A stretch of DNA of 64,000 nt, from NCBI GenBank assembly GCA_905235305.1, contig CAJOLC010000019.1, positions 24,583 to 88,582 on the forward strand, in the 5' to 3' direction. The position numbers and the translations under genes were made by a program. Shown here one piece after another: positions 1 to 64,000 of the stretch. The stretch's first letter is position 1. Every line of letters begins with the position of its first letter. This DNA is from an uncultured Bacteroidaceae bacterium (GTDB lineage: Bacteria; Bacteroidota; Bacteroidia; Bacteroidales; Bacteroidaceae). The notes below the pieces were generated by a model that was not told the DNA's origin, searched no databases, and saw only the letters and a list, made by a program, of their open reading frames with translations.

Positions 1-95
1 TGCAGGGGCGAGACGCTGCCACAATGCAGTCGGCTGGCCTCTTCCTTGCTGAAGTTCAATATGTTGAACGTATCGGGTGAGAAGTTTGTTGTCAT
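1..95 (-). CDS. Clp-type ATPase N-terminus (partial, probably ClpC)
   Basis: The gene starts at 95 on the minus strand and runs off the left edge, so only about 31 residues are visible (MTTNFSPDTFNILNFSKEEA and on). The pattern of FSP, then a helix, then SKEEASRL resembles the first helices of the Clp N-domain found in ClpC/ClpB, where the next residues normally read HLLLGL. That family supplies AAA+ unfoldases to the ClpP protease. The identification rests on a short stretch and is tentative. An inverted repeat CCTCGG-N11-CCGAGG lies just upstream (118-140) and may be part of its control region. Confidence 0.5.
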   Translation of the reverse strand, partial: MTTNFSPDTFNILNFSKEEASRLHCGSVSPL

Positions 96-117
96 ATCTT
101 TCGTTGTCGTTTTCTGT

Positions 118-140
118 CCTCGGATGCTTATGTGCCGAGG
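118..140. promoter_or_regulatory. Short inverted repeat upstream of the Clp-type gene
   Basis: CCTCGG and CCGAGG are separated by 11 bases, 23 bases before the start codon at 95. It could be an operator or a leader hairpin. It does not match the CIRCE element (TTAGCACTC-N9-GAGTGCTAA). Function unknown. Confidence 0.3.
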
Positions 141-264
141 CGCTTTGTAGTAGGAATGTCTGATATCTGTTGTCTGAATACGTTCTACAAATACTGTGCC
201 AAAACCAATCCTCCTGCATAAATACGATGAACAAATATGCCAGATCGCCTTCCGCGGCCTTCCG

Positions 265-395
265 CGTCAGCAGACATAGCAGGGAGGGTTGCTTGAACAT
301 ACATGTATATTCAATTGCACATACATGTACATTCAATTGCACATACATGTATGTTCAAGCAACGCATACTGACGGAGGCAAGGAGCAAGGTGCTT
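265..395. repeat. Intergenic repeat element, copy 1, with 22-bp palindromic units
   Basis: ACATACATGTA occurs at 297, 319 and 341, exactly 22 bases apart, joined by an ATTCAATTGC-type linker. The ends form a perfect 17-bp inverted repeat, GCTTGAACATACATGTA at 291-307 and its complement at 344-360. Flanks are shared with copy 2 near 32.5 kb: GCGTC...GACAT...GGGTT before the array and AACGCA...GAGCAAGGTGC after it. The listed ORFs here (170-421, 303-506) are readings of the repeat and have no independent support. The rest of the 96-554 gap holds no recognisable gene. Confidence 0.85.
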
Positions 396-554
396 GGCTC
401 GAGTGGCGAAAGGGCATCTAATGACCGATTCGGGTTGAACCGGGAGGTACACCTCCGGGGTTGTTTCTATACTAAAGGCAATTCGGGGCAACGTTTTTCT
501 ACGTAGGCGACAACTTTCTACATTAAAAAAGTCACAATCCCTTCGCCCTATACA

Positions 555-1949
555 TTATTGTATATGACATCGCTTCAGTCCTTCTCGATGTCCTCCATCC
601 TCCATGTCTTCGTCGAGCCTTCCTTTCCAGAGGTAGTTGTCCGTCTCACGGGCGGCGACATTGCTCAACATGAGCAGGCAGACGAGGTTCGGAATAGCCA
701 TGAGCGCATTCATGGTGTCGGTGATGTTCCAGATGACATCAAGGCTGATGATGCTTCCGAAGAAGAGAGCCACGATGTAGAGGATGCGATAGAAGCGGTT
801 GACGCGTCTGTGCTCGATGTAGTTGACGGCACTCTCGCCGTAATAGCTCCAGCCGAGGATGGTGCTGAAGGCAAAGGTGATGATGCCGAAGGTGAGCAGC
901 GGCGCACCGACGTACGGTATCTTGGAGAAGGCAACTTTCGTCAGCGTAGCTCCATCAGCATAGCTGATGTCCGGGTAAGCTAAGATGCTGCTGACAAGCA
1001 TCAAGCCTGTGAGGGCACAGATGACGACGGTGTCCCAGAAAGTGCCTGTGCTGGAGACCAAAGCCTGCCTTACAGGGTTGCGTGTCTGTGCAGCAGCCGC
1101 CACAATGGGAGCACTGCCCATGCCGCTCTCGTTGGAGAAGAGTCCGCGGGCTATGCCATAGCGTGCAGCCATCATGACCGTAGCTCCGACAAAGCCGCCG
1201 CCTGCTGCGGTGGGATTGAAAGCGGACTCCGCGATGAGCTTCAGGGCAGGCCAGACATACTCGGCATTCATAAAGAGAATCACCAGACAACCCATCACGT
1301 ACAGGCCTGCCATGAAGGGAACAAAGAAAGTGCAGACGCGGGCAATGGACTTCACACCGCCCATGATGACACTTGCCGCCACTATGCTGACGGTCAAGCC
1401 TACTGCCCAAGCAGGTATGCCGAAGGTTTCCGATGCCAGAAGAGCGATGGAATTGGCCTGGACGGTGCAGCCGATGCCGAAGCTGGCGAGAGCCGTGAAG
1501 GCGGCAAAGGCGAGTGCCAGCCACTTCATGCCAAGGCCGAGTTCGAGGGCATACATCGGGCCTCCGTAGGTTCGTCCGTCGCTTCCGCGGGCACGATACT
1601 TGACGGCAAGCAAACCCTCGGCGTACTTTGTAGCCATGCCGAAGATGCCTGTCAGCCAGCACCACAGCACGGCACCAGGTCCGCCAAGTGCCACAGCCGT
1701 TGCCACGCCTACGATGTTGCCCGTTCCGATAGTGGCTGCCAGGGCCGTTGCCAATGCTCCGAACTGCGACACATCGCCTTTTGCCCCTTTGTCCTTCTCG
1801 ACAGAGAGGCGGATGCCCGTCAGCAGTCGTCGCTGCGGAATACGTAGCCTGAAGGTGAGGAACACGTGTGTGCCGAGCAACAACACGACCATCGGCCATC
1901 CCCAAAGCAACGAGCTGAGCAGCGTAAAAAGATTGTTTATTTCGTCCAT
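555..1949 (-). CDS. Sodium:alanine/glycine symporter (AGCS family)
   Basis: A 464-residue polytopic inner-membrane protein of the alanine or glycine:cation symporter family, which imports small neutral amino acids with Na+ (or H+). The family signature is clear near residues 75-100 (GTGNIVGVATAVALGGPGAV), and hydrophobic segments run through most of the length, with FSNESGMGSAPI in the middle. Length is normal for the family. It stands alone on the minus strand. A -7 motif (TAACTTTG on the minus strand, 1982-1989) lies 33 bases before the start. The substrate cannot be decided from sequence, so alanine is the family default. Confidence 0.92.
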   Translation of the reverse strand: MDEINNLFTLLSSLLWGWPMVVLLLGTHVFLTFRLRIPQRRLLTGIRLSVEKDKGAKGDVSQFGALATALAATIGTGNIVGVATAVALGGPGAVLWCWLTGIFGMATKYAEGLLAVKYRARGSDGRTYGGPMYALELGLGMKWLALAFAAFTALASFGIGCTVQANSIALLASETFGIPAWAVGLTVSIVAASVIMGGVKSIARVCTFFVPFMAGLYVMGCLVILFMNAEYVWPALKLIAESAFNPTAAGGGFVGATVMMAARYGIARGLFSNESGMGSAPIVAAAAQTRNPVRQALVSSTGTFWDTVVICALTGLMLVSSILAYPDISYADGATLTKVAFSKIPYVGAPLLTFGIITFAFSTILGWSYYGESAVNYIEHRRVNRFYRILYIVALFFGSIISLDVIWNITDTMNALMAIPNLVCLLMLSNVAARETDNYLWKGRLDEDMEDGGHREGLKRCHIQ

Positions 1950-1981
1950 CCCACTTCTTGCGACTTAATCATTTCGCCGTG

Positions 1982-1989
1982 CAAAGTTA
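1982..1989 (-). promoter_or_regulatory. -7 promoter motif for the AGCS gene
   Basis: TAACTTTG on the minus strand matches the Bacteroidetes -7 consensus TAnnTTTG and sits 33 bases upstream of the start codon. I did not find a convincing -33 TTTG. Confidence 0.5.
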
Positions 1990-2102
1990 CGAAAAAAGTC
2001 TGAAAGAATGAAGAATGAAGCGTGAAGAATGAAGAATTTGCTACCGCCAAAGGGTATCGTCCTTTACTTCTTTAATTCCAACTTTAGTTTCAATAGGCAA
2101 CT

Positions 2103-2245
2103 ACTCGTTAGTAAATCGCAAATTACTCGTTAGTAAATGACGATTTATTCATTAGTAAATTGGCAACTACACGTTAGTAGTTTGTTCACGACACGTTTAC
2201 TTCTGCAAACTGACGTGCTTGGATTGCAAAGTAAACGTGTCTGAA
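2103..2245. repeat. 22-bp-period tandem array (ACTCGTTAGTAAAT family)
   Basis: Units begin at 2103, 2125, 2147, 2169 and 2191, exactly 22 bases apart, with core ACTCGTTAGTAAAT degenerating to ACACGTTAG and ACACGTTTAC. Further ACGT cores near 2214 and 2236 extend the array. It fills most of the gap between the AGCS start and the CaCA stop. An A/G-rich GAATGAAGAATGAAG tract lies at about 2004-2040. Confidence 0.8.
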
Positions 2246-2283
2246 CTTCATGTATAACCGACATCAGTCTGACCGATTACTCA

Positions 2284-3330
2284 TCAGCTGAAGTTTCTGA
2301 AGATACTAAGATAATCCGACAATCTCCACGCGAGGTACAGCAAGTAGGCCAGCATCATGGTGCAACCTTCCAGGCGCGACAGCCTGTAGGCACTGCGTGT
2401 GAAGAGCCAGAAGAGCAGGACACTGGCCGTAAGCACCGTGAAGTCCACTATGCCAAGGCCTGTCACGGCAAGCGGCTTCGCAGTTGCACAGACACCGAGG
2501 ATGAAGAGAATGTTGAAGATGTTGCTGCCCACGACATTGCCGATGGCAAGTCCGCTCTGGCCTTTACGGGCAGCTACGACGCTTGTGGCGAGTTCGGGCA
2601 GACTCGTACCTCCTGCAACAATCGTCAGTCCGATGACGGTTTCGCTCACGCCTGCCAAGCGAGCCAGGCCACAGGCTCCATCGACAAACAACTCTCCGCC
2701 TCCTATCAAGGCTCCCAATCCCAACACGATGGAGAGGACGATGACAGCCGTCGGCATCCGTTCCTGCGCAGACTGTTCGTCCCGATGCTTCGCCATGTTG
2801 AACGAATACGCCATGAACACGGCAAAGAGACTGAGCAGAACCAACCCATCGACTCTGGTAAGTACGCCGCTCGTGCCCTCCAAGCGTTGATCATTGAACA
2901 TTGACCATTGACCGTTGGACATTGACCATTGACCGTTGAACACTCGCCAAACGTCATGGTCGAGCGCAAGAATTGAGAGGACGACACTGGCCAGGAGGCA
3001 CAACGGGATGTCCCTCTTGACGGAAGATTTCTGTATGAGAATGGGGCTGATGGCAGCCGAAGCACCGGCTATGACCAGTGTGTTGAACAGATTGCTCCCG
3101 ACGATGTTGCTCACGCTTAGTGCCGTGGCCGAACTGTCTGCCGAGAGATTTGCCAAAAGGCTCACGATGAACTCAGGAAGCGACGTGCCGAAGGCCACTA
3201 TCGTCAAGCCAATCACCAGCTCGGATATGCCGAACCGAGTGGCCAAGCCCACTGCCCCGTCGGTCAACTTGTCTGCACCGACAAGCACCAGGACACCGCC
3301 TATTATTATATATATAATGTATGTAAGCAT
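2284..3330 (-). CDS. Calcium/sodium antiporter (CaCA family, YrbG-like)
   Basis: A 348-residue membrane exchanger with the two inverted alpha-repeats of the CaCA superfamily: GTSLPEF near residue 48 and GGTSLPEL in the second half. The family swaps Na+ or H+ against Ca2+ across the inner membrane. The loop between the halves (about residues 132-152) carries a seven-residue tandem repeat (NGQWSMS / NGQWSMF) encoded by a 21-bp DNA repeat at 2893-2946. That tract looks like intergenic low-complexity sequence inserted in frame, and normal homologues have a short charged loop there. The cvrA-like gene lies upstream in the same orientation. Confidence 0.9.
   Translation of the reverse strand: MLTYIIYIIIGGVLVLVGADKLTDGAVGLATRFGISELVIGLTIVAFGTSLPEFIVSLLANLSADSSATALSVSNIVGSNLFNTLVIAGASAAISPILIQKSSVKRDIPLCLLASVVLSILALDHDVWRVFNGQWSMSNGQWSMFNDQRLEGTSGVLTRVDGLVLLSLFAVFMAYSFNMAKHRDEQSAQERMPTAVIVLSIVLGLGALIGGGELFVDGACGLARLAGVSETVIGLTIVAGGTSLPELATSVVAARKGQSGLAIGNVVGSNIFNILFILGVCATAKPLAVTGLGIVDFTVLTASVLLFWLFTRSAYRLSRLEGCTMMLAYLLYLAWRLSDYLSIFRNFS
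2893..2946. repeat. 21-bp coding tandem repeat inside the CaCA gene
   Basis: CCATTGACCGTTGGACATTGA is followed by a near-copy, CCATTGACCGTTGAACACTCG. The period is 21 bases, a multiple of three, so the reading frame is kept and the product is a QWSM repeat in the cytoplasmic-loop position. Confidence 0.8.
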
Positions 3331-3374
3331 AGATTGAAAAGGTTAAAAGGTAAAAAAAATGAAAAGGTAAAAAT

Positions 3375-3475
3375 GAATAGCCTCTCCCCAACCCTCTCCG
3401 AGGAGAGGAGTTTTCGCGGCTATGAGGCACTCCCCCAAAGGGGGAGCGGGGAGGGGGCTTTTCTTAACTCTTAGC
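3375..3475. terminator. GC-rich hairpins between CaCA and the cvrA-like gene
   Basis: Two adjacent hairpin-forming stretches: CTCTCCGAGGAGAG followed by TTTT, and CTCCCCCAAAGGGGGAG followed by a second G-rich run ending CTTTT. They lie after the stop of the cvrA-like gene (minus strand) and before CaCA. They may stop transcription, and they also resemble the CTCC/GGAG hairpin repeats at 5050-5420. Confidence 0.45.
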
Positions 3476-3499
3476 TATGGACTATATACGATTTACTGG

Positions 3500-4934
3500 T
3501 TATTTGCTGTGAACTACGAGCAAGATGTCGCCTTTCTGCAACTCCAGTTGTCCGTTTGGCACAATGAAACTGCCTGCTCGCTTGACCATCATCACCAGAG
3601 TTCCCTTTGGGAAGTGCATGTCCGACAAGCGGTTGCCGCCCGTCAGGTCATACTCCGTCAGCGTCTGCTCCGTGAGGCTTGAACCAAGTTCCTCGGGAAA
3701 TTCTACGCCAAACTCGTTGTCCGCCTTCGGTTCGTCCGTTGCCAGTCCGAGCCATCGGGCTGCCCTGGTGATGGTCATGCCTTGCAACGACATGGACAGA
3801 AGCGTGATGACAAAGACGACATTGAACAGAAAGTTGGCGTCTTCGATACCGGCTATGACCGGATAAGTAGCGAAGATGATAGGCACAGCACCTCGCAATC
3901 CTACCCACGAAAGGAACATCTTGGCATTCCTCGACACATGGAAAGGCTGAAGACAAATAAATACGGAAAGCGGACGAGCCACGAACATCATAAACAAACC
4001 TATGGCTACGCTGGCAAGAAGTACGTCCACCATGTCGCTTGGGTCTGCCAGTAGGCCGAGCGTCAGGAACATGACAATCTGCAGGAGCCACGTTATTCCC
4101 TGGAAGAAAGTATTGGTCTCGCGTCTGTACGACAGTCGGTTGTTGCCCACGACAAGGCCTGCTACATAGACTGCAAGATAGCCGTTTCCTTTCAGAAGGT
4201 CAGTGAAAGTGAAGATGATAAGTATGCAGCTGAGCATAAGCACTGGATAGAGCGAAGCATTAGGAAGGTTAATCCGATTGACAATCCTCACTAATGCAAG
4301 GCCTCCCAAGTAGCCCAAAAGTCCGCCGACAGCCAGCTGTCCGACGATTTTCGTGGCTAAGTCCATGCCCGAAAACTCGTCCGCCGATACTATCATCCCC
4401 ACGAGTGCGACCGTCAGCATGTATGCCATCGGATCGTTCGAACCGCTTTCCAACTCAAGCAAAGGCCTGAGATTATGCTTCAAACCAATGCCACCCGAAC
4501 GCAACAAGCTGAATACGGAAGCCGAATCTGTGCTGGAAACTGTTGCCGCCAACAACATCGACATGGGCAAAGTCAGGCAGATGTCGAGCCGAGTATATGT
4601 GGAAAGAACGTAGATGAGTAGTCCTGTGATGCCTGTCGTCAGCATGACTCCCAACGTGGAAAGCATGCTGTGCCATCACTGGTCGTATGTCACGAAACTT
4701 CGTGTCCATTCCTCCCGAGAAAAGAATGACAGAAAGGGACAGCATACCAATGAGTTGGGCATCTTCATGGTTGTTGAACTCCAGTCCAAGCCCGTCGCTG
4801 CCGAAAAGCATACCAGTGAAAAGGAACAGCAACAATGTGGGTATGCCAAAACGATAGCCCCACTTACTGATGACAATGCTGGCAAAGATAAGCACTGCAC
4901 CAAGGAAGAAAATGTTTTCTGGTGTGAATTTCAT
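3500..4934 (-). pseudogene. Frameshifted K+/H+ antiporter (CvrA/NhaP2-type CPA1)
   Basis: Two overlapping minus-strand reading frames together make one CPA1 antiporter. The first (start chosen at 4934, MKFTPENIFF) covers the first helices to GGMDTKFRDIRPVMA. The second picks up at MLSTLGVMLTTG (4666) and continues through the membrane domain to a C-terminal TrkA_C-like ligand domain (GTLVMMVKRAG ... LQKGDILLV). At the junction (about 4667-4671) family members usually read APGIML, but here only four bases, CAGC, separate GCA from ATG, so a small indel moves the frame. NhaP2/CvrA proteins exchange K+ or Na+ for H+. Either the gene is dead or the assembly has an indel. Confidence 0.82.
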
Positions 4935-5039
4935 AATACAATGAAAGTATATAATAATGAAAAATAAAGCCTCCCCCACCCTTCCTAAAGAAAAGGTGAA
5001 AAGGTAAAAAAGTGAAATGGTAAAAACTCGTCAACTTGT

Positions 5040-5600
5040 CAACTCGTCAACTTTTTCCCTCATTTTAGAGGGGTCTTGGGAGGTTTTTCAACAAAGGAGT
5101 CGCCTCAACGCTATGACATAATAAAGGCGTGGAGACGTAGATGTCCAGTCCGAAAAAGCAACGTCGGAGACAAAACGGACAAAGATATAATCGTGAAAGT
5201 TCAGCAGTTTGCCTGCCGAAGAACGTGCCCCTTGATTGCCAAGTCTGCCGCGATGTGTGGGCAAAAGGCGGAATGAACGGGACGAGGCAAAGCGATGGGA
5301 AGCAGGAACTGAGAGAGAGACTCCCCCGACACCTCCAAAAGGAGGGGAGATATGTTCCCACGAAGAAAGCGCCTCCTTTAGGAGGGGTTGGGAATAATCC
5401 TCTGCCTTGAAAGGCGAATTAAAAATGGAAGAATGAAAGAATAAAAGAATGAAAAAGCAAAAAGGCAAAGGCAGGATATGACGAACCAAGAATGAAGAAA
5501 TGAAAGAATAAAAGAATGAAAAGGCATAACCTTTCTTATTCTCTTGTTCTCTGGATTTCACATTCATGCCTTTTATTATTTCATTCCTTCATTCTATTTA
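5040..5600. repeat. Gene-free region with CTCC/GGAG hairpins and A/G-rich tracts
   Basis: The gap between the cvrA-like start and mmdB has no convincing gene. It contains hairpin-forming CACCTCCAAAAGGAGGGGAG and GCCTCCTTTAGGAGGGG motifs (about 5328-5390) and long runs of GAATGAAAGAATAAAAG type (5420-5520), similar to tracts near 2010, 3340 and 63840. The listed ORFs here are low-complexity readings. Confidence 0.55.
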
Positions 5601-5608
5601 AGTCTGCT

Positions 5609-6883
5609 TTATCCGCAGAAGCTAAGCAGTATGCCTGCAGCGACGGCACTGCCAATGACGCCTGCAACGTTTGGTCCCATTGCGTGCATCAGCAGGAAGT
5701 TACGCGGATCGGCCTTCTGACCTTCAATCTGGCTGACACGGGCTGCCATAGGAACAGCACTGACACCAGCCGAGCCGATGAGCGGATTTATCTTCTCCTT
5801 GAGGAAGAGGTTCATCAGCTTTGCCATGAGAACTCCGCCTGCGCTGCCAATGCCGAAGGCAACGATGCCGACGCAGAGGATGGTAATCGTCTGGAAGTTC
5901 AGGAAGGCGCTTGCTGTGGCAGTGGCACCAACGGTTACGCCCAACATGATGACAACTATGTTGTTCAGCTCGTTCTGTGCGGCCTTGCTAAGACGCTCCA
6001 CAACGCCACTCTCCTTGAAGAGGTTGCCGAGCATGAGGCAGCCGATGAGTGTTCCGGCAGAAGGAACAATGAGGCTGACGACGATGGCAACAATGATGGG
6101 GAAGATAATCTTCTCCTTCTTGCTGACCGTACGCAGCTGGCTCATCCTTATCTTGCGTTCCTTTTCAGTTGTAAGGGCACGCATGATGGGCGGCTGAATG
6201 ACGGGAACCAATGCCATGTAGCTGTAGGCAGCGACGGCAATGGGACCGAGCAACTCGGGAGCAAGCTTGGATGTCAGGAAGATGGCCGTAGGGCCGTCGG
6301 CGCCTCCGATGATGCCGATAGAAGCCGACTGCGCAGCAGTGAAGCCAAAGATGTCAATCTGTGTAACCAGGAAGGTAGCGAAGATGCCGAGCTGGGCTGC
6401 AGCACCAAGGAGGAGACTCTTCGGGTTTGCAATCAGAGGACCGAAGTCCGTCATGGCACCTACCCCAAGGAAGATGAGGCAAGGATAGACACCAGCCTTC
6501 ACTCCGATGTAGAGGACATCGAGCAGACCACCGTGGGCCATGACGTAGCCATAGCTGTGGTAGTTGGGGCTGGCAGGGTTCAGGAACTCATTGTTCCACA
6601 TATCGGAGTCGAAGAGCCCTGCGCCTGGCAGGTTACTCAGTATCATGCCGAAGGCAATAGGCAAGAGCAACAGGGGCTCGTACTCTTTCTTTATGGCAAG
6701 ATAGAGCAGGAAGCAGCCGATAAGGATCATAACGGCATTCTTCCACCCTTCTTCCTGTATGAAGAATGTGACGAAGCCCATCTCGTTGAAGAACTTGTTC
6801 AGGCCTTCCTCCAGGTTGAAGTCTGCAGCCATCAGAGGCGCAGCAACGAGAAAAAGCAAGAGCAGACTAATATACTTTTTCAT
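5609..6883 (-). CDS. mmdB: Sodium-pumping decarboxylase beta subunit (MmdB/OadB)
   Basis: A 424-residue membrane subunit of the Na+-transporting carboxylic acid decarboxylases. It carries an N-terminal signal-like helix, many hydrophobic segments and the family motifs GADGPTAIF and [11 protein letters not shown]. The beta subunit removes CO2 from carboxybiotin and couples this to Na+ export. It is the last gene of the minus-strand operon, 28 bases after the biotin carrier gene. The carboxyltransferase in the same operon points to methylmalonyl-CoA as substrate, but oxaloacetate cannot be excluded from this subunit alone. Confidence 0.93.
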
Positions 6884-6911
6884 AATCTGATAAGTCGTTT
6901 AGCCGTTTTGT

Positions 6912-7631
6912 TTATTCAATTTCAATGAGGGCCTGACCACTCTGAACCTGTGCGCCAGCATCGACAAGGATGGCCTTTACGGTTCCTGCAAACTCTGCCG
7001 TGATGTTGTTCTCCATCTTCATGGCTTCCATGATGAGCACCGTGTCGCCTGCATTGACGCTGTCGCCCACCTTGACAGTCACTTTGTTGATAGTGCCGGG
7101 CAATGGAGCTGTGACAGTCTTGGCACCGGCTGCGGGAGCAGGAGCGGCAGCAGGAGCAGGAGCTGCGGCAGGAGCGGCTGCGGCTGCAGCTGGGGCTGGC
7201 TTCTGTTCTGGCTCGGCCTTTGCAGCCACGGCATCTGCCACCATCTCCACGAGCACGTCGCCCTGGTTGACGCTCTGTCCGGATGTGACAGCCACGCGCT
7301 GTACCGTTCCATCGACTTCGCTCACAATGTCGTTGGCCATCTTCATGGCTTCGATGACGAGGAGCACATCGCCGCTCTTCACATGCTGACCGGCTGCTAC
7401 ATTAATCTTTGTGACCGTGCCGGGCAGTTCGCTGTTGACGTTCTTCGGGCCGCCGGTCTGTGCTGCCGAACCTGCAGAGGCTGCCTGCGGGCGGGGTGCC
7501 TGACTCTTCTTTTGGGGTACTTCTACTTGATAGGTCTGACCGTTGACGGTTACATTCATCTGTACGCCGTTGAGGTCTTCTACGGTGGCTGTGTAATCCT
7601 GACCACCTATCTTGAACTTGTATTCTTTCAT
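6912..7631 (-). CDS. Biotin carrier protein with two biotinyl domains
   Basis: A 239-residue carrier. A short N-terminal beta region ([14 protein letters not shown]) is followed by two complete biotinyl-lipoyl domains, each with its own biotinylation motif: EAMKMAN near residue 95 and EAMKMEN near residue 200. An Ala/Pro-rich linker ([14 protein letters not shown]) lies between them. Decarboxylase carriers in this family normally have one such domain and about 120-170 residues, so the doubling is unusual. Both lysines are present, so both could be biotinylated. It sits between the small gamma/delta subunit and MmdB. Confidence 0.9.
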
Positions 7632-7667
7632 TAGTTTGAAGTGTGAAATGTGTGATTAAAGGTTTGC

Positions 7668-8000
7668 TTAGAGCCTTGGGTTGAGTTGTGCGCCCCAGGC
7701 TGTCTGATAGGGAGCAATGGTGAGGACGTGGCTTTCGCTGTTGTCCCTTTCCTGGAAGTACAGGTGGAGAGCCATCGCCACTGCTGCCTTATCCGCTTCG
7801 CTGGCTTTGACCTGAGTGCCTGCCTGCACGCTCTTCGTGCCGGAAGTCTTTGCCACGTTTGCTTTAGCGCTTGTATTCTTGGCGACAAACGAGAAGATGC
7901 CGAGGATGAGGACCAGGATGATCAGGATGGCAAACACCACCAGAATGGAGATGCCCGCCAAGAGCCATATCTGAGGATCTGATATAGAAAGTAATCTCAT
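7668..8000 (-). CDS. Decarboxylase small membrane subunit (OadG/MmdD-like)
   Basis: A 110-residue protein with one strong transmembrane helix near residues 12-36 (LLAGISILVVFAILIILVL) and a soluble C-terminal part ending in HVLTIAPYQTAWGAQLNPRL. Size, topology and position directly after the carboxyltransferase (6 bases) match the gamma/delta subunit that ties the soluble and membrane parts of Na+ decarboxylases together. Sequence conservation in this subunit is low, so the call leans on context. Confidence 0.8.
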   Translation of the reverse strand: MRLLSISDPQIWLLAGISILVVFAILIILVLILGIFSFVAKNTSAKANVAKTSGTKSVQAGTQVKASEADKAAVAMALHLYFQERDNSESHVLTIAPYQTAWGAQLNPRL

Positions 8001-8006
8001 GATGCT

Positions 8007-9578
8007 TTACAGAGGGATGTTGCCGTGCTTCTTGGCAGGGTTAGTCAGTTTCTTGTTCTCGAGTTGGGCAAGGGCGCGGATGATGCGGAAGCGGGTGTTG
8101 CGCGGTTCAATCACGTCGTCGATGTATCCATACTTGGCAGCCTGATAGGGATTTGCGAAGAGGTCTTCGTACTCCTTCTGCTTCTCTGCCATGTAGGCCT
8201 TAGCCTCTTCTACCTTACCCTCGTCCTTGAGGGCCTTGGCTTCCTTGGCGTAGAGCACGCTGGCAGCACCGCTTGCGCCCATGACAGCTATCTCGCTCGA
8301 CGGCCAAGCATAGTTCAGGTCGCCACGAAGCTGCTTGCAGCTCATCACGATGTGACTGCCGCCGTAGCTCTTGCGCAGTGTGACGGTGACTTTGGGGATA
8401 GTGGCCTCGCCGTAGGCATACAGCAGCTTGGCGCCGTGCAGGATGACGGCGTTGTACTCCTGGGCAGTGCCCGGGAGGAAGCCCGGCACATCGACGAGGG
8501 TCACGATGGGAATGTTGAAGGCGTCGCAGAAGCGGACGAAACGGGCACCCTTGCGGCTGCTGTTGCAGTCGAGCACGCCGGCGAGCTGCTTGGGCTGGTT
8601 GGCAACGATGCCGACACTCTGGCCGTTGAAGCGGGCGAAGCCGATGATGATATTCTTGGCATAACCCGGCTGCACCTCGAAGAACTCACCGTTGTCGACG
8701 ATGCCTGCTATCACCTGATACATGTCGTAAGGCATGTTGGGGTTGTCGGGAATGATGTCGTTGAGGTAGTCCTCCATGCGGTCGATGGGATCGGTGCAGG
8801 CCACGCGGGGAGTCTTCTCGAGGTTGTTCTGCGGGATGTAGGAGAAGAGTTGCTTAATCATGGCGATGCACTCCTCTTCGCTCTTGGCCGTGAAGTGCGT
8901 GACGCCGCTCTTTGTGGCATGAACGCTTGCGCCGCCGAGCTGTTCCTGAGTAACCACTTCGCCCAGAACGGCCTTCACAGGACCAGGACCTGTTAGGAAC
9001 ATATAGCTGCTTCCCTCGACCATGAAGGTGAAGTCCGTCAGTGCGGGGCTATAAACGGCACCGCCTGCGCACGGACCCATAATGGCACTTATCTGGGGAA
9101 TCACGCCAGAGGACATGATGTTGCGCTGGAAGATTTCAGCATAACCTGCAAGGGCGTTGATGCCTTCCTGCAGACGTGCGCCGCCAGAGTCGTTGAGTCC
9201 GATGACGGGAGCACCGACCTTCATGGCGATGTCCATCACCTTGCAAATCTTGCTTGCCAGCATCTCGGAGAGAGAACCAGCGGAAACCGTGAAGTCCTGA
9301 GCAAAGACATAAACAAGGCGACCACCGATAGTGCCGCTACCTGTTACGACGCCGTCGCCCAGATATTGCTTCTTCTCCATGCCGAAGTTCGTGCAGCGGT
9401 GCTTCACGAACATATCCAACTCCTCGAAGCTACCTTCGTCGAGCAGCAGGTTGATGCGTTCGCGAGCTGTGAGCTTGCCTTTCTCGTGCTGCTTCTCGAT
9501 AGCCTTTTCGCCGCCGCCTATGCGGGCTTTGGCGCGGAGCTCCATAAGCTCCTTAATCTTTTCTGTTTGTGTACTCAT
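8007..9578 (-). CDS. mmdA: Methylmalonyl-CoA decarboxylase/propionyl-CoA carboxyltransferase subunit
   Basis: A 523-residue carboxyltransferase of the MmdA/PccB/AccD5 family. Diagnostic stretches are [54 protein letters not shown] and [18 protein letters not shown]. It moves the carboxyl group of (S)-methylmalonyl-CoA to biotin, yielding propionyl-CoA. The carboxybiotin is then decarboxylated by MmdB with Na+ export. It opens the four-gene operon mmdA, small subunit, biotin carrier, mmdB, the usual arrangement in propionate-forming Bacteroidales. A minus-strand TATCTTTG (9625-9632) is the likely -7 element. Confidence 0.93.
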
Positions 9579-9624
9579 CTTTGTGATTTAGTATTTGACG
9601 ATTTACGTTTTTTCAATTCGCGTG

Positions 9625-9632
9625 CAAAGATA
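9625..9632 (-). promoter_or_regulatory. -7 promoter motif for the mmd operon
   Basis: TATCTTTG on the minus strand, 47 bases before the mmdA start. It matches TAnnTTTG, but no clear -33 TTTG is seen at the expected spacing. Confidence 0.5.
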
Positions 9633-9705
9633 CAATTTTTTACGTTATGTTGTACTCTTGATGCCGTATTTTTTCCTTTCCTTACACATTATATATTATA
9701 ATATG

Positions 9706-10566
9706 TCACTTTGCCCAGAGCAATGTTCCGTCTGAAGACTGTCCTTCCGCATCGACAGACAACTGAGTGACGCGACTGTTGTTGTAGAACGTTACTTCTG
9801 CCTCCCCTTCATCGTTCAACTTGAGGTTGGGATTCCAATAGAGTGTGCGACGATAGTCTTTCTTGTCTTCCGAAGGCTTTTGCTTGCTGTAATCAGGCGA
9901 ATAGAACTGTGCAGGATAGGCAAAGCCAGGAATTACATAGCGGCGGTCGCGATATGTCAACCGGCGGGAGCCACTACGGAAGGGATAGCGGACAAGCGTT
10001 GTCTTAGGCTCGTTGCTGCCATAATACATGCTGTTGCCATACTGTCGAGGACTGTAATCAGAGTAAAAGACATACATATCCCAGACGCCATTGCCTTGAT
10101 ACTCCAGTGCCTCACCAGGGGACATGTCGAAGTCGTGGGTCGAGCGAAGATACTTTCTGACATATATGGAATCCTCCGGTATAGAGTCGCCTCGCATGGC
10201 GAGAATCATTCTTCGGGTAAATCCGACGCCGTTGCGAACCTCGAACGTCTTTTCCTGCCCTTCTCCATATTTCCTTTCAATGACGCCTACGCCGAAGTCT
10301 GCCGTCAAGACCTGCATGAAACCCAATCCTATGAGCACGCCGCTCACGTCGGAGGGCTTGTCTGTGTCGGTCCGTCGCGTATAGGCCGTGAACCAGATTG
10401 TATCGCCAAGTTGATAAGAGGTGTTGTCCATGTGGACGAAGACTTTCTCCTGCGGAATGGTACGGCCAAAGGCGGCTTGCCTCAGAGCGAACTTTTCGAG
10501 GGCCGATTCCTCGGCAAAGGCGAGGATGGGCAGCAGGAAGAAAAGGATGACAATCCTCATCTTCAT
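9706..10566 (-). pseudogene. Internally deleted MG2-like secreted protein
   Basis: The start is chosen at 10566 so that a signal peptide follows (MRIVILFFLLPILAFA). The first about 70 residues (EKVFVHMDNTSYQLGDTIWF) look like the opening of the large Bacteroidales MG2/TonB-plug-associated surface proteins, and the last about 200 (YRRTLYWNPNLKL, FYNNSRVTQLSVDAEGQ) look like their very C-terminus. Those proteins, as I recall them, run to roughly 800 residues or more, but this ORF has about 286. The frame is open across the join, near DVSGVLIGLGFMQV. This suggests a large in-frame deletion or an assembly collapse. Any function would be altered. Confidence 0.6.
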
Positions 10567-10624
10567 GTCGCACATTATGTCCCGCATAGATAGCATAAAA
10601 ATGGTTTACTGCTGAAAGGCGCTA

Positions 10625-10655
10625 CAAATTTAGGAATTTTATTCCTGTTCACAAA
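10625..10655 (-). promoter_or_regulatory. Bacteroidetes promoter for the MG2-like gene
   Basis: On the minus strand, TTTG at 10652-10655 is followed after 19 bases by TAAATTTG at 10625-10632. The spacing is the consensus for the Bacteroidetes primary sigma factor. Confidence 0.65.
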
Positions 10656-10810
10656 GAAAAACGTGCAGAAAGAGCGGACGCCGCACTTTTCAACTTGTCA
10701 TGGAAAAGACTGTTTTGCTTACCTTTTAACACTTCGGTTTTAGACGCTCTACGGAGCAGTTTTGATGGAAATACGTCATCTTTACCGACTCAGTACAGGT
10801 ATTTCATCAA

Positions 10811-10942
10811 CACAATATAGTGCATTGACAAACGCAATAGTGTGGGTTGACAAACGCAATAGTGAGGGTTGAATGACTCGGCACGTTAAGTTGAGCGATT
10901 AAGAACGTCGAATCACCCATCGAAATAGGCCTATCTGACCGA
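10811..10942. repeat. 22-bp-period tandem array in the divergent gap
   Basis: Six units start at 10811, 10833, 10855, 10877, 10899 and 10921. The first three are alike (CGCAATAGTGTGGGTTGACA type). The later ones drift to CACGTTAAGTTGAGC and AACGTCGAATCACCC but keep the 22-base phase and mostly a TTGA at the same offset. The first units resemble the array at 25.88 kb. The surrounding gap (10597-11331) has no gene that I can support. Confidence 0.75.
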
Positions 10943-11260
10943 TTTACTGTCCTAAATCGGAACATGTTATTGCCCTCATCGGGAAGCCAAAAACGTAAGT
11001 CGAACACAATCAAAAGGTTACGAAAATTCAAAAATACGGCGTTCTTTTCGGCCTCGGCAGACGTCGGGCATTTTCGCGCTATTCTCAGCGAGTCGGGAAA
11101 ACGCAAAGTGTCAGTAATCCTTCCTTATTCCGGGCAAAGTGTCAGAATGTCATCACAGACGATTTGCCCTTCCATTATTTCATTATTCCAATTTTAATTC
11201 GTACCTTGACCTACGGTCGAGCTACGGCCTTCGCTCGGAAATAAAAGGAAAAACTTGCGT

Positions 11261-11304
11261 CTTCCCTTTGTATTTCGCTCGCTTTTTCGTACCTTTGCAA
11301 ACGC
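11261..11304 (+). promoter_or_regulatory. Promoter cassette in front of the MATE gene
   Basis: TTTG at 11267-11270, a 19-base spacer, and TACCTTTG at 11290-11297, 35 bases before the start codon. The 44 bases closely match the cassettes in front of hisS and of the coiled-coil gene, including the TATTTC...TTCGTACCTTTGC frame and a CGCTCGGAAATA tag about 25 bases upstream. Confidence 0.85.
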
Positions 11305-11331
11305 TAAGAAAGCAAAGCCTTTCAGGATAGT

Positions 11332-12696
11332 ATGCAACAGCACGTACCCACAGAACTCGGCACGAAGCCCATCGGCCAGCTGCTTTGGCAGTATTCCCTG
11401 CCCGCCATCATCGCGATGGTGGCATCCTCAGTGTATAACATCGTGGACAGCATCTTCGTGGGTCAGGGCCTCGGCGACATCGCCATCAGCGGCATGGCAG
11501 TGGCAAGCCCCTTCATGAACTTGTCGGCAGCCTTCGGAGCCATGGTCGGAGTGGGTGCAAGCACCGTGATAAGCGTCCGCCTCGGCCAAGGAAAGTACGA
11601 GGAGGCACAGCACATCCTGGGCAACACCATCAGCCTGAACATCCTGCTCGGCATCCTCTTCACGCTGGCTTGCCTGCCCTTCATCGACGACATCCTGCGC
11701 CTCTTCGGTGCGAGCGACGTCACCCTGCCCTACGCGCGGGAGTACATGCTCATCATCCTGCTTGGCAACATGGTGACGCACCTCTACTTCGGATCGAACG
11801 CCATCCTGCGCAGTGCCGGCCATCCACGCTCGGCAATGGGATGCACATTCCTTGCCATCATCGTCAACTGCCTGCTCGATCCGCTCTTCATCTTCGTGTT
11901 CCGTTGGGGCATACAGGGTGTGGCGTGGGCCACCGTCATAGCGCAGGCCATCGCCTTCTGCTGGCAGTTGCGGCTCTTCAGCCGGCCCACGGAACTGCTC
12001 CGCCTACGCCGCGGCATCTATCGCCTCAGGCTCGACATCGTCCGCCAGAGCCTTGCCATCGGCCTCAGCCCGTTCCTCATGAACTGCTGCGCCTGCCTCG
12101 TCGTGCTCATCTGCAACAACCGTCTGCTCCAATATGGCGGCGACATGGCCATCGGCGCCTATGGTATTGTCAACAGGGTCGTCTTCTTGTTCTCCACTAT
12201 CGTGTTCGGCCTTTCGCAGGGAATGCAACCCATCATCGGCTACAACTGGGGAGCGAGGCAGAACGACCGCGTGTTCCGTACCCTGCGCTACGGCATACTC
12301 ATCGCCACGGCCATCACCACGGCGGCCTTCCTGACTGGCGAACTCATCCCTGCACCCGTGATTCACATCTTCGGAGCCGGTGAGGAACTGACCGAGAAGG
12401 CTGTCCGCGCCTTCCGCATCATCGTGGTGGCCTTCCCCTTGGTCGGTGCCCAGATGGTCATCGGACACTTCTTCCAGAGTATCGGCCACGCAGCGAAGAG
12501 CATCTTCCTCAGCGTCTCCAGGCAATTGCTCTTCCTCCTCCCCATGCTCGCCCTGCTGCCGCAATGGTGGGGGCTCGACGGCGTATGGCTCGCAATGCCC
12601 GTGAGCGACACCCTCAGCGTCATCACTGCCACCGGCATGCTGCTCTATATGATGAGGAAAATCAAACGCCATGAAACGCATCGGACTGCTGAGTGA
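11332..12696 (+). CDS. MATE family efflux transporter
   Basis: A 454-residue membrane protein of the multidrug and toxic compound extrusion family: two related six-helix halves, starting near PIGQLLWQYSLPAIIAMVASS and continuing with VDSIFVGQGLGDIAISG. These antiporters use Na+ or H+ to expel cationic compounds. Length is typical. The start ATG lies 35 bases after a strong promoter. Its end overlaps the phosphoesterase gene by 26 bases, so the two are probably translated from one message. The substrate is unknown. Confidence 0.92.
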   Translation: MQQHVPTELGTKPIGQLLWQYSLPAIIAMVASSVYNIVDSIFVGQGLGDIAISGMAVASPFMNLSAAFGAMVGVGASTVISVRLGQGKYEEAQHILGNTISLNILLGILFTLACLPFIDDILRLFGASDVTLPYAREYMLIILLGNMVTHLYFGSNAILRSAGHPRSAMGCTFLAIIVNCLLDPLFIFVFRWGIQGVAWATVIAQAIAFCWQLRLFSRPTELLRLRRGIYRLRLDIVRQSLAIGLSPFLMNCCACLVVLICNNRLLQYGGDMAIGAYGIVNRVVFLFSTIVFGLSQGMQPIIGYNWGARQNDRVFRTLRYGILIATAITTAAFLTGELIPAPVIHIFGAGEELTEKAVRAFRIIVVAFPLVGAQMVIGHFFQSIGHAAKSIFLSVSRQLLFLLPMLALLPQWWGLDGVWLAMPVSDTLSVITATGMLLYMMRKIKRHETHRTAE

Positions 12697-13162
12697 CACC
12701 CATGCCTACTGGGACGACCGCTATCTCCACCACTTCGAACAATGCGACGAGATATGGCACGCCGGCGACATCGGCTCGCTGGAACTGGCGATGCGCCTCA
12801 ATGAGTTCCGTCCTCTAAGAGCCGTCTTCGGCAATTGCGATGGCGGAGATTTGCGAAGGCTCTACACCGAAAAGCTCCGATGGACATGCGAAGGAGCCGA
12901 CATCCTCATGACACACATAGGCGGTTACCCAGGCAATTACGACCCACGCATCAGGCGGCAAGTGTTCGAGAAACCGCCCAAACTCTTCATCTCAGGACAC
13001 AGCCACATCCTGAAAGTGCAGTATGATGAGCGGCTGAAACTGCTTCACATCAATCCAGGGGCAGCAGGCCTTCAGGGATGGCACCAAGTCCGTACCCTCG
13101 TCCGCCTCACCGTAGACAACGGAAACTTCAGCGACCTCGAAGTCATCGAAATACCTCGTTAA
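12671..13162 (+). CDS. YfcE/MJ0936-type metallophosphoesterase
   Basis: A 163-residue single-domain calcineurin-like phosphoesterase with all the metal-binding blocks of the YfcE group in order: SDTHAY, GDIGS, GNCDGG, THIGG and SGHSH. These enzymes hydrolyse phosphodiesters in vitro and their physiological substrates are mostly unknown. The start overlaps the end of the MATE gene by 26 bases in another frame, which supports co-transcription. Confidence 0.9.
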   Translation: MKRIGLLSDTHAYWDDRYLHHFEQCDEIWHAGDIGSLELAMRLNEFRPLRAVFGNCDGGDLRRLYTEKLRWTCEGADILMTHIGGYPGNYDPRIRRQVFEKPPKLFISGHSHILKVQYDERLKLLHINPGAAGLQGWHQVRTLVRLTVDNGNFSDLEVIEIPR

Positions 13163-13270
13163 GGCTTTTTATTGCCCTCGAAAACATGTTCTTCAGCATA
13201 AATTAGGGCATTTCTTCAGGGAAAATGACATTTTTTACTACAAATCCTTGCAGGAATGGCAGAAATGTCC

Positions 13271-13278
13271 TATCTTTG
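13271..13278 (+). promoter_or_regulatory. -7 promoter motif for the mini CTD protein
   Basis: TATCTTTG lies 18 bases before the start codon at 13297, with CTTG 20 bases upstream of it (13247-13250) as an imperfect -33 element. Confidence 0.55.
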
Positions 13279-13296
13279 CAACGGATTATATAAGGT

Positions 13297-13599
13297 ATGA
13301 AGAAGTTTTATATCATAACACTCACCTTAGTGATGGCCTTCGCCCCGCTTCCCATCTTGGCAGAGCCAGCCAGTGATGGCATCGAAATGAGCGTATCGGG
13401 CATATCGCTTAGCATCAAGGACGGAAACGTTCATATTGTAGGTGCGAATGGAGAAGTTATGGAGATCTTCAACCTGACAGGTGCCAAGGTTACGACTGTA
13501 CGCATTGACAGCAACGACAAAACCTTTGCACTGAATCTTCAAAAGGGCTGTTACCTTATTAAAGTCGGCAAGATTGTCCGCAAAATCTCCATACAGTAA
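13297..13599 (+). CDS. Small secreted protein resembling a lone T9SS C-terminal domain
   Basis: Of 100 residues, the first 22 are a signal peptide (MKKFYIITLTLVMAFAPLPI, cut near LAEP). The rest is a single beta-rich domain of the form GEVMEIFNLTGAKV ... LQKGCYLIKVGKIVRKISI. That pattern resembles the sorting domain at the end of type IX secretion cargo in Bacteroidetes, but here there is no cargo domain before it. It has its own promoter and is followed by a hairpin terminator, so it is a complete single-gene unit. Function unknown. Confidence 0.7.
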   Translation: MKKFYIITLTLVMAFAPLPILAEPASDGIEMSVSGISLSIKDGNVHIVGANGEVMEIFNLTGAKVTTVRIDSNDKTFALNLQKGCYLIKVGKIVRKISIQ

Positions 13600-13612
13600 C
13601 AGCCTTCTTTTA

Positions 13613-13640
13613 CCCCTCTCCGCAAGAGAGGGGCGTTTTA
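13613..13640 (+). terminator. Rho-independent-like terminator
   Basis: Perfect 8-bp stem CCCCTCTC / GAGAGGGG with a five-base loop CGCAA, followed by CGTTTTAT. It closes the mini CTD gene. Confidence 0.8.
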
Positions 13641-13688
13641 TGTCCGCTGAGATTTAAACCTTCATCTATTGTTCATGTCTAATTTACT

Positions 13689-14231
13689 GTGATGATAGAC
13701 GAGGAAGCACTCAATAGACAACTGCATGAAGCAGCTACCAAAGAAGCAGCTTTCACACGACTCGTACGCGAGTACCAAGAGCCGCTTTACTGGCAGATAC
13801 GCCGAATGGTTGTGGTTCACGATGATGCCGACGATGTCCTCCAAAACACCCTCATCAAGGCATGGAGCGCAATAGACAGCTTCCGAGGCGAATCCCGCCT
13901 GCAAACCTGGCTCTTCCGAATTGCCATCAACGAGTCGCTCAACTTCCTCAATAAAAAGAAAACGGTGCAGAGCCTCGACCAAGAAAACGGAAGCCTTGCC
14001 GACGTGCTTGCCAGCGACAGCTTCTTCGATGGCGACGAAGTGCAAAGACAGTTCCAGACAGCCATCAACGCGCTGCCCGAAAAGCAACGACTCGTCTTCA
14101 ACCTGAAGTACTTCGACGAGATGAAGTACGAAGACATGTCTGACCTGCTCGGCACAAGCATCGGAGCTCTCAAGGCATCATACCATCATGCAGTCAAAAA
14201 AATATCCGCCTTTTTTGACAATTGCGATTAA
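13689..14231 (+). CDS. ECF-type RNA polymerase sigma factor (first of three)
   Basis: A 180-residue group 4 sigma factor. Region 2 is at about 35-100 (DADDVLQNTLIKAW, LQTWLFRIAINESLNFL). Region 4 is at about 125-175 (LPEKQRLVFNLKYFDEMKYE, then the helix-turn-helix LGTSIGALKASYHHAVKKI). The start ATG follows directly after TGTG and uses MIDEEALNRQL; a TTG just before gives a longer listed frame. The two following small genes, a membrane protein and a periplasmic protein, run in the same direction with 33- and 8-base gaps. They probably form its control unit. Confidence 0.92.
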   Translation: MMIDEEALNRQLHEAATKEAAFTRLVREYQEPLYWQIRRMVVVHDDADDVLQNTLIKAWSAIDSFRGESRLQTWLFRIAINESLNFLNKKKTVQSLDQENGSLADVLASDSFFDGDEVQRQFQTAINALPEKQRLVFNLKYFDEMKYEDMSDLLGTSIGALKASYHHAVKKISAFFDNCD

Positions 14232-14264
14232 ACCTTTCATATTATATAATATCAAATAGGTAGA

Positions 14265-14612
14265 ATGAAAACTCAAGACTATAAGCAACTGACCGCAGAG
14301 GAGCTGGAGACAAAGCTCTTCGAACGTTTTGGCGCAGAGAACCATTTCACTGTTCCCGAAGGCTATTTCAATGGTCTTTCTGACAGAGTGATGGGTCGCA
14401 TTGCTGAGAGGAAGAACCGTCGCAAACTTATATGGCGATGGGCCGCTGCTGCCGTTCTGGCTGGTTGTGTTGCCGCCGGAGGCATGCTCTTCGAGAGTCA
14501 TTACAAAGCACAGCAGCTCGAAGCAGAGAACATTCAGTACATCGAAGATGCCCTCGACTATTCAATGATTGACAATATGAGCATCGCATCATATCTAACC
14601 GAAGCAGAATAA
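14265..14612 (+). CDS. Small single-pass membrane protein, possible anti-sigma factor
   Basis: 115 residues. The soluble N-terminal half contains FTVPEGYFNGLSDRVMGRI, a motif I associate with the cytoplasmic start of small Bacteroidales proteins encoded after ECF sigma genes. One transmembrane helix (WAAAAVLAGCVAAGGML, about 65-82) follows, then a short acidic tail. Topology and position right after the sigma gene suggest an anti-sigma factor, but I see no recognisable zinc-binding anti-sigma domain. Function inferred from context only. Confidence 0.75.
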   Translation: MKTQDYKQLTAEELETKLFERFGAENHFTVPEGYFNGLSDRVMGRIAERKNRRKLIWRWAAAAVLAGCVAAGGMLFESHYKAQQLEAENIQYIEDALDYSMIDNMSIASYLTEAE

Positions 14613-14620
14613 ACGTGAAG

Positions 14621-15085
14621 ATGAGAAGAATCATACTTACATTCAGCCTTTTGCTTGTCGGAATCATCATGATGGCACAGCGGCCCCAGCGAGGCAAGTT
14701 CAACCCGCAGGAGTTCAAGACAAGGCTTGAAAGCTATGTTACTCAAGAGGCAGGCTTCAATCAAAGCGAAGCCCAAGCCTTCTACCCCATCTATTTCGAG
14801 ATGAAGAGCAAGCAACGCAACCTGAATCATCAGATTTTCCAACTCAAGAGGAATGCCCCCTCAGCCGAGGCTAACGACCAGGACTTTGCCATCGTAATCC
14901 AGAAGATAAAAGACCTCGGCGTGGAAATTGCACAGTTGGAAGTCACCTATTACAAGAAGATGTGTAAGGTCGTTTCACCCGCAAAAGTTTACAAGGCAAT
15001 GTGTGCTGAGGACAAATTCCACAGGGAAATGCTCGAGAACTTTGACGGAGGAAGGAACCGCCAGCAAGGACACAGACCCAGATAA
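14621..15085 (+). CDS. Periplasmic helical protein (Spy/CpxP-like fold possible)
   Basis: Start chosen at ATG 14621 rather than the GTG at 14615. A signal peptide (MRRIILTFSLLLVGIIMMAQ) is followed by a charged, mostly helical 130-residue domain with repeated Gln/Glu/Lys and a basic C-terminus (NRQQGHRPR). Small helical periplasmic proteins behind sigma/anti-sigma pairs often sense envelope stress (CpxP, Spy, RseP partners). The similarity here is of composition and arrangement, so it is only a suggestion. Confidence 0.75.
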   Translation: MRRIILTFSLLLVGIIMMAQRPQRGKFNPQEFKTRLESYVTQEAGFNQSEAQAFYPIYFEMKSKQRNLNHQIFQLKRNAPSAEANDQDFAIVIQKIKDLGVEIAQLEVTYYKKMCKVVSPAKVYKAMCAEDKFHREMLENFDGGRNRQQGHRPR

Positions 15086-15155
15086 CCCGAAACAATAACA
15101 GGCTTTAAGGTAAAAGAAGTTTCGTGGGAAGAGTAGAAAAGTCGACAGATGACTT

Positions 15156-15941
15156 CTACTCTTCTTTTTTTGCCTCGTTCCAAAGCTCATCCATCTGGGC
15201 AAGTGTCATGTCCTTCAGTTGCAAACCAAGTTCCTTAGCCTTCTGCTCCACATAATTAAAACGGCTGATGAACTTCTGGTTCGTATGTTCCAGGGCATTG
15301 TCGGGATTGATGTGGTAGAGACGAGCCGCATTGATGAGACTGAAGAGGAAGTCACCATACTCGGCCGTCTGCCTCTCCTTGTTGTCCTCCCTCATGAGTT
15401 CCGCCTCCAGTTCGCCAAGCTCTTCACGTACTTTCCCCCAAACATCTTCCCTTTTCTCCCAGTCGAAACCAACGGCGCGGGCTTTGTCCTGAATCCGATA
15501 AGCCTTGATGAGCGAAGGCAACGAGCTGGGGACACCGCCCAGGACAGTCTTGTTGCCATCCTTCTCCTTCTGCTTTATCTGCTCCCAAGCCATCACTACG
15601 TCGCCGGCTGTCTTTGCAACGGCATCGCCATAGACATGAGGATGACGGAAGATAAGCTTGTCGCAAAGCTTGTTGCAGACATCGGCAATGTCGAACTGCC
15701 CCTTCTCGCTTCCTATCTTTGCATAGAATACAATGTGAAGCAGCACATCTCCCAGTTCCTTTTCAATGTTTGGGACATCGTCCTTGAGCAGAGCATCACA
15801 TAGCTCAAATGTTTCCTCTATCGTATTCGGACGCAGGCTTTCATTCGTCTGCTTATGGTCCCATGGGCACTTCTCCCTCAGTTCATCCATCACATCGAGC
15901 AATCGCCCGAATGCTTTCAACTTATCTTCCTTTGTATGCAT
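15156..15941 (-). CDS. mazG: Nucleoside triphosphate pyrophosphohydrolase
   Basis: The start was moved to ATG 15941 (MHTKEDKLKAFGRLLDVMDE). The upstream 52 codons of the listed ORF are unlike any MazG. The protein has the two tandem MazG domains of the bacterial enzyme: the first begins REKCPWDHKQT and contains EELGDVLLHIVF, the second contains EELGELEAEL and YGDFLFSLINAAR. MazG hydrolyses (d)NTPs to monophosphates, probably cleaning the nucleotide pool. It is a single minus-strand gene between plus-strand sigma genes. Confidence 0.93.
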   Translation of the reverse strand: MHTKEDKLKAFGRLLDVMDELREKCPWDHKQTNESLRPNTIEETFELCDALLKDDVPNIEKELGDVLLHIVFYAKIGSEKGQFDIADVCNKLCDKLIFRHPHVYGDAVAKTAGDVVMAWEQIKQKEKDGNKTVLGGVPSSLPSLIKAYRIQDKARAVGFDWEKREDVWGKVREELGELEAELMREDNKERQTAEYGDFLFSLINAARLYHINPDNALEHTNQKFISRFNYVEQKAKELGLQLKDMTLAQMDELWNEAKKEE

Positions 15942-16154
15942 ATCTATACTTCTATTTCTGCACAAAGTTACACCTTTTTGTGCAAAAAGCCCTTTTAATC
16001 GAGGCTTTTCGTTGCACAAACAGCAAAAAAGTGAAGAAAAACTTGCAAGAGTGAGGAAAAACTCAGTACTTTGCGTCGTCAAAACATTAAAAAACACACT
16101 TAAAACCTATTGCCTATCGACAGACATTACTCCTAAACCAAAGTTTGAGACGTA

Positions 16155-16745
16155 ATGAACAACTTATCTGCAATGACCGACCATGAGTTGGCCAGATTGT
16201 ACGAAGAAGGTAACGACAGTGCATTTGATGTTTTGCTCGCCCGGCATCAGGCGTATATCTATTCCTATATCCTCTTTTTGGTGAAAGACAGCGATGTGGC
16301 GAACGACTTCTTCCAAGACACGTTCCAGCGCGCCATTATAGCCATCCGCAACCACAAATATCAGACAAACGGCAAGTTCAGTGCGTGGTTAACGCGTATT
16401 GCACACAACCTGATCCTCGATCAGGGACGCAAGAGCGAGACCACACAGACTGTTCGTGAAGATCAAGTAGCGCCAAGAATACTCAACAGCATGCGGCTGA
16501 GCGAAGCTACTCGAGAGGATGAGATGATAGACAGTCAGACGCGAGATCACATCCGTCATCTGCTCGACTACCTTCCCGAGCCGCAAAGGGAAGTTGTCAT
16601 CATGCGTTTCTATGAAGACCTCAGCTTCAAGGAGATTGCACAGCTGACTGGTGTCAGCATCAATACAGCCCTTGGCCGCATGCACTACGCACTCATCAAC
16701 CTGCGCAAGCTCATCGGAAACCGGCAGTTCAGCCTTGTAGGCTAA
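16155..16745 (+). CDS. ECF-type RNA polymerase sigma factor (second of three)
   Basis: 196 residues. Region 2 covers DSDVANDFFQDTFQRAI and FSAWLTRIAHNLILDQ. Region 4 covers YLPEPQREVVIMRFYEDLSF and the helix-turn-helix EIAQLTGVSINTALGRMHYALINLRKL. No membrane partner follows directly: the next 300 bases are a repeat array. So it may be an orphan sigma factor or controlled elsewhere. GTACTTTGCG lies about 90 bases upstream (16066-16075) but is one base off the -7 consensus. Confidence 0.92.
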   Translation: MNNLSAMTDHELARLYEEGNDSAFDVLLARHQAYIYSYILFLVKDSDVANDFFQDTFQRAIIAIRNHKYQTNGKFSAWLTRIAHNLILDQGRKSETTQTVREDQVAPRILNSMRLSEATREDEMIDSQTRDHIRHLLDYLPEPQREVVIMRFYEDLSFKEIAQLTGVSINTALGRMHYALINLRKLIGNRQFSLVG

Positions 16746-16755
16746 ACAGACAATA

Positions 16756-16890
16756 CACTCGTTAAACAAACACCACAGACGTGTCACCTCGAAAGAAGTG
16801 GCACGTTTAATTTATAAACTTAACACGTCGAATTTGAAAAGATAACACGTTAACTTTGCCAACATGACACGTTAACTTTCTAAGATAGGT
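16756..16890. repeat. 22-bp-period tandem array (ACACGTTAACTTT family) between sigma genes
   Basis: Units at about 16756, 16778, 16800, 16822, 16844 and 16866 share a core AACACGTTAACTTT or close variants (ACTCGTTAAAC, GCACGTTTAAT, ACACGTCGAAT). The phase is 22 bases. No gene is seen between 16746 and 17053. Confidence 0.8.
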
Positions 16891-17053
16891 ACAGGTATTC
16901 TGCAAAACAGCTTAAGCTAGTTGGGCAAATAGGTTAACCTTGTTAAACAAAAAGCAAAACCTGTTTATACATTTTCGCGAAAAGTGGTAATAAAATTGTA
17001 GAGAGAACGAGTACGAATTGAAGATTGAAGATTGAAATTTGAAAGCTAAAGAA

Positions 17054-17638
17054 ATGGGCATTCAGCAGGCAAACATAGACGACTCTGCGCTTATCAAGGG
17101 TATCTTGGATGGGCAGACTGAGTTGTTCCGACTGCTTGCTGAACGATATGCAGAACGCCTACTGAGGATGGTTAGACGGCTTGTCCCCTCGAAAGAAGAT
17201 GCTGAAGAGGTGACGCAGGATGCTCTGCTGGAAGCATACAGGAGCCTTTCACGTTTCGACAGGAAGCAGTCGAGCCTACAAACCTGGTTGATGCGAATCG
17301 CCTATCACATGGCACTGAAGCACTACAGACAAAGCAAAAAGTCCGTCCATATCGCAGATGCTAAGCAAGAATGGCTCAACAACATGACCGACGACGAAGC
17401 CGACGAAATCCTTTCCGACACTTCAACAGACCGACTCTCTTTACTCGAACAAGCCATAGAACAGCTGAAGTCAGACGACAAAATGCTGCTCAGCTTCTAC
17501 TACTACGATGACTACTCAATAAAAGAAATCTCCCAAATAACCGCTCACGACGGAGGTTATCTCCGCTCTCGGCTGCAATGGATAAGGAAGAAACTAGCCG
17601 TAACCATCAAAGCACTTGAGAAGAATGAAAAACGATAA
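17054..17638 (+). CDS. ECF-type RNA polymerase sigma factor (third of three)
   Basis: Start set to ATG 17054 (MGIQQANIDD); the listed start is an upstream TTG. Region 2: KEDAEEVTQDALLEAYRSLSRF and LQTWLMRIAYHMALKHY. Region 4: LKSDDKMLLSFYYYDDYSIKEI, with a helix-turn-helix ISQITAHDGGYLRSRLQWIRKKL. It overlaps the next gene by 14 bases, and that one overlaps the lipoprotein gene by another 14, so the three form a tight operon. Confidence 0.92.
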   Translation: MGIQQANIDDSALIKGILDGQTELFRLLAERYAERLLRMVRRLVPSKEDAEEVTQDALLEAYRSLSRFDRKQSSLQTWLMRIAYHMALKHYRQSKKSVHIADAKQEWLNNMTDDEADEILSDTSTDRLSLLEQAIEQLKSDDKMLLSFYYYDDYSIKEISQITAHDGGYLRSRLQWIRKKLAVTIKALEKNEKR

Positions 17639-18023
17639 CAAACATAAAGACGAAGCCTTGCGTACTGTGATTGAAGGCAAGATGAGGACTTCCGAAGAAT
17701 CAAGGCTTTCTGGCGATTTCGTCGAACGCTTGATGCAAAGGATTGAGGCAGAGGAAAAGGCTGCTGAGAGGCTGCCGGCAAACACCTGGCTGAGGGTCGT
17801 CAGCAGGGTCTCTGCCGTGGCTGCCGTCCTGCTTGTCGCTTACTTCATTACGCTCCATCTACCCTCCTCGCAAAAAACGGAACAGACCTATACATATTAT
17901 AATATGGCATCCCTGCCCAAGAGTAGCACCCTCGAGCAAGTGTACACAAGCCACCGCGGGCAGAAGAATAGCAATCAACTCAGTTACACACAATTCAAAC
18001 GCATGATTTATGAACACAAGTAA
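17625..18023 (+). CDS. Single-pass membrane protein, probable anti-sigma partner
   Basis: Start ATG 17625, overlapping the sigma gene by 14 bases. The N-terminal cytoplasmic part carries LSGDFVERLMQRIEAEEKAAERL, a helix motif found in small partners of ECF sigma factors. It is followed by one transmembrane helix (VSRVSAVAAVLLVAYFITLHL, about 62-82) and a short outer part. Tight overlap and topology support an anti-sigma role. No known domain is recognised. Confidence 0.75.
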   Translation: MKNDNKHKDEALRTVIEGKMRTSEESRLSGDFVERLMQRIEAEEKAAERLPANTWLRVVSRVSAVAAVLLVAYFITLHLPSSQKTEQTYTYYNMASLPKSSTLEQVYTSHRGQKNSNQLSYTQFKRMIYEHK

Positions 18024-19104
18024 GTTCTTCGGAATAGCCCTCATGGGCACACTCCTACTTTCATCCTGCTATCAGCCGGACGTCGTGATGCACACAAACA
18101 TCAGCGACGACTCCTGGACGCCCTGCAAGCGCGAGATAACCTATAGCAACGTGATGCCTCGGCAGATGCGCGATTCCCTCTGGGGAGAAACAAGCATCGG
18201 CTGGTCGCACCCTTTGCCGGAATGCCTCAACGTAGATGCCTTCATGAGCACACACACGGAAATTGGCAAGGATGACACTGTCAGCACAACATTCTGGTCG
18301 ATATGGGGGTCGGCAGAAGAAATGAGTGAACAGATACCTCTGCAGCTGAACGGCACCCGCCTACGCTCGAAAGCCAGTCTCAAGAAACAGTTCCGATGGT
18401 TCCACACAAACTACATCTTCACCGAAACCTTCTTCTGCGTGGGCGACACATTCAAGCTTGCCGACACACTTTATGCCGACAAAGCCCTCATAAGCTACTG
18501 GTTTACGGGAGAGCCGAACCTCGTGAAAGGACTCAGCGGTGCAGAAGCATCGCAGAAACTAAGCGAGATAGAACCGGCCATCAACCGTTGGCTGAACGAC
18601 AATCTGCTCGCCGTCGGCTTCGACTATATCGTGAACCACTACGAATCTATCCCTTCTCCACCAGTTAGCAAGGAACGCTTCGTCGAGCTTCACGACTCGC
18701 TTGTACAGTTCATCATTGCAGCAGGCGACGACCTGCTGAGCTTTAAGCCCGAGGATAAACTCCACGCCTTCTTCCACTCCGATGCATACGACATCTTCTT
18801 CAATGACGAGACAACTCTGGGCAAGGGACTGACTGGTGAACTTGAGAACAAGCTAAACATCTTTTGGTTCAACGTGCCCTACACCCTCACGATGCCAGGA
18901 ACTGTCATAGATGCAGGCAATGGCTCCCTCCAAGCTGACGGTTCAATCCTCTATTCCTTCACAGGAGAAAGACTCATTCCGAAAGACTACACCATAACAG
19001 CCACTTCAAGAGTCACAAACATCTGGGCATACATCGTCAGTCTCTTCATCATCCTTATTGCCCCCGGAAGCATGCTTTACCGACAGAAGCGAAAAATGTC
19101 GTAG
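18010..19104 (+). CDS. Lipoprotein with a C-terminal membrane anchor, unknown function
   Basis: 364 residues. The N-terminus is a lipoprotein signal ending in the lipobox LLLSSC, so Cys19 should be acylated. Near the C-terminus is a second hydrophobic stretch (IWAYIVSLFIILIAPGSML) followed by basic RQKRKMS, so the protein may be tethered at both ends. The middle is soluble, with no recognised domain. It overlaps its upstream neighbour by 14 bases and probably forms the output or sensor part of the sigma operon. A Bacteroidetes-specific family is my guess. Confidence 0.8.
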   Translation: MNTSKFFGIALMGTLLLSSCYQPDVVMHTNISDDSWTPCKREITYSNVMPRQMRDSLWGETSIGWSHPLPECLNVDAFMSTHTEIGKDDTVSTTFWSIWGSAEEMSEQIPLQLNGTRLRSKASLKKQFRWFHTNYIFTETFFCVGDTFKLADTLYADKALISYWFTGEPNLVKGLSGAEASQKLSEIEPAINRWLNDNLLAVGFDYIVNHYESIPSPPVSKERFVELHDSLVQFIIAAGDDLLSFKPEDKLHAFFHSDAYDIFFNDETTLGKGLTGELENKLNIFWFNVPYTLTMPGTVIDAGNGSLQADGSILYSFTGERLIPKDYTITATSRVTNIWAYIVSLFIILIAPGSMLYRQKRKMS

Positions 19105-19143
19105 TTTTTTCACAAGATTATATCTTTGTATTGTATAATTTTA

Positions 19144-19151
19144 TATCTTTG
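19144..19151 (+). promoter_or_regulatory. -7 promoter motif for the GDPD gene
   Basis: TATCTTTG lies 18 bases before ATG 19170. A second TATCTTTG sits at 19121-19128, so either or both could serve. No clear -33 is seen at consensus spacing. Confidence 0.45.
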
Positions 19152-19169
19152 CATCAGAATAACTCCATA

Positions 19170-19985
19170 ATGATGCAAAGATATTTTATTTCATTATTTC
19201 TAAGTCTATCCTCACTCGTCTGCCTGGCTCAGCCACATGTTGCAGCCCATCGCGGATACTGGAAGACTGAGGGAAGCGCACAGAACTCTATTGCATCTCT
19301 GAAGAAAGCAGCAGAGATAGGCTGCTGGGGCAGCGAGTTTGACGTGTGGCTGACTGCCGACGGCATACCCGTAGTGTATCATGACAGCACGATAGATGGC
19401 ATTCGCATTGAGGATACAACCTATGCCACACTGATGAACCATCGGTTGCAGAATGGGGAGTTCCTCCCTACCCTTCAGCAATATCTGCAGGAAGCCAAAC
19501 TTCACCCAAACTGTCGTCTTATTTTTGAGATAAAGCCTCATCGGGGTGAGAAGCGCGACGGTATGATTGCCGAGCTGTCTGTTGAGCTAGTAAATATGCT
19601 TGGACTTGCCGACAGAACCGACTATATTTCGTTCAGCAAGCATGTCTGCAAGAAGGTTCACGAACTGGCACCTGAGGCTAAGGTCGCATACCTGAACGGC
19701 GAACTCTCGCCCAAGGAAATCAAGGAGCTGGGGTGGACAGGCATTGACTACAACACAAAAATCTTTGAAAAGAATCCAGATTGGGCGCTGGAAGCCAAGA
19801 AACTTGGACTTGAAGTCAACGTGTGGACTGTAGATGGCGATGACGCACTCAAGCGTTTTGCCAAGATGCCTGGCATTGACATCATCACTACAAATGAGCC
19901 GCAAGTGCTCATGAACATAACCCGGGAAATGAATACATTCACCGACTGTCAGCAAAAGATTGAAGATAAATATAGAATTCATTAG
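19170..19985 (+). CDS. Secreted glycerophosphodiester phosphodiesterase
   Basis: Start chosen at 19170, giving a signal peptide (MMQRYFISLFLSLSSLVCLA). The listed extra 13 codons lie on the promoter. The GDPD TIM-barrel motifs are present: AHRGYWKTEGSAQNS, the metal pair in SEFDVWLTADGIPVVYHD, and IFEIKPH. The family releases sn-glycerol-3-phosphate from deacylated phospholipids in the periplasm. It is followed after 2 bases by the AraC-type regulator, so both may be in one transcript. Confidence 0.9.
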   Translation: MMQRYFISLFLSLSSLVCLAQPHVAAHRGYWKTEGSAQNSIASLKKAAEIGCWGSEFDVWLTADGIPVVYHDSTIDGIRIEDTTYATLMNHRLQNGEFLPTLQQYLQEAKLHPNCRLIFEIKPHRGEKRDGMIAELSVELVNMLGLADRTDYISFSKHVCKKVHELAPEAKVAYLNGELSPKEIKELGWTGIDYNTKIFEKNPDWALEAKKLGLEVNVWTVDGDDALKRFAKMPGIDIITTNEPQVLMNITREMNTFTDCQQKIEDKYRIH

Positions 19986-19987
19986 AT

Positions 19988-20521
19988 ATGGCTAAGTACA
20001 ACATCACGGAAAAATCCGAGAAAGTAAAGAAGGCTTTGTACAGAAACGCTATCACACCTGCCTTCGTTGAAGAGGTAGCAAGGAAAATCATCATGAGGCT
20101 GATGGTCGAACAGAAGTATCGTGACCCCAGTTACTCTGCAAGACATTTGTCGAAAGACATTAATGTCAACATGCGCCACATCAGTGCAATTGTCAATCTA
20201 CGTTTCCAGCAGAACTACTCAGGCCTTGTAGCTGAGATGCGCATATGCGAGGCAAAATACATGCTGCAAGACAGGAGTTTCGACAATATGACCGTAGAAG
20301 ACATTGCAATTAAAGTGGGGTTCACGACTCGGCAAAGCTTCTATGCCACATTCTACAAGCTGTGTGGCATAACACCTAAGGAATATAGAGTTGCTAATGG
20401 CTTCATACCCAAAGCAGAACTCCCCCCTGTGCCTAAACCAAAGAAAAAAAAGACCAAGAAGGCAGCAGCAAAAAGAAGTAAGAGAATAGCCTCGCCGAAT
20501 AATCCCGCCACTAAGAATTGA
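19988..20521 (+). CDS. AraC-type helix-turn-helix protein with Lys-rich tail
   Basis: 177 residues. The middle 100 form an AraC/XylS DNA-binding domain: the first helix-turn-helix is near SARHLSKDINVNMRHISAIV, the second is MTVEDIAIKVGFTTRQSFYATF, and the domain ends KLCGITPKEYR. There is no sensory domain before it. The C-terminus is an unusual basic tail (PKPKKKKTKKAAAKRSKR) that may add non-specific DNA binding. Its stop overlaps the next start as TGATG. Confidence 0.85.
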   Translation: MAKYNITEKSEKVKKALYRNAITPAFVEEVARKIIMRLMVEQKYRDPSYSARHLSKDINVNMRHISAIVNLRFQQNYSGLVAEMRICEAKYMLQDRSFDNMTVEDIAIKVGFTTRQSFYATFYKLCGITPKEYRVANGFIPKAELPPVPKPKKKKTKKAAAKRSKRIASPNNPATKN

Positions 20522-22475
20522 TGCTTTCAATGACTAACTCCCCGATTTCTGTAACCAGCGAACGCTTTGCCGACCTGCAGCTATTACGATATGAAGTGCC
20601 TGGCTTTGAGACTTTGCCGCTCCGTCAGAAACTATTTGTATATTATCTTTCCGAGGCAGCATTGCTTGGAAGAGACATTCTATGGGATCAGAATTGCCGA
20701 TATGGACTTCAAATCCGCAAAGTTCTCGAAGCCATCTACACTTCCTATGACGGCCCTAAGGATTGCCCCGACTGGCTCGCCTTTGTCGTTTATCTGAAAA
20801 GAGTCTGGTTCTCGAACGGCATTCACCATCACTACAGCTGCCAGAAGTTCCAGCCTGGCTTCAGCAAAGACTGGTTCATGGAAAGGCTGAAAGGAACGGA
20901 AAGCTGACTGCTGATGGCAATCCTGGCAGCCCACCCTCTGTCGCCGACCTCATCTTCAATCCCGACCTAATGCCCAAGCGTGTCAATCATGCTGACGGCG
21001 AGGATTTGCTGCTCACCTCCTCATGTAACTACTATGCAGAAGGCATCACCCAGGCCGAAGCAGAAGCATTCTATGCCAAGGTCAAGAAAGGTGTCGACCC
21101 GAAGCGGCCTCCCATGATCGGCATGAACAGCCGTTTGGAACGCTCCTCCGATGGCACTCTCTATGAGAATGTCTGGTATAGCAAGGGGCTTTATGGCAAA
21201 GCCATCGAGCGCATCTGCGAGATGCTTGGCAAAGCACGGCAGTATGCAGAGAACGACAAGCAGAAAAGCGTCATCGACAAACTCGTGGAATTCTATCAGA
21301 CAGGGAACCTTGCAGCCTTTGATGAATACGCCATCCTATGGGTGAATGAAACAGAGAGCGAAGTCGATTTTACCAATGGCTTCACTGAAGTCTATGGCGA
21401 CCCGCTTGGACTGAAAGCAAGCTGGGAGGGCTATGTCAACATTATCGACTACGGAGCAACACAAAGAGCCAAAGCCCTCAGCGACAACGCCGGATGGTTT
21501 GAAGAGAATTCTCCTGTAGATGAGCGCTTCAAGAAGAAGGAGTGCAAGGGTGTGAGTGCGAAAGTTATCAGTGCTGCCATGCTTGGAGGCGACCTCTATC
21601 CCAGCAGCGCTATCGGCATAAACCTGCCCAACAGCGACTGGATCAGAGCTGAATATGGCAGCAAGAGTGTCACGATTGCCAACCTGACTCGTGCTTACAA
21701 CCTGGCAGCAAAAGGCAGCGGAATGCACGAAGAGTTTGTCATCGATGAAGAAACAAGAGCAATCATAGACAGGTATGGCGATGTCTGCGACGATCTCCAC
21801 ACCGATCTTCATGAGTGTCTGGGGCACGGCAGCGGCAAGTTGCTGCCCGGGGTGGACGCTGATGCCCTCCGCTCATATGGCAGTACCATCGAGGAAGCAA
21901 GAGCCGACCTCTTTGGATTATACTACATTGCCGACCATAAACTCGTGGAGTTAGGACTGACGCCAAGCGAAGAAGCATACAAATCGCAATACTACACTTA
22001 CCTGATGAATGGCTTGTTGACACAAATGGTTCGCATTGAAGAAGGTCATCAGATTGAGGAAGCTCACATGCGTAACAGGGCACTCATCTCCCGCTGGACA
22101 CTCGAGCATTATCCAGAAGCAGTACGAATCGCCCTAGTCGATGGCAAGCATTATGTCAAAATCCATGACTACAGTCTACTCCGAAAAGCCTTTGGCGAAT
22201 TGCTTGCCGAGGTGCAACGCATCAAGAGCGAAGGCGATTATGAAAAGGCAAGGCAGCTTGTTGAGGGGTATGGCATTAAGATTGACACAAAGTTACATCA
22301 TGAAATACGCGAACGCTACCAGAGACTCGACCTGGCACCCTATAAAGGATTTATAAATCCAACCTATGAACTCGTCCGTGATGACGATGGGAACATCACA
22401 GATGTCATCGTCAGATACGGCGAAGAATACGATAAACAGATGTTGCGCTACAGCCATGACTACAGTACACTCTAG
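20521..22475 (+). pseudogene. Frameshifted dipeptidyl peptidase III (M49)
   Basis: Two frames give one M49 zinc peptidase. Frame 1 runs from ATG 20521 to the stop at 20907. The rest continues in the frame ending 22475 and holds the zinc motif HECLGH followed later by EEARADLFG, the standard M49 pair. The join is near 20890-20905: adding one base in the CTGAAAGG stretch would restore KNGKLTADGNP and a protein of about 650 residues, near the size of Bacteroides DPP III. The enzyme removes dipeptides from peptide N-termini. Single-base loss by assembly or by mutation are both possible. Confidence 0.85.
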
Positions 22476-23040
22476 TTCAGGTCACGAAGTGAGCATTCCA
22501 GAATATGAAATCGACATAAAGAAAGAGCTGCGTGCAGGCATGAACGGCATTCTCTCTGCAAGGATGAGGGAGGCTGGCATGCCCTTCAAGCTCATCTACG
22601 GCGTTGAGTTGCCCAGGCTGCAAAGCATTGCCAGAGATTTCCCCACAGATGCCGGACTTGCAAATCATCTGTGGCAGCTGAACATTCGTGAGACAAGGCT
22701 TCTTGCCATCATGCTGATGCCAGCAGAAGACTTCACCATTGAAATGTCAAGGAAATGGGCAGAGACAATAGTAACTGCCGAAGAAGCACAGGTCCTGGCT
22801 AGTGTGCTCCTCCCGAAGACTGACGGGGCAAAGGAAATCTGCAAGATATGGCTCGAAGGAGGCAAACCCTTTCCCGCCATTAGCGCCTGTCTCTGCTTGC
22901 GGCATTTACTTGTAAAGGGAGAGGACTTGAGCGCCGAGGAACATATCTTCATTCAGTTCAAAGAGAAAGTGCACAAGCCAAATCTTCACCTTAGGAAAGC
23001 CATACAAGCACTTGAAGCAGCCTTCAAGGAACAAATTTGA
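22456..23040 (+). CDS. DNA alkylation repair-like HEAT protein (AlkD family)
   Basis: The start at 22456 (MTTVHSSSGHEV) overlaps the DPP III end by 20 bases; upstream codons of the listed ORF are antisense-like and rejected. 194 residues with alpha-helical pairs, including MPFKLIYGVELPRLQSIARDF and LWQLNIRETRLLAIMLMP, typical of the AlkD/AlkC fold, which removes bulky alkylated bases. It is somewhat short for the family, and the catalytic Asp cannot be assigned with confidence. Confidence 0.7.
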   Translation: MTTVHSSSGHEVSIPEYEIDIKKELRAGMNGILSARMREAGMPFKLIYGVELPRLQSIARDFPTDAGLANHLWQLNIRETRLLAIMLMPAEDFTIEMSRKWAETIVTAEEAQVLASVLLPKTDGAKEICKIWLEGGKPFPAISACLCLRHLLVKGEDLSAEEHIFIQFKEKVHKPNLHLRKAIQALEAAFKEQI

Positions 23041-23050
23041 ATATATTAAT

Positions 23051-23081
23051 TTTGTATTTCAAATAATTAGTCGTACCTTTG
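23051..23081 (+). promoter_or_regulatory. Bacteroidetes promoter for the Fur-family gene
   Basis: TTTG at 23051-23054, a 19-base spacer, then TACCTTTG at 23074-23081, 10 bases before ATG 23092. A consensus match at both boxes. The short leader suggests a start site close to the ATG. Confidence 0.8.
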
Positions 23082-23091
23082 CACTTTGGTT

Positions 23092-23580
23092 ATGGACAAG
23101 AAACAAGCGCCTCTCGGTTCATTGCACGAAAGACTGACGTGCTACATGAAAGAGAAATCCATGCGAAAGACTCCCGAAAGATACGAGATTCTGCGTGTGG
23201 CAGGGCTTGCTAACGGCATCTTTACCATCGATGAGCTCATGCAGCTGATGAAGACACATGGCGAGTTCCAGGTAAGCAGAGCTACTATTTTCAATACGAT
23301 GGAATTGTTTTGCGATGCAGGTTTAGTCATCAAGCACCCGCTTGCCACTGCTGCCCATTATGAGATGCGGACAGACAACAACCCGAAAGCCTATGTCATT
23401 TGCAGGCAGTGCAACACCATAACAAAGGTCTCGACAAGCACTGCGAGGCTTGCCTTGCAGAGCCTACATGTCCGATATTTCAGCATAGAAGCCAAGCTTG
23501 TCTATATGCATGGACTCTGCCGAAAGTGCCAGGCCAAGAAGAGACAGGAGGCGAGAAAGAATAAAGAATCAAAGAAATAA
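23092..23580 (+). CDS. Fur family metal-responsive regulator
   Basis: 162 residues from ATG 23092. The N-terminal winged helix contains MRKTPERYEILRVAG and FQVSRATIFNTMELFCDAGLVIK. The C-terminal dimerisation half holds two CxxC pairs, CRQC and CRKC, that form the structural zinc site. The basic tail is KKRQEARKNKESKK. Which metal or signal it senses (iron, zinc, peroxide) cannot be read from this sequence. purA begins 20 bases downstream and may share the transcript. Confidence 0.9.
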   Translation: MDKKQAPLGSLHERLTCYMKEKSMRKTPERYEILRVAGLANGIFTIDELMQLMKTHGEFQVSRATIFNTMELFCDAGLVIKHPLATAAHYEMRTDNNPKAYVICRQCNTITKVSTSTARLALQSLHVRYFSIEAKLVYMHGLCRKCQAKKRQEARKNKESKK

Positions 23581-23600
23581 GGAAACAGATACTAAGAAAT

Positions 23601-24869
23601 ATGGCAAAAGGAAAGGTAGATGCTCTTCTGGGCATTGTTTTCGGTGACGAAGGAAAAGGTAAAGTCGTAGATGTATTTACGCCGAGATATGACATTGTGG
23701 CTCGCTTTGCAGGTGGCCCTAATGCCGGACACACTATTATCTTCGAGGGAAAGAAGTTTGTGCTTCGCAGTATTCCGAGCGGCATCTTCGATGAAGGCAA
23801 GCTCAACATTATCGGCAACGGATGCGTAATTGCTCCAGACCTCTTCATGCAGGAGGCAAAGGAGCTGGAAGGGGCAGGCTATGACCTGAAGAGCAGGCTG
23901 CACATCAGCAAGCGTGCCCACCTCATCCTGCCCACACACAGAGTGCTCGACAGAGCCTTCGAGGCAGCAAAGGGCAAGAACAAAGTGGGCACGACGGGCA
24001 AGGGCATTGGTCCAACCTATAGCGAGAAGGCAAGCAGGACGGGACTTCGCGTAGGCGATATCCTCGAGAACTTCGGGGAAAAGTATGGCGCACTGAAGGC
24101 TCGCCATGAACAGACGCTTCGTGACCTGAACTATACCGACTACGACATCACGGAGGAAGAGAAGCTCTGGATGCAAGGTATCGAATACATGCGTCAGTTC
24201 CCCCTCACCGACACGGAGATTGAACTGGGCAAAGCGCTTCGGGAAGGCAAGTCCGTGCTTGCTGAAGGTGCTCAGGGCACGATGCTCGACATAGACCACG
24301 GAACCTATCCCTACGTATCTTCGAGCAACACCGTGAGCGGAGGTGTCTGCACAGGCCTGGGCGTTGCGCCGGGCAGCATCGGCGAAGTGTTTGGCATCTT
24401 CAAAGCCTATTCCACGAGAGTGGGCAGCGGACCGTTCCCTGTTGAGCTCTTCGACGAGACAGGCGACAAGATTCGCGAAATAGGTCATGAGTATGGAGCT
24501 GTGACGGGCAGAAACCGTCGCTGCGGATGGCTCGATCTCGTTGCCCTGCGCTATGCCATCATGATAAACGGCGTGACTCAGCTCATCATGATGAAGAGTG
24601 ACGTGCTCGACGACTTCAAGGAGATTAAGGTCTGCACGAAGTACACCAAGAATGGCGTCGTGACTGATGAGATGCCCTATGACACGGAAGGCTGGCAAGC
24701 TGTATACGAGACACTGCCGGGCTGGCAGACCGACCTCACGCAGATGACAAGCGAAAGTCAGTTCCCGCAGCAGCTGAAGGATTACATCGCATACATCGAA
24801 AAGGCGACGGGCACGCCCATCACCATTGTCAGCGTTGGTCCGGACCGAGCACAGACTATCGAACGATAA
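23601..24869 (+). CDS. purA: Adenylosuccinate synthetase
   Basis: 422 residues, full length. It carries the GTP-binding start (GDEGKGKVVD), the IMP-site loop GPNAGHTI, GTTGKGIGPTYS, and the switch STRVGSGPFPVELFD. It joins IMP and aspartate with GTP to give adenylosuccinate, the first step from IMP to AMP, in the cytoplasm. It is placed between a Fur-family gene and a TPR gene (6 bases). Confidence 0.97.
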   Translation: MAKGKVDALLGIVFGDEGKGKVVDVFTPRYDIVARFAGGPNAGHTIIFEGKKFVLRSIPSGIFDEGKLNIIGNGCVIAPDLFMQEAKELEGAGYDLKSRLHISKRAHLILPTHRVLDRAFEAAKGKNKVGTTGKGIGPTYSEKASRTGLRVGDILENFGEKYGALKARHEQTLRDLNYTDYDITEEEKLWMQGIEYMRQFPLTDTEIELGKALREGKSVLAEGAQGTMLDIDHGTYPYVSSSNTVSGGVCTGLGVAPGSIGEVFGIFKAYSTRVGSGPFPVELFDETGDKIREIGHEYGAVTGRNRRCGWLDLVALRYAIMINGVTQLIMMKSDVLDDFKEIKVCTKYTKNGVVTDEMPYDTEGWQAVYETLPGWQTDLTQMTSESQFPQQLKDYIAYIEKATGTPITIVSVGPDRAQTIER

Positions 24870-24875
24870 GCCCTC

Positions 24876-25700
24876 ATGCGTCGGCTACTTCTCATCCTAT
24901 ATACTTCGCTCTTCGTTTCCTCGCTTCTCCACGCCCAGCTCTATGAACTTGGCGTCAAGCAGGTCATCGAGGCCCTGGCAGTAGATTCATTGGATAAGGC
25001 AGAGGGGCTCATTCGGGAGACTATTAAGCTCGACCCCATGAGGAAGTCCAACGCCGTGCTGTATCAGTACCTGGGCGGCATCCTACAGCATCGGGGTGAG
25101 AACGAGAAGGCTCTGGAGGCATACAGCAAAGGCATCGACCTGTCGCCCGCCACAATCGGCCTGTACCTCAACCGGGCTTCCCTTTACCTTGGGCAGATGA
25201 GCGACGAACGGGCTCTTGAGGACTACAACAAGGTGCTTGACGCCGAGCCCGACAATGAGGAGGCACTCTTTTACCGGGCATTCATCTACTCCGGAAGCAG
25301 GCGATACAAAGAGGCTCGTGCCGACTACACCCATCTGCTGAGGCTCAATCCCATGCACGAAGACGGGCGGCTGGGATTGGCAGTGCTGAACAGCAAAGAC
25401 GGCAGGCCTCGCGAAGCACAGGAACAGCTCGACGCCTTGATAAGCCTCTACCCCACCCATGTCAAGCACTACCTGGCCCGATGCGGCTATTATGAAGGGC
25501 GAAAGGAGTACGAGAAAGCGCAGAGGGACATCAACATGGCGATAGAACTGGAGCCCGACAATCCCGATTGCTACCTGACGCGTGCCTCGCTCTACCTGGC
25601 GATGAAGAAGCGGAAACTGGCGCAGCAAGACTGCCGCACAGCCATCAGCCTCGGCGCAAGCCCCGAGCAAGTCGCACCCATCCTGGGGGCTTTACAATAA
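24876..25700 (+). CDS. Secreted tetratricopeptide repeat protein
   Basis: 274 residues with a signal peptide (MRRLLLILYTSLFVSSLLHA). At least five TPR units of 34 residues follow, for example ENEKALEAYSKGIDLSPATI, ERALEDYNKVLDAEPDNEEA and KAQRDINMAIELEPDNPD. It is probably a periplasmic scaffold. TPR units bind other proteins, so the partner cannot be named. It starts 6 bases after purA. Confidence 0.9.
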   Translation: MRRLLLILYTSLFVSSLLHAQLYELGVKQVIEALAVDSLDKAEGLIRETIKLDPMRKSNAVLYQYLGGILQHRGENEKALEAYSKGIDLSPATIGLYLNRASLYLGQMSDERALEDYNKVLDAEPDNEEALFYRAFIYSGSRRYKEARADYTHLLRLNPMHEDGRLGLAVLNSKDGRPREAQEQLDALISLYPTHVKHYLARCGYYEGRKEYEKAQRDINMAIELEPDNPDCYLTRASLYLAMKKRKLAQQDCRTAISLGASPEQVAPILGALQ

Positions 25701-25859
25701 CTAACTTTGTCAGTAACTCCTCCCCCATATAAGCGTACGCATTTGGGGATGTCGGGCGTCGAATGCCGTGCCTCACATTGACGGAATGTAAGCAGAAATG
25801 CATGGAATGCCGTCATAGTGTCAGAAATTGCACACATCGGAAAGTGCCGAAAAAGCCCC

Positions 25860-25947
25860 CTCATTACGTCGATTTTGCCGACGCAGTATAGTGCGTTGAC
25901 CGACGCAATATAGTGCATTGGCAAACGCAATATAATGCATCGTAGAT
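25860..25947. repeat. 22-bp-period tandem array (CGCAATATAGTGCATTG family)
   Basis: Units start at 25882, 25904 and 25926, with core CGCAATATAGTGCATTG. A weaker unit may precede at 25860. The same core occurs in the first units of the array at 10811. The convergent gap 25701-26270 around it has no supported gene; the listed ORFs there are short and on both strands. Confidence 0.8.
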
Positions 25948-26270
25948 TCCCCCGTGCTGAATTGGTGGAAATATCACGTCGAAAAGTGTGCAATATTGCG
26001 ATGAAATGGTCGTTTTTGCCATGTGCAGTTGGCAATACAGCAAGTTGCGACAAAAAGGCCGACGCGCTGATATATCTCCAACAACCTGTGGCAGAAGTAG
26101 TTGCAAAATCGATTTAAGACATTATTTTTGCTCGGGGGTCGAAAAGTAGGGCAAGGAGCAAAAAAAGCGATTCTGACGCGTCCCGAGAAAAGTCGCGTGT
26201 AAGCAAAAAGGCTGAAATGCTTACATTTTGACAAAGGGACTAGGGACAGACTTGCCCACTAATCACGACC

Positions 26271-27083
26271 CTACTTCTGCATCACTGCCTTGAAGTACCC
26301 GACGCTCTCTGCTATGCCGATGAAGGGGTCGCTCATGTCCTTCTCGTACTCGAGGCTGAGGGAGCCTTTGTAGCCCACCTTGCGGAGCATCTTGACAAAC
26401 TTCTGGAAGTCGATGGCGCCACGCCCCAGCTCGATGGCATGGCCTGCTTTCGTGCCTTCGGTGACGTCCTTCAAATGGATGTCGAAGACGCGTTTGCTGT
26501 ACCGCTTCAGGTCCTGGATGGGGTCGGCTCCAGCACGCAAATCATGTCCGATGTCGAGACAGATTCCCAGCCTCGGGTCGCGGTCCTTGACGTCGTTCCA
26601 GATGGAAGTCGCATCGGGGTAGAGTTTCATGTCGGGCCCATGGAGATGGATGGCATAGCGGATGCCCGTCTCCTTGACTTTCTGTTCTACCCTGTCGAGC
26701 ACGTCAAGGCGAGGCTTCTCGTCGCCCCACACGCCCGGCACACCCACGATGAGGTCTACGCCTACCCTCTGGGCATAGGCAAAGGCTGCGTCGACTGCGT
26801 CGACATCTTTCATGTAGATAGGTCCCACGGCATAGCCCGTCACGCCCGCTGCCGCCAACTTCTCCTTGAACTCGGCAATCTGTGCGGCATCAGCATTGAT
26901 GGGCAGGTGGAAGTCCTTGATGCAAAGGTAGCGGACGTCAATCTTCTGCATGAAGGAGAGCGTCTTCTCGATGTCGAACTTGACGAAAGTATAACCCGCC
27001 ATGCCGAGATGGAACTCTTCCGAAAGAAGGCTGAAAGCGTAAAAGAATGACAGGATGAACAGGGAAAGCGTACGAAGTCTCAT
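26271..27083 (-). CDS. Secreted sugar phosphate isomerase/epimerase-like TIM barrel
   Basis: 270 residues with a signal peptide (MRLRTLSLFILSFFYAFSLL). An AP-endonuclease-2-type TIM barrel follows, with conserved metal-site stretches YAIHLHGPD, GICLDIGHDLRAG, FDIHLKDVTEG and LSLEYEKD. The family includes xylose isomerase-like epimerases that act on sugars or inositol derivatives. The exact substrate is unknown. Single gene, divergent from the TIR-like gene with about 100 bases between. Confidence 0.82.
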   Translation of the reverse strand: MRLRTLSLFILSFFYAFSLLSEEFHLGMAGYTFVKFDIEKTLSFMQKIDVRYLCIKDFHLPINADAAQIAEFKEKLAAAGVTGYAVGPIYMKDVDAVDAAFAYAQRVGVDLIVGVPGVWGDEKPRLDVLDRVEQKVKETGIRYAIHLHGPDMKLYPDATSIWNDVKDRDPRLGICLDIGHDLRAGADPIQDLKRYSKRVFDIHLKDVTEGTKAGHAIELGRGAIDFQKFVKMLRKVGYKGSLSLEYEKDMSDPFIGIAESVGYFKAVMQK

Positions 27084-27163
27084 AATTTATCTTTTTTGCT
27101 TACAAATATATAAATAATTCTTCAATTTTTCATTCTTTCGTCCCTTCATTTTTCATTTTTTTA

Positions 27164-27171
27164 TATCTTTG
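27164..27171 (+). promoter_or_regulatory. -7 promoter motif for the TIR-like cassette
   Basis: TATCTTTG lies 15 bases before ATG 27186. The upstream T-rich region has no clean TTTG at 19-20 bases. Confidence 0.5.
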
Positions 27172-27185
27172 CAAAAAAGAAGTAC

Positions 27186-27713
27186 ATGAATACGCATAAA
27201 ACATACGTTGCCTACGACGCAGAAGGCGTGCTCGATCATGAGAAGTCGAACCTGAAAACCTTCCGGCAACTCCATGCATGGCAGAGGATGCGTCCGGAGC
27301 GCTTCCGCTTCCTCAACATGGACGAGATAAACTTCTCGAGCGAACACGATGACTGGGTGGACTCGACAGTCAAGAACCGCCTGCTTGCCTTCATGGCTCA
27401 GGCCGACAACCTGCTTGTACTCGTCTCGCCCATCACGAACGTCGAGAGCCCCATCCTGAACTGGCAGATCAGCAAGGCCGTCAATCGCTTCCACCTGCCC
27501 GTCATCATTGCCTATGTCGGCGAGGAACAACTGGGAGACACGTCCATAGAAAAGAACTGGACGAAGTTGCCAAACAAGATACGCAAGTACATCGGGCGCG
27601 ATTCGGCCCGCATGTGCCACATCCCCCTCACGCAAGACAAACTGGAACGCGCCCTCGGAACCTTCTCCGTCGGAGCACAGACATACCCCTGGAACTCGAC
27701 AACAATATTCTAA
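27186..27713 (+). CDS. TIR-like protein (MTH538/DUF1863 type, ThsB-like)
   Basis: 175 residues with the layout of MTH538/DUF1863 TIR-like domains. A first strand (TYVAYDAEG) is followed by a long helix region, then WVDSTVKNRLLAFMAQADNLLVLVSP, then the segment PILNWQISKAVNRFHLPVIIAYVG. In TIR proteins that cleave NAD or make signal molecules (Thoeris ThsB, PF08937) this segment usually reads W-x-x-x-E or has Glu after the Trp. Here the residue after Trp is Gln, so catalysis is uncertain. It leads a three-gene cassette with an ATPase and a DUF4435 protein. Confidence 0.7.
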   Translation: MNTHKTYVAYDAEGVLDHEKSNLKTFRQLHAWQRMRPERFRFLNMDEINFSSEHDDWVDSTVKNRLLAFMAQADNLLVLVSPITNVESPILNWQISKAVNRFHLPVIIAYVGEEQLGDTSIEKNWTKLPNKIRKYIGRDSARMCHIPLTQDKLERALGTFSVGAQTYPWNSTTIF

Positions 27714-27772
27714 ACAGGATAACGCAGAATCTCTTAATCCCTTATTTCCTTAGTCTCTAAATCCCCCCCCTC

Positions 27773-28588
27773 ATGAACGGACAATACATCAAACGCATTG
27801 AGATAGATGCCCTCTGGAACGGACACAAGCACATCTGCTGGGATCTTCAGCCGGGCGTCAATATCCTTTCGGGCGTGAATGGCGTAGGCAAGAGCACTAT
27901 CCTCAATCGCGTCATCACGCACCTGCTGGACATCAACAAAGATACCCGGAAGAACGACGGCATCCATCTCACCATCTTCCCCGACGGAGCCAAGAGTATC
28001 AACTTCGAAGTCATTCGCTCCTTCGACAGGCCCATGCTATCGAACGAACTGATGAACAGGATGACTGACAACCAGATGCAGACAGAACTCGACCTGCACC
28101 TCTTCTACCTCGGGCGCAAATGGCTCGACTATCAAGTCAATCTCTCCAATCGCATGGTAGAACTCTTTTCCAGCAACGACCCAGAGGCTACTGCCAAAGT
28201 ACAGGCACTTGCCATGGAAAAGACACACTTCCTTGACATGATAGACGACCTCTTCCACGAAACAGGCAAGACAATCAAGCGCGATCAGAACGAGCTATAC
28301 TTCAACAGCTACGACGAGATGATATCCGCCTACAAGCTCTCTTCCGGCGAGAAGCAAATGCTCATCATCCTGCTCACCGTGCTTGTTCAGGACCGCAAGC
28401 CCTTCGTCCTCTTCATGGACGAGCCGGAAATCTCCCTGCACGTCGAATGGCAAAAGCGACTGATTGACCTCATAATGGACCTCAACCCCAACATGCAAGT
28501 CATCCTCACCACCCACAGTCCTGCCGTCATCATGAACGGATGGGGAGACAGGGTAACGGACGTCGAAGACATTGTAGTCACCCCATAA
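27773..28588 (+). CDS. Compact ABC/SMC-type AAA ATPase, PARIS AriA-like
   Basis: 271 residues. It contains Walker A GVNGVGKST near residue 39, the ABC signature LSSGEKQM, Walker B FVLFMDEPE, and an H-loop LTTHSPAVI. There is no long coiled-coil insert and no nuclease domain, so it is the head domain only. The family (AAA_21 type) partners with DUF4435 in PARIS-type defence (AriA/AriB) and in OLD-like systems. AriA proteins are usually larger. It starts 59 bases after the TIR-like gene and ends 57 bases before the DUF4435 gene. Confidence 0.85.
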   Translation: MNGQYIKRIEIDALWNGHKHICWDLQPGVNILSGVNGVGKSTILNRVITHLLDINKDTRKNDGIHLTIFPDGAKSINFEVIRSFDRPMLSNELMNRMTDNQMQTELDLHLFYLGRKWLDYQVNLSNRMVELFSSNDPEATAKVQALAMEKTHFLDMIDDLFHETGKTIKRDQNELYFNSYDEMISAYKLSSGEKQMLIILLTVLVQDRKPFVLFMDEPEISLHVEWQKRLIDLIMDLNPNMQVILTTHSPAVIMNGWGDRVTDVEDIVVTP

Positions 28589-28645
28589 GGCCAGGAATGA
28601 AAAGGCGAAAGGCAAAGAATGAAAGCATGACAACGTAGGTGGCCT

Positions 28646-29683
28646 ATGGCAAAGCGTCTGCAGGAACAACTCAATTCCCAGTACTTCGAGCTTGCATCGA
28701 AGCTTCGCCCCAGAAATGCGGCGCGGAAGATTGTGGCATACGTGGAAAGCTACGACGACGTCTTCTTCTGGCGCTCTGTCCTGCAAGATTTCGAGACGAA
28801 GCAAGTTCAGTTCGAAGTGATGCTTCCCTCGCGACTGACCCTCAGCAAAGGCAAGAAAGCCGCCTTGATGAACAAGCTCGGCCCCCGTCTTGGCGATTAC
28901 ATGATAGCATGCGTGGATGCTGACTACGACTACCTCATGCAAGGTGCCACCGAGACAAGCCGGACGCTTCTCTCGTCTCCCTACATTTTCCACACGTATG
29001 CCTACGCCATAGAGAACTACCAGTGCTATGCTCCGGCGCTGCACACAGCCTGCGTGATGAGCACACTCAACGACAGGACAATCGTCTCTCTCGAGACATT
29101 CATGGAGGAATATAGCAAGATTATCTGGCCCCTCTTCGTCTGGAGCATCTGGGTACACAGGAACGGGCAGGCATCTGAATACAGCATCACAGCGTTTGGA
29201 AGGACTGTTACCTTCCACGACATCAATCCCTATCACCCAGAGAATGCACTCGAACACCTGCGAGAACGCGTCAATAAGCAAATAGGCTGGCTGCAACGTA
29301 AATACCCCAAAGCCAAAGAAAGCTACCTGAAGCTGCGCCAGACTCTGCAGGAAGAGCTCGGGATTCGCCCGGCAGAAACCTATTTGTACATCCAGGGACA
29401 CGCATTGATGGACGGCGTAGTCCTGCCACTTCTGAACCCAATCTGCAATATGCTGAGGAGGGAAAGAGAGAAGGAGATATCACAACTGGCACTTCACGGG
29501 CAACAGAAACAGAATGAGCTCTCCGGCTATCGGCACAGTCAATCGGCAATCGACCTCATGCTTCGCAAAAGCGTCGAGTTTAAGCAAAGTACTCCATATA
29601 AGCATCTGTCGGCAGACATAGAACGACTCATTGAGCGCGTCCTCAATAAAACTACCCCTTCCTCCAATGACCTACATCAATAA
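28646..29683 (+). CDS. DUF4435 (TOPRIM-like) protein, AriB-like
   Basis: 345 residues. The first third has the TOPRIM pattern typical of DUF4435: an acidic strand end (IVAYVESYDD, about residues 31-40) and later an Asp-x-Asp turn (ACVDADYDYL, about 90-99). The middle contains YAIENYQCY, also seen in this family. In PARIS systems the DUF4435 partner is the toxin nuclease released by the ATPase. The adjacent ATPase fits that pair. The acidic residues are intact. Function inferred from family and context. Confidence 0.82.
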   Translation: MAKRLQEQLNSQYFELASKLRPRNAARKIVAYVESYDDVFFWRSVLQDFETKQVQFEVMLPSRLTLSKGKKAALMNKLGPRLGDYMIACVDADYDYLMQGATETSRTLLSSPYIFHTYAYAIENYQCYAPALHTACVMSTLNDRTIVSLETFMEEYSKIIWPLFVWSIWVHRNGQASEYSITAFGRTVTFHDINPYHPENALEHLRERVNKQIGWLQRKYPKAKESYLKLRQTLQEELGIRPAETYLYIQGHALMDGVVLPLLNPICNMLRREREKEISQLALHGQQKQNELSGYRHSQSAIDLMLRKSVEFKQSTPYKHLSADIERLIERVLNKTTPSSNDLHQ

Positions 29684-29719
29684 ATTATGTACGCGCGAGG
29701 AGATTATTGCATAACGAGC

Positions 29720-29750
29720 ATTGCAGAATGAATAAAAATCCGTACCTTTG
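29720..29750 (+). promoter_or_regulatory. Promoter for fabD
   Basis: ATTG at 29720-29723, 19-base spacer, TACCTTTG at 29743-29750, 35 bases before the start codon. Confidence 0.65.
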
Positions 29751-29785
29751 CAGCCCGATAAGTACATCTTAAACAAGAAAAAACT

Positions 29786-30685
29786 ATGAAAGCATTTGTA
29801 TTCCCCGGTCAGGGAGCACAGTTTACGGGTATGGGCAAAGAGCTCTACGACACGAATCCTAAAGCAAAGGAACTTTTCGAAAAGGCAAACGAGATACTTG
29901 GTTTCCGCATCACAGACATTATGTTCGAGGGCGATGCCGAGGAGTTGAAGCAGACAAAGGTTACGCAACCTGCTGTATTCCTCCATAGTGTCATCACTGC
30001 AATCTGCTTGGGCGAAGCCTTCAAGCCCGACATGGTGGGCGGCCACAGCCTTGGAGAATTCAGTGCCCTCACAGCTGCCGGAGCTCTTTCATTCGAGGAC
30101 GGGCTGCGCCTTGTCCATGCTCGTGCCCTGGCAATGCAGAAAGCCTGCGAAGCCGCACCAGGCACTATGGCAGCCATCATTAACCTTCCCGACGAGACTG
30201 TCGAGCAGACTTGCGCCGAAGTAACAGCAGAAGGCAAGGGCGTAGTAGTGCCTGCCAACTACAATTGCCCAGGGCAGCTGGTCATCAGTGGCAATATCGA
30301 GGAGGTGAACACTGCTTGCGAGAAGCTGAAAGAGGCTGGTGCAAAGCGTGCCCTTGTACTGCCCGTCGGCGGTGCCTTCCATAGTCCTCTCATGCAGCCG
30401 GCTAAAGATGAGCTTCAGTCTGCCATCGAAAAGACAGAGTTCCACACGCCATCCTGCCCCGTCTATCAGAATGTAGATGCCAAGGCTCACACGGATGCCG
30501 CCGAGATTAAGCAGAATCTTATTGCTCAGCTCACTGCAAGCGTGCGCTGGACTCAGGAGGTGCAGAACATGCTCGAAGCAGGTGCGACAGAGTTTACGGA
30601 GTGTGGCCCTGGCCGCGCCCTGCAAGGTATGATAACGAAGATTGCCAAAGGAATCGAAGGCATCACCATCGACGGCATTCAATAG
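29786..30685 (+). CDS. fabD: Malonyl-CoA:ACP transacylase
   Basis: 299 residues. Catalytic Ser in GHSLGEFSAL, the N-terminal GQGAQFTGMG loop, the active-site His in GGAFHSPLM, and the C-terminal GPGRALQGM. It loads malonyl groups from CoA on to acyl carrier protein for fatty acid elongation. It has its own promoter and is followed by a GH13 gene 61 bases on. Length is normal. Confidence 0.95.
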   Translation: MKAFVFPGQGAQFTGMGKELYDTNPKAKELFEKANEILGFRITDIMFEGDAEELKQTKVTQPAVFLHSVITAICLGEAFKPDMVGGHSLGEFSALTAAGALSFEDGLRLVHARALAMQKACEAAPGTMAAIINLPDETVEQTCAEVTAEGKGVVVPANYNCPGQLVISGNIEEVNTACEKLKEAGAKRALVLPVGGAFHSPLMQPAKDELQSAIEKTEFHTPSCPVYQNVDAKAHTDAAEIKQNLIAQLTASVRWTQEVQNMLEAGATEFTECGPGRALQGMITKIAKGIEGITIDGIQ

Positions 30686-30746
30686 AACTCCCCTGCCCCG
30701 CTTAGGGAGAATGATAAATAGTAAACCGTAAATCGTCAAATCGCAA

Positions 30747-32390
30747 ATGGCGTTGACCATCTATCAGGTCTTCACCCGTCTCTTTGGTGCCGACAAGGCT
30801 ACCTGCATCCCTCGCGGAACGAAACGCGAGAACGGGTGCGGCACGATGCAAGACTTCACAGCCAAGGCTCTGGAACACATCCGGGCACTTGGCTGTACCC
30901 ATATCTGGTACACTGGAATCATCGAGCACGCCAGCAAGACGGACTACTCTGCCATAGGCATTCCTGCCGACAACACAGATGTCGTGAAAGGCGAAGCAGG
31001 CAGCCCGTATGCCATACGCGACTATTATGACGTAGACCCTGACATTGCGAAAGACCCCGCGAAACGAATCCACGAGTTCGAAAGGCTTGTGGAGCGGACG
31101 CATAAGGCTGGCCTGAAAGTCATCATCGACTTCGTCCCAAACCATGTCGCCCGCCAATACCATTCGGACGCCAAGCCTGTAGGGGTTCGCGACCTTGGGG
31201 AAGACGACAACAGGAACTGCTCTTTCTCGCCCACGAACAACTTCTACTACGTCGCCGGGGAAGCGTTGCACCTCGATGGCATCCTGCCAGAGAGCACCTA
31301 CCAGGAGTTTCCGGCGAAGGCGACAGGCAACGACAACTTCACATCCTGGCCGTCGAAGAACGACTGGTACGAGACCGTGAAGCTCAACTACGGCATCGAT
31401 TACGTCGGAGGCAGGCAGGGGCACTTCTCCCCCATCCCAGACACTTGGCACAAGATGTTGCACATCCTGCTCTACTGGAGTGCGAAGGGCATCGACGGCT
31501 TCCGTTGTGACATGGCCGAGATGGTGCCGGTTGAGTTCTGGGAATGGGCGCTGCCGCAGGTCAAGAGCCAGTATCCGCACATCATTTTCATTGCCGAAGT
31601 CTATAATCCCAGCCTATATCGCGACTACATCCACCGCGGGCATTTCGACTATCTGTACGACAAAGTCGGGCTCTACGACACGCTGCTCAACGTCTGCCGG
31701 GGGCAAAGCACGCACAGCATCACAGCCTGCTGGCAGGCAGTCGACGATATTCGCAGCCACATGCTGGGCTTCCTCGAGAACCACGACGAGCAGAGACTGG
31801 CCAGCAGCTTCCTGCTTGGCAAAGCCGAAAAAGCCTTGCCTGCGCTCCTCGTAAGCAGCCTCATGCCATCGCCCTTCATGCTCTATTTCGGACAGGAACT
31901 GGGCGAACGGGGCATGGATGCCGAAGGTTTCAGCGGACTCGACGGGCGGACCACTATCTTCGACTACTGGTCTGTGCCCACCATACGGCGCTGGCGCAAC
32001 AAAGGTCGCTTTGACGGCAAGCTGCTGACGGCAGAAGAGCTGTCGCTCCAAAAGGCATACCAAAGCATCCTTCGGCTGCGGGAAGAGCCGCTCTATGCAG
32101 ATGGCGGCTTCTACGACCTGATGTATGTCAACCCACATCTATGGCAGCAGTACGCCTTCATCCGTCATTCGGGAAAGCATTTTTCACTCATCGTCGCCAA
32201 CTTCTCCGAACATAAAGAGACGATTCAGCTCAATCTCCCGGCTCATCTGTTTGAGTTCACGGGCATCAGGGAAACGGCAAGTCTCCGGATGACTAACTAT
32301 CTGGATGGAAGCAAAGTAAGCCTCCCGTTCAATTCCAGCGAGCCTCTCCGGCTGACGCTGCCAGCCAACTTCGGAATCATCCTGCACTAA
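30747..32390 (+). CDS. GH13 alpha-amylase family enzyme, cytoplasmic
   Basis: 547 residues without a signal peptide. The barrel starts MALTIYQVFTRLFGAD. It contains the conserved GH13 blocks VIIDFVPNHV, GFRCDMAEMVP (nucleophile Asp), IFIAEVYNP (acid/base Glu) and GFLENHDEQR (third Asp). A beta-sandwich domain is at the C-terminus (FSLIVANFSEHKETIQLNLP). It is probably an intracellular alpha-glucan or maltooligosaccharide hydrolase or transferase. The subfamily cannot be set from motifs alone. Confidence 0.9.
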   Translation: MALTIYQVFTRLFGADKATCIPRGTKRENGCGTMQDFTAKALEHIRALGCTHIWYTGIIEHASKTDYSAIGIPADNTDVVKGEAGSPYAIRDYYDVDPDIAKDPAKRIHEFERLVERTHKAGLKVIIDFVPNHVARQYHSDAKPVGVRDLGEDDNRNCSFSPTNNFYYVAGEALHLDGILPESTYQEFPAKATGNDNFTSWPSKNDWYETVKLNYGIDYVGGRQGHFSPIPDTWHKMLHILLYWSAKGIDGFRCDMAEMVPVEFWEWALPQVKSQYPHIIFIAEVYNPSLYRDYIHRGHFDYLYDKVGLYDTLLNVCRGQSTHSITACWQAVDDIRSHMLGFLENHDEQRLASSFLLGKAEKALPALLVSSLMPSPFMLYFGQELGERGMDAEGFSGLDGRTTIFDYWSVPTIRRWRNKGRFDGKLLTAEELSLQKAYQSILRLREEPLYADGGFYDLMYVNPHLWQQYAFIRHSGKHFSLIVANFSEHKETIQLNLPAHLFEFTGIRETASLRMTNYLDGSKVSLPFNSSEPLRLTLPANFGIILH

Positions 32391-32479
32391 CCTCGGCAGG
32401 GCAGGACAAGCCTGCCTGCCACACACCGCAGTTCGCCTCGGCCGCCCGAAGCGAATGCTGCCCTCTCCAACCCTCTGCG

Positions 32480-32612
32480 TCGTCCGACATGGCACAGAGG
32501 GTTCTTTGCACATACATGTACATTCAATTGAACATACATGTATATTCAATTGCACATACATGTATGTTCAAGCAACGCAACGTGGAGGGGGCAAAGAGCA
32601 AGGTGCATTAAG
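32480..32612. repeat. Intergenic repeat element, copy 2, with 22-bp palindromic units
   Basis: ACATACATGTA at 32510, 32532 and 32554, 22 bases apart, ending in GTATGTTCAAGCAACGCA as in copy 1 near 300. Flanks are shared (GCGTC...CGACATGG...GAGGGTT before, GGAGG...GCAA-GAGCAAGGTGC after), so the repeated unit is about 130 bases. The left half of the terminal inverted repeat is degraded here (TTCTTTGCACAT in place of GCTTGAACAT). It lies between convergent genes. Confidence 0.85.
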
Positions 32613-32652
32613 CGGGCGTCAGAGGCATCCGGCGGACCGCTTTCAGGCAGGT

Positions 32653-33432
32653 TTAGCAATGCTCTTCGCCTTCTGCGTAATTCTCGAGGAAGAGGTGCTC
32701 GCCGTCATAGACGGCATAAGTGAACTGAGAAATCCAGTCGCCAAGGATGAGGATACGTGTCCGGTGACTCAAGACAAGGTCGAGCTCGATGTGACGATGC
32801 CCGAAGATGAAGAAGTCGACGTCAGGGTGTTCCTTCAAGTACTGCTTTGCAAAGATGACGAGCGGCTCCTTGTCTTCGCCCTGATAAGGTGCCTCGGCAG
32901 CTTCTCCAGACAGGGAAGGCTCACGCTTCAGGCGGCTGTGCTTGGCCCAGTTAAGTCCGAAAGGCATTCCCAAAGCAGGGTGCAGCCAGCGGAAAAGCCA
33001 TTGGCAGAACGTGTTGTGGAAGATTCCTCGGATGAACTGGAACTTCCAGTCCTTGTCGCCCAACCCATCGCCATGAGCAAGATAGAACGTCTGGTCGCCT
33101 ATCTCGAGCGTGAGAGGCTGACGATGCAATATCATGCCACACTCCTTTTCCAGGTAGTCGAGGCACCAGATATCGTGATTGCCGGTAAAGTAATGCACCT
33201 CGATTCCCATGTCGGACAGTTCGCTAACCTTGCCCAGGAAACGCGTGAATCCCTTAGGCACTACGGTCTGGTACTCGAACCAAAAGTCGAACATGTCGCC
33301 AAGCATATAGATGGCCCCCGCCTTGTCCTTTATCTCATCGAGGAAGCGCACCAGCCTCCTTTCCTGCTGACGGCGGTGGGGAATGGCAAGACTGCCAAGA
33401 TGCGCATCACTTATAAAGTAAATGTTCTTCAT
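32653..33432 (-). CDS. lpxH: UDP-2,3-diacylglucosamine diphosphatase
   Basis: Start set at 33432 (MKNIYFISDAHLGS), since the 27 upstream codons of the listed ORF do not belong. The metallophosphoesterase motifs are present in order: SDAHLGS, GDMFDFWFEY, TGNHDIW, AHGDGLG and GHRH. It cleaves UDP-diacylglucosamine to lipid X and UMP in lipid A synthesis at the inner membrane. 259 residues is normal for the Bacteroidetes form. It lies 26 bases after the DUF59 gene on the minus strand. Confidence 0.88.
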   Translation of the reverse strand: MKNIYFISDAHLGSLAIPHRRQQERRLVRFLDEIKDKAGAIYMLGDMFDFWFEYQTVVPKGFTRFLGKVSELSDMGIEVHYFTGNHDIWCLDYLEKECGMILHRQPLTLEIGDQTFYLAHGDGLGDKDWKFQFIRGIFHNTFCQWLFRWLHPALGMPFGLNWAKHSRLKREPSLSGEAAEAPYQGEDKEPLVIFAKQYLKEHPDVDFFIFGHRHIELDLVLSHRTRILILGDWISQFTYAVYDGEHLFLENYAEGEEHC

Positions 33433-33458
33433 CGCACGATATGCTGAGTTTGTATAGA

Positions 33459-33782
33459 TTACAGGAAGCCTAACTCCATCTTCGCTTCTTCGCTCATCAT
33501 GTTCTTGTCCCACTCGGGTTCGAAGACAAGGCTGACTTCCACCTTCCTTATGCCTGTGATGGCCTCAAGCTTCTGCCGCACGTCCTCGACAATGAAGTCG
33601 GCAGCAGGACAATTGGGTGCCGTCAGGGTCATGTCGACACTCAGCATGGTGTTCTCCTCGCTGAGTTCTATGCGATAGATGAGTCCCAGGTCGTATATGT
33701 TGACAGGGATTTCGGGGTCGAAGACTGTCTTGAGCACCTCGATTACGCGTTCCTGCATCTCCAATTCAGTGTTGGCATTCAT
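33459..33782 (-). CDS. DUF59/MIP18-type Fe-S assembly factor (SufT-like)
   Basis: Start set at ATG 33782 (MNANTELEMQ), with GGAGGAG eight bases upstream; longer starts overlap radC. 107 residues of the MIP18/DUF59 fold: DPEIPVNIYDLGLIY, then TLTAPNCPAADFI with the conserved reactive Cys, then VEVSLVFEPEWDKNMMSEEA. Family members help insert iron-sulfur clusters. It is located in a minus-strand run with radC and lpxH. Confidence 0.9.
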   Translation of the reverse strand: MNANTELEMQERVIEVLKTVFDPEIPVNIYDLGLIYRIELSEENTMLSVDMTLTAPNCPAADFIVEDVRQKLEAITGIRKVEVSLVFEPEWDKNMMSEEAKMELGFL

Positions 33783-33804
33783 CTGTTTCTCCTCCATGTT
33801 TTCA

Positions 33805-34485
33805 CTAAATCTTTCCATTTTCATGGTAACTGTAATAGGCGTCGCCTGCAAAGATGACGTGGTCCACAAGCCTGATACCCACAGCCCTGCAGGCATCGTT
33901 CACTTTCTTGGTGAGGTTGTCATCGTCGCGGCTTGGCTGAGTCCTGCCGCTCGGATGGTTATGGCATAGCACGACGGCAACGGCCTGACCGAGGATGGCG
34001 TGACGTAGCAGGCAACGGACATCGACCGAGGCCCCAGCTATGCCGCCTCTGCTAAGCAGGACCGAGCCCTTGACTGCCATACCCTGATCGAGCAAGAGCA
34101 AGTGGCATTCCTCAATCTGAAGGTCCTGAAGAAGCGGACGGAAGTAGTCGACCGTGTCAGTAGTGTCTTTGATCCGCATCCGCTTAGGCAGGTCCTCCTT
34201 CAGACGCAGGTTGGCAAGTTGGCAGGCGGCAATGATTGTCACGGCCTTCGCTTCGCCAATGCCTTCGTAACGCATCAGTTCCTGTACGGACACCTTGGCA
34301 AGCGACATGAGACTGTCTCCATAGTCGGAAAGGATGCCTCGCATGATGTCGACAGCCGACTTGCCAGGCACGCCGCTTCCTATAAGGATGGCCAGCAGCT
34401 CAGCCTTGCTGAGGGAACCTGCGCCGTTGGCAAGCAAACGCTCGCGAGGCCTGTCTTCCGGAGCCCAACTCTTTATTGCTTTCAT
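33805..34485 (-). CDS. radC: RadC family JAB domain protein
   Basis: 226 residues. A helix-hairpin-helix region (SVQELMRYEGIGEAKAVTII) precedes the JAMM metalloprotease-like core HNHPSGRTQPSRDD. RadC was named for a repair phenotype later assigned elsewhere, and its real role is unclear. It ends 22 bases before the DUF59 start, and its start overlaps the glycosyltransferase end by 4 bases. Confidence 0.93.
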   Translation of the reverse strand: MKAIKSWAPEDRPRERLLANGAGSLSKAELLAILIGSGVPGKSAVDIMRGILSDYGDSLMSLAKVSVQELMRYEGIGEAKAVTIIAACQLANLRLKEDLPKRMRIKDTTDTVDYFRPLLQDLQIEECHLLLLDQGMAVKGSVLLSRGGIAGASVDVRCLLRHAILGQAVAVVLCHNHPSGRTQPSRDDDNLTKKVNDACRAVGIRLVDHVIFAGDAYYSYHENGKI

Positions 34486-35573
34486 TCGTAGAAATTCTCT
34501 TTAAACGCCTGCAGCTCCTCGTTCCTGCCACACACGCACCTCAGCCACCAGGCTCGGATGAAACCAGTGCCGTAGCCAATCAACTGGATGAAACTTGCCC
34601 AAATCGACAGGAAACCTATCTTTACACTGTGGTTCCGGATGGAACTGTCCACGAAGACAAGCAACGAGAAAAGCAGTAAAGGAAGCAAAGCAAGCAACAT
34701 AATCGCCGCGCCAAGGTAGGCAACAACGAGCCCCATGTTGCATCCGGTGGAACTGAAGGAACCTGTATATAGTCCGAGACCCGTAAAGAACAGGCCGACG
34801 AGGAACAGGAGCAGACAAAGGAAGACACCAATCGTGAACACGGCTGGCAGCAGATGGACGAGCTTCAGACTGCCCGGGTGACGCTTCATAAGGTTGATGC
34901 GGGCTATTCCCGAGTTGTTAACTTGCTTGAAGAACTTCTTGAAATCGGTGCGGCGCTTGTGCCAAACCCATGCTTCAGGGAAGAGTCGGCAACTCGCTCC
35001 ACTCTTGTAGATGCGCAGGCTCAAGTCGATATCCTCGCCGAAACGCATGGAGGAGAAGCCGCCGAGCTGTCGGAAGAGGCTGCGACGAATGCCCAGATTG
35101 AAGGAACGCGGATAGAACTTCTTGTCCATTTGCTTCTTTCCGCCACGAATGCCTCCTGTGGTTATGAACGAAGTCATGCTGTAACTGATGGCCTTCTGCA
35201 CAGGTGTGAAACCCTCGTGGGCACGGTCCGGACCGCCCCAAGCATCACATTCCTGCCTGTTTAGCTCAGCCTCTACCTCTTTCAGAAAGTCGGGAGGCAG
35301 GACACAATCACTGTCGAGGAAGATGAGATATTCGCCCTGGCTATGCTCTGCTGCCAAGTTCCTGGTCGGTCCTGGCCCACTGTTCTCCTTCGTGTAATAG
35401 CGGAGCTGAAGCTTGCCGGCATACTTATGGACAACACTTTCGCAGGGGTTGGTCGAACCGTCCTCAACGATGATGACCTCCATATCCTTGAGCGTCTGTC
35501 CAGTCAGGCTTTGGAGCAGTTCATCGACCTCATCCGGACGATTATATACGGGCACTATAATTGAGTACTTCAT
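34482..35573 (-). CDS. Family 2 glycosyltransferase with membrane tail
   Basis: 363 residues. The GT-A fold N-terminus is SIIVPVYNRPDEVDELLQSL, with the nucleotide-sugar motif FLDSDCVLPPDF and acceptor loop region GEDIDLSLRIYKSGA. The last about 120 residues contain two or three hydrophobic helices (VFTIGVFLCLLLFLVGLFF, YLGAAIMLLALLPLLLFSLL), so the enzyme is membrane-anchored. Sugar and acceptor are unknown. It is contiguous with radC and the rsmI-like gene. Confidence 0.9.
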   Translation of the reverse strand: MKYSIIVPVYNRPDEVDELLQSLTGQTLKDMEVIIVEDGSTNPCESVVHKYAGKLQLRYYTKENSGPGPTRNLAAEHSQGEYLIFLDSDCVLPPDFLKEVEAELNRQECDAWGGPDRAHEGFTPVQKAISYSMTSFITTGGIRGGKKQMDKKFYPRSFNLGIRRSLFRQLGGFSSMRFGEDIDLSLRIYKSGASCRLFPEAWVWHKRRTDFKKFFKQVNNSGIARINLMKRHPGSLKLVHLLPAVFTIGVFLCLLLFLVGLFFTGLGLYTGSFSSTGCNMGLVVAYLGAAIMLLALLPLLLFSLLVFVDSSIRNHSVKIGFLSIWASFIQLIGYGTGFIRAWWLRCVCGRNEELQAFKENFYE

Positions 35574-36281
35574 TTACTTGCTTATTAGGAAAATGGCAGG
35601 AATCTTGCTTAGGTCGGGCAGCTTCGTTTTCTTCCATTCTGCAATTGAGAGGGTTCGGATATACTCGTCATTGGTCGTGATGCCGGCAGCTATGCAGAGG
35701 CGCGTCTGAGGGCGAAGGGTGCTGACGAGCGCCTGGAACATCTTCCCGTTGCGGTAAGGTGTCTCGATGAACAGTTGAGTCTGTCCTTCTGCCCATGCTC
35801 TTGACTCGAGGGCCTTCAGTCGTTTTGCCCTATCCGAAGCATCGACAGGCAGATAGCCATTGAAGGCGAAGCTCTGTCCGCCCAGTCCGCTACTCATCAC
35901 AGCCATAATCATACTGTTCGGCCCCACAAGGGGAACAACTCGCAAGCCTTCCCGCTGGGCAATCTTTACGATGTCGGCACCTGGGTCGGCTACTGCAGGA
36001 CAACCTGCTTCGCTGATGACGCCGACAGGTTTTCCCTCGCGGAGCGGCTGCAGATACTGGCTGAACTGCTTCTCGTCGGCATGCTTGCCCATCTCGAAGA
36101 ATGTAGTGTCGTCAATGGGGAAGGCTTTGTCGGTCTGCCTGAGGAAGCGTCGAGCCGAACGGATATTCTCGACAACGAAGTGCCGGATGCCCATGATAAC
36201 CTCATGATTGTAAGGCGGCAGGACCTGTTCTATCGAGGTCTCGCCAAGCGTTACGGGTATGAGGTAGAGTGCTGCGGGCAT
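35574..36281 (-). CDS. RsmI-like 16S rRNA (cytidine-2'-O) methyltransferase
   Basis: 235 residues of the tetrapyrrole-methylase fold. It has ALYLIPVTLGET at the start and the SAM-binding VSEAGCPAVADPGADIVKIAQ. RsmI methylates C1402 of 16S rRNA in the cytoplasm. Bacteroidetes carry two paralogues of this fold. This shorter form, with an altered N-terminal loop, may be the second one (SAM-dependent methyltransferase, function less certain). Its stop lies directly before the glycosyltransferase start. Confidence 0.8.
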   Translation of the reverse strand: MPAALYLIPVTLGETSIEQVLPPYNHEVIMGIRHFVVENIRSARRFLRQTDKAFPIDDTTFFEMGKHADEKQFSQYLQPLREGKPVGVISEAGCPAVADPGADIVKIAQREGLRVVPLVGPNSMIMAVMSSGLGGQSFAFNGYLPVDASDRAKRLKALESRAWAEGQTQLFIETPYRNGKMFQALVSTLRPQTRLCIAAGITTNDEYIRTLSIAEWKKTKLPDLSKIPAIFLISK

Positions 36282-36310
36282 GGCCTTAATTGAGAATCAA
36301 GGGTTAGGAT

Positions 36311-37669
36311 TTAAGAGTTGATAGAGGCTACGATGTCTTCCGGGCGGGTGAGTTTCTGCTCGCCGCTTATCATATTCTTGAGCATCACCATTCCCGCCTG
36401 CATTTCCGTCTCGCCGGTCATGATGACGAAAGGTATGCCTTTCTGATTGGCATACTGCATCTGCTTCTTCATCTTGCTGGCATCGGGATAGATTTCGCAG
36501 CGAATGCCTTGCCTTCGGAGCTGTGAGATGATGGGGAGCGAATAGTCGGTCTCCTTCTCGCCAAAGTTGATGAAGAGCACTTGGGTTGCTGTCGTGACAG
36601 CTTCCGGGTAGAGGTTCAGCTGGTTGAGAACGTCGTAGATGCGATCTGCACCAAAGCTAATCCCTACTCCACTCAGTCCAGGCATGCCGAAGATGCCTGT
36701 CAGGTTGTCGTAGCGACCGCCTCCCGTGATGCTTCCTATCTCGACATCCAGGGCTTTCACCTCGAAGATGCAGCCCGTATAATAGTTGAGCCCGCGGGCA
36801 AGCGTCAGGTCGAGTTCGAGTTGAGAGTTTTGAGTTGAGAGTTTTGAGAGCACGTATTCCACCTCGTCTATGCCTTTCTGTCCCACCTCGCTGCCTGCCA
36901 GGGCCTGGCGCATCGTCTGTATCTTCTCTGCATTCGAGCCGCTGAGGTTGATGATGGGCTGCAGCTTCTGGATGGCTTCTTCGCTGATGCCGTCCTGGCG
37001 CAGCTCTTCGTTCACGGCGTCGAGCCCTATTTTGTCGAGCTTATCAATAGCCACCGTGATGTCGACTATCTTGTCGGCTTCGCCAATCATCTCGGCGATG
37101 CCGGAGAGAATCTTGCGGTTGTTAATCTTGATACAAACGCGGATTCCGAAGCGGCGGAACACTTCGTCGACGATTTGCATCAGTTCCACTTCGCAGAGCA
37201 GCGAGTCGCTTCCCACGACGTCGGCATCGCATTGATAGAACTCACGGTAGCGGCCTTTCTGCGGACGGTCGGCGCGCCATACGGGTTGAATCTGATAACG
37301 ACGGAAAGGCAAAGCCAGCTCCTCCCTGTGCTGCACGACATAGCGGGCGAAGGGGACTGTCAAATCGTATCTGAGACCCTTTTCGCAGAGCTGAGCAGCA
37401 AGGTGGCCCGTAGCGCCAGAGGCAAGGTCTTCGGCAGAGATGCCACGCAGGAAGTCTCCGCTGTTCAGTATCTTAAAGAGAAGTTTATCGCCCTCCTCGC
37501 CATACTTGCCCATCAGGGTCGACAGGTTCTCCATTGCAGGCGTCTCGATTTGTTCAAATCCGTAGAGCGAATAGACCTCGCGAATCGTGCCGAAGATGTA
37601 GTTGCGGCGCGCCATCTCCTGTGGTCCGAAGTCGCGGGTACCTTTGGGTATACTTGGTTTCTGTGCCAT
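36311..37669 (-). CDS. hisS: Histidyl-tRNA synthetase
   Basis: 452 residues with class II motifs: motif 2 [20 protein letters not shown], the histidine-A loop [22 protein letters not shown], and motif 3 [11 protein letters not shown]. Between VEYVLSKL and [10 protein letters not shown] the protein has STQNSQ, encoded by a 14-base tandem repeat (GAGTTGAGAGTTTT on the plus strand, 36821-36853) that looks like an in-frame insertion of intergenic-type sequence. The promoter is at 37702-37732. Confidence 0.96.
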
Positions 37670-37694
37670 GATCTGAATTACTAATAAGAGATTT

Positions 37695-37738
37695 GCGAAT
37701 GCAAAGGTACGAATAAGCGTGGGAAATACAAAGGGAAA
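37695..37738 (-). promoter_or_regulatory. Promoter cassette for hisS (inverted copy)
   Basis: On the minus strand the 44 bases are identical to the cassette at 38087-38130: TTTG (37729-37732), 19-base spacer, TACCTTTG (37702-37709). It is 33 bases before the hisS start. Confidence 0.9.
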
Positions 37739-37815
37739 GCAGAAGTTTTTCGCTATTTATCCGGGCGAAGCCCTGAGGCAAGTCGCCCAATTAGGTTAAG
37801 GGATTTGATAAAGTT

Positions 37816-38012
37816 AACGTGCCGGGTCGGGTGATTCAACGTGCCGAATTGGGTGATTCAACGTGCTGGGTCGGGTGATTCAACGTGCTGGGTCGGGTGA
37901 TTCAACGTGCTTCGTGTATTTTGGGCGCCCGCCAAAAATGTTCACGGCGCACGCCGAAAGAAACCGTAGCGCACGCCGAAAACAGTCACGGCGGCCGCTA
38001 CGAACCAAATTC
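37816..38012. repeat. Composite 22-bp-period array of two unit families
   Basis: First family: AACGTGC-type units (ACGTGCTGGGTCGGGTGATT) at 37816, 37838, 37860, 37882 and 37904. Second family: GCGCACGCCGAAA-type units at 37925, 37947, 37969 and a weaker one at 37991. Both have a 22-base period, and the second follows the first almost in phase (21 bases apart). The array lies between the two identical promoter cassettes of divergent genes. No gene is seen in 37670-38145. Confidence 0.85.
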
Positions 38013-38086
38013 CACATAGGAACGACATCCTTCGAAATATGTTACGGCAAACAAACTTCGCTCGGAAATATTAAGAAAACCCGTGA

Positions 38087-38130
38087 TTTCCCTTTGTATT
38101 TCCCACGCTTATTCGTACCTTTGCATTCGC
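38087..38130 (+). promoter_or_regulatory. Promoter cassette for the coiled-coil gene
   Basis: TTTG at 38093-38096, 19-base spacer, TACCTTTG at 38116-38123, 22 bases before ATG 38146. Identical over 44 bases to the hisS cassette on the other strand, and very close to the one at 11261. Confidence 0.9.
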
Positions 38131-38145
38131 TAAAGACTGTTAACC

Positions 38146-39168
38146 ATGCATTTCTTCAGGAAAAAAGATAAGGATGAGGGACAAAGGGCAGATGCCGGCA
38201 GCCAACAGATAGCCAAGGAGAGTCAGCCAAGTCAGCCCGTCGAAGGCGGCATAAACTTCATCATCGACGACGTCCCAACCATGCACCCCAGACGCGACAG
38301 CCGTATTCTAAACTCTACACAACTGCAACGCGTCAAGGATGCCAAGAAGCTGGCCGAGACAAAACTGGCAGGTCTGGAAGAGAACCTGGAACGCCTCAAG
38401 GCTCAACAACAATGGCTCAGACGCTATCAGGAGACTAGCATGGCCCTGGAGAGAGAGAAGAGGCACCTCTTTGAACTCAATAAGCAAAAGGCTGTGATGG
38501 CAAAGGAATCGAGCATGCTGGAACGCTACGACATGTTCGAAGGCATTCATGGCGTCTACCAGAAGCTCGCCGTGGTGAAAGAACAAATAGGCAGAGACAA
38601 GCGAGGACTGAGCCTGCTGGAACGGGAAGCCGACGGGAACAGGCAAAAGATGACAGAACAGGAGAAGAGACAAAGGCAGGCGGGGGAGCAATTCCAAAAC
38701 GCCACGACAAGTCTGCGGGACGTCGTCGACCACGTCTGCAGTGCCCAGGGACTGACGGGAAACAACGAAGCCCTTGAAGCCGAAATGGCCTTCCTGCTCG
38801 ACTATAATAATAAGGTAAAAGAGGAGACGAAGGCTCTTTCCTCCCTTATAGCAGAGAAAGAAAGGGGAACCGAAGCACTGCGAAGTGACCTGGAACGTCT
38901 CCGAAGCAAACGACAAAGCATGGAAATCCACGAAAACATGCTTTGCCATGGCGAGGCGGTCCTCTTGCAGCTCAGACATCTGGAAGACAGGGACAAGAGA
39001 CGCACCGAATTCCAACAGCGAAGCAGGCAAGCCATAAAACGTCAGGAAGAAGAGAACGAGCTGCTGAGCAAGACTTTCTCACAGTTCCAGGACCTCGTCT
39101 CCATGACAGAAACAGCAGAGGCCGAGCTGAGCATGCACCGCTCGTACATTCAGGGCAGGGACGGCTGA
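38146..39168 (+). CDS. Coiled-coil protein, N-terminal part of split SbcC-like hook
   Basis: 340 residues. A short basic, disordered start (MHFFRKKDKDEGQRADAGSQ) is followed by almost continuous coiled coil rich in Leu, Glu, Arg and Gln (for example LAETKLAGLEENLERLKAQ). No Walker A or other ATPase motif is found. The frame ends with TGA at 39166-39168, and the next frame starts in the overlapping ATG (TGATG). Adding one G in the GCAGGGAC stretch would fuse both into a roughly 910-residue protein, so this is either one frameshifted gene or two coupled genes. Confidence 0.75.
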   Translation: MHFFRKKDKDEGQRADAGSQQIAKESQPSQPVEGGINFIIDDVPTMHPRRDSRILNSTQLQRVKDAKKLAETKLAGLEENLERLKAQQQWLRRYQETSMALEREKRHLFELNKQKAVMAKESSMLERYDMFEGIHGVYQKLAVVKEQIGRDKRGLSLLEREADGNRQKMTEQEKRQRQAGEQFQNATTSLRDVVDHVCSAQGLTGNNEALEAEMAFLLDYNNKVKEETKALSSLIAEKERGTEALRSDLERLRSKRQSMEIHENMLCHGEAVLLQLRHLEDRDKRRTEFQQRSRQAIKRQEEENELLSKTFSQFQDLVSMTETAEAELSMHRSYIQGRDG

Positions 39169-40880
39169 TGCTTCAGGAAAGAGCCCTCATGCTGAAAGGC
39201 CGCAGGCAAATGCTGCTCTCAGCCCTCTCCCTCTGGAGACGCATCAGCACGGGCTACGAGAGTATCGAAGAGAAGAGTAAGAAGGTGACCCAGCTTCGGC
39301 TGCACATACAACACCTGGAAGATGGTGTCCACAACCTGGAAGAACAGGCAGGAAAAGCAGGAAGACTCTGCAAGGAAAAGGAATATACCTACCTTCTGAG
39401 CAAAGGTCAGGACATCATTCAGCTGCGTGCCGACCTCAAGGAAGGCGTCAGCTGCTCTGTTTGCGGCGCAACGCATCACCCCTATCACAGCGACACGATA
39501 CTCGACCAAAGCAAGCTCATAGGCGAAATGAAGACCGACTATGAGATGCTTGCCTCGGAAGCAAATGCAAAGGCTCAGCAGCTCGCGGAAGCACAAACCG
39601 AGCTGGCAACCGCATTGGGTCAGCTCAGCGCAGAAGAGGAAGCACTCAACACCATCCGAATCAGGCAGAACGAGGACACGTTGGAGTGGAAACTCTACTC
39701 CAGTCTCGACCCTACCTTTGCCGAATGCTCTGAGAGTACGAATCTCGACGCAAGGACTGCCTTGATTCGTCAATTCATCGAGAATGTCAGCCGAGATGCA
39801 GAACAGGCTGAGAAGGAACTCGAGACCTTCACCTTTCACCAAAGCAGCATCGCCAAAATCAGCGAGGAACTTCAGAAGCTCGAACAGAAGAAGAGTGAAG
39901 TGAATGTCCGCCTGAGCGAACTAAACACCGGCCTGCAAGTGCTGAGCCGCGAGGTGGAACAAATAGGCCAACGGCTCGAGAGCATCAATAAACAGTTCAC
40001 CCGTCTCTACGAAAACATGATGCAGGCAGTCACCATCAAGGACTGGTACACCATTTGGCAGAGGAATCCCGAGCAGCTCTACGAGCAGATACAAAAGCTC
40101 GTCACGGATTGGTTCTCCACAGAAAAGGACATCGCAGAGAAGCAAGCCATCCTCGACACAGAGAATGCAAACCTCGAAGGGATGAGACTATTGCTGCAAT
40201 CCCTCACGAGAACCATGGCTGTCACTCAAAAGCGTGCAGAAGTCGTGGAAGGACGAAAATCAGAGAATCTCAAGGCATACCAGCAATTGATTCCGGACAT
40301 GAATGCCAAGGGCCTGCATCAGAAACATCTTCAGATTGTGAGAGAAGCCGGGGAACGTCTCGAGAAAGAACGGGAGTCATTGGCTGGCATTCGCCATGAC
40401 AACGATATGATGCAGGGCCGGCACGACTATTATCTGGAACATATTGCAAGGTTGGAAGGCGAGCAGAAGGAACTCGGAGAGAGACTCGACCTGTGGATGC
40501 ATGCTTTCAACCTGCAACATCCGCCTGTCCAACTGAACGAGCTTGACGATGTCTTTGCTGACGGGAAGGATTGGAGCAAGATTCGGAACCACCTGAAACA
40601 GATGAACAAGGAAATGCTCTTGTGTCAGGCAAAGGTAGAAGACCTGAACAGCCGCCTCATTGCTCTCGACACGGAAGACGGGCGTTGCAGTATGTTGACG
40701 CCTGACATTCAGGAGAATATCGCTGCCAAACAGCAGACCCTGACCAAGCAAAGAAGTGAAACGATGATGTTGATTGCCCGTCTGTCGGTTCAGCTTGAAG
40801 ACCACGAACGTGCTCTCTCGGCAGAACGCAACTCCGCAGAAATGTCGGCACGCAACCTGCCTGAAATCAACCTGGCTTAA
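39168..40880 (+). CDS. Coiled-coil protein with zinc-hook motif, C-terminal part
   Basis: About 570 residues from ATG 39168. It is coiled coil again, interrupted near residue 100 by CSVCGATHHPYHSD, which matches the CxxC hook where SbcC/Rad50 coiled coils dimerise through zinc (typically CPxCG...HP). The C-terminal half is more coiled coil (for example QKHLQIVREAGERLEKERES). It ends without Walker B, signature or D-loop motifs, so this would be a hook and arm without the ATPase heads. No sbcD-like nuclease gene is adjacent. Confidence 0.75.
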   Translation: MLQERALMLKGRRQMLLSALSLWRRISTGYESIEEKSKKVTQLRLHIQHLEDGVHNLEEQAGKAGRLCKEKEYTYLLSKGQDIIQLRADLKEGVSCSVCGATHHPYHSDTILDQSKLIGEMKTDYEMLASEANAKAQQLAEAQTELATALGQLSAEEEALNTIRIRQNEDTLEWKLYSSLDPTFAECSESTNLDARTALIRQFIENVSRDAEQAEKELETFTFHQSSIAKISEELQKLEQKKSEVNVRLSELNTGLQVLSREVEQIGQRLESINKQFTRLYENMMQAVTIKDWYTIWQRNPEQLYEQIQKLVTDWFSTEKDIAEKQAILDTENANLEGMRLLLQSLTRTMAVTQKRAEVVEGRKSENLKAYQQLIPDMNAKGLHQKHLQIVREAGERLEKERESLAGIRHDNDMMQGRHDYYLEHIARLEGEQKELGERLDLWMHAFNLQHPPVQLNELDDVFADGKDWSKIRNHLKQMNKEMLLCQAKVEDLNSRLIALDTEDGRCSMLTPDIQENIAAKQQTLTKQRSETMMLIARLSVQLEDHERALSAERNSAEMSARNLPEINLA

Positions 40881-40935
40881 ATCTTAAATAAGTATAAACT
40901 TGAACTCTTGACACTCTACTGTAAACTATTTTTCG

Positions 40936-40943
40936 TACCTTTG
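40936..40943 (+). promoter_or_regulatory. -7 promoter motif for the BSP-queC unit
   Basis: TACCTTTG, 48 bases before ATG 40991, in the context TTTTTCGTACCTTTGCAG. No clear -33 TTTG at consensus spacing. Confidence 0.5.
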
Positions 40944-40990
40944 CAGTCGAATCGACATTTTATCTACATTCTTAAGTAACATACATTCAC

Positions 40991-41809
40991 ATGAGACGTA
41001 CACTCACTCTCTTCATTGCTGCCAGCTTTGCCATCGGAAGTCAGGCGCAAGCGCTTTACAAGGGCACCAAGTACCACGCTCCAATCAAGGTGGAGAAGAA
41101 ATGGAAAGGATACAACCCGGGAGATGTTGAATTCCACGACGAATCTCCTTCCTCGGAAGGCTCTATGATATATCACAACATCATTCCCGAGCCTGCACCA
41201 TACATCCAGGAGAATGCTCTTCGGGTTCTTCAGACACTGTATTGGGGGCCTAAAGACAAGAATGTGCCTCGCTTGAAGCGCATTATCTACACGATTAAAG
41301 ACTATGACGGTATCAGCGAGAAGTATGGAAACGGCGACTATGTCGGCATTCGCTACAGCACAAAATGGATCGAGCGATGCTTCGCCGGCAATGATACCTT
41401 GCGACTTGACTATGAGACACGCGGGGTTCTCTATCACGAGCTTACCCATGCTTACCAGCTTTCTCCCGAAGGATGTGGGCAATACGATGGCAAGAGCGAG
41501 TACTGGCTCTTCATCGAGGGACTGGCCGACGCTGTTCGCGTGGCATGTGGATGTTTCGACCAGGACTTCAGCAGTAAGGACCGCACACGTGGCGACTCAT
41601 GGCGCAAGGGCTATCGTGTGACCGGTTATTTCCTCTACTGGCTGCAACTTAATAAGGACAAGGACTTCATCCGCAAGTTTAATCGCTCTGCAGTTGAGCT
41701 GAATCCCTGGTCGTGGGACAGGGCGATGAAGCACATTCTTGGCGACAAGCCAGAGAACACGACTGATGCCCTGTGGGATGAATACCAAAAAGCTGTCGGC
41801 GACAAATGA
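40991..41809 (+). CDS. Secreted basic secretory protein-family metallopeptidase
   Basis: 272 residues with a signal peptide ([20 protein letters not shown]). The peptidase-like core carries the zinc motif HELTHAYQ (HExxH) near residue 148 and the downstream region [14 protein letters not shown], as in the plant BSP family (PF04450) and its bacterial members. It probably degrades protein outside the inner membrane. Its stop overlaps the queC start (ATGA), a surprising pairing with a cytoplasmic tRNA-modification gene. Confidence 0.85.
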
Positions 41810-42462
41810 GTAGCGCTCTCGTAGTTCTTTCCGGGGGGCAGGACAGTACGACCTGTCTCTTCTGGGCTCTCAAGCACTTCGACGAAGTGAGAGCTCTCAG
41901 CTTCCGCTATGGGCAGAGGCATGTAGTAGAGGTGGACATTGCAAGACAGCTGTGCGAGGAAGCAGGCGTTCCATGGGAATGCATGGATATCAGCTTCATC
42001 TCTCAGCTCAGCCCTTTGTGCAGTTTAACGAATACAGAACTCGACGTCGAAGCAGAAAAGAAGGAGGGCGACCCTTATCCCACGACATTTGTGCCTGGCA
42101 GGAACCTCTTCTTCATCTCTGTCGCCGCCATATATGCCCACAATCACGGCATCTTTGATGTCATCACGGGCGTAGGGCAGGCTGATTTCAGCGGCTATCC
42201 CGACTGCAGGGACGGGTTCATCAAAAGCCTGAACACGACGCTCAACCTTGCTATGGACGAGCAGTTTCGCCTGCATACTCCACTGATGTGGCTCGACAAG
42301 GAGCAGACATGGGCACTTGCCGACGAGCTGGGCGTGCTCGATACTGTCCGATACCGTACGCTGACCTGCTACAACGGCATTGTGGGCGATGGCTGCGGAC
42401 ACTGCCCGTCCTGCAAACTGCGTCGCGAGGGGCTGCAGAGGTTCTTAAGTCACAAGGCATGA
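41806..42462 (+). CDS. queC: 7-cyano-7-deazaguanine synthase
   Basis: 218 residues. The N-type ATP pyrophosphatase loop is [15 protein letters not shown], and the C-terminal zinc knuckle is [14 protein letters not shown]. It converts 7-carboxy-7-deazaguanine to preQ0 with ATP and ammonia, on the way to queuosine. Four-base overlap with the peptidase gene upstream; queF follows after 31 bases. Confidence 0.95.
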
Positions 42463-42493
42463 CCGAATATCACAAAACCAATAACTTCAAGAG

Positions 42494-42946
42494 ATGGATT
42501 CATTAAAGGCATTAGGCAAGAAGAGCGAGATTCCCCGTGACTACGACCCGGGAGTGCTGGAAGCATTCGAGAACAAACACGTCGAGAACGATTACTGGGT
42601 GCGTTTCAACTGCGCAGAGTTCACGACGCTCTGCCCCATTACAGGTCAGCCGGACTTCGCAGAGATTCGTATCAACTACCTGCCCGACAAGAGAATGGTG
42701 GAGAGCAAAAGCCTGAAGCTCTACCTCTTCTCGTTTCGCAACCACGGCAGCTTCCACGAGGACTGCGTCAACACCATCATGAAGGACCTCATCGCCCTCA
42801 TGAATCCCAAGTACATCGAAGTGCTCGGCATCTTCGTTCCCCGTGGTGGCATCAGCATCTACCCCTATGCAAACTACGGCCGGCCTGGCACGAAGTACGA
42901 GGAGATGGCACAATATCGGATGCTCCATCACGACATCCAAATGTAA
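42494..42946 (+). CDS. queF: NADPH-dependent preQ0 reductase
   Basis: 150 residues, the short unimodular form. The active-site Cys is in [13 protein letters not shown], the QueF motif is [20 protein letters not shown], and the Cys/Asn of DCVNTI follow. It reduces preQ0 nitrile to preQ1 amine for queuosine. It is the last gene of its unit, followed by a hairpin terminator. Confidence 0.95.
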
Positions 42947-42957
42947 AGATTCTTTCA

Positions 42958-42986
42958 CAAGCCGCCTTCTCAGACGGCTTTTTTTG
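42958..42986 (+). terminator. Terminator after queF
   Basis: AAGCCG at 42959-42964 pairs with CGGCTT at 42975-42980 around a ten-base loop, followed by TTTTT. Confidence 0.75.
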
Positions 42987-43126
42987 TGTCCGGCGGCACT
43001 TTCCTACCCTCGGAGCAAAATATGAGCTTAAATCGCGTTTTGCTTTGCCAGCGGGCTTTTCAGAGGTCGACACGGACGGTGAGAAGCAAACAAAGTATCA
43101 TCCCGACCGGTGATACTGGCAAAATC

Positions 43127-43300
43127 GGCACAAGAATATGGCGAAAACGACACGTCTCTGCGCCCGACGTCACACGAGGAATTGGCAAAGATCTCGTGTC
43201 GCGTTTGCAAAGATGACGTGTGAAGTCTTGGCACGACACCCGTCGAGCTCGCGTGCATCTCACGTCTCGCGACTCAGAACGACGTGAAATGCGTGTTTTT
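43127..43300. repeat. Degenerate 22-bp-period array (ACGTG cores)
   Basis: Units start at 43149, 43171, 43193, 43215, 43237, 43259 and 43281, 22 bases apart. The sequence is poorly conserved beyond a CACG/CGTG-type core (GACACGTCTC, CACACGAGG, CTCGTGTCG, GACGTGTGA, CTCACGTCT, GACGTGAAA). It lies between convergent queF and DPP IV, and no gene is seen in 42947-43333. Confidence 0.7.
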
Positions 43301-43333
43301 TTGTCAAGATTTTTCCGGAGAATTCTCAGCGCA

Positions 43334-45535
43334 TTACTTCAGCATATCCTTGAAGTGCTGGGTTATCTGACGGAAGAGATGGGCGCGCGTGTTGCCTCCG
43401 TAGATGCTGTGATTGCGGTTGGTGTAGGTCAGTTCACGGAAGTCCTTGTCGGCCTGGACGAGTGCCTCGGTGTATTCTGCCGCGTTGCGGAAGTGGACAT
43501 TATCGTCGGCGAGGCCGTGGACGAGCAGTAAGCTGCCGCTGAGTTTCGAGGCACGACTGATGGGACAAACGTCGTAGCCATCGCCGTTCTCGTTAGGCGT
43601 ACGCATGTATCTCTCGGAATAGACCGTGTCGTAATACCTCCAACTGGTGGGGGCAGCGACAGCCACGCCAGCGGCAAACACGGGCCGGCCCTCGCTCATA
43701 CTCATCAAAGTGTTGAAGCCGCCGTAGCTCCAGCCCCAGATGGCGATGTGGTCTTTGTCGACATAACTCTGCTGGCCGAGCCAGATGGCAGCTTCCACCT
43801 GGTCGCGACTCTCGAGCTGTCCGAGCTTGAGATACGTGCACTGCTCGAAGGCCCTGCCTCGTCCGCCCGTACCTCTGCCGTCCACACATACCGAGATGAA
43901 ACCTTCCTGTGCCAGATACTGCTCGTAAAGACAGCCGCCCATATTGCCCGCGTTCCAGCTGTCCACCACTTGCTGGCTGCCGGGGCCGCTGTATTGGAGC
44001 ATGACGACAGGATACTTCCTGGCAGGATTGAAGTCAGGAGGCAGCACCATGAAGCCGTTGAGCTGTATGCCGTCGGAGGTCGTGAAGGTAAAGAACTTGC
44101 GTTCGCCGAGCCTCAGCCCTGCAAGCTTCTGGCGAAGACCGGCATTGTCCTCGAGCGTCTTGAGCGTTTTGCCCGAGGCATCGCATAGTGTCGTGACGGA
44201 TGGCGTGCCCAGATCGCTCCACGTGTTTATAAAGTAACGGAAGCCGGTGGAAAAGATGGCGTTGTTCGTCCCGGCCTGAGAAGTGCTCAGGCGCGACACT
44301 TTGCCCTTGCCGTCGCTTCTGTAGACACTCTTCCGGAGCGGGCTTTCCTGATTGCTTGCAAAGTAGGTGACTCCAGTCTTTTCATCATAGCCATAGAAGT
44401 TCTTGACCTCATAATCTCCGCTCGTCAACTGCCGACGAAGCGTCCCGTTAAGGTCGTAGAGGTAGAGATGCTTGTATCCGCTCCGCTCGCTCGTCAGCAC
44501 AAATCCGCCGGAAACAGTCTTGAAGCTGGTCACGCTCTGCTCAGGCACATAGCATTCCGCCTGCTCGCGAACGATGACGCGACACTCCGTGCTGCGGGGA
44601 TTGGCCAGATAAATGTCGAGCTGATTCTGGTGGCGGTTGAGGGTGAGAATGAGCAACTTCTCCGCATCGTCTGTAAAAAAGATGCGAGGTATATAGCCGT
44701 CCGAGGGGATGGGAAGCTGCATCTTGCGGATGGCGCGACTTTTGATATCGAAACTATACACGCCTACCACGCTGTTCTTTGCTCCGGCAATGGGGTATTT
44801 GTAGTCGTACGAACCCGGATATTGGGCGTAATCCTTCTTCTCGGGACTCATGCCCTTGTACCAGGGGAAGCTGAACATCGGCACTTCCGACTCGTCGTAA
44901 CGTATCCAGGCAATCATCGTGTTGTCGGCATTGAAGTCAAAAGCACGGGCGAACGAGAACTCCTCTTCGTTCACCCAATCGGGCTTGCCGTTGATGATCT
45001 TGTTAAACTCGCCGTCCTTCGTGATTTGGCTCTCGCTGTTATTGAAAAGCAATTTGACCAGGAAGAGGTTTCCCTCGCGCACGAAAGCTACCATCGTGCC
45101 ATCCCTGCTCCAGAGAGGTTGTTCCTGAGGTCCCCCTTCGCTCAGGTGAGCGAGAGTGCGGTTCTTTACATTATATATATAATATTCTGCCGTCTTGCTA
45201 TGGCGGTAGATACCCTTTGTCTCCGTTCCTACGAGGATGTTCTTCTCGTCGGGCGACATCAGATAACTGTCGATCTTGTCAATCTTGACGCGATTCTTGA
45301 TGTTGTTCACGTCGAAAAGCACACCGGTTTCTGCTCCCGTACGGAAGCTGTGGACGACAATCTGCTTGCCGTCTGCCGAGATTTGGCTGTAGGTTTCACC
45401 GTCGAGGAGCGGCGTCACGCCGTAGATACCTTTCTGTGAATACACGCCATTAGTAAGGTCTCGAAGTGTCAATCCATCGGCCCACGCGAGGGAGATTGCA
45501 CATAAGAGCACCAAAAGAGTTACGACTCGTCTCAT
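43334..45535 (-). CDS. Dipeptidyl peptidase IV (S9 family)
   Basis: 733 residues with a signal peptide (MRRVVTLLVLLCAISLAWA). An eight-bladed beta-propeller region is followed by the alpha/beta-hydrolase domain with the catalytic triad: Ser in GWSYGGFNTL, Asp in HGLADDNVHF, His in RNHSIYGG. It removes X-Pro or X-Ala dipeptides from peptide N-termini in the periplasm or at the surface. Length and order are normal. A minus-strand TATCTTTG at 45559-45566 is the probable -7 motif. Confidence 0.93.
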   Translation of the reverse strand: MRRVVTLLVLLCAISLAWADGLTLRDLTNGVYSQKGIYGVTPLLDGETYSQISADGKQIVVHSFRTGAETGVLFDVNNIKNRVKIDKIDSYLMSPDEKNILVGTETKGIYRHSKTAEYYIYNVKNRTLAHLSEGGPQEQPLWSRDGTMVAFVREGNLFLVKLLFNNSESQITKDGEFNKIINGKPDWVNEEEFSFARAFDFNADNTMIAWIRYDESEVPMFSFPWYKGMSPEKKDYAQYPGSYDYKYPIAGAKNSVVGVYSFDIKSRAIRKMQLPIPSDGYIPRIFFTDDAEKLLILTLNRHQNQLDIYLANPRSTECRVIVREQAECYVPEQSVTSFKTVSGGFVLTSERSGYKHLYLYDLNGTLRRQLTSGDYEVKNFYGYDEKTGVTYFASNQESPLRKSVYRSDGKGKVSRLSTSQAGTNNAIFSTGFRYFINTWSDLGTPSVTTLCDASGKTLKTLEDNAGLRQKLAGLRLGERKFFTFTTSDGIQLNGFMVLPPDFNPARKYPVVMLQYSGPGSQQVVDSWNAGNMGGCLYEQYLAQEGFISVCVDGRGTGGRGRAFEQCTYLKLGQLESRDQVEAAIWLGQQSYVDKDHIAIWGWSYGGFNTLMSMSEGRPVFAAGVAVAAPTSWRYYDTVYSERYMRTPNENGDGYDVCPISRASKLSGSLLLVHGLADDNVHFRNAAEYTEALVQADKDFRELTYTNRNHSIYGGNTRAHLFRQITQHFKDMLK

Positions 45536-45558
45536 TGTTCAAATAGGTAATTTTGATG

Positions 45559-45566
45559 CAAAGATA
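45559..45566 (-). promoter_or_regulatory. -7 promoter motif for DPP IV
   Basis: TATCTTTG on the minus strand, 23 bases before the start. It faces the nhaA promoter in a 112-base divergent gap. Confidence 0.5.
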
Positions 45567-45609
45567 CGAAAAAAAACAAGATAATGAGTTACGAAACAAA
45601 TTAATTTCG

Positions 45610-45617
45610 TAACTTTG
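45610..45617 (+). promoter_or_regulatory. -7 promoter motif for nhaA
   Basis: TAACTTTG, 30 bases before ATG 45648. This is why the listed upstream start (TTG at 45615, inside the promoter) was rejected. Confidence 0.55.
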
Positions 45618-45647
45618 CCACCGTTTCACACAAACAATCACGTCAGA

Positions 45648-47006
45648 ATGAAGAACAATTATCCTTTTTTGAGTATGCTCCGCAAGTATGTGAACAGCAG
45701 CGTACTCCTTGTAATAGCCTCCGTAACTGCACTCATCATAGCAAACAGCCCGTGGGGTGACATCTACCGAACGATTTGGGAACTGCCCATCAGCCTCAGC
45801 ATCGGCGGCTTCAACTTCTTTAGCCACGACGGACATGCCATGTCGCTGGGTACCTTTATCAACGACTTCCTGATGGCCATCTTCTTTTTAAGCGTCGGAC
45901 TTGAGATTAAGCGGGAAGTGCTCTGCGGAGAGCTGTCGAGCCTGAAGAAAGCTCTTGCACCAGTCATCGGCGCATGCGGAGGAATGCTGCTTCCCGTGAT
46001 AGTCTTCTTCCTGGTTTGTCCGAAAAACCCGGTAATGGAGCGTGGCATGGCCATTCCAATGGCAACGGACATCGCTTTCTCACTGGGATGCCTGAGTGTC
46101 TTCAGCAAACGATGCCCCCTGGGACTGAAGGTCTTCCTTGCCACCCTTGCCGTAGCCGACGACCTTGGCGGCATTCTCGTCATCGCAATACGCTACACGG
46201 AACACCTGAACATGGGATACATCCTGGCTGCCTTCCTGATTGTCGGCATACTTTGTATCGGCAACTGGAGGGGCGTACGCACAAAAGCCTTCTACATCAA
46301 CACGGGTCTCATTCTCTGGTATTGCATGCTGAACAGCGGCATCCACTCCACGATAGCAGGCGTCGTACTGGCCTTCTGCATCCCCGCCAACATTCCCAGG
46401 GGCACGAAGTACTACATCGAACGCATCCGCCATCAGCTCGACCACTTCCCCTCGACCGTAGTCACCTATGCCGACCGCAACAAACCTGTCGTGCTGAGCG
46501 ACGACGAGATTGCGCTCCTGAAGAGTGTGGAGTCTTCCTCCGACCACCTGGTCAGCCCGCTTCAGGACATGGAGGACATGCTGAAGATGCCCGTCAACTA
46601 TCACATCATCCCGCTCTTTGCCTTTGCGAATGCAGGCGTGAACCTGGCGGGAATGAGCCTGATGAGCCTCTTCTCGGGTGTCGGCCTGGCAGTATTCCTT
46701 GGATTGCTCATCGGCAAATTCTGCGGCGTGTTCAGCTTCACATGGCTTGGCATCAAGCTCGGCATCATCCAGATGCCGGAGAATGCCAACTGGAAGTCTT
46801 TTGCCAGCATATGTATGCTGTGCGGAATAGGCTTTACGGTAAGTATGTTCATGGCAGCGCTGAGCTATCCCTCAGCCGAACATGCCGACCTGCTTAACGA
46901 CGCGAAGCTGGGCATCCTATGCGGCACGATAGCGAGCGCGATAGTCGGATGCTTCATGCTCAACGCGTTCCTGCCGAAGGAAAACCCCGACGAGACTAGC
47001 AAATAA
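45648..47006 (+). CDS. nhaA: Na+/H+ antiporter NhaA
   Basis: 452 residues from ATG 45648 (MKNNYPFLSMLRKYV). NhaA motifs: SLGTFINDFLMAIFFLSVGLEIKREV, GMAIPMATDIAFSLG, and the paired Asp residues of the ion site in LAVADDLGGILVIAI. It exports Na+ for H+ at the inner membrane. It may recycle Na+ alongside the mmd pump earlier in the window. A shared hairpin terminator follows. Confidence 0.95.
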   Translation: MKNNYPFLSMLRKYVNSSVLLVIASVTALIIANSPWGDIYRTIWELPISLSIGGFNFFSHDGHAMSLGTFINDFLMAIFFLSVGLEIKREVLCGELSSLKKALAPVIGACGGMLLPVIVFFLVCPKNPVMERGMAIPMATDIAFSLGCLSVFSKRCPLGLKVFLATLAVADDLGGILVIAIRYTEHLNMGYILAAFLIVGILCIGNWRGVRTKAFYINTGLILWYCMLNSGIHSTIAGVVLAFCIPANIPRGTKYYIERIRHQLDHFPSTVVTYADRNKPVVLSDDEIALLKSVESSSDHLVSPLQDMEDMLKMPVNYHIIPLFAFANAGVNLAGMSLMSLFSGVGLAVFLGLLIGKFCGVFSFTWLGIKLGIIQMPENANWKSFASICMLCGIGFTVSMFMAALSYPSAEHADLLNDAKLGILCGTIASAIVGCFMLNAFLPKENPDETSK

Positions 47007-47021
47007 AAGAAAGCCCCCTTT

Positions 47022-47069
47022 AAAGAAAGAAAGCCCCCTTTATAAAAAAAGGGAGCTTTCTTTCTTTTA
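47022..47069. terminator. Bidirectional terminator between nhaA and GH92
   Basis: Long near-perfect hairpin: AAAGAAAGAAAGCCCCC on the left pairs with GGGAGCTTTCTTTCTTTT on the right, with an A/T-rich loop. A partial second copy of the left arm (AAAAGAAAGCCCCCTTT) lies just before it at 47005-47022. It can stop both convergent genes. Confidence 0.85.
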
Positions 47070-47101
47070 TAACGGCGATGACCTTCCTGCCTCACCTCTC
47101 C

Positions 47102-49303
47102 TTATGGGAGAGATGGGGCAAGGGTTATCCTGAGTTCTTTGCCTTCGGCGAGGTCCTTGTGCTTCACGAACCAGCCCTGCAAGGGGACTCCGCCTATCGT
47201 GACGCTCTTTATCTTCTCGCCCTTTCCTTCCTTGATGATGTCGAACGACTTGCCGCTCCCCAGGGTGAAGTGCACTTTGTCGAAAAGCGGTACCGTCACG
47301 ATGTACTCGGGGTCGGCCGGCGAATAGGTGTATATGCCTATGGCGTTCAGCACATACCAGCTCGACATCTCGCCTGCATCGTCCATCCCCGCGTAGGCCA
47401 AGCCTTCCTTCCCCATTCCGTAATACTTGTGCATCAAGGTGTTCAGCACGTGCTGTGCCTTCTCCTGCCTGTCGACAAAGTAGTAGGCATAGGGGATGCT
47501 GTGCCCGGGCTGGTTACCATGGCAGTAGAGGCCAAGATAGCCTGTGCAGTTAAAGGCGGGATAGCCTCCGTTCTTGACGGTGAAGAGGGAGTCGAGCTTG
47601 CGCTCTGCTGCCTCCTTCGACGGATAGAGCGATACCATTCCCGACGGGTCGTGAGGTGCGAAGAAGAGTGAGTTCCAGGCGTCTGCCTCGCGATACTGAT
47701 ACTGATAATACGGATAGTTCGGACGGAAGTCCTCTATCCAGACGCCTTTCCCGTCGCGAAGCACCTTGCCGCGCCAGAAGCCAGTCGAGGGGTCGAAGAG
47801 TGTCCTGTAGTTCTGCGAATGACGGAGGAGCAGCTGTTCATTCTCCTTATCTCCAAGTTCACGAGCGACGAGTGCTGTTGCATAGTCGTCATAGGCGAAC
47901 TCGAGCGTCTTGGTGACTGCACCTTTATACTCGTCGCCTGTCGGGACGTTCACGGTATCTTTCTCGGAAATCCATCCGCGCTCCAGGTACTCGTCGAGAT
48001 AAGGGCGACCGCCTCTGCCCGGCACCGTGGCACTCTTTAGCATGAGAGCATAAGCACGCTTCAAGTCGAAGTCGCGGATTCCCCTGAGCCATGAGCCTGC
48101 CACGAAGGTGCTGGCGTGGTCGCCGTGGAAGAAGGTCGGCATGTAGCCACCATGAGCTTCGCCTCTTTCGATGCAGGAGCGGATGATGTCGCGGGCGACA
48201 TCGGGTGTCACCATGCCGAGCAGGATGAGCTTATTGCGGTAGGTGTCCCAGAAGGAAGGATTGGTGTAGTAGTTGAAGTCGCCCTTAGCGACGCCGCCTC
48301 TATCGCTGGGATATTCGCCGTTCACGTCGGTACGGAGGTGGGGGAAAAGGAATGTCTTGTAGAAGGTCGAGTAGAGCATCTGCTTCTCTGCCAGCGTCCC
48401 GCCTTCCACCTGGATGTGACTCAGGATGTTCTCCCACGTCTTGTCTGCATCGCTGCGGACAGTCTCGAAGCTCTTTCCCTCGAGTTCTGCCTTCAGGTTC
48501 TCCTTGGCATTCTCGATGCTGACGAACGAGAATCCTATCTTGAGTTCCAAAGGTTTCGACCCTTTGGGCTTCTTGAGCTTCACGAGACCTACGGGACGGG
48601 ACCCTTGCCCCCTGCCCCTTGCTCCTTGCTCCCCGGCCGGCTCTTCCGTCACGCTCTCGATGTCTTCCGACAGCTCAGCATAGAAATAGATGCGTCCTTC
48701 GCCATCCTGGAAGCCTTCGAAAGAGTTCTTCCCAGCCTGCTTCAGTTCCCATCTGCGCGGCATGCTGTTTGAGCGGGAGATGTCGATGAGCACGCCCCTG
48801 TGGTCGCCCTTTCGGAAAGTATAGCGATGATAGCCGCAACGAAGCGTCGTGGTCAGCTCCACATTCACGTTATATCTGTCGAGCTGCACACGATAATAGC
48901 CTGGATGCGCCTCCTCATTGTCGTGGCGATAGGGCGAGGCATAGCTCTGCGGCGTAGGATTACCCTCATCCGTAACGGGCAGGATCGGCAGGTGGAGCAG
49001 GTTCCAATGCCCCTTACTCGTATGGGCAAAGCCGTAGATGAGAGAGTCTTCGTACTGATAGCCCGACCCGGAGCGATACATTGTGACGGGAGTGAGCTGA
49101 ACCATTGCATTCGGCAGGGCAGCTCCGGGGAATGCCTCTGCGCCCCATTGTCTTTCGCCGGGTTTAGGCACGAAGCCCAGGTCTTCGGGCGTCCATAGCG
49201 TCGTAGTGCCTACAAAGGGATTAACATACTGGGTCACGCTTTCCGCCATGGCAGAAAGGGAAACAAGAAGACACGAAACTGAGATGATTAGTGACTTATG
49301 CAT
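47102..49303 (-). CDS. GH92 family alpha-mannosidase
   Basis: 733 residues with a signal peptide (MHKSLIISVSCLLVSLSAMA). It begins TQYVNPFVGT and shows GH92 blocks GHWNLLHLP, GNQPGHSIPYAYYF and MDDAGEMSSWYVLNAIGIY. GH92 enzymes are Ca2+-dependent exo-alpha-mannosidases acting on N-glycans or yeast mannan. A stretch EEPAGEQGARGRGQGSRPVG (about residues 220-240) is encoded by repetitive CCTTGC/CCCTGC DNA and looks like an in-frame low-complexity insertion. The linkage preference cannot be told. Confidence 0.93.
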   Translation of the reverse strand: MHKSLIISVSCLLVSLSAMAESVTQYVNPFVGTTTLWTPEDLGFVPKPGERQWGAEAFPGAALPNAMVQLTPVTMYRSGSGYQYEDSLIYGFAHTSKGHWNLLHLPILPVTDEGNPTPQSYASPYRHDNEEAHPGYYRVQLDRYNVNVELTTTLRCGYHRYTFRKGDHRGVLIDISRSNSMPRRWELKQAGKNSFEGFQDGEGRIYFYAELSEDIESVTEEPAGEQGARGRGQGSRPVGLVKLKKPKGSKPLELKIGFSFVSIENAKENLKAELEGKSFETVRSDADKTWENILSHIQVEGGTLAEKQMLYSTFYKTFLFPHLRTDVNGEYPSDRGGVAKGDFNYYTNPSFWDTYRNKLILLGMVTPDVARDIIRSCIERGEAHGGYMPTFFHGDHASTFVAGSWLRGIRDFDLKRAYALMLKSATVPGRGGRPYLDEYLERGWISEKDTVNVPTGDEYKGAVTKTLEFAYDDYATALVARELGDKENEQLLLRHSQNYRTLFDPSTGFWRGKVLRDGKGVWIEDFRPNYPYYQYQYREADAWNSLFFAPHDPSGMVSLYPSKEAAERKLDSLFTVKNGGYPAFNCTGYLGLYCHGNQPGHSIPYAYYFVDRQEKAQHVLNTLMHKYYGMGKEGLAYAGMDDAGEMSSWYVLNAIGIYTYSPADPEYIVTVPLFDKVHFTLGSGKSFDIIKEGKGEKIKSVTIGGVPLQGWFVKHKDLAEGKELRITLAPSLP

Positions 49304-49628
49304 ATATCAAGTTTTAAATTAAACATTGCCATTTATGAATGGGAGACACATCGGCAGTTCCTGCCGGAGCTTTGCTTCCGATATGAACTCTCCATAACTT
49401 CTATTTATATTAGACAATTCTCCCCCGAAAAGGTTTATTGCAAAGGGATGAAAAACGTATACATATTTAATATTAAAGCAGTCACCAATGATAACGATAC
49501 TGCTTCTCTGGGGGGGTACTGACATGAAATGACAGCTGAAATGGCATTTTACTAACTCGAGGCTTGATGATTTCGGAAAAAAAAGCTTATCTTTGCACCA
49601 AAAGGAAATAGAGAACAGGCACAAGCGA

Positions 49629-50054
49629 ATGACTACAACAGATAAAAATGCATTAATGGATTTCTTCCTGCGTGATGAGTTTGCACGGCAGAACGGGATA
49701 GAGATAGTAGAGATAGAAGAAGGCTATGCCCGAACACAAGTACTCATAGAACCTCGGCACATGAATGCCGGCGGTTATGTGCAGGGAGGCGTGCTCTTCA
49801 CCCTGGCGGACCTGGCCTTCGCAGCCGCCACCAACAGTCATGGCACCCTCACTGTAACCTCCACAGCCAACATCACGTTCACTCGCAAAGCCAGCGCCGG
49901 CATCATTTCGGCTCAAGCGCAGGAACTCGTCAACAGCCGTCATGTACCCTTCTGCGAGGTACGCGTCACAGACGATGCAGGCAATCTGCTTGCCATCTTC
50001 ACAGCCAGCGGCTATCGCAAAGAAGGAACAAAATCAATACCAGAAGCAGTATGA
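49629..50054 (+). CDS. Hotdog-fold acyl-CoA thioesterase (PaaI type)
   Basis: 141 residues from ATG 49629. The PaaI-type hotdog signature is HMNAGGYVQGGVLFTLADLAFA, followed by TANITFTRKASAG. It probably hydrolyses aromatic or short acyl-CoA thioesters. A -7 motif TATCTTTG (49579-49586 by my count) lies about 43 bases upstream. Its end overlaps the FGGY kinase start (ATGA). No gene is seen in the gap 49304-49628. Confidence 0.88.
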   Translation: MTTTDKNALMDFFLRDEFARQNGIEIVEIEEGYARTQVLIEPRHMNAGGYVQGGVLFTLADLAFAAATNSHGTLTVTSTANITFTRKASAGIISAQAQELVNSRHVPFCEVRVTDDAGNLLAIFTASGYRKEGTKSIPEAV

Positions 50055-51346
50055 AACGAATAGGAATAGACATCGGAACCAGCTCCATCTGCGGCGTGCT
50101 CTATGACGAGAATGGGCAGCTGCTACGTTCGCTGACACGCGTCAACGAAGCACCTATAGTGGGCACTCCATCGTGGTCATTTCAGCAGGATGCCGAACAG
50201 ATATTGGACATAGTAAAGCGTCTGCTGGACGACCTCATGGCAGACGATGTTGCCTCGATAGGCTTCTCCGGACAGATGCACGGCATGCTATATGTGAATG
50301 CCTCGGGACAGAGCGTCAGCCCGCTCTATACATGGCAGGACGGAAGCGCAGCGCAGGAATATGCCGATGGCAAAAGCTATGCCAAGTGGCTGACCGAACG
50401 TACGGGCTACGAGATTGCCGCAGGTTATGGCCTTGCCACACACTTTTACCACCTCAAGCAGCAGAGTGTGCCGGCATCGGCCGTCAAGCTCTGCACCATC
50501 ATGGACTACGTTGCCATGAGTCTTTGCGGGCAAAGCTGGCCGCTATGCGAGCCATCGAATGCTGCCAGCCTCGGCTTCTTTAATAAAAGAACATTGCAGT
50601 TCGACCGCGAAGCCTTGCGACTGGCAGGCATCGACGAAAGCATTCTGCCGGAAGTGCGTCCAGCCGGAACGCAGGTCGGACTCTATGGGAAAGTACCTGT
50701 CTATGTCCCTATCGGCGACAATCAGGCAGCCTACCTCGGTTCGGTGACAGATAAAGCGAGCTCCCTGCACGTGACCATTGGCACCAGCAGTCAGCTCTCT
50801 ATCTACTCAGACAAATATATAGAAGTGCCACCTCTCGACACTCGCCCCCTCCCCGGAGGAGGCTATCTGTTGGTGGGAGCAGCCCTGTGTGGCGGATGCT
50901 CATATGCCTTGCTCAAGGATTTTTATGCTCAGGTGGTGGAGATGTTCACAGAGAAAAAGCTTTCCGATGCGGAGATCTACGGAAAGATGTACCAGACGGC
51001 CGCCAAAGAGACTGACGGGCTGACGGTTCAGACCACATTTGACGGCACTCGACAAGATGCCTCCTTGCGTGGCTCCATAGCTGGCATCAGCCTCAGGAAC
51101 TATTCTCCCGACCGTCTGACGACAGCCTTCCTGAAGGGCATCTGTCAGGAACTGCACGGATTCTACGAGCATTTGCCGGCAGCAATCAGTGGCAGCAGGA
51201 AAGTGATCGTCGGCTCAGGCAACGGCCTTCGAAAGAATGCCCTACTGCAGCAATTACTTTCAGAAACCTTCGGCCTGCCTGTCCTCATGACAGATCACGA
51301 GGAAGAAGCTGCCATGGGAGCAGCCATCTGTCCCGCCTGCACATGA
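50051..51346 (+). CDS. FGGY carbohydrate kinase (sedoheptulokinase-like)
   Basis: 431 residues of the two-lobed FGGY/actin-like fold. It contains the phosphate loop GIDIGTSSICGVLYDENG, GFSGQMHGMLYVN, and VGSGNGLRKNALLQQ in the second lobe. The block GQMHG and overall length fit xylulokinase or sedoheptulokinase. Among FGGY groups I lean towards sedoheptulokinase but cannot prove it. Overlaps the thioesterase gene by 4 bases, so co-translated. Confidence 0.85.
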   Translation: MKRIGIDIGTSSICGVLYDENGQLLRSLTRVNEAPIVGTPSWSFQQDAEQILDIVKRLLDDLMADDVASIGFSGQMHGMLYVNASGQSVSPLYTWQDGSAAQEYADGKSYAKWLTERTGYEIAAGYGLATHFYHLKQQSVPASAVKLCTIMDYVAMSLCGQSWPLCEPSNAASLGFFNKRTLQFDREALRLAGIDESILPEVRPAGTQVGLYGKVPVYVPIGDNQAAYLGSVTDKASSLHVTIGTSSQLSIYSDKYIEVPPLDTRPLPGGGYLLVGAALCGGCSYALLKDFYAQVVEMFTEKKLSDAEIYGKMYQTAAKETDGLTVQTTFDGTRQDASLRGSIAGISLRNYSPDRLTTAFLKGICQELHGFYEHLPAAISGSRKVIVGSGNGLRKNALLQQLLSETFGLPVLMTDHEEEAAMGAAICPACT

Positions 51347-51404
51347 TTTCATGGCATTTCTGACACCCCCCTCGTTCTTACATGAAGAACATTGTATTAC
51401 AAAA

Positions 51405-51440
51405 AAAAGAGAGTCCCCAACAGGACTCTCTTAATGTTTT
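51405..51440. terminator. Terminator between the FGGY kinase and tRNA-Thr
   Basis: A perfect 10-bp stem, AAGAGAGTCC and GGACTCTCTT, around CCAACA, with A-rich and T-rich flanks on both sides. It can serve both the kinase (plus) and the tRNA (minus). Confidence 0.85.
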
Positions 51441-51444
51441 TCTG

Positions 51445-51517
<73 letters not shown>

Positions 51518-51600
51518 AAATGCGGTTGCAAAGGTAAGAAAAAAAGTGAAAACGGAGAAATGAAAACCGAAAAATTATTGGTTTTCTACAATAATTTGTG

Positions 51601-51608
51601 TACTTTTG
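51601..51608 (+). promoter_or_regulatory. -7 promoter motif for mltG
   Basis: TACTTTTG, 25 bases before ATG 51633, with ATTG 20 bases upstream as a weak -33. Confidence 0.5.
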
Positions 51609-51632
51609 CACTAAGAATAAGCATTAGAAACT

Positions 51633-52637
51633 ATGAATAAGAAGTTCCTCTGGCTGCTTGCAGCACTGATTCTCATTACCGGCGGAGCTGCATCAATGTC
51701 ATATTATTTGCTTTCAGCAAGGGTTCCTGACTCGGGCGAGGCACAGGGAAAGCTGATATACGTCGACAGAGATGACACGGCAGACAGCGTCAAGACGAAA
51801 TCCGGCTTAGGTTGGCGATGGGATTTATACAGCAAAGTCATGAGCTTTCGCCCGAGGACCGGCCGTTATCATGTCATGCCCGGGATGACTTGCCTGCAAT
51901 TGTATCGCCAGCTTCGCAACGGTACGCAGGAACCCATGAACCTGGTTGTGCCCACGTCACGCACTATATGCAAGCTGGCTTCCGCCCTTTCGCAGAGCTT
52001 GATGATTGATTCTGCCGAGATAGCCGGTGCCTTGACCGACAGCTCATACTGCTTCACACACGGCTACACCACTGCCACCATCCCCGCCCTCTTCATTCCG
52101 AACACCTACGAAATCTATTGGGACATATCCCTGGACAAGTTCGTGGAGCGCATGGAACGCGAGAACAACCGCTTCTGGACGGCAGACAGGAAGGCCAAGG
52201 CGGAAGCTCTCGGCATGACACGCGAGCAGGTGGCGACACTGGCAAGCATCGTTGACGAGGAGACTGCAAACAATGCCGAGAAGCCGATGATTGCAGGTCT
52301 TTACCTCAACCGGCTGCGTATAGGAATGAAGCTGCAAGCCGACCCGACGGTGAAATTTGCGGTGGGCGACTTCACGCTCCGTCGCATCCTGAACAAGCAC
52401 CTGCTCGTCGAGAGTCCGTACAACACATACCTCCACGAAGGCCTGCCGCCAGGACCCATTCGGATTCCCAGCATCGCCGGCCTGGATGCAGTGCTGAACC
52501 ATGTGGACCACCCTTATTTATATATGTGTGCCAAAGAGGATTTCTCCGGCACACACAACTTTGCAAAGACGCTTTCTGAACATTATCAGAACGCACGCCG
52601 CTATGTAAAGGCCCTGAACGAACGTGGAATACGCTGA
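51633..52637 (+). CDS. mltG: Endolytic peptidoglycan transglycosylase MltG
   Basis: 334 residues. One N-terminal transmembrane anchor (FLWLLAALILITGGAASMSYY) is followed by the YceG/MltG domain, with the catalytic Glu in LASIVDEETANNAEKPMIAGLYLNRL and the motif LQADPTVKFA. It cuts nascent glycan strands and so sets their length. Size normal. It is followed by a repeat array and a convergent glycosidase gene. Confidence 0.93.
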   Translation: MNKKFLWLLAALILITGGAASMSYYLLSARVPDSGEAQGKLIYVDRDDTADSVKTKSGLGWRWDLYSKVMSFRPRTGRYHVMPGMTCLQLYRQLRNGTQEPMNLVVPTSRTICKLASALSQSLMIDSAEIAGALTDSSYCFTHGYTTATIPALFIPNTYEIYWDISLDKFVERMERENNRFWTADRKAKAEALGMTREQVATLASIVDEETANNAEKPMIAGLYLNRLRIGMKLQADPTVKFAVGDFTLRRILNKHLLVESPYNTYLHEGLPPGPIRIPSIAGLDAVLNHVDHPYLYMCAKEDFSGTHNFAKTLSEHYQNARRYVKALNERGIR

Positions 52638-52666
52638 GACATTCCACGCCTGCTTAGTCAATGTTA

Positions 52667-52748
52667 TAGCATGGAGTGATTGCAGCATCATGAACCTGCA
52701 ATTGAATATTCATGAACCTGCAATTGCAGCATCATGAACCTGCAAAGG
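52667..52748. repeat. 22-bp-period tandem array (CATGAACCTGCAATTG family)
   Basis: CATGAACCTGCA at 52689, 52711 and 52733, 22 bases apart, with AATTGAATATT and ATTGCAGCAT linkers. It lies between convergent genes. Confidence 0.85.
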
Positions 52749-52842
52749 GGATAGGCTGCTAAACATGGAGAAGAGGCTGGATGGATGAGGTCGGGAAGTA
52801 GGATCAGGGGGATAGCAGACACGCTTTGACGCGGAAGGCTTT

Positions 52843-54651
52843 CTATTTCTTCCAGACGAAACGGTAGGCAAAGCGGCGGTTGGGGGCAGTGTCGCCAGTG
52901 GTCGAGATGCTGATGATGTCGTCGGGATTGCTGGGATTGTCGGCCCATTTAAAGGCGAAGGAGAACGCTTTCCCTGTCTTTCCGAGAAGTTTTCGAGGCA
53001 CTGCCAACTCAACCACATTGCCCCGAGTGGCAAAGGGATAAGTGCCTTCTGCCGGACTGATGATGCAGTCGTAGGTTCCGTCTTCGTCGGTGTCGATGTA
53101 GAGAAGCATCCAGTTCGGGTCGGTGAAGGGCGTAAGAGCGTCGGCAGTTTCTGCGGCAAAGTAGACGTTCACCTTGTCGACGGCAACAAGCAGGCGCGTT
53201 ATGTCGTTGCGTCCACTGCTGTCCGTATAGTGATGGTCGCCGTAACCGTCATAGTCTCTATGCAGGACATCGCCACGCGTATCAAGGTAACAGCTGTCCG
53301 GCAGCCATTCGTCGAGACTGCCGTCCACTGTTATCTGCTGGTATCCACTGTGAATAGGCATGGGCTGCACGCCTTTATAGCGGCGGATGTTCTGCACCAT
53401 CTGCATATAATAATTGTCGGTCCAGCCGTCTTTCATCGGAGCGATGGTGCGGTTGAACTCAGCATTGTATTGGTCGACGAAGTAGAAAGGATTGTCTTTC
53501 CTGCCAAGGAAGTCAAGGTGCATCTCAGCTTGTCCGCTGGGATCCTTGCCGTTGCGATACTTCCCGGCCGTCCATTCGTTCCAATCATTAAGGTAGATGA
53601 AGTCAGGATCAACCTGCAAGGCTTCGTCCCAGCGTTCTTGGAAATAGATTCCATACTGCGAGAGAGGCTGTCCGTCGGATGCCAAAGGCATATCCTTCCC
53701 ATCGAGAGGCGGTTCGCCGGACGCCCGCTTCCAGCTCTTTCCCACAATGCTCAGAGGATGCTGTGCAGGCGTGACGGCCATCTGCTCCATGCGTCCCTGG
53801 TGCCTGGCACACAGTTCCTCGGGACTGAGGGCAGCCACTTCCTTGTCGTTCAGCTGGTAGCCAAAGCTCCATTTGTCTTCGCCTCCGACGTATCGCTCGC
53901 CAGCCCATTCGTAATAGCCCCACCACATGTTCCTCAGCGTAAAGAAGGTTTTGACCTCTTCGCTGTAGTCTTTGTTCTGCTGACCGCCATTGGGATTGGC
54001 ATCGACACTTGGCGTTGCATTGTAAAGAAGCAAGGGTTTGCCGTCGAAATAATACCAGCAATCCTCGTATCGCCGCGTCTTGTAATAGCGTTCGTAAAGG
54101 CTTTGCACCACGTCAATCACGTTACCGTTGAACGCCCAGAAGCAGAATTTAGGCACTTTGTTACCCAAAGCCTTCATCTCCTGCATGGTTTGGAAGAGGA
54201 CTTCCCATTCGTCCCAATAGCAGACGGCATTCGTCACGTCCATGATGAGCACGTCAACTCCGGCATCGGCAAGCATCGAAAGGTCGTGGAAGCACACATA
54301 TCTGTCCTTGCTGAGGAAGTAGCCATACTCGGGTTCGCCCCAGTGATAAGTGGCATAAGGAATGTCTGGATTGCCTCTCGTACACATGGAATCAGCCTCG
54401 ATGCACTTCGTCACGTCGTAGGTATAAGGCTGTCCGTCGTGATGATCGGCAGTGTGCCATGTGATGTAGAAGATGCCTACATGGCGTTCTTTGTCAGTCT
54501 TGATAGGATACTCCTCAGCAGTCGGCAACCTGCGGCCCAAGGCATCGATGGCAACCCAGCTCCTTTCCATGCCTCCGCCCTGTAAGGGAAACGCTTCTTG
54601 CCCCCATAGAGAGGCAGCAAGAAACAACAAACAGGGGAGATACTTTCTCAT
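52843..54651 (-). CDS. Secreted putative glycoside hydrolase with CBM9-like tail
   Basis: 602 residues with a signal peptide (MRKYLPCLLFLAASLWG). The main domain resembles GH71/GH99-type barrels (VGIFYITWHTADH, DAGVDVLIMDVTNAVCYWDEW, FIYLNDWNEWTAGKY with Glu), and the family is not certain. The last about 170 residues (ITVDGSLDEWLPDSCYLDTR, MLLYIDTDEDGTYDCI) look like a CBM9/DOMON beta-sandwich. It probably acts on a host or plant glycan. No enzymatic assignment is possible from this alone. Confidence 0.7.
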   Translation of the reverse strand: MRKYLPCLLFLAASLWGQEAFPLQGGGMERSWVAIDALGRRLPTAEEYPIKTDKERHVGIFYITWHTADHHDGQPYTYDVTKCIEADSMCTRGNPDIPYATYHWGEPEYGYFLSKDRYVCFHDLSMLADAGVDVLIMDVTNAVCYWDEWEVLFQTMQEMKALGNKVPKFCFWAFNGNVIDVVQSLYERYYKTRRYEDCWYYFDGKPLLLYNATPSVDANPNGGQQNKDYSEEVKTFFTLRNMWWGYYEWAGERYVGGEDKWSFGYQLNDKEVAALSPEELCARHQGRMEQMAVTPAQHPLSIVGKSWKRASGEPPLDGKDMPLASDGQPLSQYGIYFQERWDEALQVDPDFIYLNDWNEWTAGKYRNGKDPSGQAEMHLDFLGRKDNPFYFVDQYNAEFNRTIAPMKDGWTDNYYMQMVQNIRRYKGVQPMPIHSGYQQITVDGSLDEWLPDSCYLDTRGDVLHRDYDGYGDHHYTDSSGRNDITRLLVAVDKVNVYFAAETADALTPFTDPNWMLLYIDTDEDGTYDCIISPAEGTYPFATRGNVVELAVPRKLLGKTGKAFSFAFKWADNPSNPDDIISISTTGDTAPNRRFAYRFVWKK

Positions 54652-54688
54652 GACAAAGAAATAAAACCACCCTTGGTGAAAGGGATCA

Positions 54689-56491
54689 TTACTCTTTATT
54701 CGCTCTCTTTCGCTCCAAATGGTCGAGGATAACCTTACGCATTCGCATACTCTTCGGCGTAACCTCTACATATTCATCTGCCTTGATGTACTCCAAAGCC
54801 TCTTCGAGCGAGAAGATTGTGGCAGGGATGATGTGCGCCTTCTCATCGGTACCGCTGGCACGGACATTGGTAAGCTGCTTTGCTTTGCAGACATTGATGA
54901 CGATATCATTCTCGTGAACATGCTCGCCGACCACTTGGCCCGCATAAACCTGGTCTTGAGGCTCGATGAAGAAACGGCCACGATCCTGCAAATGATCTAT
55001 GGCGTAAGCGTAGGCATTGCCAGTCTCAAGAGCAATGAGAGAGCCGTTGACGCGACGGTTGATGTCGCCCTTGTAGGGTTGATATTCCTTGAAGCGATGG
55101 GCGATGATGGCTTCGCCCTGACTTGCCGTGAGCATATTCGTGCGAAGACCTATAATGCCTCGGGAAGGGATGAGGAACTCGATGTTGACACGCTCGCCCT
55201 GACTCTCCATGCTTGTCATCTCGCCTTTCCGCCTCGTCACCATGTCGATCATCTTCGACGAGAACTCTTCCGGCACGTTGATTGTCATTTCTTCTATGGG
55301 CTCGCACTTCACGCCGTCTATCTCTTTATAGATGACCTGCGGCTGTCCGACCTGTAGTTCGTAGCCTTCGCGGCGCATCGTCTCAATGAGAACAGAGAGA
55401 TGCAAGACGCCGCGACCAGAGACTATCCAACGGTCGGTGTAGCCCTCGGGTACTTCGACACGCAGGGCAAGGTTCTTCTCCAGCTCGCGCTCCAGACGTT
55501 CACCTATGTGGCGGCTCGTGCAGTACTTTCCTTCTTTGCCGAAGAAAGGCGAGTCGTTGATGGTGAAAAGCATGGACATCGTCGGTTCGTCGATGCTGAT
55601 GGGAGGCAAAGGTTCAGGATTCTCGAAGTCGCAAATGGTGTCGCCTATCTCGAAATGCTCCAGCCCGACGATGGCACAGATGTCGCCCGAGCTGACTTCT
55701 GCAGTCTTCTGGCGTCCCATGCCTGTAAAAGTATGAAGTTCCTTGATGCGAGTCTTCTCGGTTTGACCATTGCGGTGAGCGATGGTGATGTTCATGCCTT
55801 CCCTGAGCGTGCCGCGATGAACCCTGCCCACTGCTATGCGACCTGTATAGGTACTATAGTCAAGGCTGGTGATGAGCATCTGGGGCGTGCCTTCCAGCAC
55901 CTCAGGCTCGGGGATATATTTGAGGATGCAGTCCAGCAGATAAGTAATGTCCCCGGTCGGTGTGTTCCAATCTTCTGCCATCCAGCCTTGCTTTGCAGAG
56001 CCATAGATAACAGGGAAGTCGAGCTGGTCCTCAGTAGCATCCAGGTCACACATCAAGTCGAACACCATCTCGTAGACTTCTTCCGGACGGCAATTTGGCT
56101 TGTCGACCTTATTGATGACGACCACAGGTTTCAAGCCAATCTGCAGTGCCTTCTGCAAGACGAAACGTGTCTGCGGCATCGGCCCCTCGAAGGCATCGAC
56201 CAGCAGCAAGCAGCCGTCTGCCATGTTGAGCACACGTTCCACTTCGCCACCGAAATCGCTGTGTCCCGGCGTGTCAATGATGTTTATCTTCGTATTCTTG
56301 TAATTGATGCTGACGTTCTTGGAGAGGATAGTGATGCCACGTTCCCTTTCCAGTTCGTTGTTGTCGAGCATGAGTTCGCCTGTCTGCTGGTTCTCTCGGA
56401 AGAGATTACCTGCCAGAAGCATTTTATCCACGAGTGTCGTCTTGCCGTGATCGACGTGTGCAATGATTGCTATATTCCTGATGCTTTGCAT
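54689..56491 (-). CDS. typA: Ribosome-associated GTPase TypA/BipA
   Basis: 600 residues. EF-G-like GTPase: [16 protein letters not shown] (G1), RGITI (G2), DTPGHSDF (G3), NKVDKPNC (G4), with the BipA-specific C-terminal domain ending [14 protein letters not shown]. It acts on the ribosome in stress and assembly. TAATTTTG on the minus strand at 56512-56519 may be its -7 motif. Confidence 0.96.
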
Positions 56492-56619
56492 ATACTTTTC
56501 AATTTCGGCGGCAAAATTACAAAAAATCCTTCAAATACTATAGCTATTTGTTTAAAGAATTTCATTTTGCTGGCGAAGAACTAACAAGAGATACGAGAAA
56601 CATACTCTGAATCGTACAC

Positions 56620-56953
56620 ATGAACAGACTTCAGAACATTATCTGTCTCACTTCTCTTCTCATCTTCTTTCTGGTGTCTACTGAGCAGATTGATATCTTG
56701 GCCAGGCATGTCTTCACGTCAGGTTGATAACGGCTTACCTGCAGAAACGGGTATGGCTATAGTCTTTCAAATCCGCGCCAGACTACTATTCCGATGTACG
56801 AGGACTACCAGGCCACGGGCAAGCCACGCTTGATAAAGACCTACGAGAGCAAAGAATCCGGCGGCATCTACCTGAACCGCTTCCCGAAACTCGAGACAGG
56901 TAGGAATGATATTCTGCACGGGCTCAGCAGCGACGACAAAGATGTTTGTAAAA
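56620..56953 (+). pseudogene. Possible decayed gene fragment
   Basis: A short ORF at 56620 starts with a signal-like peptide (MNRLQNIICLTSLLIFFLVS) and soon meets TGA TAA. After the stops the same frame continues with a structured-looking stretch (PRQTTIPMYEDYQATGKPRL, YLNRFPKLETG). This looks like one secreted protein interrupted by stop codons. I do not recognise the family. The 22-bp array follows directly. The rest of the gap to 57240 shows no gene. Confidence 0.35.
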
Positions 56954-57052
56954 GCGACGCGTCCCTATGGGCAGAGCGACGCGTCCCTATGGGCAATGCG
57001 ACACGTCCCTATGGGCAGAGCGACGCGTCCCTTTTGGCAGAGCGACTATAGG
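56954..57052. repeat. 22-bp-period tandem array (GCGACGCGTCCCTATGGGCAGA)
   Basis: Units at 56954, 56976, 56998, 57020 and a partial one at 57042, exactly 22 bases apart and nearly identical. It is the best-preserved array in the window. It lies between typA and the 3' end of tilS. Confidence 0.9.
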
Positions 57053-57240
57053 ATTTAAAAAACGTCACATGTCAAGCTGGGCAATTGGGCTGCAGTCAAT
57101 ATAAACTTTCTCAGGCCGTTTTTTCGCCGGACACCAATAGTTCATTCTTAGCCCTTATATCTGCCCGAGAGTCGGAAAGCATCACCGGAGGCTTTTGTCA
57201 CAAACAAATCCCACGGCTTCACAGGCGCATCCTGCCCGAT

Positions 57241-58566
57241 TCACACGGACAGTTTCAGAATTCGACTGGTGCTTTCGGTAACCCTGTAACGATTGTCGCT
57301 GCGATGTCCGATGAGCCAGATGATGTCCTCACCATGGGTCGCCACAAACGTCTCTGCTTTCTCGAAGCGACTCAACTTGACATCAGTGAGGAAATCACTT
57401 ACCAATTTCCTCCCTTTCATGCCGAATGGCACAAAGGAATCGCCTTCACGAACCAGCCGTACTTCAATGGGCTTCGTCAGCAGGTCTGCATCAAAGTAGG
57501 CAATATTGCGGCCGGTCTCGCCGATGCATGACACCAACTCTTCACGGATCTGCGGTGGGGTTTTGACTTTTGAAAGCTGAATTTCGGTTTGTATTAGTGC
57601 ATCACGGTCTCGCAGGACACTGTGCGACTTCGACGACCACATCTTGCCCACCTCGCTTTTTGCCGACAAAAGCATCTCCTCCTCCTGAGAGTTATTGAAT
57701 CCCTTTCCCACAAGCCATTCATGCAATAACGACTGATGATGGCCTGCCAAGGCAGAAAGGGGGAATCGGCCTTCCGTAATTCCAAGCTCCCGCGACGTCG
57801 CCTCTATACCTTTCTGATAATAAGGCAGGCTCTCCCTGACGATGTCTCCGGCAAGACAAAGATGGCGGACGGCAGCCGGGTTGAGTTCCCGGAGCAAAGG
57901 CATGACGTCCAGGCGAATGCGGTTCCTCAAGTAAGTGCGTTCGTTGTTCGAACTGTCCGTGACGTACGACTGCCCCCGCGACTTCAGATATGCCAGGATC
58001 TCTTCTCGGTTCAGGCAAAGCAACGGGCGGATGATGCCGTCACGCCATGCCGGCATACCAGTCAAACCGCGCAATCCGGTGCCTCGAATCAGGTTGAGGA
58101 TCAGCGTCTCCGCCTGGTCATCACGATGGTGAGCCACCGCAACACACGCCTCGTCTCGGTCGGTTTCCAGGGGGGAATCCTGCGACTTGCCTTGTCGGAC
58201 CTCCTCCGACCTTTCCTCCTCACGGACACGTTCTAACTCCTCGCGGAACCAGGCGTAACGAAGTTCGCGGGCAGCCATCTCGATGCTCACGCCATGCTGT
58301 CTCGCATAGTCCTCCGTTTCGAAGTGACGAATGGCCAAGGGTACACCGTTCTGCCGACACAGTTCCTCCGCAAAAGTCTGGTCACGGTTCGACTCCTCAC
58401 CGCGCAGATGAAAGTTGCAATGCAGGGCCTTCACCTTGTAACCCAGTTCCTTCATGATGAGGAGAAGGGCAGTGGAATCAGCACCTCCGCTCAACGCGAC
58501 GAGAACTGCAGACCGAGGCCTCAGCAGAATCTCCCTGTCGATATACGCCTTAACCTTCTCAATCAT
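57241..58566 (-). CDS. tilS: tRNA(Ile)-lysidine synthetase
   Basis: 441 residues. N-type ATP pyrophosphatase loop SGGADSTALL, then HHRDDQAETLILNLIRGTGLRGLTGM, with TilS C-terminal domains. It converts the wobble C of tRNA-Ile(CAU) to lysidine. Between WFREELE and ACVAVAHHRDD it has about 30 extra, strongly charged residues (RVREEERSEEVRQGKSQDSP) not usual for the family. Its start overlaps the recN stop by 4 bases. Confidence 0.93.
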   Translation of the reverse strand: MIEKVKAYIDREILLRPRSAVLVALSGGADSTALLLIMKELGYKVKALHCNFHLRGEESNRDQTFAEELCRQNGVPLAIRHFETEDYARQHGVSIEMAARELRYAWFREELERVREEERSEEVRQGKSQDSPLETDRDEACVAVAHHRDDQAETLILNLIRGTGLRGLTGMPAWRDGIIRPLLCLNREEILAYLKSRGQSYVTDSSNNERTYLRNRIRLDVMPLLRELNPAAVRHLCLAGDIVRESLPYYQKGIEATSRELGITEGRFPLSALAGHHQSLLHEWLVGKGFNNSQEEEMLLSAKSEVGKMWSSKSHSVLRDRDALIQTEIQLSKVKTPPQIREELVSCIGETGRNIAYFDADLLTKPIEVRLVREGDSFVPFGMKGRKLVSDFLTDVKLSRFEKAETFVATHGEDIIWLIGHRSDNRYRVTESTSRILKLSV

Positions 58567-60232
58567 TTCCCTTGCAGCAGTTGTCGTGCATTCTCCTTTG
58601 CCGCTTCCGTCACATTACTGCCGCTGAGCATGTGCGCAAGTTCGGCAACTCGACCTGCCTCGTCCAGTCGCTTGATGTGTGTCAGGGTGCGACTTCCCGT
58701 GTCTTCCTTGTAGACAAGATAATGCGCATCGCCTTTAGCGGCTATTTGTGGAAGGTGAGTGATGGCAAGGACTTGCTGACCAGCACCCTTGCTCATCTGC
58801 GACATAATTTGTGACATCGAGCTTGCCACCTTGCCGCTGACGCCGGTATCTATCTCGTCGAAGACAATCGTCGGCAGATGCCTCTTCTTGCTTGTCAGTG
58901 CTTTCAGGGCAAGCATCACTCTCGACATCTCGCCGCCACTTGCCACGTCTGCCAACGGCCTTGGAGCCATGTTCTTATTGGCAGAGAAGAGGAAGTTCAC
59001 ATTGTCTGTGCCTGAAGGCAGCAACTCCTCTGCTTGCGTCACTTCGGCCCTGAACTCAGCTGCCGGCATATCCATCGACACAAGTGCCTCTGCCACAAGT
59101 TTCTCCACCTGCTTCGAGGCGCTCCGGCGACCGGCAGAAAGCTTCTCGGCAAGGCTCTTGGCCCCTGAGGTCTCGGCATCTATCAGCTCTCGGAGTTCCT
59201 TTATAGTCTCCTCGGAACCTGAGATTTGTGAAAGTCGCGAACGAATATCCTCGGCAAGGCTGGCAAGTTCTTCCGACGAGCCGACATGATGCTTCTGTTC
59301 AAGGGAGAAGAGACTGTCGAGCCGCTCCGTCACTTGTTGAAGGCGGGCAGGGTTGTACTCCACATCTTCTGCAAGGCTATTGACGTCGCGGGCAATATCT
59401 CTCACCTCAAGCAGGACACTTTCAAGGCGCTCCCTGTAGTCCCCCACGCGAGGATATATATCACTTATCTGCTGCATGGCATGCGTCGCACTGCGCAAAG
59501 CATCGATGACGCCGCCTTCCTCACTGTCATTGCCGTTAAGCAACGCATCAATTCCAGAGAGAGCCACCTTGATATCCTCTGCATGCGAGAGTGTACTCTG
59601 CAGCTCCCTCAGCTCTTCATCTTCCCCGGGCAGGGGTCTGAACTCGTCAATCTGGTCGAGTTGATAGCGTAAATAATCCTCCTCGTCTTGTCTCTTCGCC
59701 AGGTCTTCTTCGAGAGCCTTGAGCTTGCGACGCGCCTCGACGATTCGCATGTAGGAAGCATGATACTGACTTATTATGTCCTGATGCCCAGCCACTGTGT
59801 CCACGATGCCCAACTGGAAAGCAGGATTCTCGAGCAACAAGTTGCTGTGCTGCGAGTGGATGTCGAGTAAACAAAGGGCAATCTTGCGAAGGACTGAGGC
59901 GCTGACAGGTGTGTCGTTGACGAAAGCACGGCTCTTCCCATTCGACGAGACCTCTCTGCGGAGGATACATTCCGTGGGTTCATAGTCGAGCTCATTCTCC
60001 TCGAAGACACTTTTCATATCATAACCTTCGATATTGAAGATGCCCTGCATTTAGCAGTCCCGGGCATGATGGCACCTGAATCTGCCCGCACTCCCATCAG
60101 CAGACCAAGGGCCCCGAGAATGATGGACTTGCCTGCGCCCGTCTCTCCCGTCATGACAGAAAAGCCGTGTTGGAAGTCTATGTCAAGCGACTCAATGAGT
60201 ACGTAGTTATTAATGGTCAGATGCGTTAACAT
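58563..60232 (-). pseudogene. recN: Frameshifted DNA repair protein RecN
   Basis: Two overlapping frames: the first (60232 to 60014) has the ATP-binding head MLTHLTINNYVLIESLDI and Walker A GETGAGKS; the second (from about 60050) carries the coiled coil and the C-terminal FDEIDTGVSGKVASSM. The break is at about 60044-60048. Homologues read KC, about four residues, then a beta strand, while here only two bases (AG) separate TGC from GGCATC. RecN is an SMC-like protein of double-strand-break repair. Either a real loss or an assembly indel. Confidence 0.9.
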
Positions 60233-60241
60233 AATAACAGT

Positions 60242-63200
60242 TTATAGTTCATATTTCTCGATTTGCTTCAAGAACTCAACAGCCTCGGAGATTGTCTTGA
60301 CATCGTCGACGAGAAGACTCATCTTACCCTTGTCGAGCTTGAAATGACATCGGTAAGCATTGGCTTTTGCAAAGTCCACTACTTGTCCGAAGACACGTCC
60401 GTTGTAGAAAGGATTGTCGGCATCAGGACCAAAGAAAAGCCTTGCATGGCCTGCTTTCAAGACGAAACGCTCGCAGCCAAAGTGCTTGCCAAGACGGCGG
60501 AGCGTCACGACTTTCAGCAGATCGTCCGCCTCCTGTGGCAAGGGACCGAACCTGTCGACAAGTCTCCCTCGGAACAGCTCCACATCTTCATCCCGCTCCA
60601 TAGCATCGAGTTCTCGGTAAAGAAGCATCCTCTCGCTTGACGTCGGGACATATTCCTCGCTGAAGTACATGGGCAGATTGCTGTCGAGCTGACAGTCATC
60701 CACGACCTCGTTGCTTGCAGAAACACTGCCATCCCTGACCTCTTCTGCATAGAGCTCATGAAACTCCTCGTTGCGAAGCTCTGTTACCGCCTGGGAAAGT
60801 ATCTTCTGATAAGTCTCGTAACCAAGGTCGGCAATGAAGCCGCTCTGCTCAGCGCCAAGCAAGTTCCCTGCGCCACGAATGTCGAGATCCTGCATCGCTA
60901 TGTGTATGCCACTGCCAAGGTCGCTGAAGTTCTCGATAGCTTGCAGCCTACGTCTTGCATCAACATTGAGCACAGACAGTGGCGGCGCAAGAAGATAGCA
61001 GAAAGCTTTCTTGTTAGAGCGCCCTACCCTGCCTCGCATCTGATGAAGGTCGGAGAGGCCGAAGTTGTGTGCGCCATTGATGATGATGGTGTTGGCATTG
61101 GGGATGTCTAGGCCACTCTCGATTATAGTTGTGGAGAGAAGTACGTCATATTCATAGTTCATGAAGTCAATCATCACCTTTTCCAGCTCCTCTGGCGACA
61201 TCTTGCCGTGAGCCACTGCCACACGACAATCCGGCACATGCTTACGAACGAGCTCGGCAAGTTCCGGCAACTGGCTTATGCGGTTGTTGACGAAGAACAC
61301 CTGTCCGCTTCTGCTCATCTCGAACTCGATGGCCTCTGCTATGACTTCGGCACTGAACTGGCAGAGCTGCGTCTGTATAGGATAACGATTGGGGGGCGGC
61401 GTTTGGATGACGCTCAGGTCTCTTGCTCCCATCAGGGAGAACTGCAAGGTGCGAGGTATTGGCGTGGCTGTCAGGGTTAGGGTGTCGACGTTGGTCTTGA
61501 GCTGGCGTAACTTCTCCTTTGTAGAGACACCAAACTTCTGCTCCTCGTCAATAATGAGAAGCCCCAGGTCTTTGAACTTGACAGTCTTGCCGATGAGCTT
61601 ATGCGTACCTATTATAATATTGACACTGCCGTCCTTCAAGCCTTCGAGCACCTGCTTCGTCTGTTGAGGCGTACGAGCACGCGTCAGGTATTCAATCTTG
61701 ACGGGAAAGTCTTTCAGGCGGCTCCGGAAGGTTTGGAAATGCTGATAAGCCAGCACGGTCGTCGGGACGAGAATTGCGACCTGCTTGTTGTCGGCACATG
61801 CCTTGAAGGCAGCCCTGACTGCCACTTCCGTCTTGCCAAAGCCGACATCGCCACAGACAAGTCTGTCCATTGGCCTTTGTCTTTCCATGTCGGACTTGAC
61901 ATCTTGTGTGGCTTTGAGTTGGTCGGGTGTATCTTCATAAAGGAAACTCGCCTCGAGTTCGTGTTGCATGAAGCTGTCGTGGCTGAAGGCGAAGCCCTTT
62001 TCCTCGCGGCGACGCGAGTAGAGCAGGATGAGGTCGCGAGCAATGTCCTTAATCTTCTTCTTCGTCCTTTCCTTCATGCGTTCCCAGGCACCAGTCCCGA
62101 GACGGCTGACGCGGGGCGGCTCGCCTTCTCGGCCTTTGTACTTGGAGACTTTGTGAAGGGAATGGATGGAGACATAGACATTGTCGCCAGCCGAATATGT
62201 TATCTTGATGACTTCCTGCATCTGGTCGCCATTCTGCATCGTGACCAGACCTCCGAAACGTCCTACACCGTAATCAATGTGGACCACATAGTCGCCTATC
62301 TCAAACTGCTGCAGCTCCTTGAGCGTCAGTGCAACCTTACCTCCTGTGGCTTTATCGCTGCGAAGGTTGTAGCGATGGAAGCGGTCGAAGATCTGATGGT
62401 CCGTAAAGATGGCGACATTGAGGTCATCGTCGATAAAGCCTGCATGCAGAGCATGGCTGACAGGGGTGAACCGTATGCCTGTCTCCTTATCGTGGAAGAT
62501 GCTCTCCAGGCGGTCGGTCTGCTTTTGGCTGTCGGCCAAGATATAGAGGTCCGTGCCGTTGTCCTGCAACTTCTGGAAAGCAGAGATCAGCAAGTCGAAG
62601 TTCTTCTGGAAGAGGGGTTGCGGGTGTGTGTGGAACTGGATTGAGGAATGAGGCTCAGAACTCATGGCCGCCATCGGCTTTAATTCGATGCGGCGGAAGC
62701 CCACTATCTGCTGCTTGAATGCTTCTGGCTCGACGAGCACCTGCTCCTTCGACAATGCCTCGGAAGCCTCCTCCTGCTGAACCGTAATGGCCGACTGGCT
62801 AAAGCCTGCCTTATATGTCTGCTCCACCGTTTCGCAGAGGAACAGCAGGTCCTTCGTGACAAGCACCGCATCTTCTGGCAGGAACGAGAGGAAGCTCTCA
62901 CGGCCTATGTCCCCGCCATCCATTTCAGGCACAATCGTGATGCTCTCCTGACGCTCATTGCTGAGCTGACTGTGCACCTCGAAGGTCCGTATACTGTCCA
63001 CCACATCGCCGAAGAAGTCGATACGGTAAGGCAGCTCGTGCGAGAAGGAATAGACATCGATGATGCTGCCACGAACTGCAAACTGTCCTGGCTCGTAGAC
63101 ATAATCCGTCCTCCTGAAGCCGAAGCTGAACAACGTCTCCTGCACGAACATGATATCGACGCGTTCACCCACACTCAGGCTCAAAGTCTGCTCCCTGAGC

Positions 63201-63625
63201 TTCTGCTTCGTTACAACAAGCTCCGAGAGGGCTTCAGGATGCGACACGACAAAAAGAGGCAAGCTGCCGGCTGAGAGCCTGCTGAGCACCTCAGTCCGCA
63301 GAATCTCCTGCCCTGCATTGCGCGTACCGAACTTGATGGCACGCCTGTAGCTGCTCGGGAAGAAGAGCACCTGCTCATCCCCCAACAGACGCGTCAGGTC
63401 GTGATAGAAATAGCCCGCCTCTTCCTCGTCATCGAGCACGAAGACATAAGGCACATTCAGCACCTGCGGAGCCTTCCCTGCCAGCGACGCGAACACAAGA
63501 GGAGCCAGGCTTCCCTGCAGTCCGGAAAGCTGTATCGACTTATTGGTTCCCTTTTGCAGTGCAAGTGCAAGGGACTTCACGCCTGGATGCCGGGCAAAGA
63601 TGTCCAGCAGTTTCTGTATCTCCAT
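60242..63625 (-). CDS. mfd: Transcription-repair coupling factor Mfd
   Basis: Start set at 63625 (MEIQKLLDIFARHPG); the 23 codons before it lie on the promoter. About 1,127 residues: a UvrB-like N-terminal part, the RNA polymerase-binding tudor region (GDYVVHIDYGVGRFGGLV), helicase Walker A CGDVGFGKTEVAVRAAF, DEEQ (IIDEEQKFG), and TRCF C-terminus. It removes stalled RNA polymerase and recruits UvrA. Full length. Confidence 0.95.
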   Translation of the reverse strand: MEIQKLLDIFARHPGVKSLALALQKGTNKSIQLSGLQGSLAPLVFASLAGKAPQVLNVPYVFVLDDEEEAGYFYHDLTRLLGDEQVLFFPSSYRRAIKFGTRNAGQEILRTEVLSRLSAGSLPLFVVSHPEALSELVVTKQKLREQTLSLSVGERVDIMFVQETLFSFGFRRTDYVYEPGQFAVRGSIIDVYSFSHELPYRIDFFGDVVDSIRTFEVHSQLSNERQESITIVPEMDGGDIGRESFLSFLPEDAVLVTKDLLFLCETVEQTYKAGFSQSAITVQQEEASEALSKEQVLVEPEAFKQQIVGFRRIELKPMAAMSSEPHSSIQFHTHPQPLFQKNFDLLISAFQKLQDNGTDLYILADSQKQTDRLESIFHDKETGIRFTPVSHALHAGFIDDDLNVAIFTDHQIFDRFHRYNLRSDKATGGKVALTLKELQQFEIGDYVVHIDYGVGRFGGLVTMQNGDQMQEVIKITYSAGDNVYVSIHSLHKVSKYKGREGEPPRVSRLGTGAWERMKERTKKKIKDIARDLILLYSRRREEKGFAFSHDSFMQHELEASFLYEDTPDQLKATQDVKSDMERQRPMDRLVCGDVGFGKTEVAVRAAFKACADNKQVAILVPTTVLAYQHFQTFRSRLKDFPVKIEYLTRARTPQQTKQVLEGLKDGSVNIIIGTHKLIGKTVKFKDLGLLIIDEEQKFGVSTKEKLRQLKTNVDTLTLTATPIPRTLQFSLMGARDLSVIQTPPPNRYPIQTQLCQFSAEVIAEAIEFEMSRSGQVFFVNNRISQLPELAELVRKHVPDCRVAVAHGKMSPEELEKVMIDFMNYEYDVLLSTTIIESGLDIPNANTIIINGAHNFGLSDLHQMRGRVGRSNKKAFCYLLAPPLSVLNVDARRRLQAIENFSDLGSGIHIAMQDLDIRGAGNLLGAEQSGFIADLGYETYQKILSQAVTELRNEEFHELYAEEVRDGSVSASNEVVDDCQLDSNLPMYFSEEYVPTSSERMLLYRELDAMERDEDVELFRGRLVDRFGPLPQEADDLLKVVTLRRLGKHFGCERFVLKAGHARLFFGPDADNPFYNGRVFGQVVDFAKANAYRCHFKLDKGKMSLLVDDVKTISEAVEFLKQIEKYEL

Positions 63626-63633
63626 TTTGACGG

Positions 63634-63686
63634 CAAAGATACGAATAAGCAAGCGAAATACCAAATTTATTTGAGTATTTCCGAGC
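63634..63686 (-). promoter_or_regulatory. Promoter cassette for mfd (diverged copy)
   Basis: On the minus strand: CGCTCGGAAATA tag, TTTG at 63662-63665, 20-base spacer, TATCTTTG at 63634-63641. It shares TATTTCGCTTGCTTATTCGT with the cassettes at 11261, 37695 and 38087. A second, degraded half copy (ACGAATAAGCAAGCCAAACA) sits at about 63714-63745. Confidence 0.75.
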
Positions 63687-63891
63687 GCGAGCACCTTCAG
63701 CCAAAGACCAAAACACGAATAAGCAAGCCAAACACCACATTTATCCTTTTATCCCGAATCAGCCATCATGATTTAAGCTTCGGAGGCCGTCGCCCGAAAG
63801 ACACAGCCATGAAGGCTCCTTCATTCCTTTATTCTTTCATCCCTTCTATCCCTCACTCCTTCATTTTTTCATTTCTTCATTCTTTCATTTC

Positions 63892-64000
63892 TCACTGATC
63901 TGCCATGAGGTTCAGGACGCTCACCACGTCGGCAATGTCGACCTTTGTATCCCCATTGACATCAAAGATTGGGTCTTTCGACTCGCTTGCCATGGCATTA
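63892..64000 (-). CDS. C-terminus of a dockerin-like protein (partial)
   Basis: The stop at 63892-63894 on the minus strand closes a frame that runs off the right edge. The 35 visible residues end DPIFDVNGDTKVDIADVVSV-LNLMADQ. The DVNGDxxVDIADVV segment is a Ca2+-binding dockerin/EF-hand-like repeat, common at the C-terminus of secreted Bacteroidales proteins. The rest of the protein is outside the window. A/T-rich GAATGAAAG-type tracts lie just downstream (63830-63890). Confidence 0.65.
   Translation of the reverse strand, partial: NAMASESKDPIFDVNGDTKVDIADVVSVLNLMADQ

Follow-up and report, generated by a model that had tools for sequence, protein, structure and literature searches.

A headless derivative of SbcC conserved in gut and rumen Bacteroidales

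What is a protein that has the zinc hook and long coiled-coil arms of SbcC/Rad50 and none of its ATPase? The question is raised by a locus of an uncultured Bacteroidaceae bacterium, of which a stretch of 64,000 nucleotides (hereafter the window) was analyzed. The initial annotation had described here a coiled coil of about 910 residues with a hook, encoded in two adjoining reading frames, and both the coiled coil and the hook CSVCGATHHPYH are indeed present. Neither ORF1 nor ORF2 matched any ATPase family in a Pfam scan. The locus contains the following features:

36311–37669, minus strand: hisS, the divergent neighbor of the headless gene in the genera coded g1 and g22, where it also adjoins the hookless copies
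37692–37749, minus strand: inverted-repeat copy of the headless-gene promoter, facing hisS; its partner arm is at 38076–38133
38093–38123, plus strand: promoter of the Bacteroidetes type, TTTG-N19-TACCTTTG, just 5' of the headless gene start
38146–38166, plus strand: N-terminal motif MHFFRKK, a candidate anchor or docking peptide preceding a disordered linker
38146–39168, plus strand: ORF1 (340 aa; TGA stop at 39166–39168), comprising the N-terminal motif, the linker and most of the ascending arm
39166–39170, plus strand: TGATG stop-start overlap of ORF1 and ORF2, interrupting what is a single frame in relatives
39168–40880, plus strand: ORF2 (570 aa; ATG start at 39168), comprising the rest of the ascending arm, the zinc hook and the descending arm, with no ATPase head after it
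39453–39488, plus strand: zinc hook CSVCGATHHPYH at the coiled-coil apex, in the ORF2 frame

The absence of heads is not a peculiarity of this copy. The gene was found in the genus of the window and in a sister genus, where intact homologues are about 855–940 aa long. No ATPase domain, AAA_23 included, was detected by Pfam in 19 intact homologues, and no Walker A, signature or Walker B motif was found in any headless copy examined. The description of a hook and arms without heads therefore holds for close homologues as well, and the possibility that the heads were lost here only through truncation fails, since the intact homologues are headless too. The other doubt raised earlier, that the CxxC might not be conserved, is dispelled by the alignment of 19 homologues, in which both hook cysteines are invariant. 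In the window genome (88% complete) we found neither SbcD (TIGR00619) nor an SbcC-type Walker B above the cut-off. Heads encoded elsewhere in this genome were also considered and rejected, the sole candidate being a sub-threshold Walker B match in a frame that, at 392 aa, has the size of RecF. A profile search of 393 genomes sampled across the order revealed no headless homologue outside the family; one 35-bit match corresponded to the hook of a 1058-aa frame.

The overlap between the two frames (39166–39170) is real in the given sequence, and it had been attributed either to a one-base assembly error or to translational coupling of two subunits. When the whole genus was searched, 128 of 139 genomes proved to have an ORF2 homologue, including 18 of the 18 high-quality ones. 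As counted from the search table, 119 of the 128 are single open frames of at least 843 aa; the remainder comprise the window genome, fragments at contig ends and five copies of 614–656 aa that lack the hook. The nearest relative, L031 (89% identity), has one uninterrupted frame of 908 aa over the split site, where the window sequence is one base shorter than the intact relatives. The initial annotation had suggested looking for intact or likewise split homologues: L031 and nearly all other relatives are unsplit across the site, and none is split at the same position. Coupled subunits would be compatible with the overlap itself and with the location of the split in a predicted break between helices (L031 residues 333–336), where two fragments could reassemble; against this, no relative shares the split, and when single bases were deleted at random from the intact gene, a TGATG-like stop-start overlap resulted at 367 of 2718 positions (13.5%). 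The overlap as such therefore does not speak for coupling or design. We regard the coupling of two subunits as extremely doubtful. The split is private to the window genome and is either an assembly error or a frameshift of recent date; it did not evolve as a two-subunit design. The dN/dS ratios against L031 are 0.088 for ORF1 and 0.057 for ORF2, with dS near saturation; as both halves are under purifying selection, the interruption, if real, is recent.

The origin of the gene became clear from the genera g12, g15 and g26 of the same family, which contain a frame of about 1250 aa that matches the headless-family profile and scores as the exonuclease subunit SbcC. In BLASTP with composition correction and masking, L031 matched the headed SbcC proteins from other genera along about 800 residues, with E values down to 3e-70; the coil aligns nearly free of gaps over about 850 columns. 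The aligned arms include features outside the heptad pattern, and the motifs LKEG..C.VCGATHHPYH, D.SF..CS and FN..H.P.Q..EL...F are common to both. These comparisons show a naturally decapitated SbcC: the whole antiparallel arm and the zinc hook are present and both ATPase half-domains are absent. The initial reading was correct as to the hook and arms without heads, and it missed the SbcC origin and the headed and pseudo-headed relatives in neighboring genera.

The headless protein descends from SbcC but cannot be counted among the SbcC/Rad50 enzymes, as defining features that were tested fail. With SbcC, the bacterial Rad50 of the SbcCD complex, it shares the CxxC zinc hook at the coil apex and full-length, homologous antiparallel arms. 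It differs from SbcC in that the N-terminal half with Walker A and the C-terminal half with the signature and Walker B are missing, in having an additional N-terminus that is disordered and carries a conserved peptide, and in lacking an adjacent SbcD; this SbcD/Mre11 partner is absent from the window genome and from most of the genus. SbcD was found in all 33 sampled genomes with the headed g12, g15 or g26 frame, and generally adjoins headed sbcC in the loci read.

Headed SbcC is widespread in bacteria, and the heads were therefore taken as ancestral. In a tree of the arms, the g1 and g22 headless proteins group together and share the hisS locus, while the headless g15 pair L085 and L091 is nested within active-headed g15 proteins (SH-aLRT 100). 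Forcing all headless proteins into one group was rejected (p-AU 4.8e-5). Heads were thus lost at least twice in this gut and rumen group of Bacteroidales. Among 27 headed SbcCs examined, 20 were scored as active and seven had degenerate heads. The metallophosphatase motifs of SbcD were altered in four of the seven genomes with degenerate heads, strongly in G216 and G149 and partly in G243 and G213; they were intact in G196 and G359. At four loci of g12 and g15 (L077, L078, L116 and L117), a degenerate SbcC lies beside an altered SbcD with both frames intact. Judging from their motifs, these apparently represent a retained, catalytically dead SbcCD.

Reduction went further in six proteins of 612–662 aa that are both headless and hookless (L082, L083, L139, L140 and L141 from g1; L086 from g15). 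They miss the apex and keep the base of both arms, and arose at least twice, in the five g1 genomes and in a single g15 genome. The g1 copies lie beside hisS like the hooked gene and are under purifying selection. The passage from active to degenerate heads, then to headless and hookless forms, looks like decay, and the window copy is itself interrupted; a decaying SbcC remnant with no function is nevertheless very improbable, being largely refuted already at the level of the family. Pairwise dN/dS is 0.04–0.10 in most headless and hookless pairs (L134/L142 is more relaxed, 0.29), the gene is near-universal in the genus, its hook is invariant and a promoter is present. The headless gene is thus shown to be conserved under purifying selection in the genus and its sister genus. 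The hook is the most conserved window of 25 residues, with an identity of 0.84 in the headless set versus 0.82 in active SbcC. For L031 residues 576–600 conservation is 0.65 in headless proteins versus 0.33 in active SbcC, which hints at a new constraint.

Could the headless protein act on a complete SbcC encoded elsewhere? SbcD was found above the cut-off in 13 of 139 genomes of the genus (SbcC Walker B in 12 of 139) and in seven of 17 sampled g22 genomes, and in none of them does it adjoin a headless gene; the few SbcCDs sit elsewhere. Of the SbcCs read at SbcD loci, two gave no match to the headless family and one a weak match, and by this criterion these SbcCDs look like separate, perhaps acquired, copies. 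Such findings would suit a regulatory or hetero-oligomeric partner that pairs, hook to hook, with another protein (for instance an SbcC gained by horizontal transfer) so as to modulate it. However, most headless genomes, including one that is 100% complete, have neither SbcD nor any SbcC head, so this cannot be a general role, and we consider it quite improbable. In two genomes we observed a second SbcC-like Walker B protein of 1140–1150 aa (86 bits; G120:C10:73475-73750 and G089:C20:42685-42960). Its match is far stronger than that of the resident type, which suggests a horizontally acquired SMC-like ATPase.

The AlphaFold2 model of L031 (mean pLDDT 78, pTM 0.31) consists of antiparallel helices with an apex at residues 430–442 and no globular head. 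Residues 1–46 are disordered, and helices extend with short breaks over residues 54–429 and 443–899. A PDB sequence search with the headless protein gave no match, the fold matches in PDB (MukB, condensin, JetC and Rad50) had TM-scores of 0.08–0.19 and are not diagnostic, and Pfam/NCBIfam coil matches to ATG16, XhlA and SMC_prok_B were below the cut-off and are typical of coiled coils.

At the N-terminus, 23 of 32 headless proteins have the motif M-x-[FLI]-F-x-[KR], versus one of 350 other ORFs. Even very divergent copies retain it, while the linker following it is variable. This enrichment and persistence, along with the disorder of the N-terminus in the model, as would be expected of an anchor, are in line with an envelope or membrane scaffold, in which the M-x-F-F-x-K/R peptide would insert in the membrane and the rod, joined by the hook, would space or link membrane sites, or connect them to the nucleoid. 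Nine of the 32 proteins lack the motif, including the two independently arisen headless proteins of g15 and some from the genus itself, and a membrane scaffold appears to us unlikely.

We favor, with moderate confidence, an ATP-independent tether or spacer that is dimerised by the zinc hook and held by the base of the coil, with DNA or the nucleoid as its likeliest target. By analogy with Rad50/SbcC, two chains would dimerise through the hook, giving a rod that would work without ATP and measure about 110 nm, taking 0.15 nm per residue and about 375 residues for each of the two arms. The base ends, free of heads and nuclease, would grip a partner through the conserved coil base; in most members the new N-terminal peptide on its flexible linker may hold the partner as well. 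The arms and hook would then be what still has a task in SbcC once end-processing is lost. The hook of Rad50 is known as a constitutive dimeriser that is interchangeable with the SMC hinge (PMC6969161), and an engineered headless SMC of Bacillus subtilis compacts DNA (PMC4725763), so that bridging or compaction could be imagined for the nucleoid; the membrane would be the next candidate. Against a tether, no partner gene points to a target. The headless protein is net acidic (128 K+R versus 154 D+E), which does not favor simple DNA binding by the arms, and the hookless lineages keep the base-proximal coil, which suggests that the essential contact may be made by the base and not by dimerisation at the hook. 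The hookless lineages and the acidic coil together argue against a simple hook-plus-DNA model.

To our knowledge, the plant protein DMS3 is the best natural precedent for a headless SMC-like protein. Acting in RNA-directed DNA methylation, it likewise combines a dimerising apex with a coiled coil devoid of an ABC ATPase head (PMC6718625). DMS3 differs in being eukaryotic, in having known partner proteins, in the length of its coil (about 50 versus about 375 residues) and in its apex, which is an SMC hinge instead of a zinc hook; no SMC hinge was detected by Pfam in 19 homologues of the headless protein, whose apex is a short CxxC loop. The B. subtilis construct (SMC residues 160–1037) likewise consists of an apex and arms only and compacts DNA (PMC4725763). 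It is laboratory-made and has an SMC hinge, whereas in the headless protein, a natural one, the apex is a zinc hook. The coiled coil of RloC bears a zinc hook. RloC lies outside the repair family (PMC2610378). RloC retains an ABC ATPase and a tRNase domain, neither of which was found in the headless protein. Membership in a defence system (Lamassu LmuB or Wadjet JetC) was rejected: PADLOC gave only weak coil matches, and the Lamassu and Wadjet ATPase heads and system partners are absent, the neighbors being hisS and subclade-variable genes.

We found no paper describing a headless SbcC in the open-access literature searched, and the variant is real, conserved and apparently undescribed. In Mre11-Rad50, a role of the arms and hook beyond service to the heads is hard to test, since mutants damage the enzyme. 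Here the heads and nuclease were removed by evolution on at least two occasions, and the arms, with the hook in all but two lineages, stayed under strong selection. That the arms and zinc clasp were selected after this loss suggests that the arms have a job of their own, and cultivable relatives allow an ATP-independent role of the arms to be tested directly. From active through dead to headless and hookless, the forms offer a rare view of an enzyme becoming a structural protein. It can tentatively be hypothesized that SbcC arms and hook have a second job, independent of ATP and nuclease, which in Bacteroidales lineages outlived end processing, and that SbcC there repeatedly became a stand-alone architectural tether via dead intermediates, perhaps gaining a new membrane or docking peptide. 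If true, nature would have provided the Rad50 family with a separation-of-function series.

The synteny with hisS looks like an inherited position rather than a functional linkage. Downstream genes vary by subclade: some have an AraC-type regulator, an M49 peptidase and a DNA-alkylation-repair-like gene, and others the gene at 40991–41809 and two small genes, which from their sequence we take to be queC and queF. Prediction of function from neighbors was therefore abandoned, hisS being merely positional and the downstream genes differing among subclades. What had looked like a "second coil gene" of 532 aa next to L084 is the antisense of hisS. The dedicated promoter noted earlier does exist just upstream of the gene (TTTG-N19-TACCTTTG), yet it duplicates the hisS promoter: the two lie in a 58-nt inverted repeat of 91% identity (arms 37692–37749 and 38076–38133) that provides hisS and the headless gene with identical promoters. 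A near-identical element is located 5' of the headless gene in L033 and is absent in most other relatives. Between both promoters of the window, at 37816–37925, there are four to five 22-nt direct repeats (AACGTGCYGGGTCGGGTGATTC).
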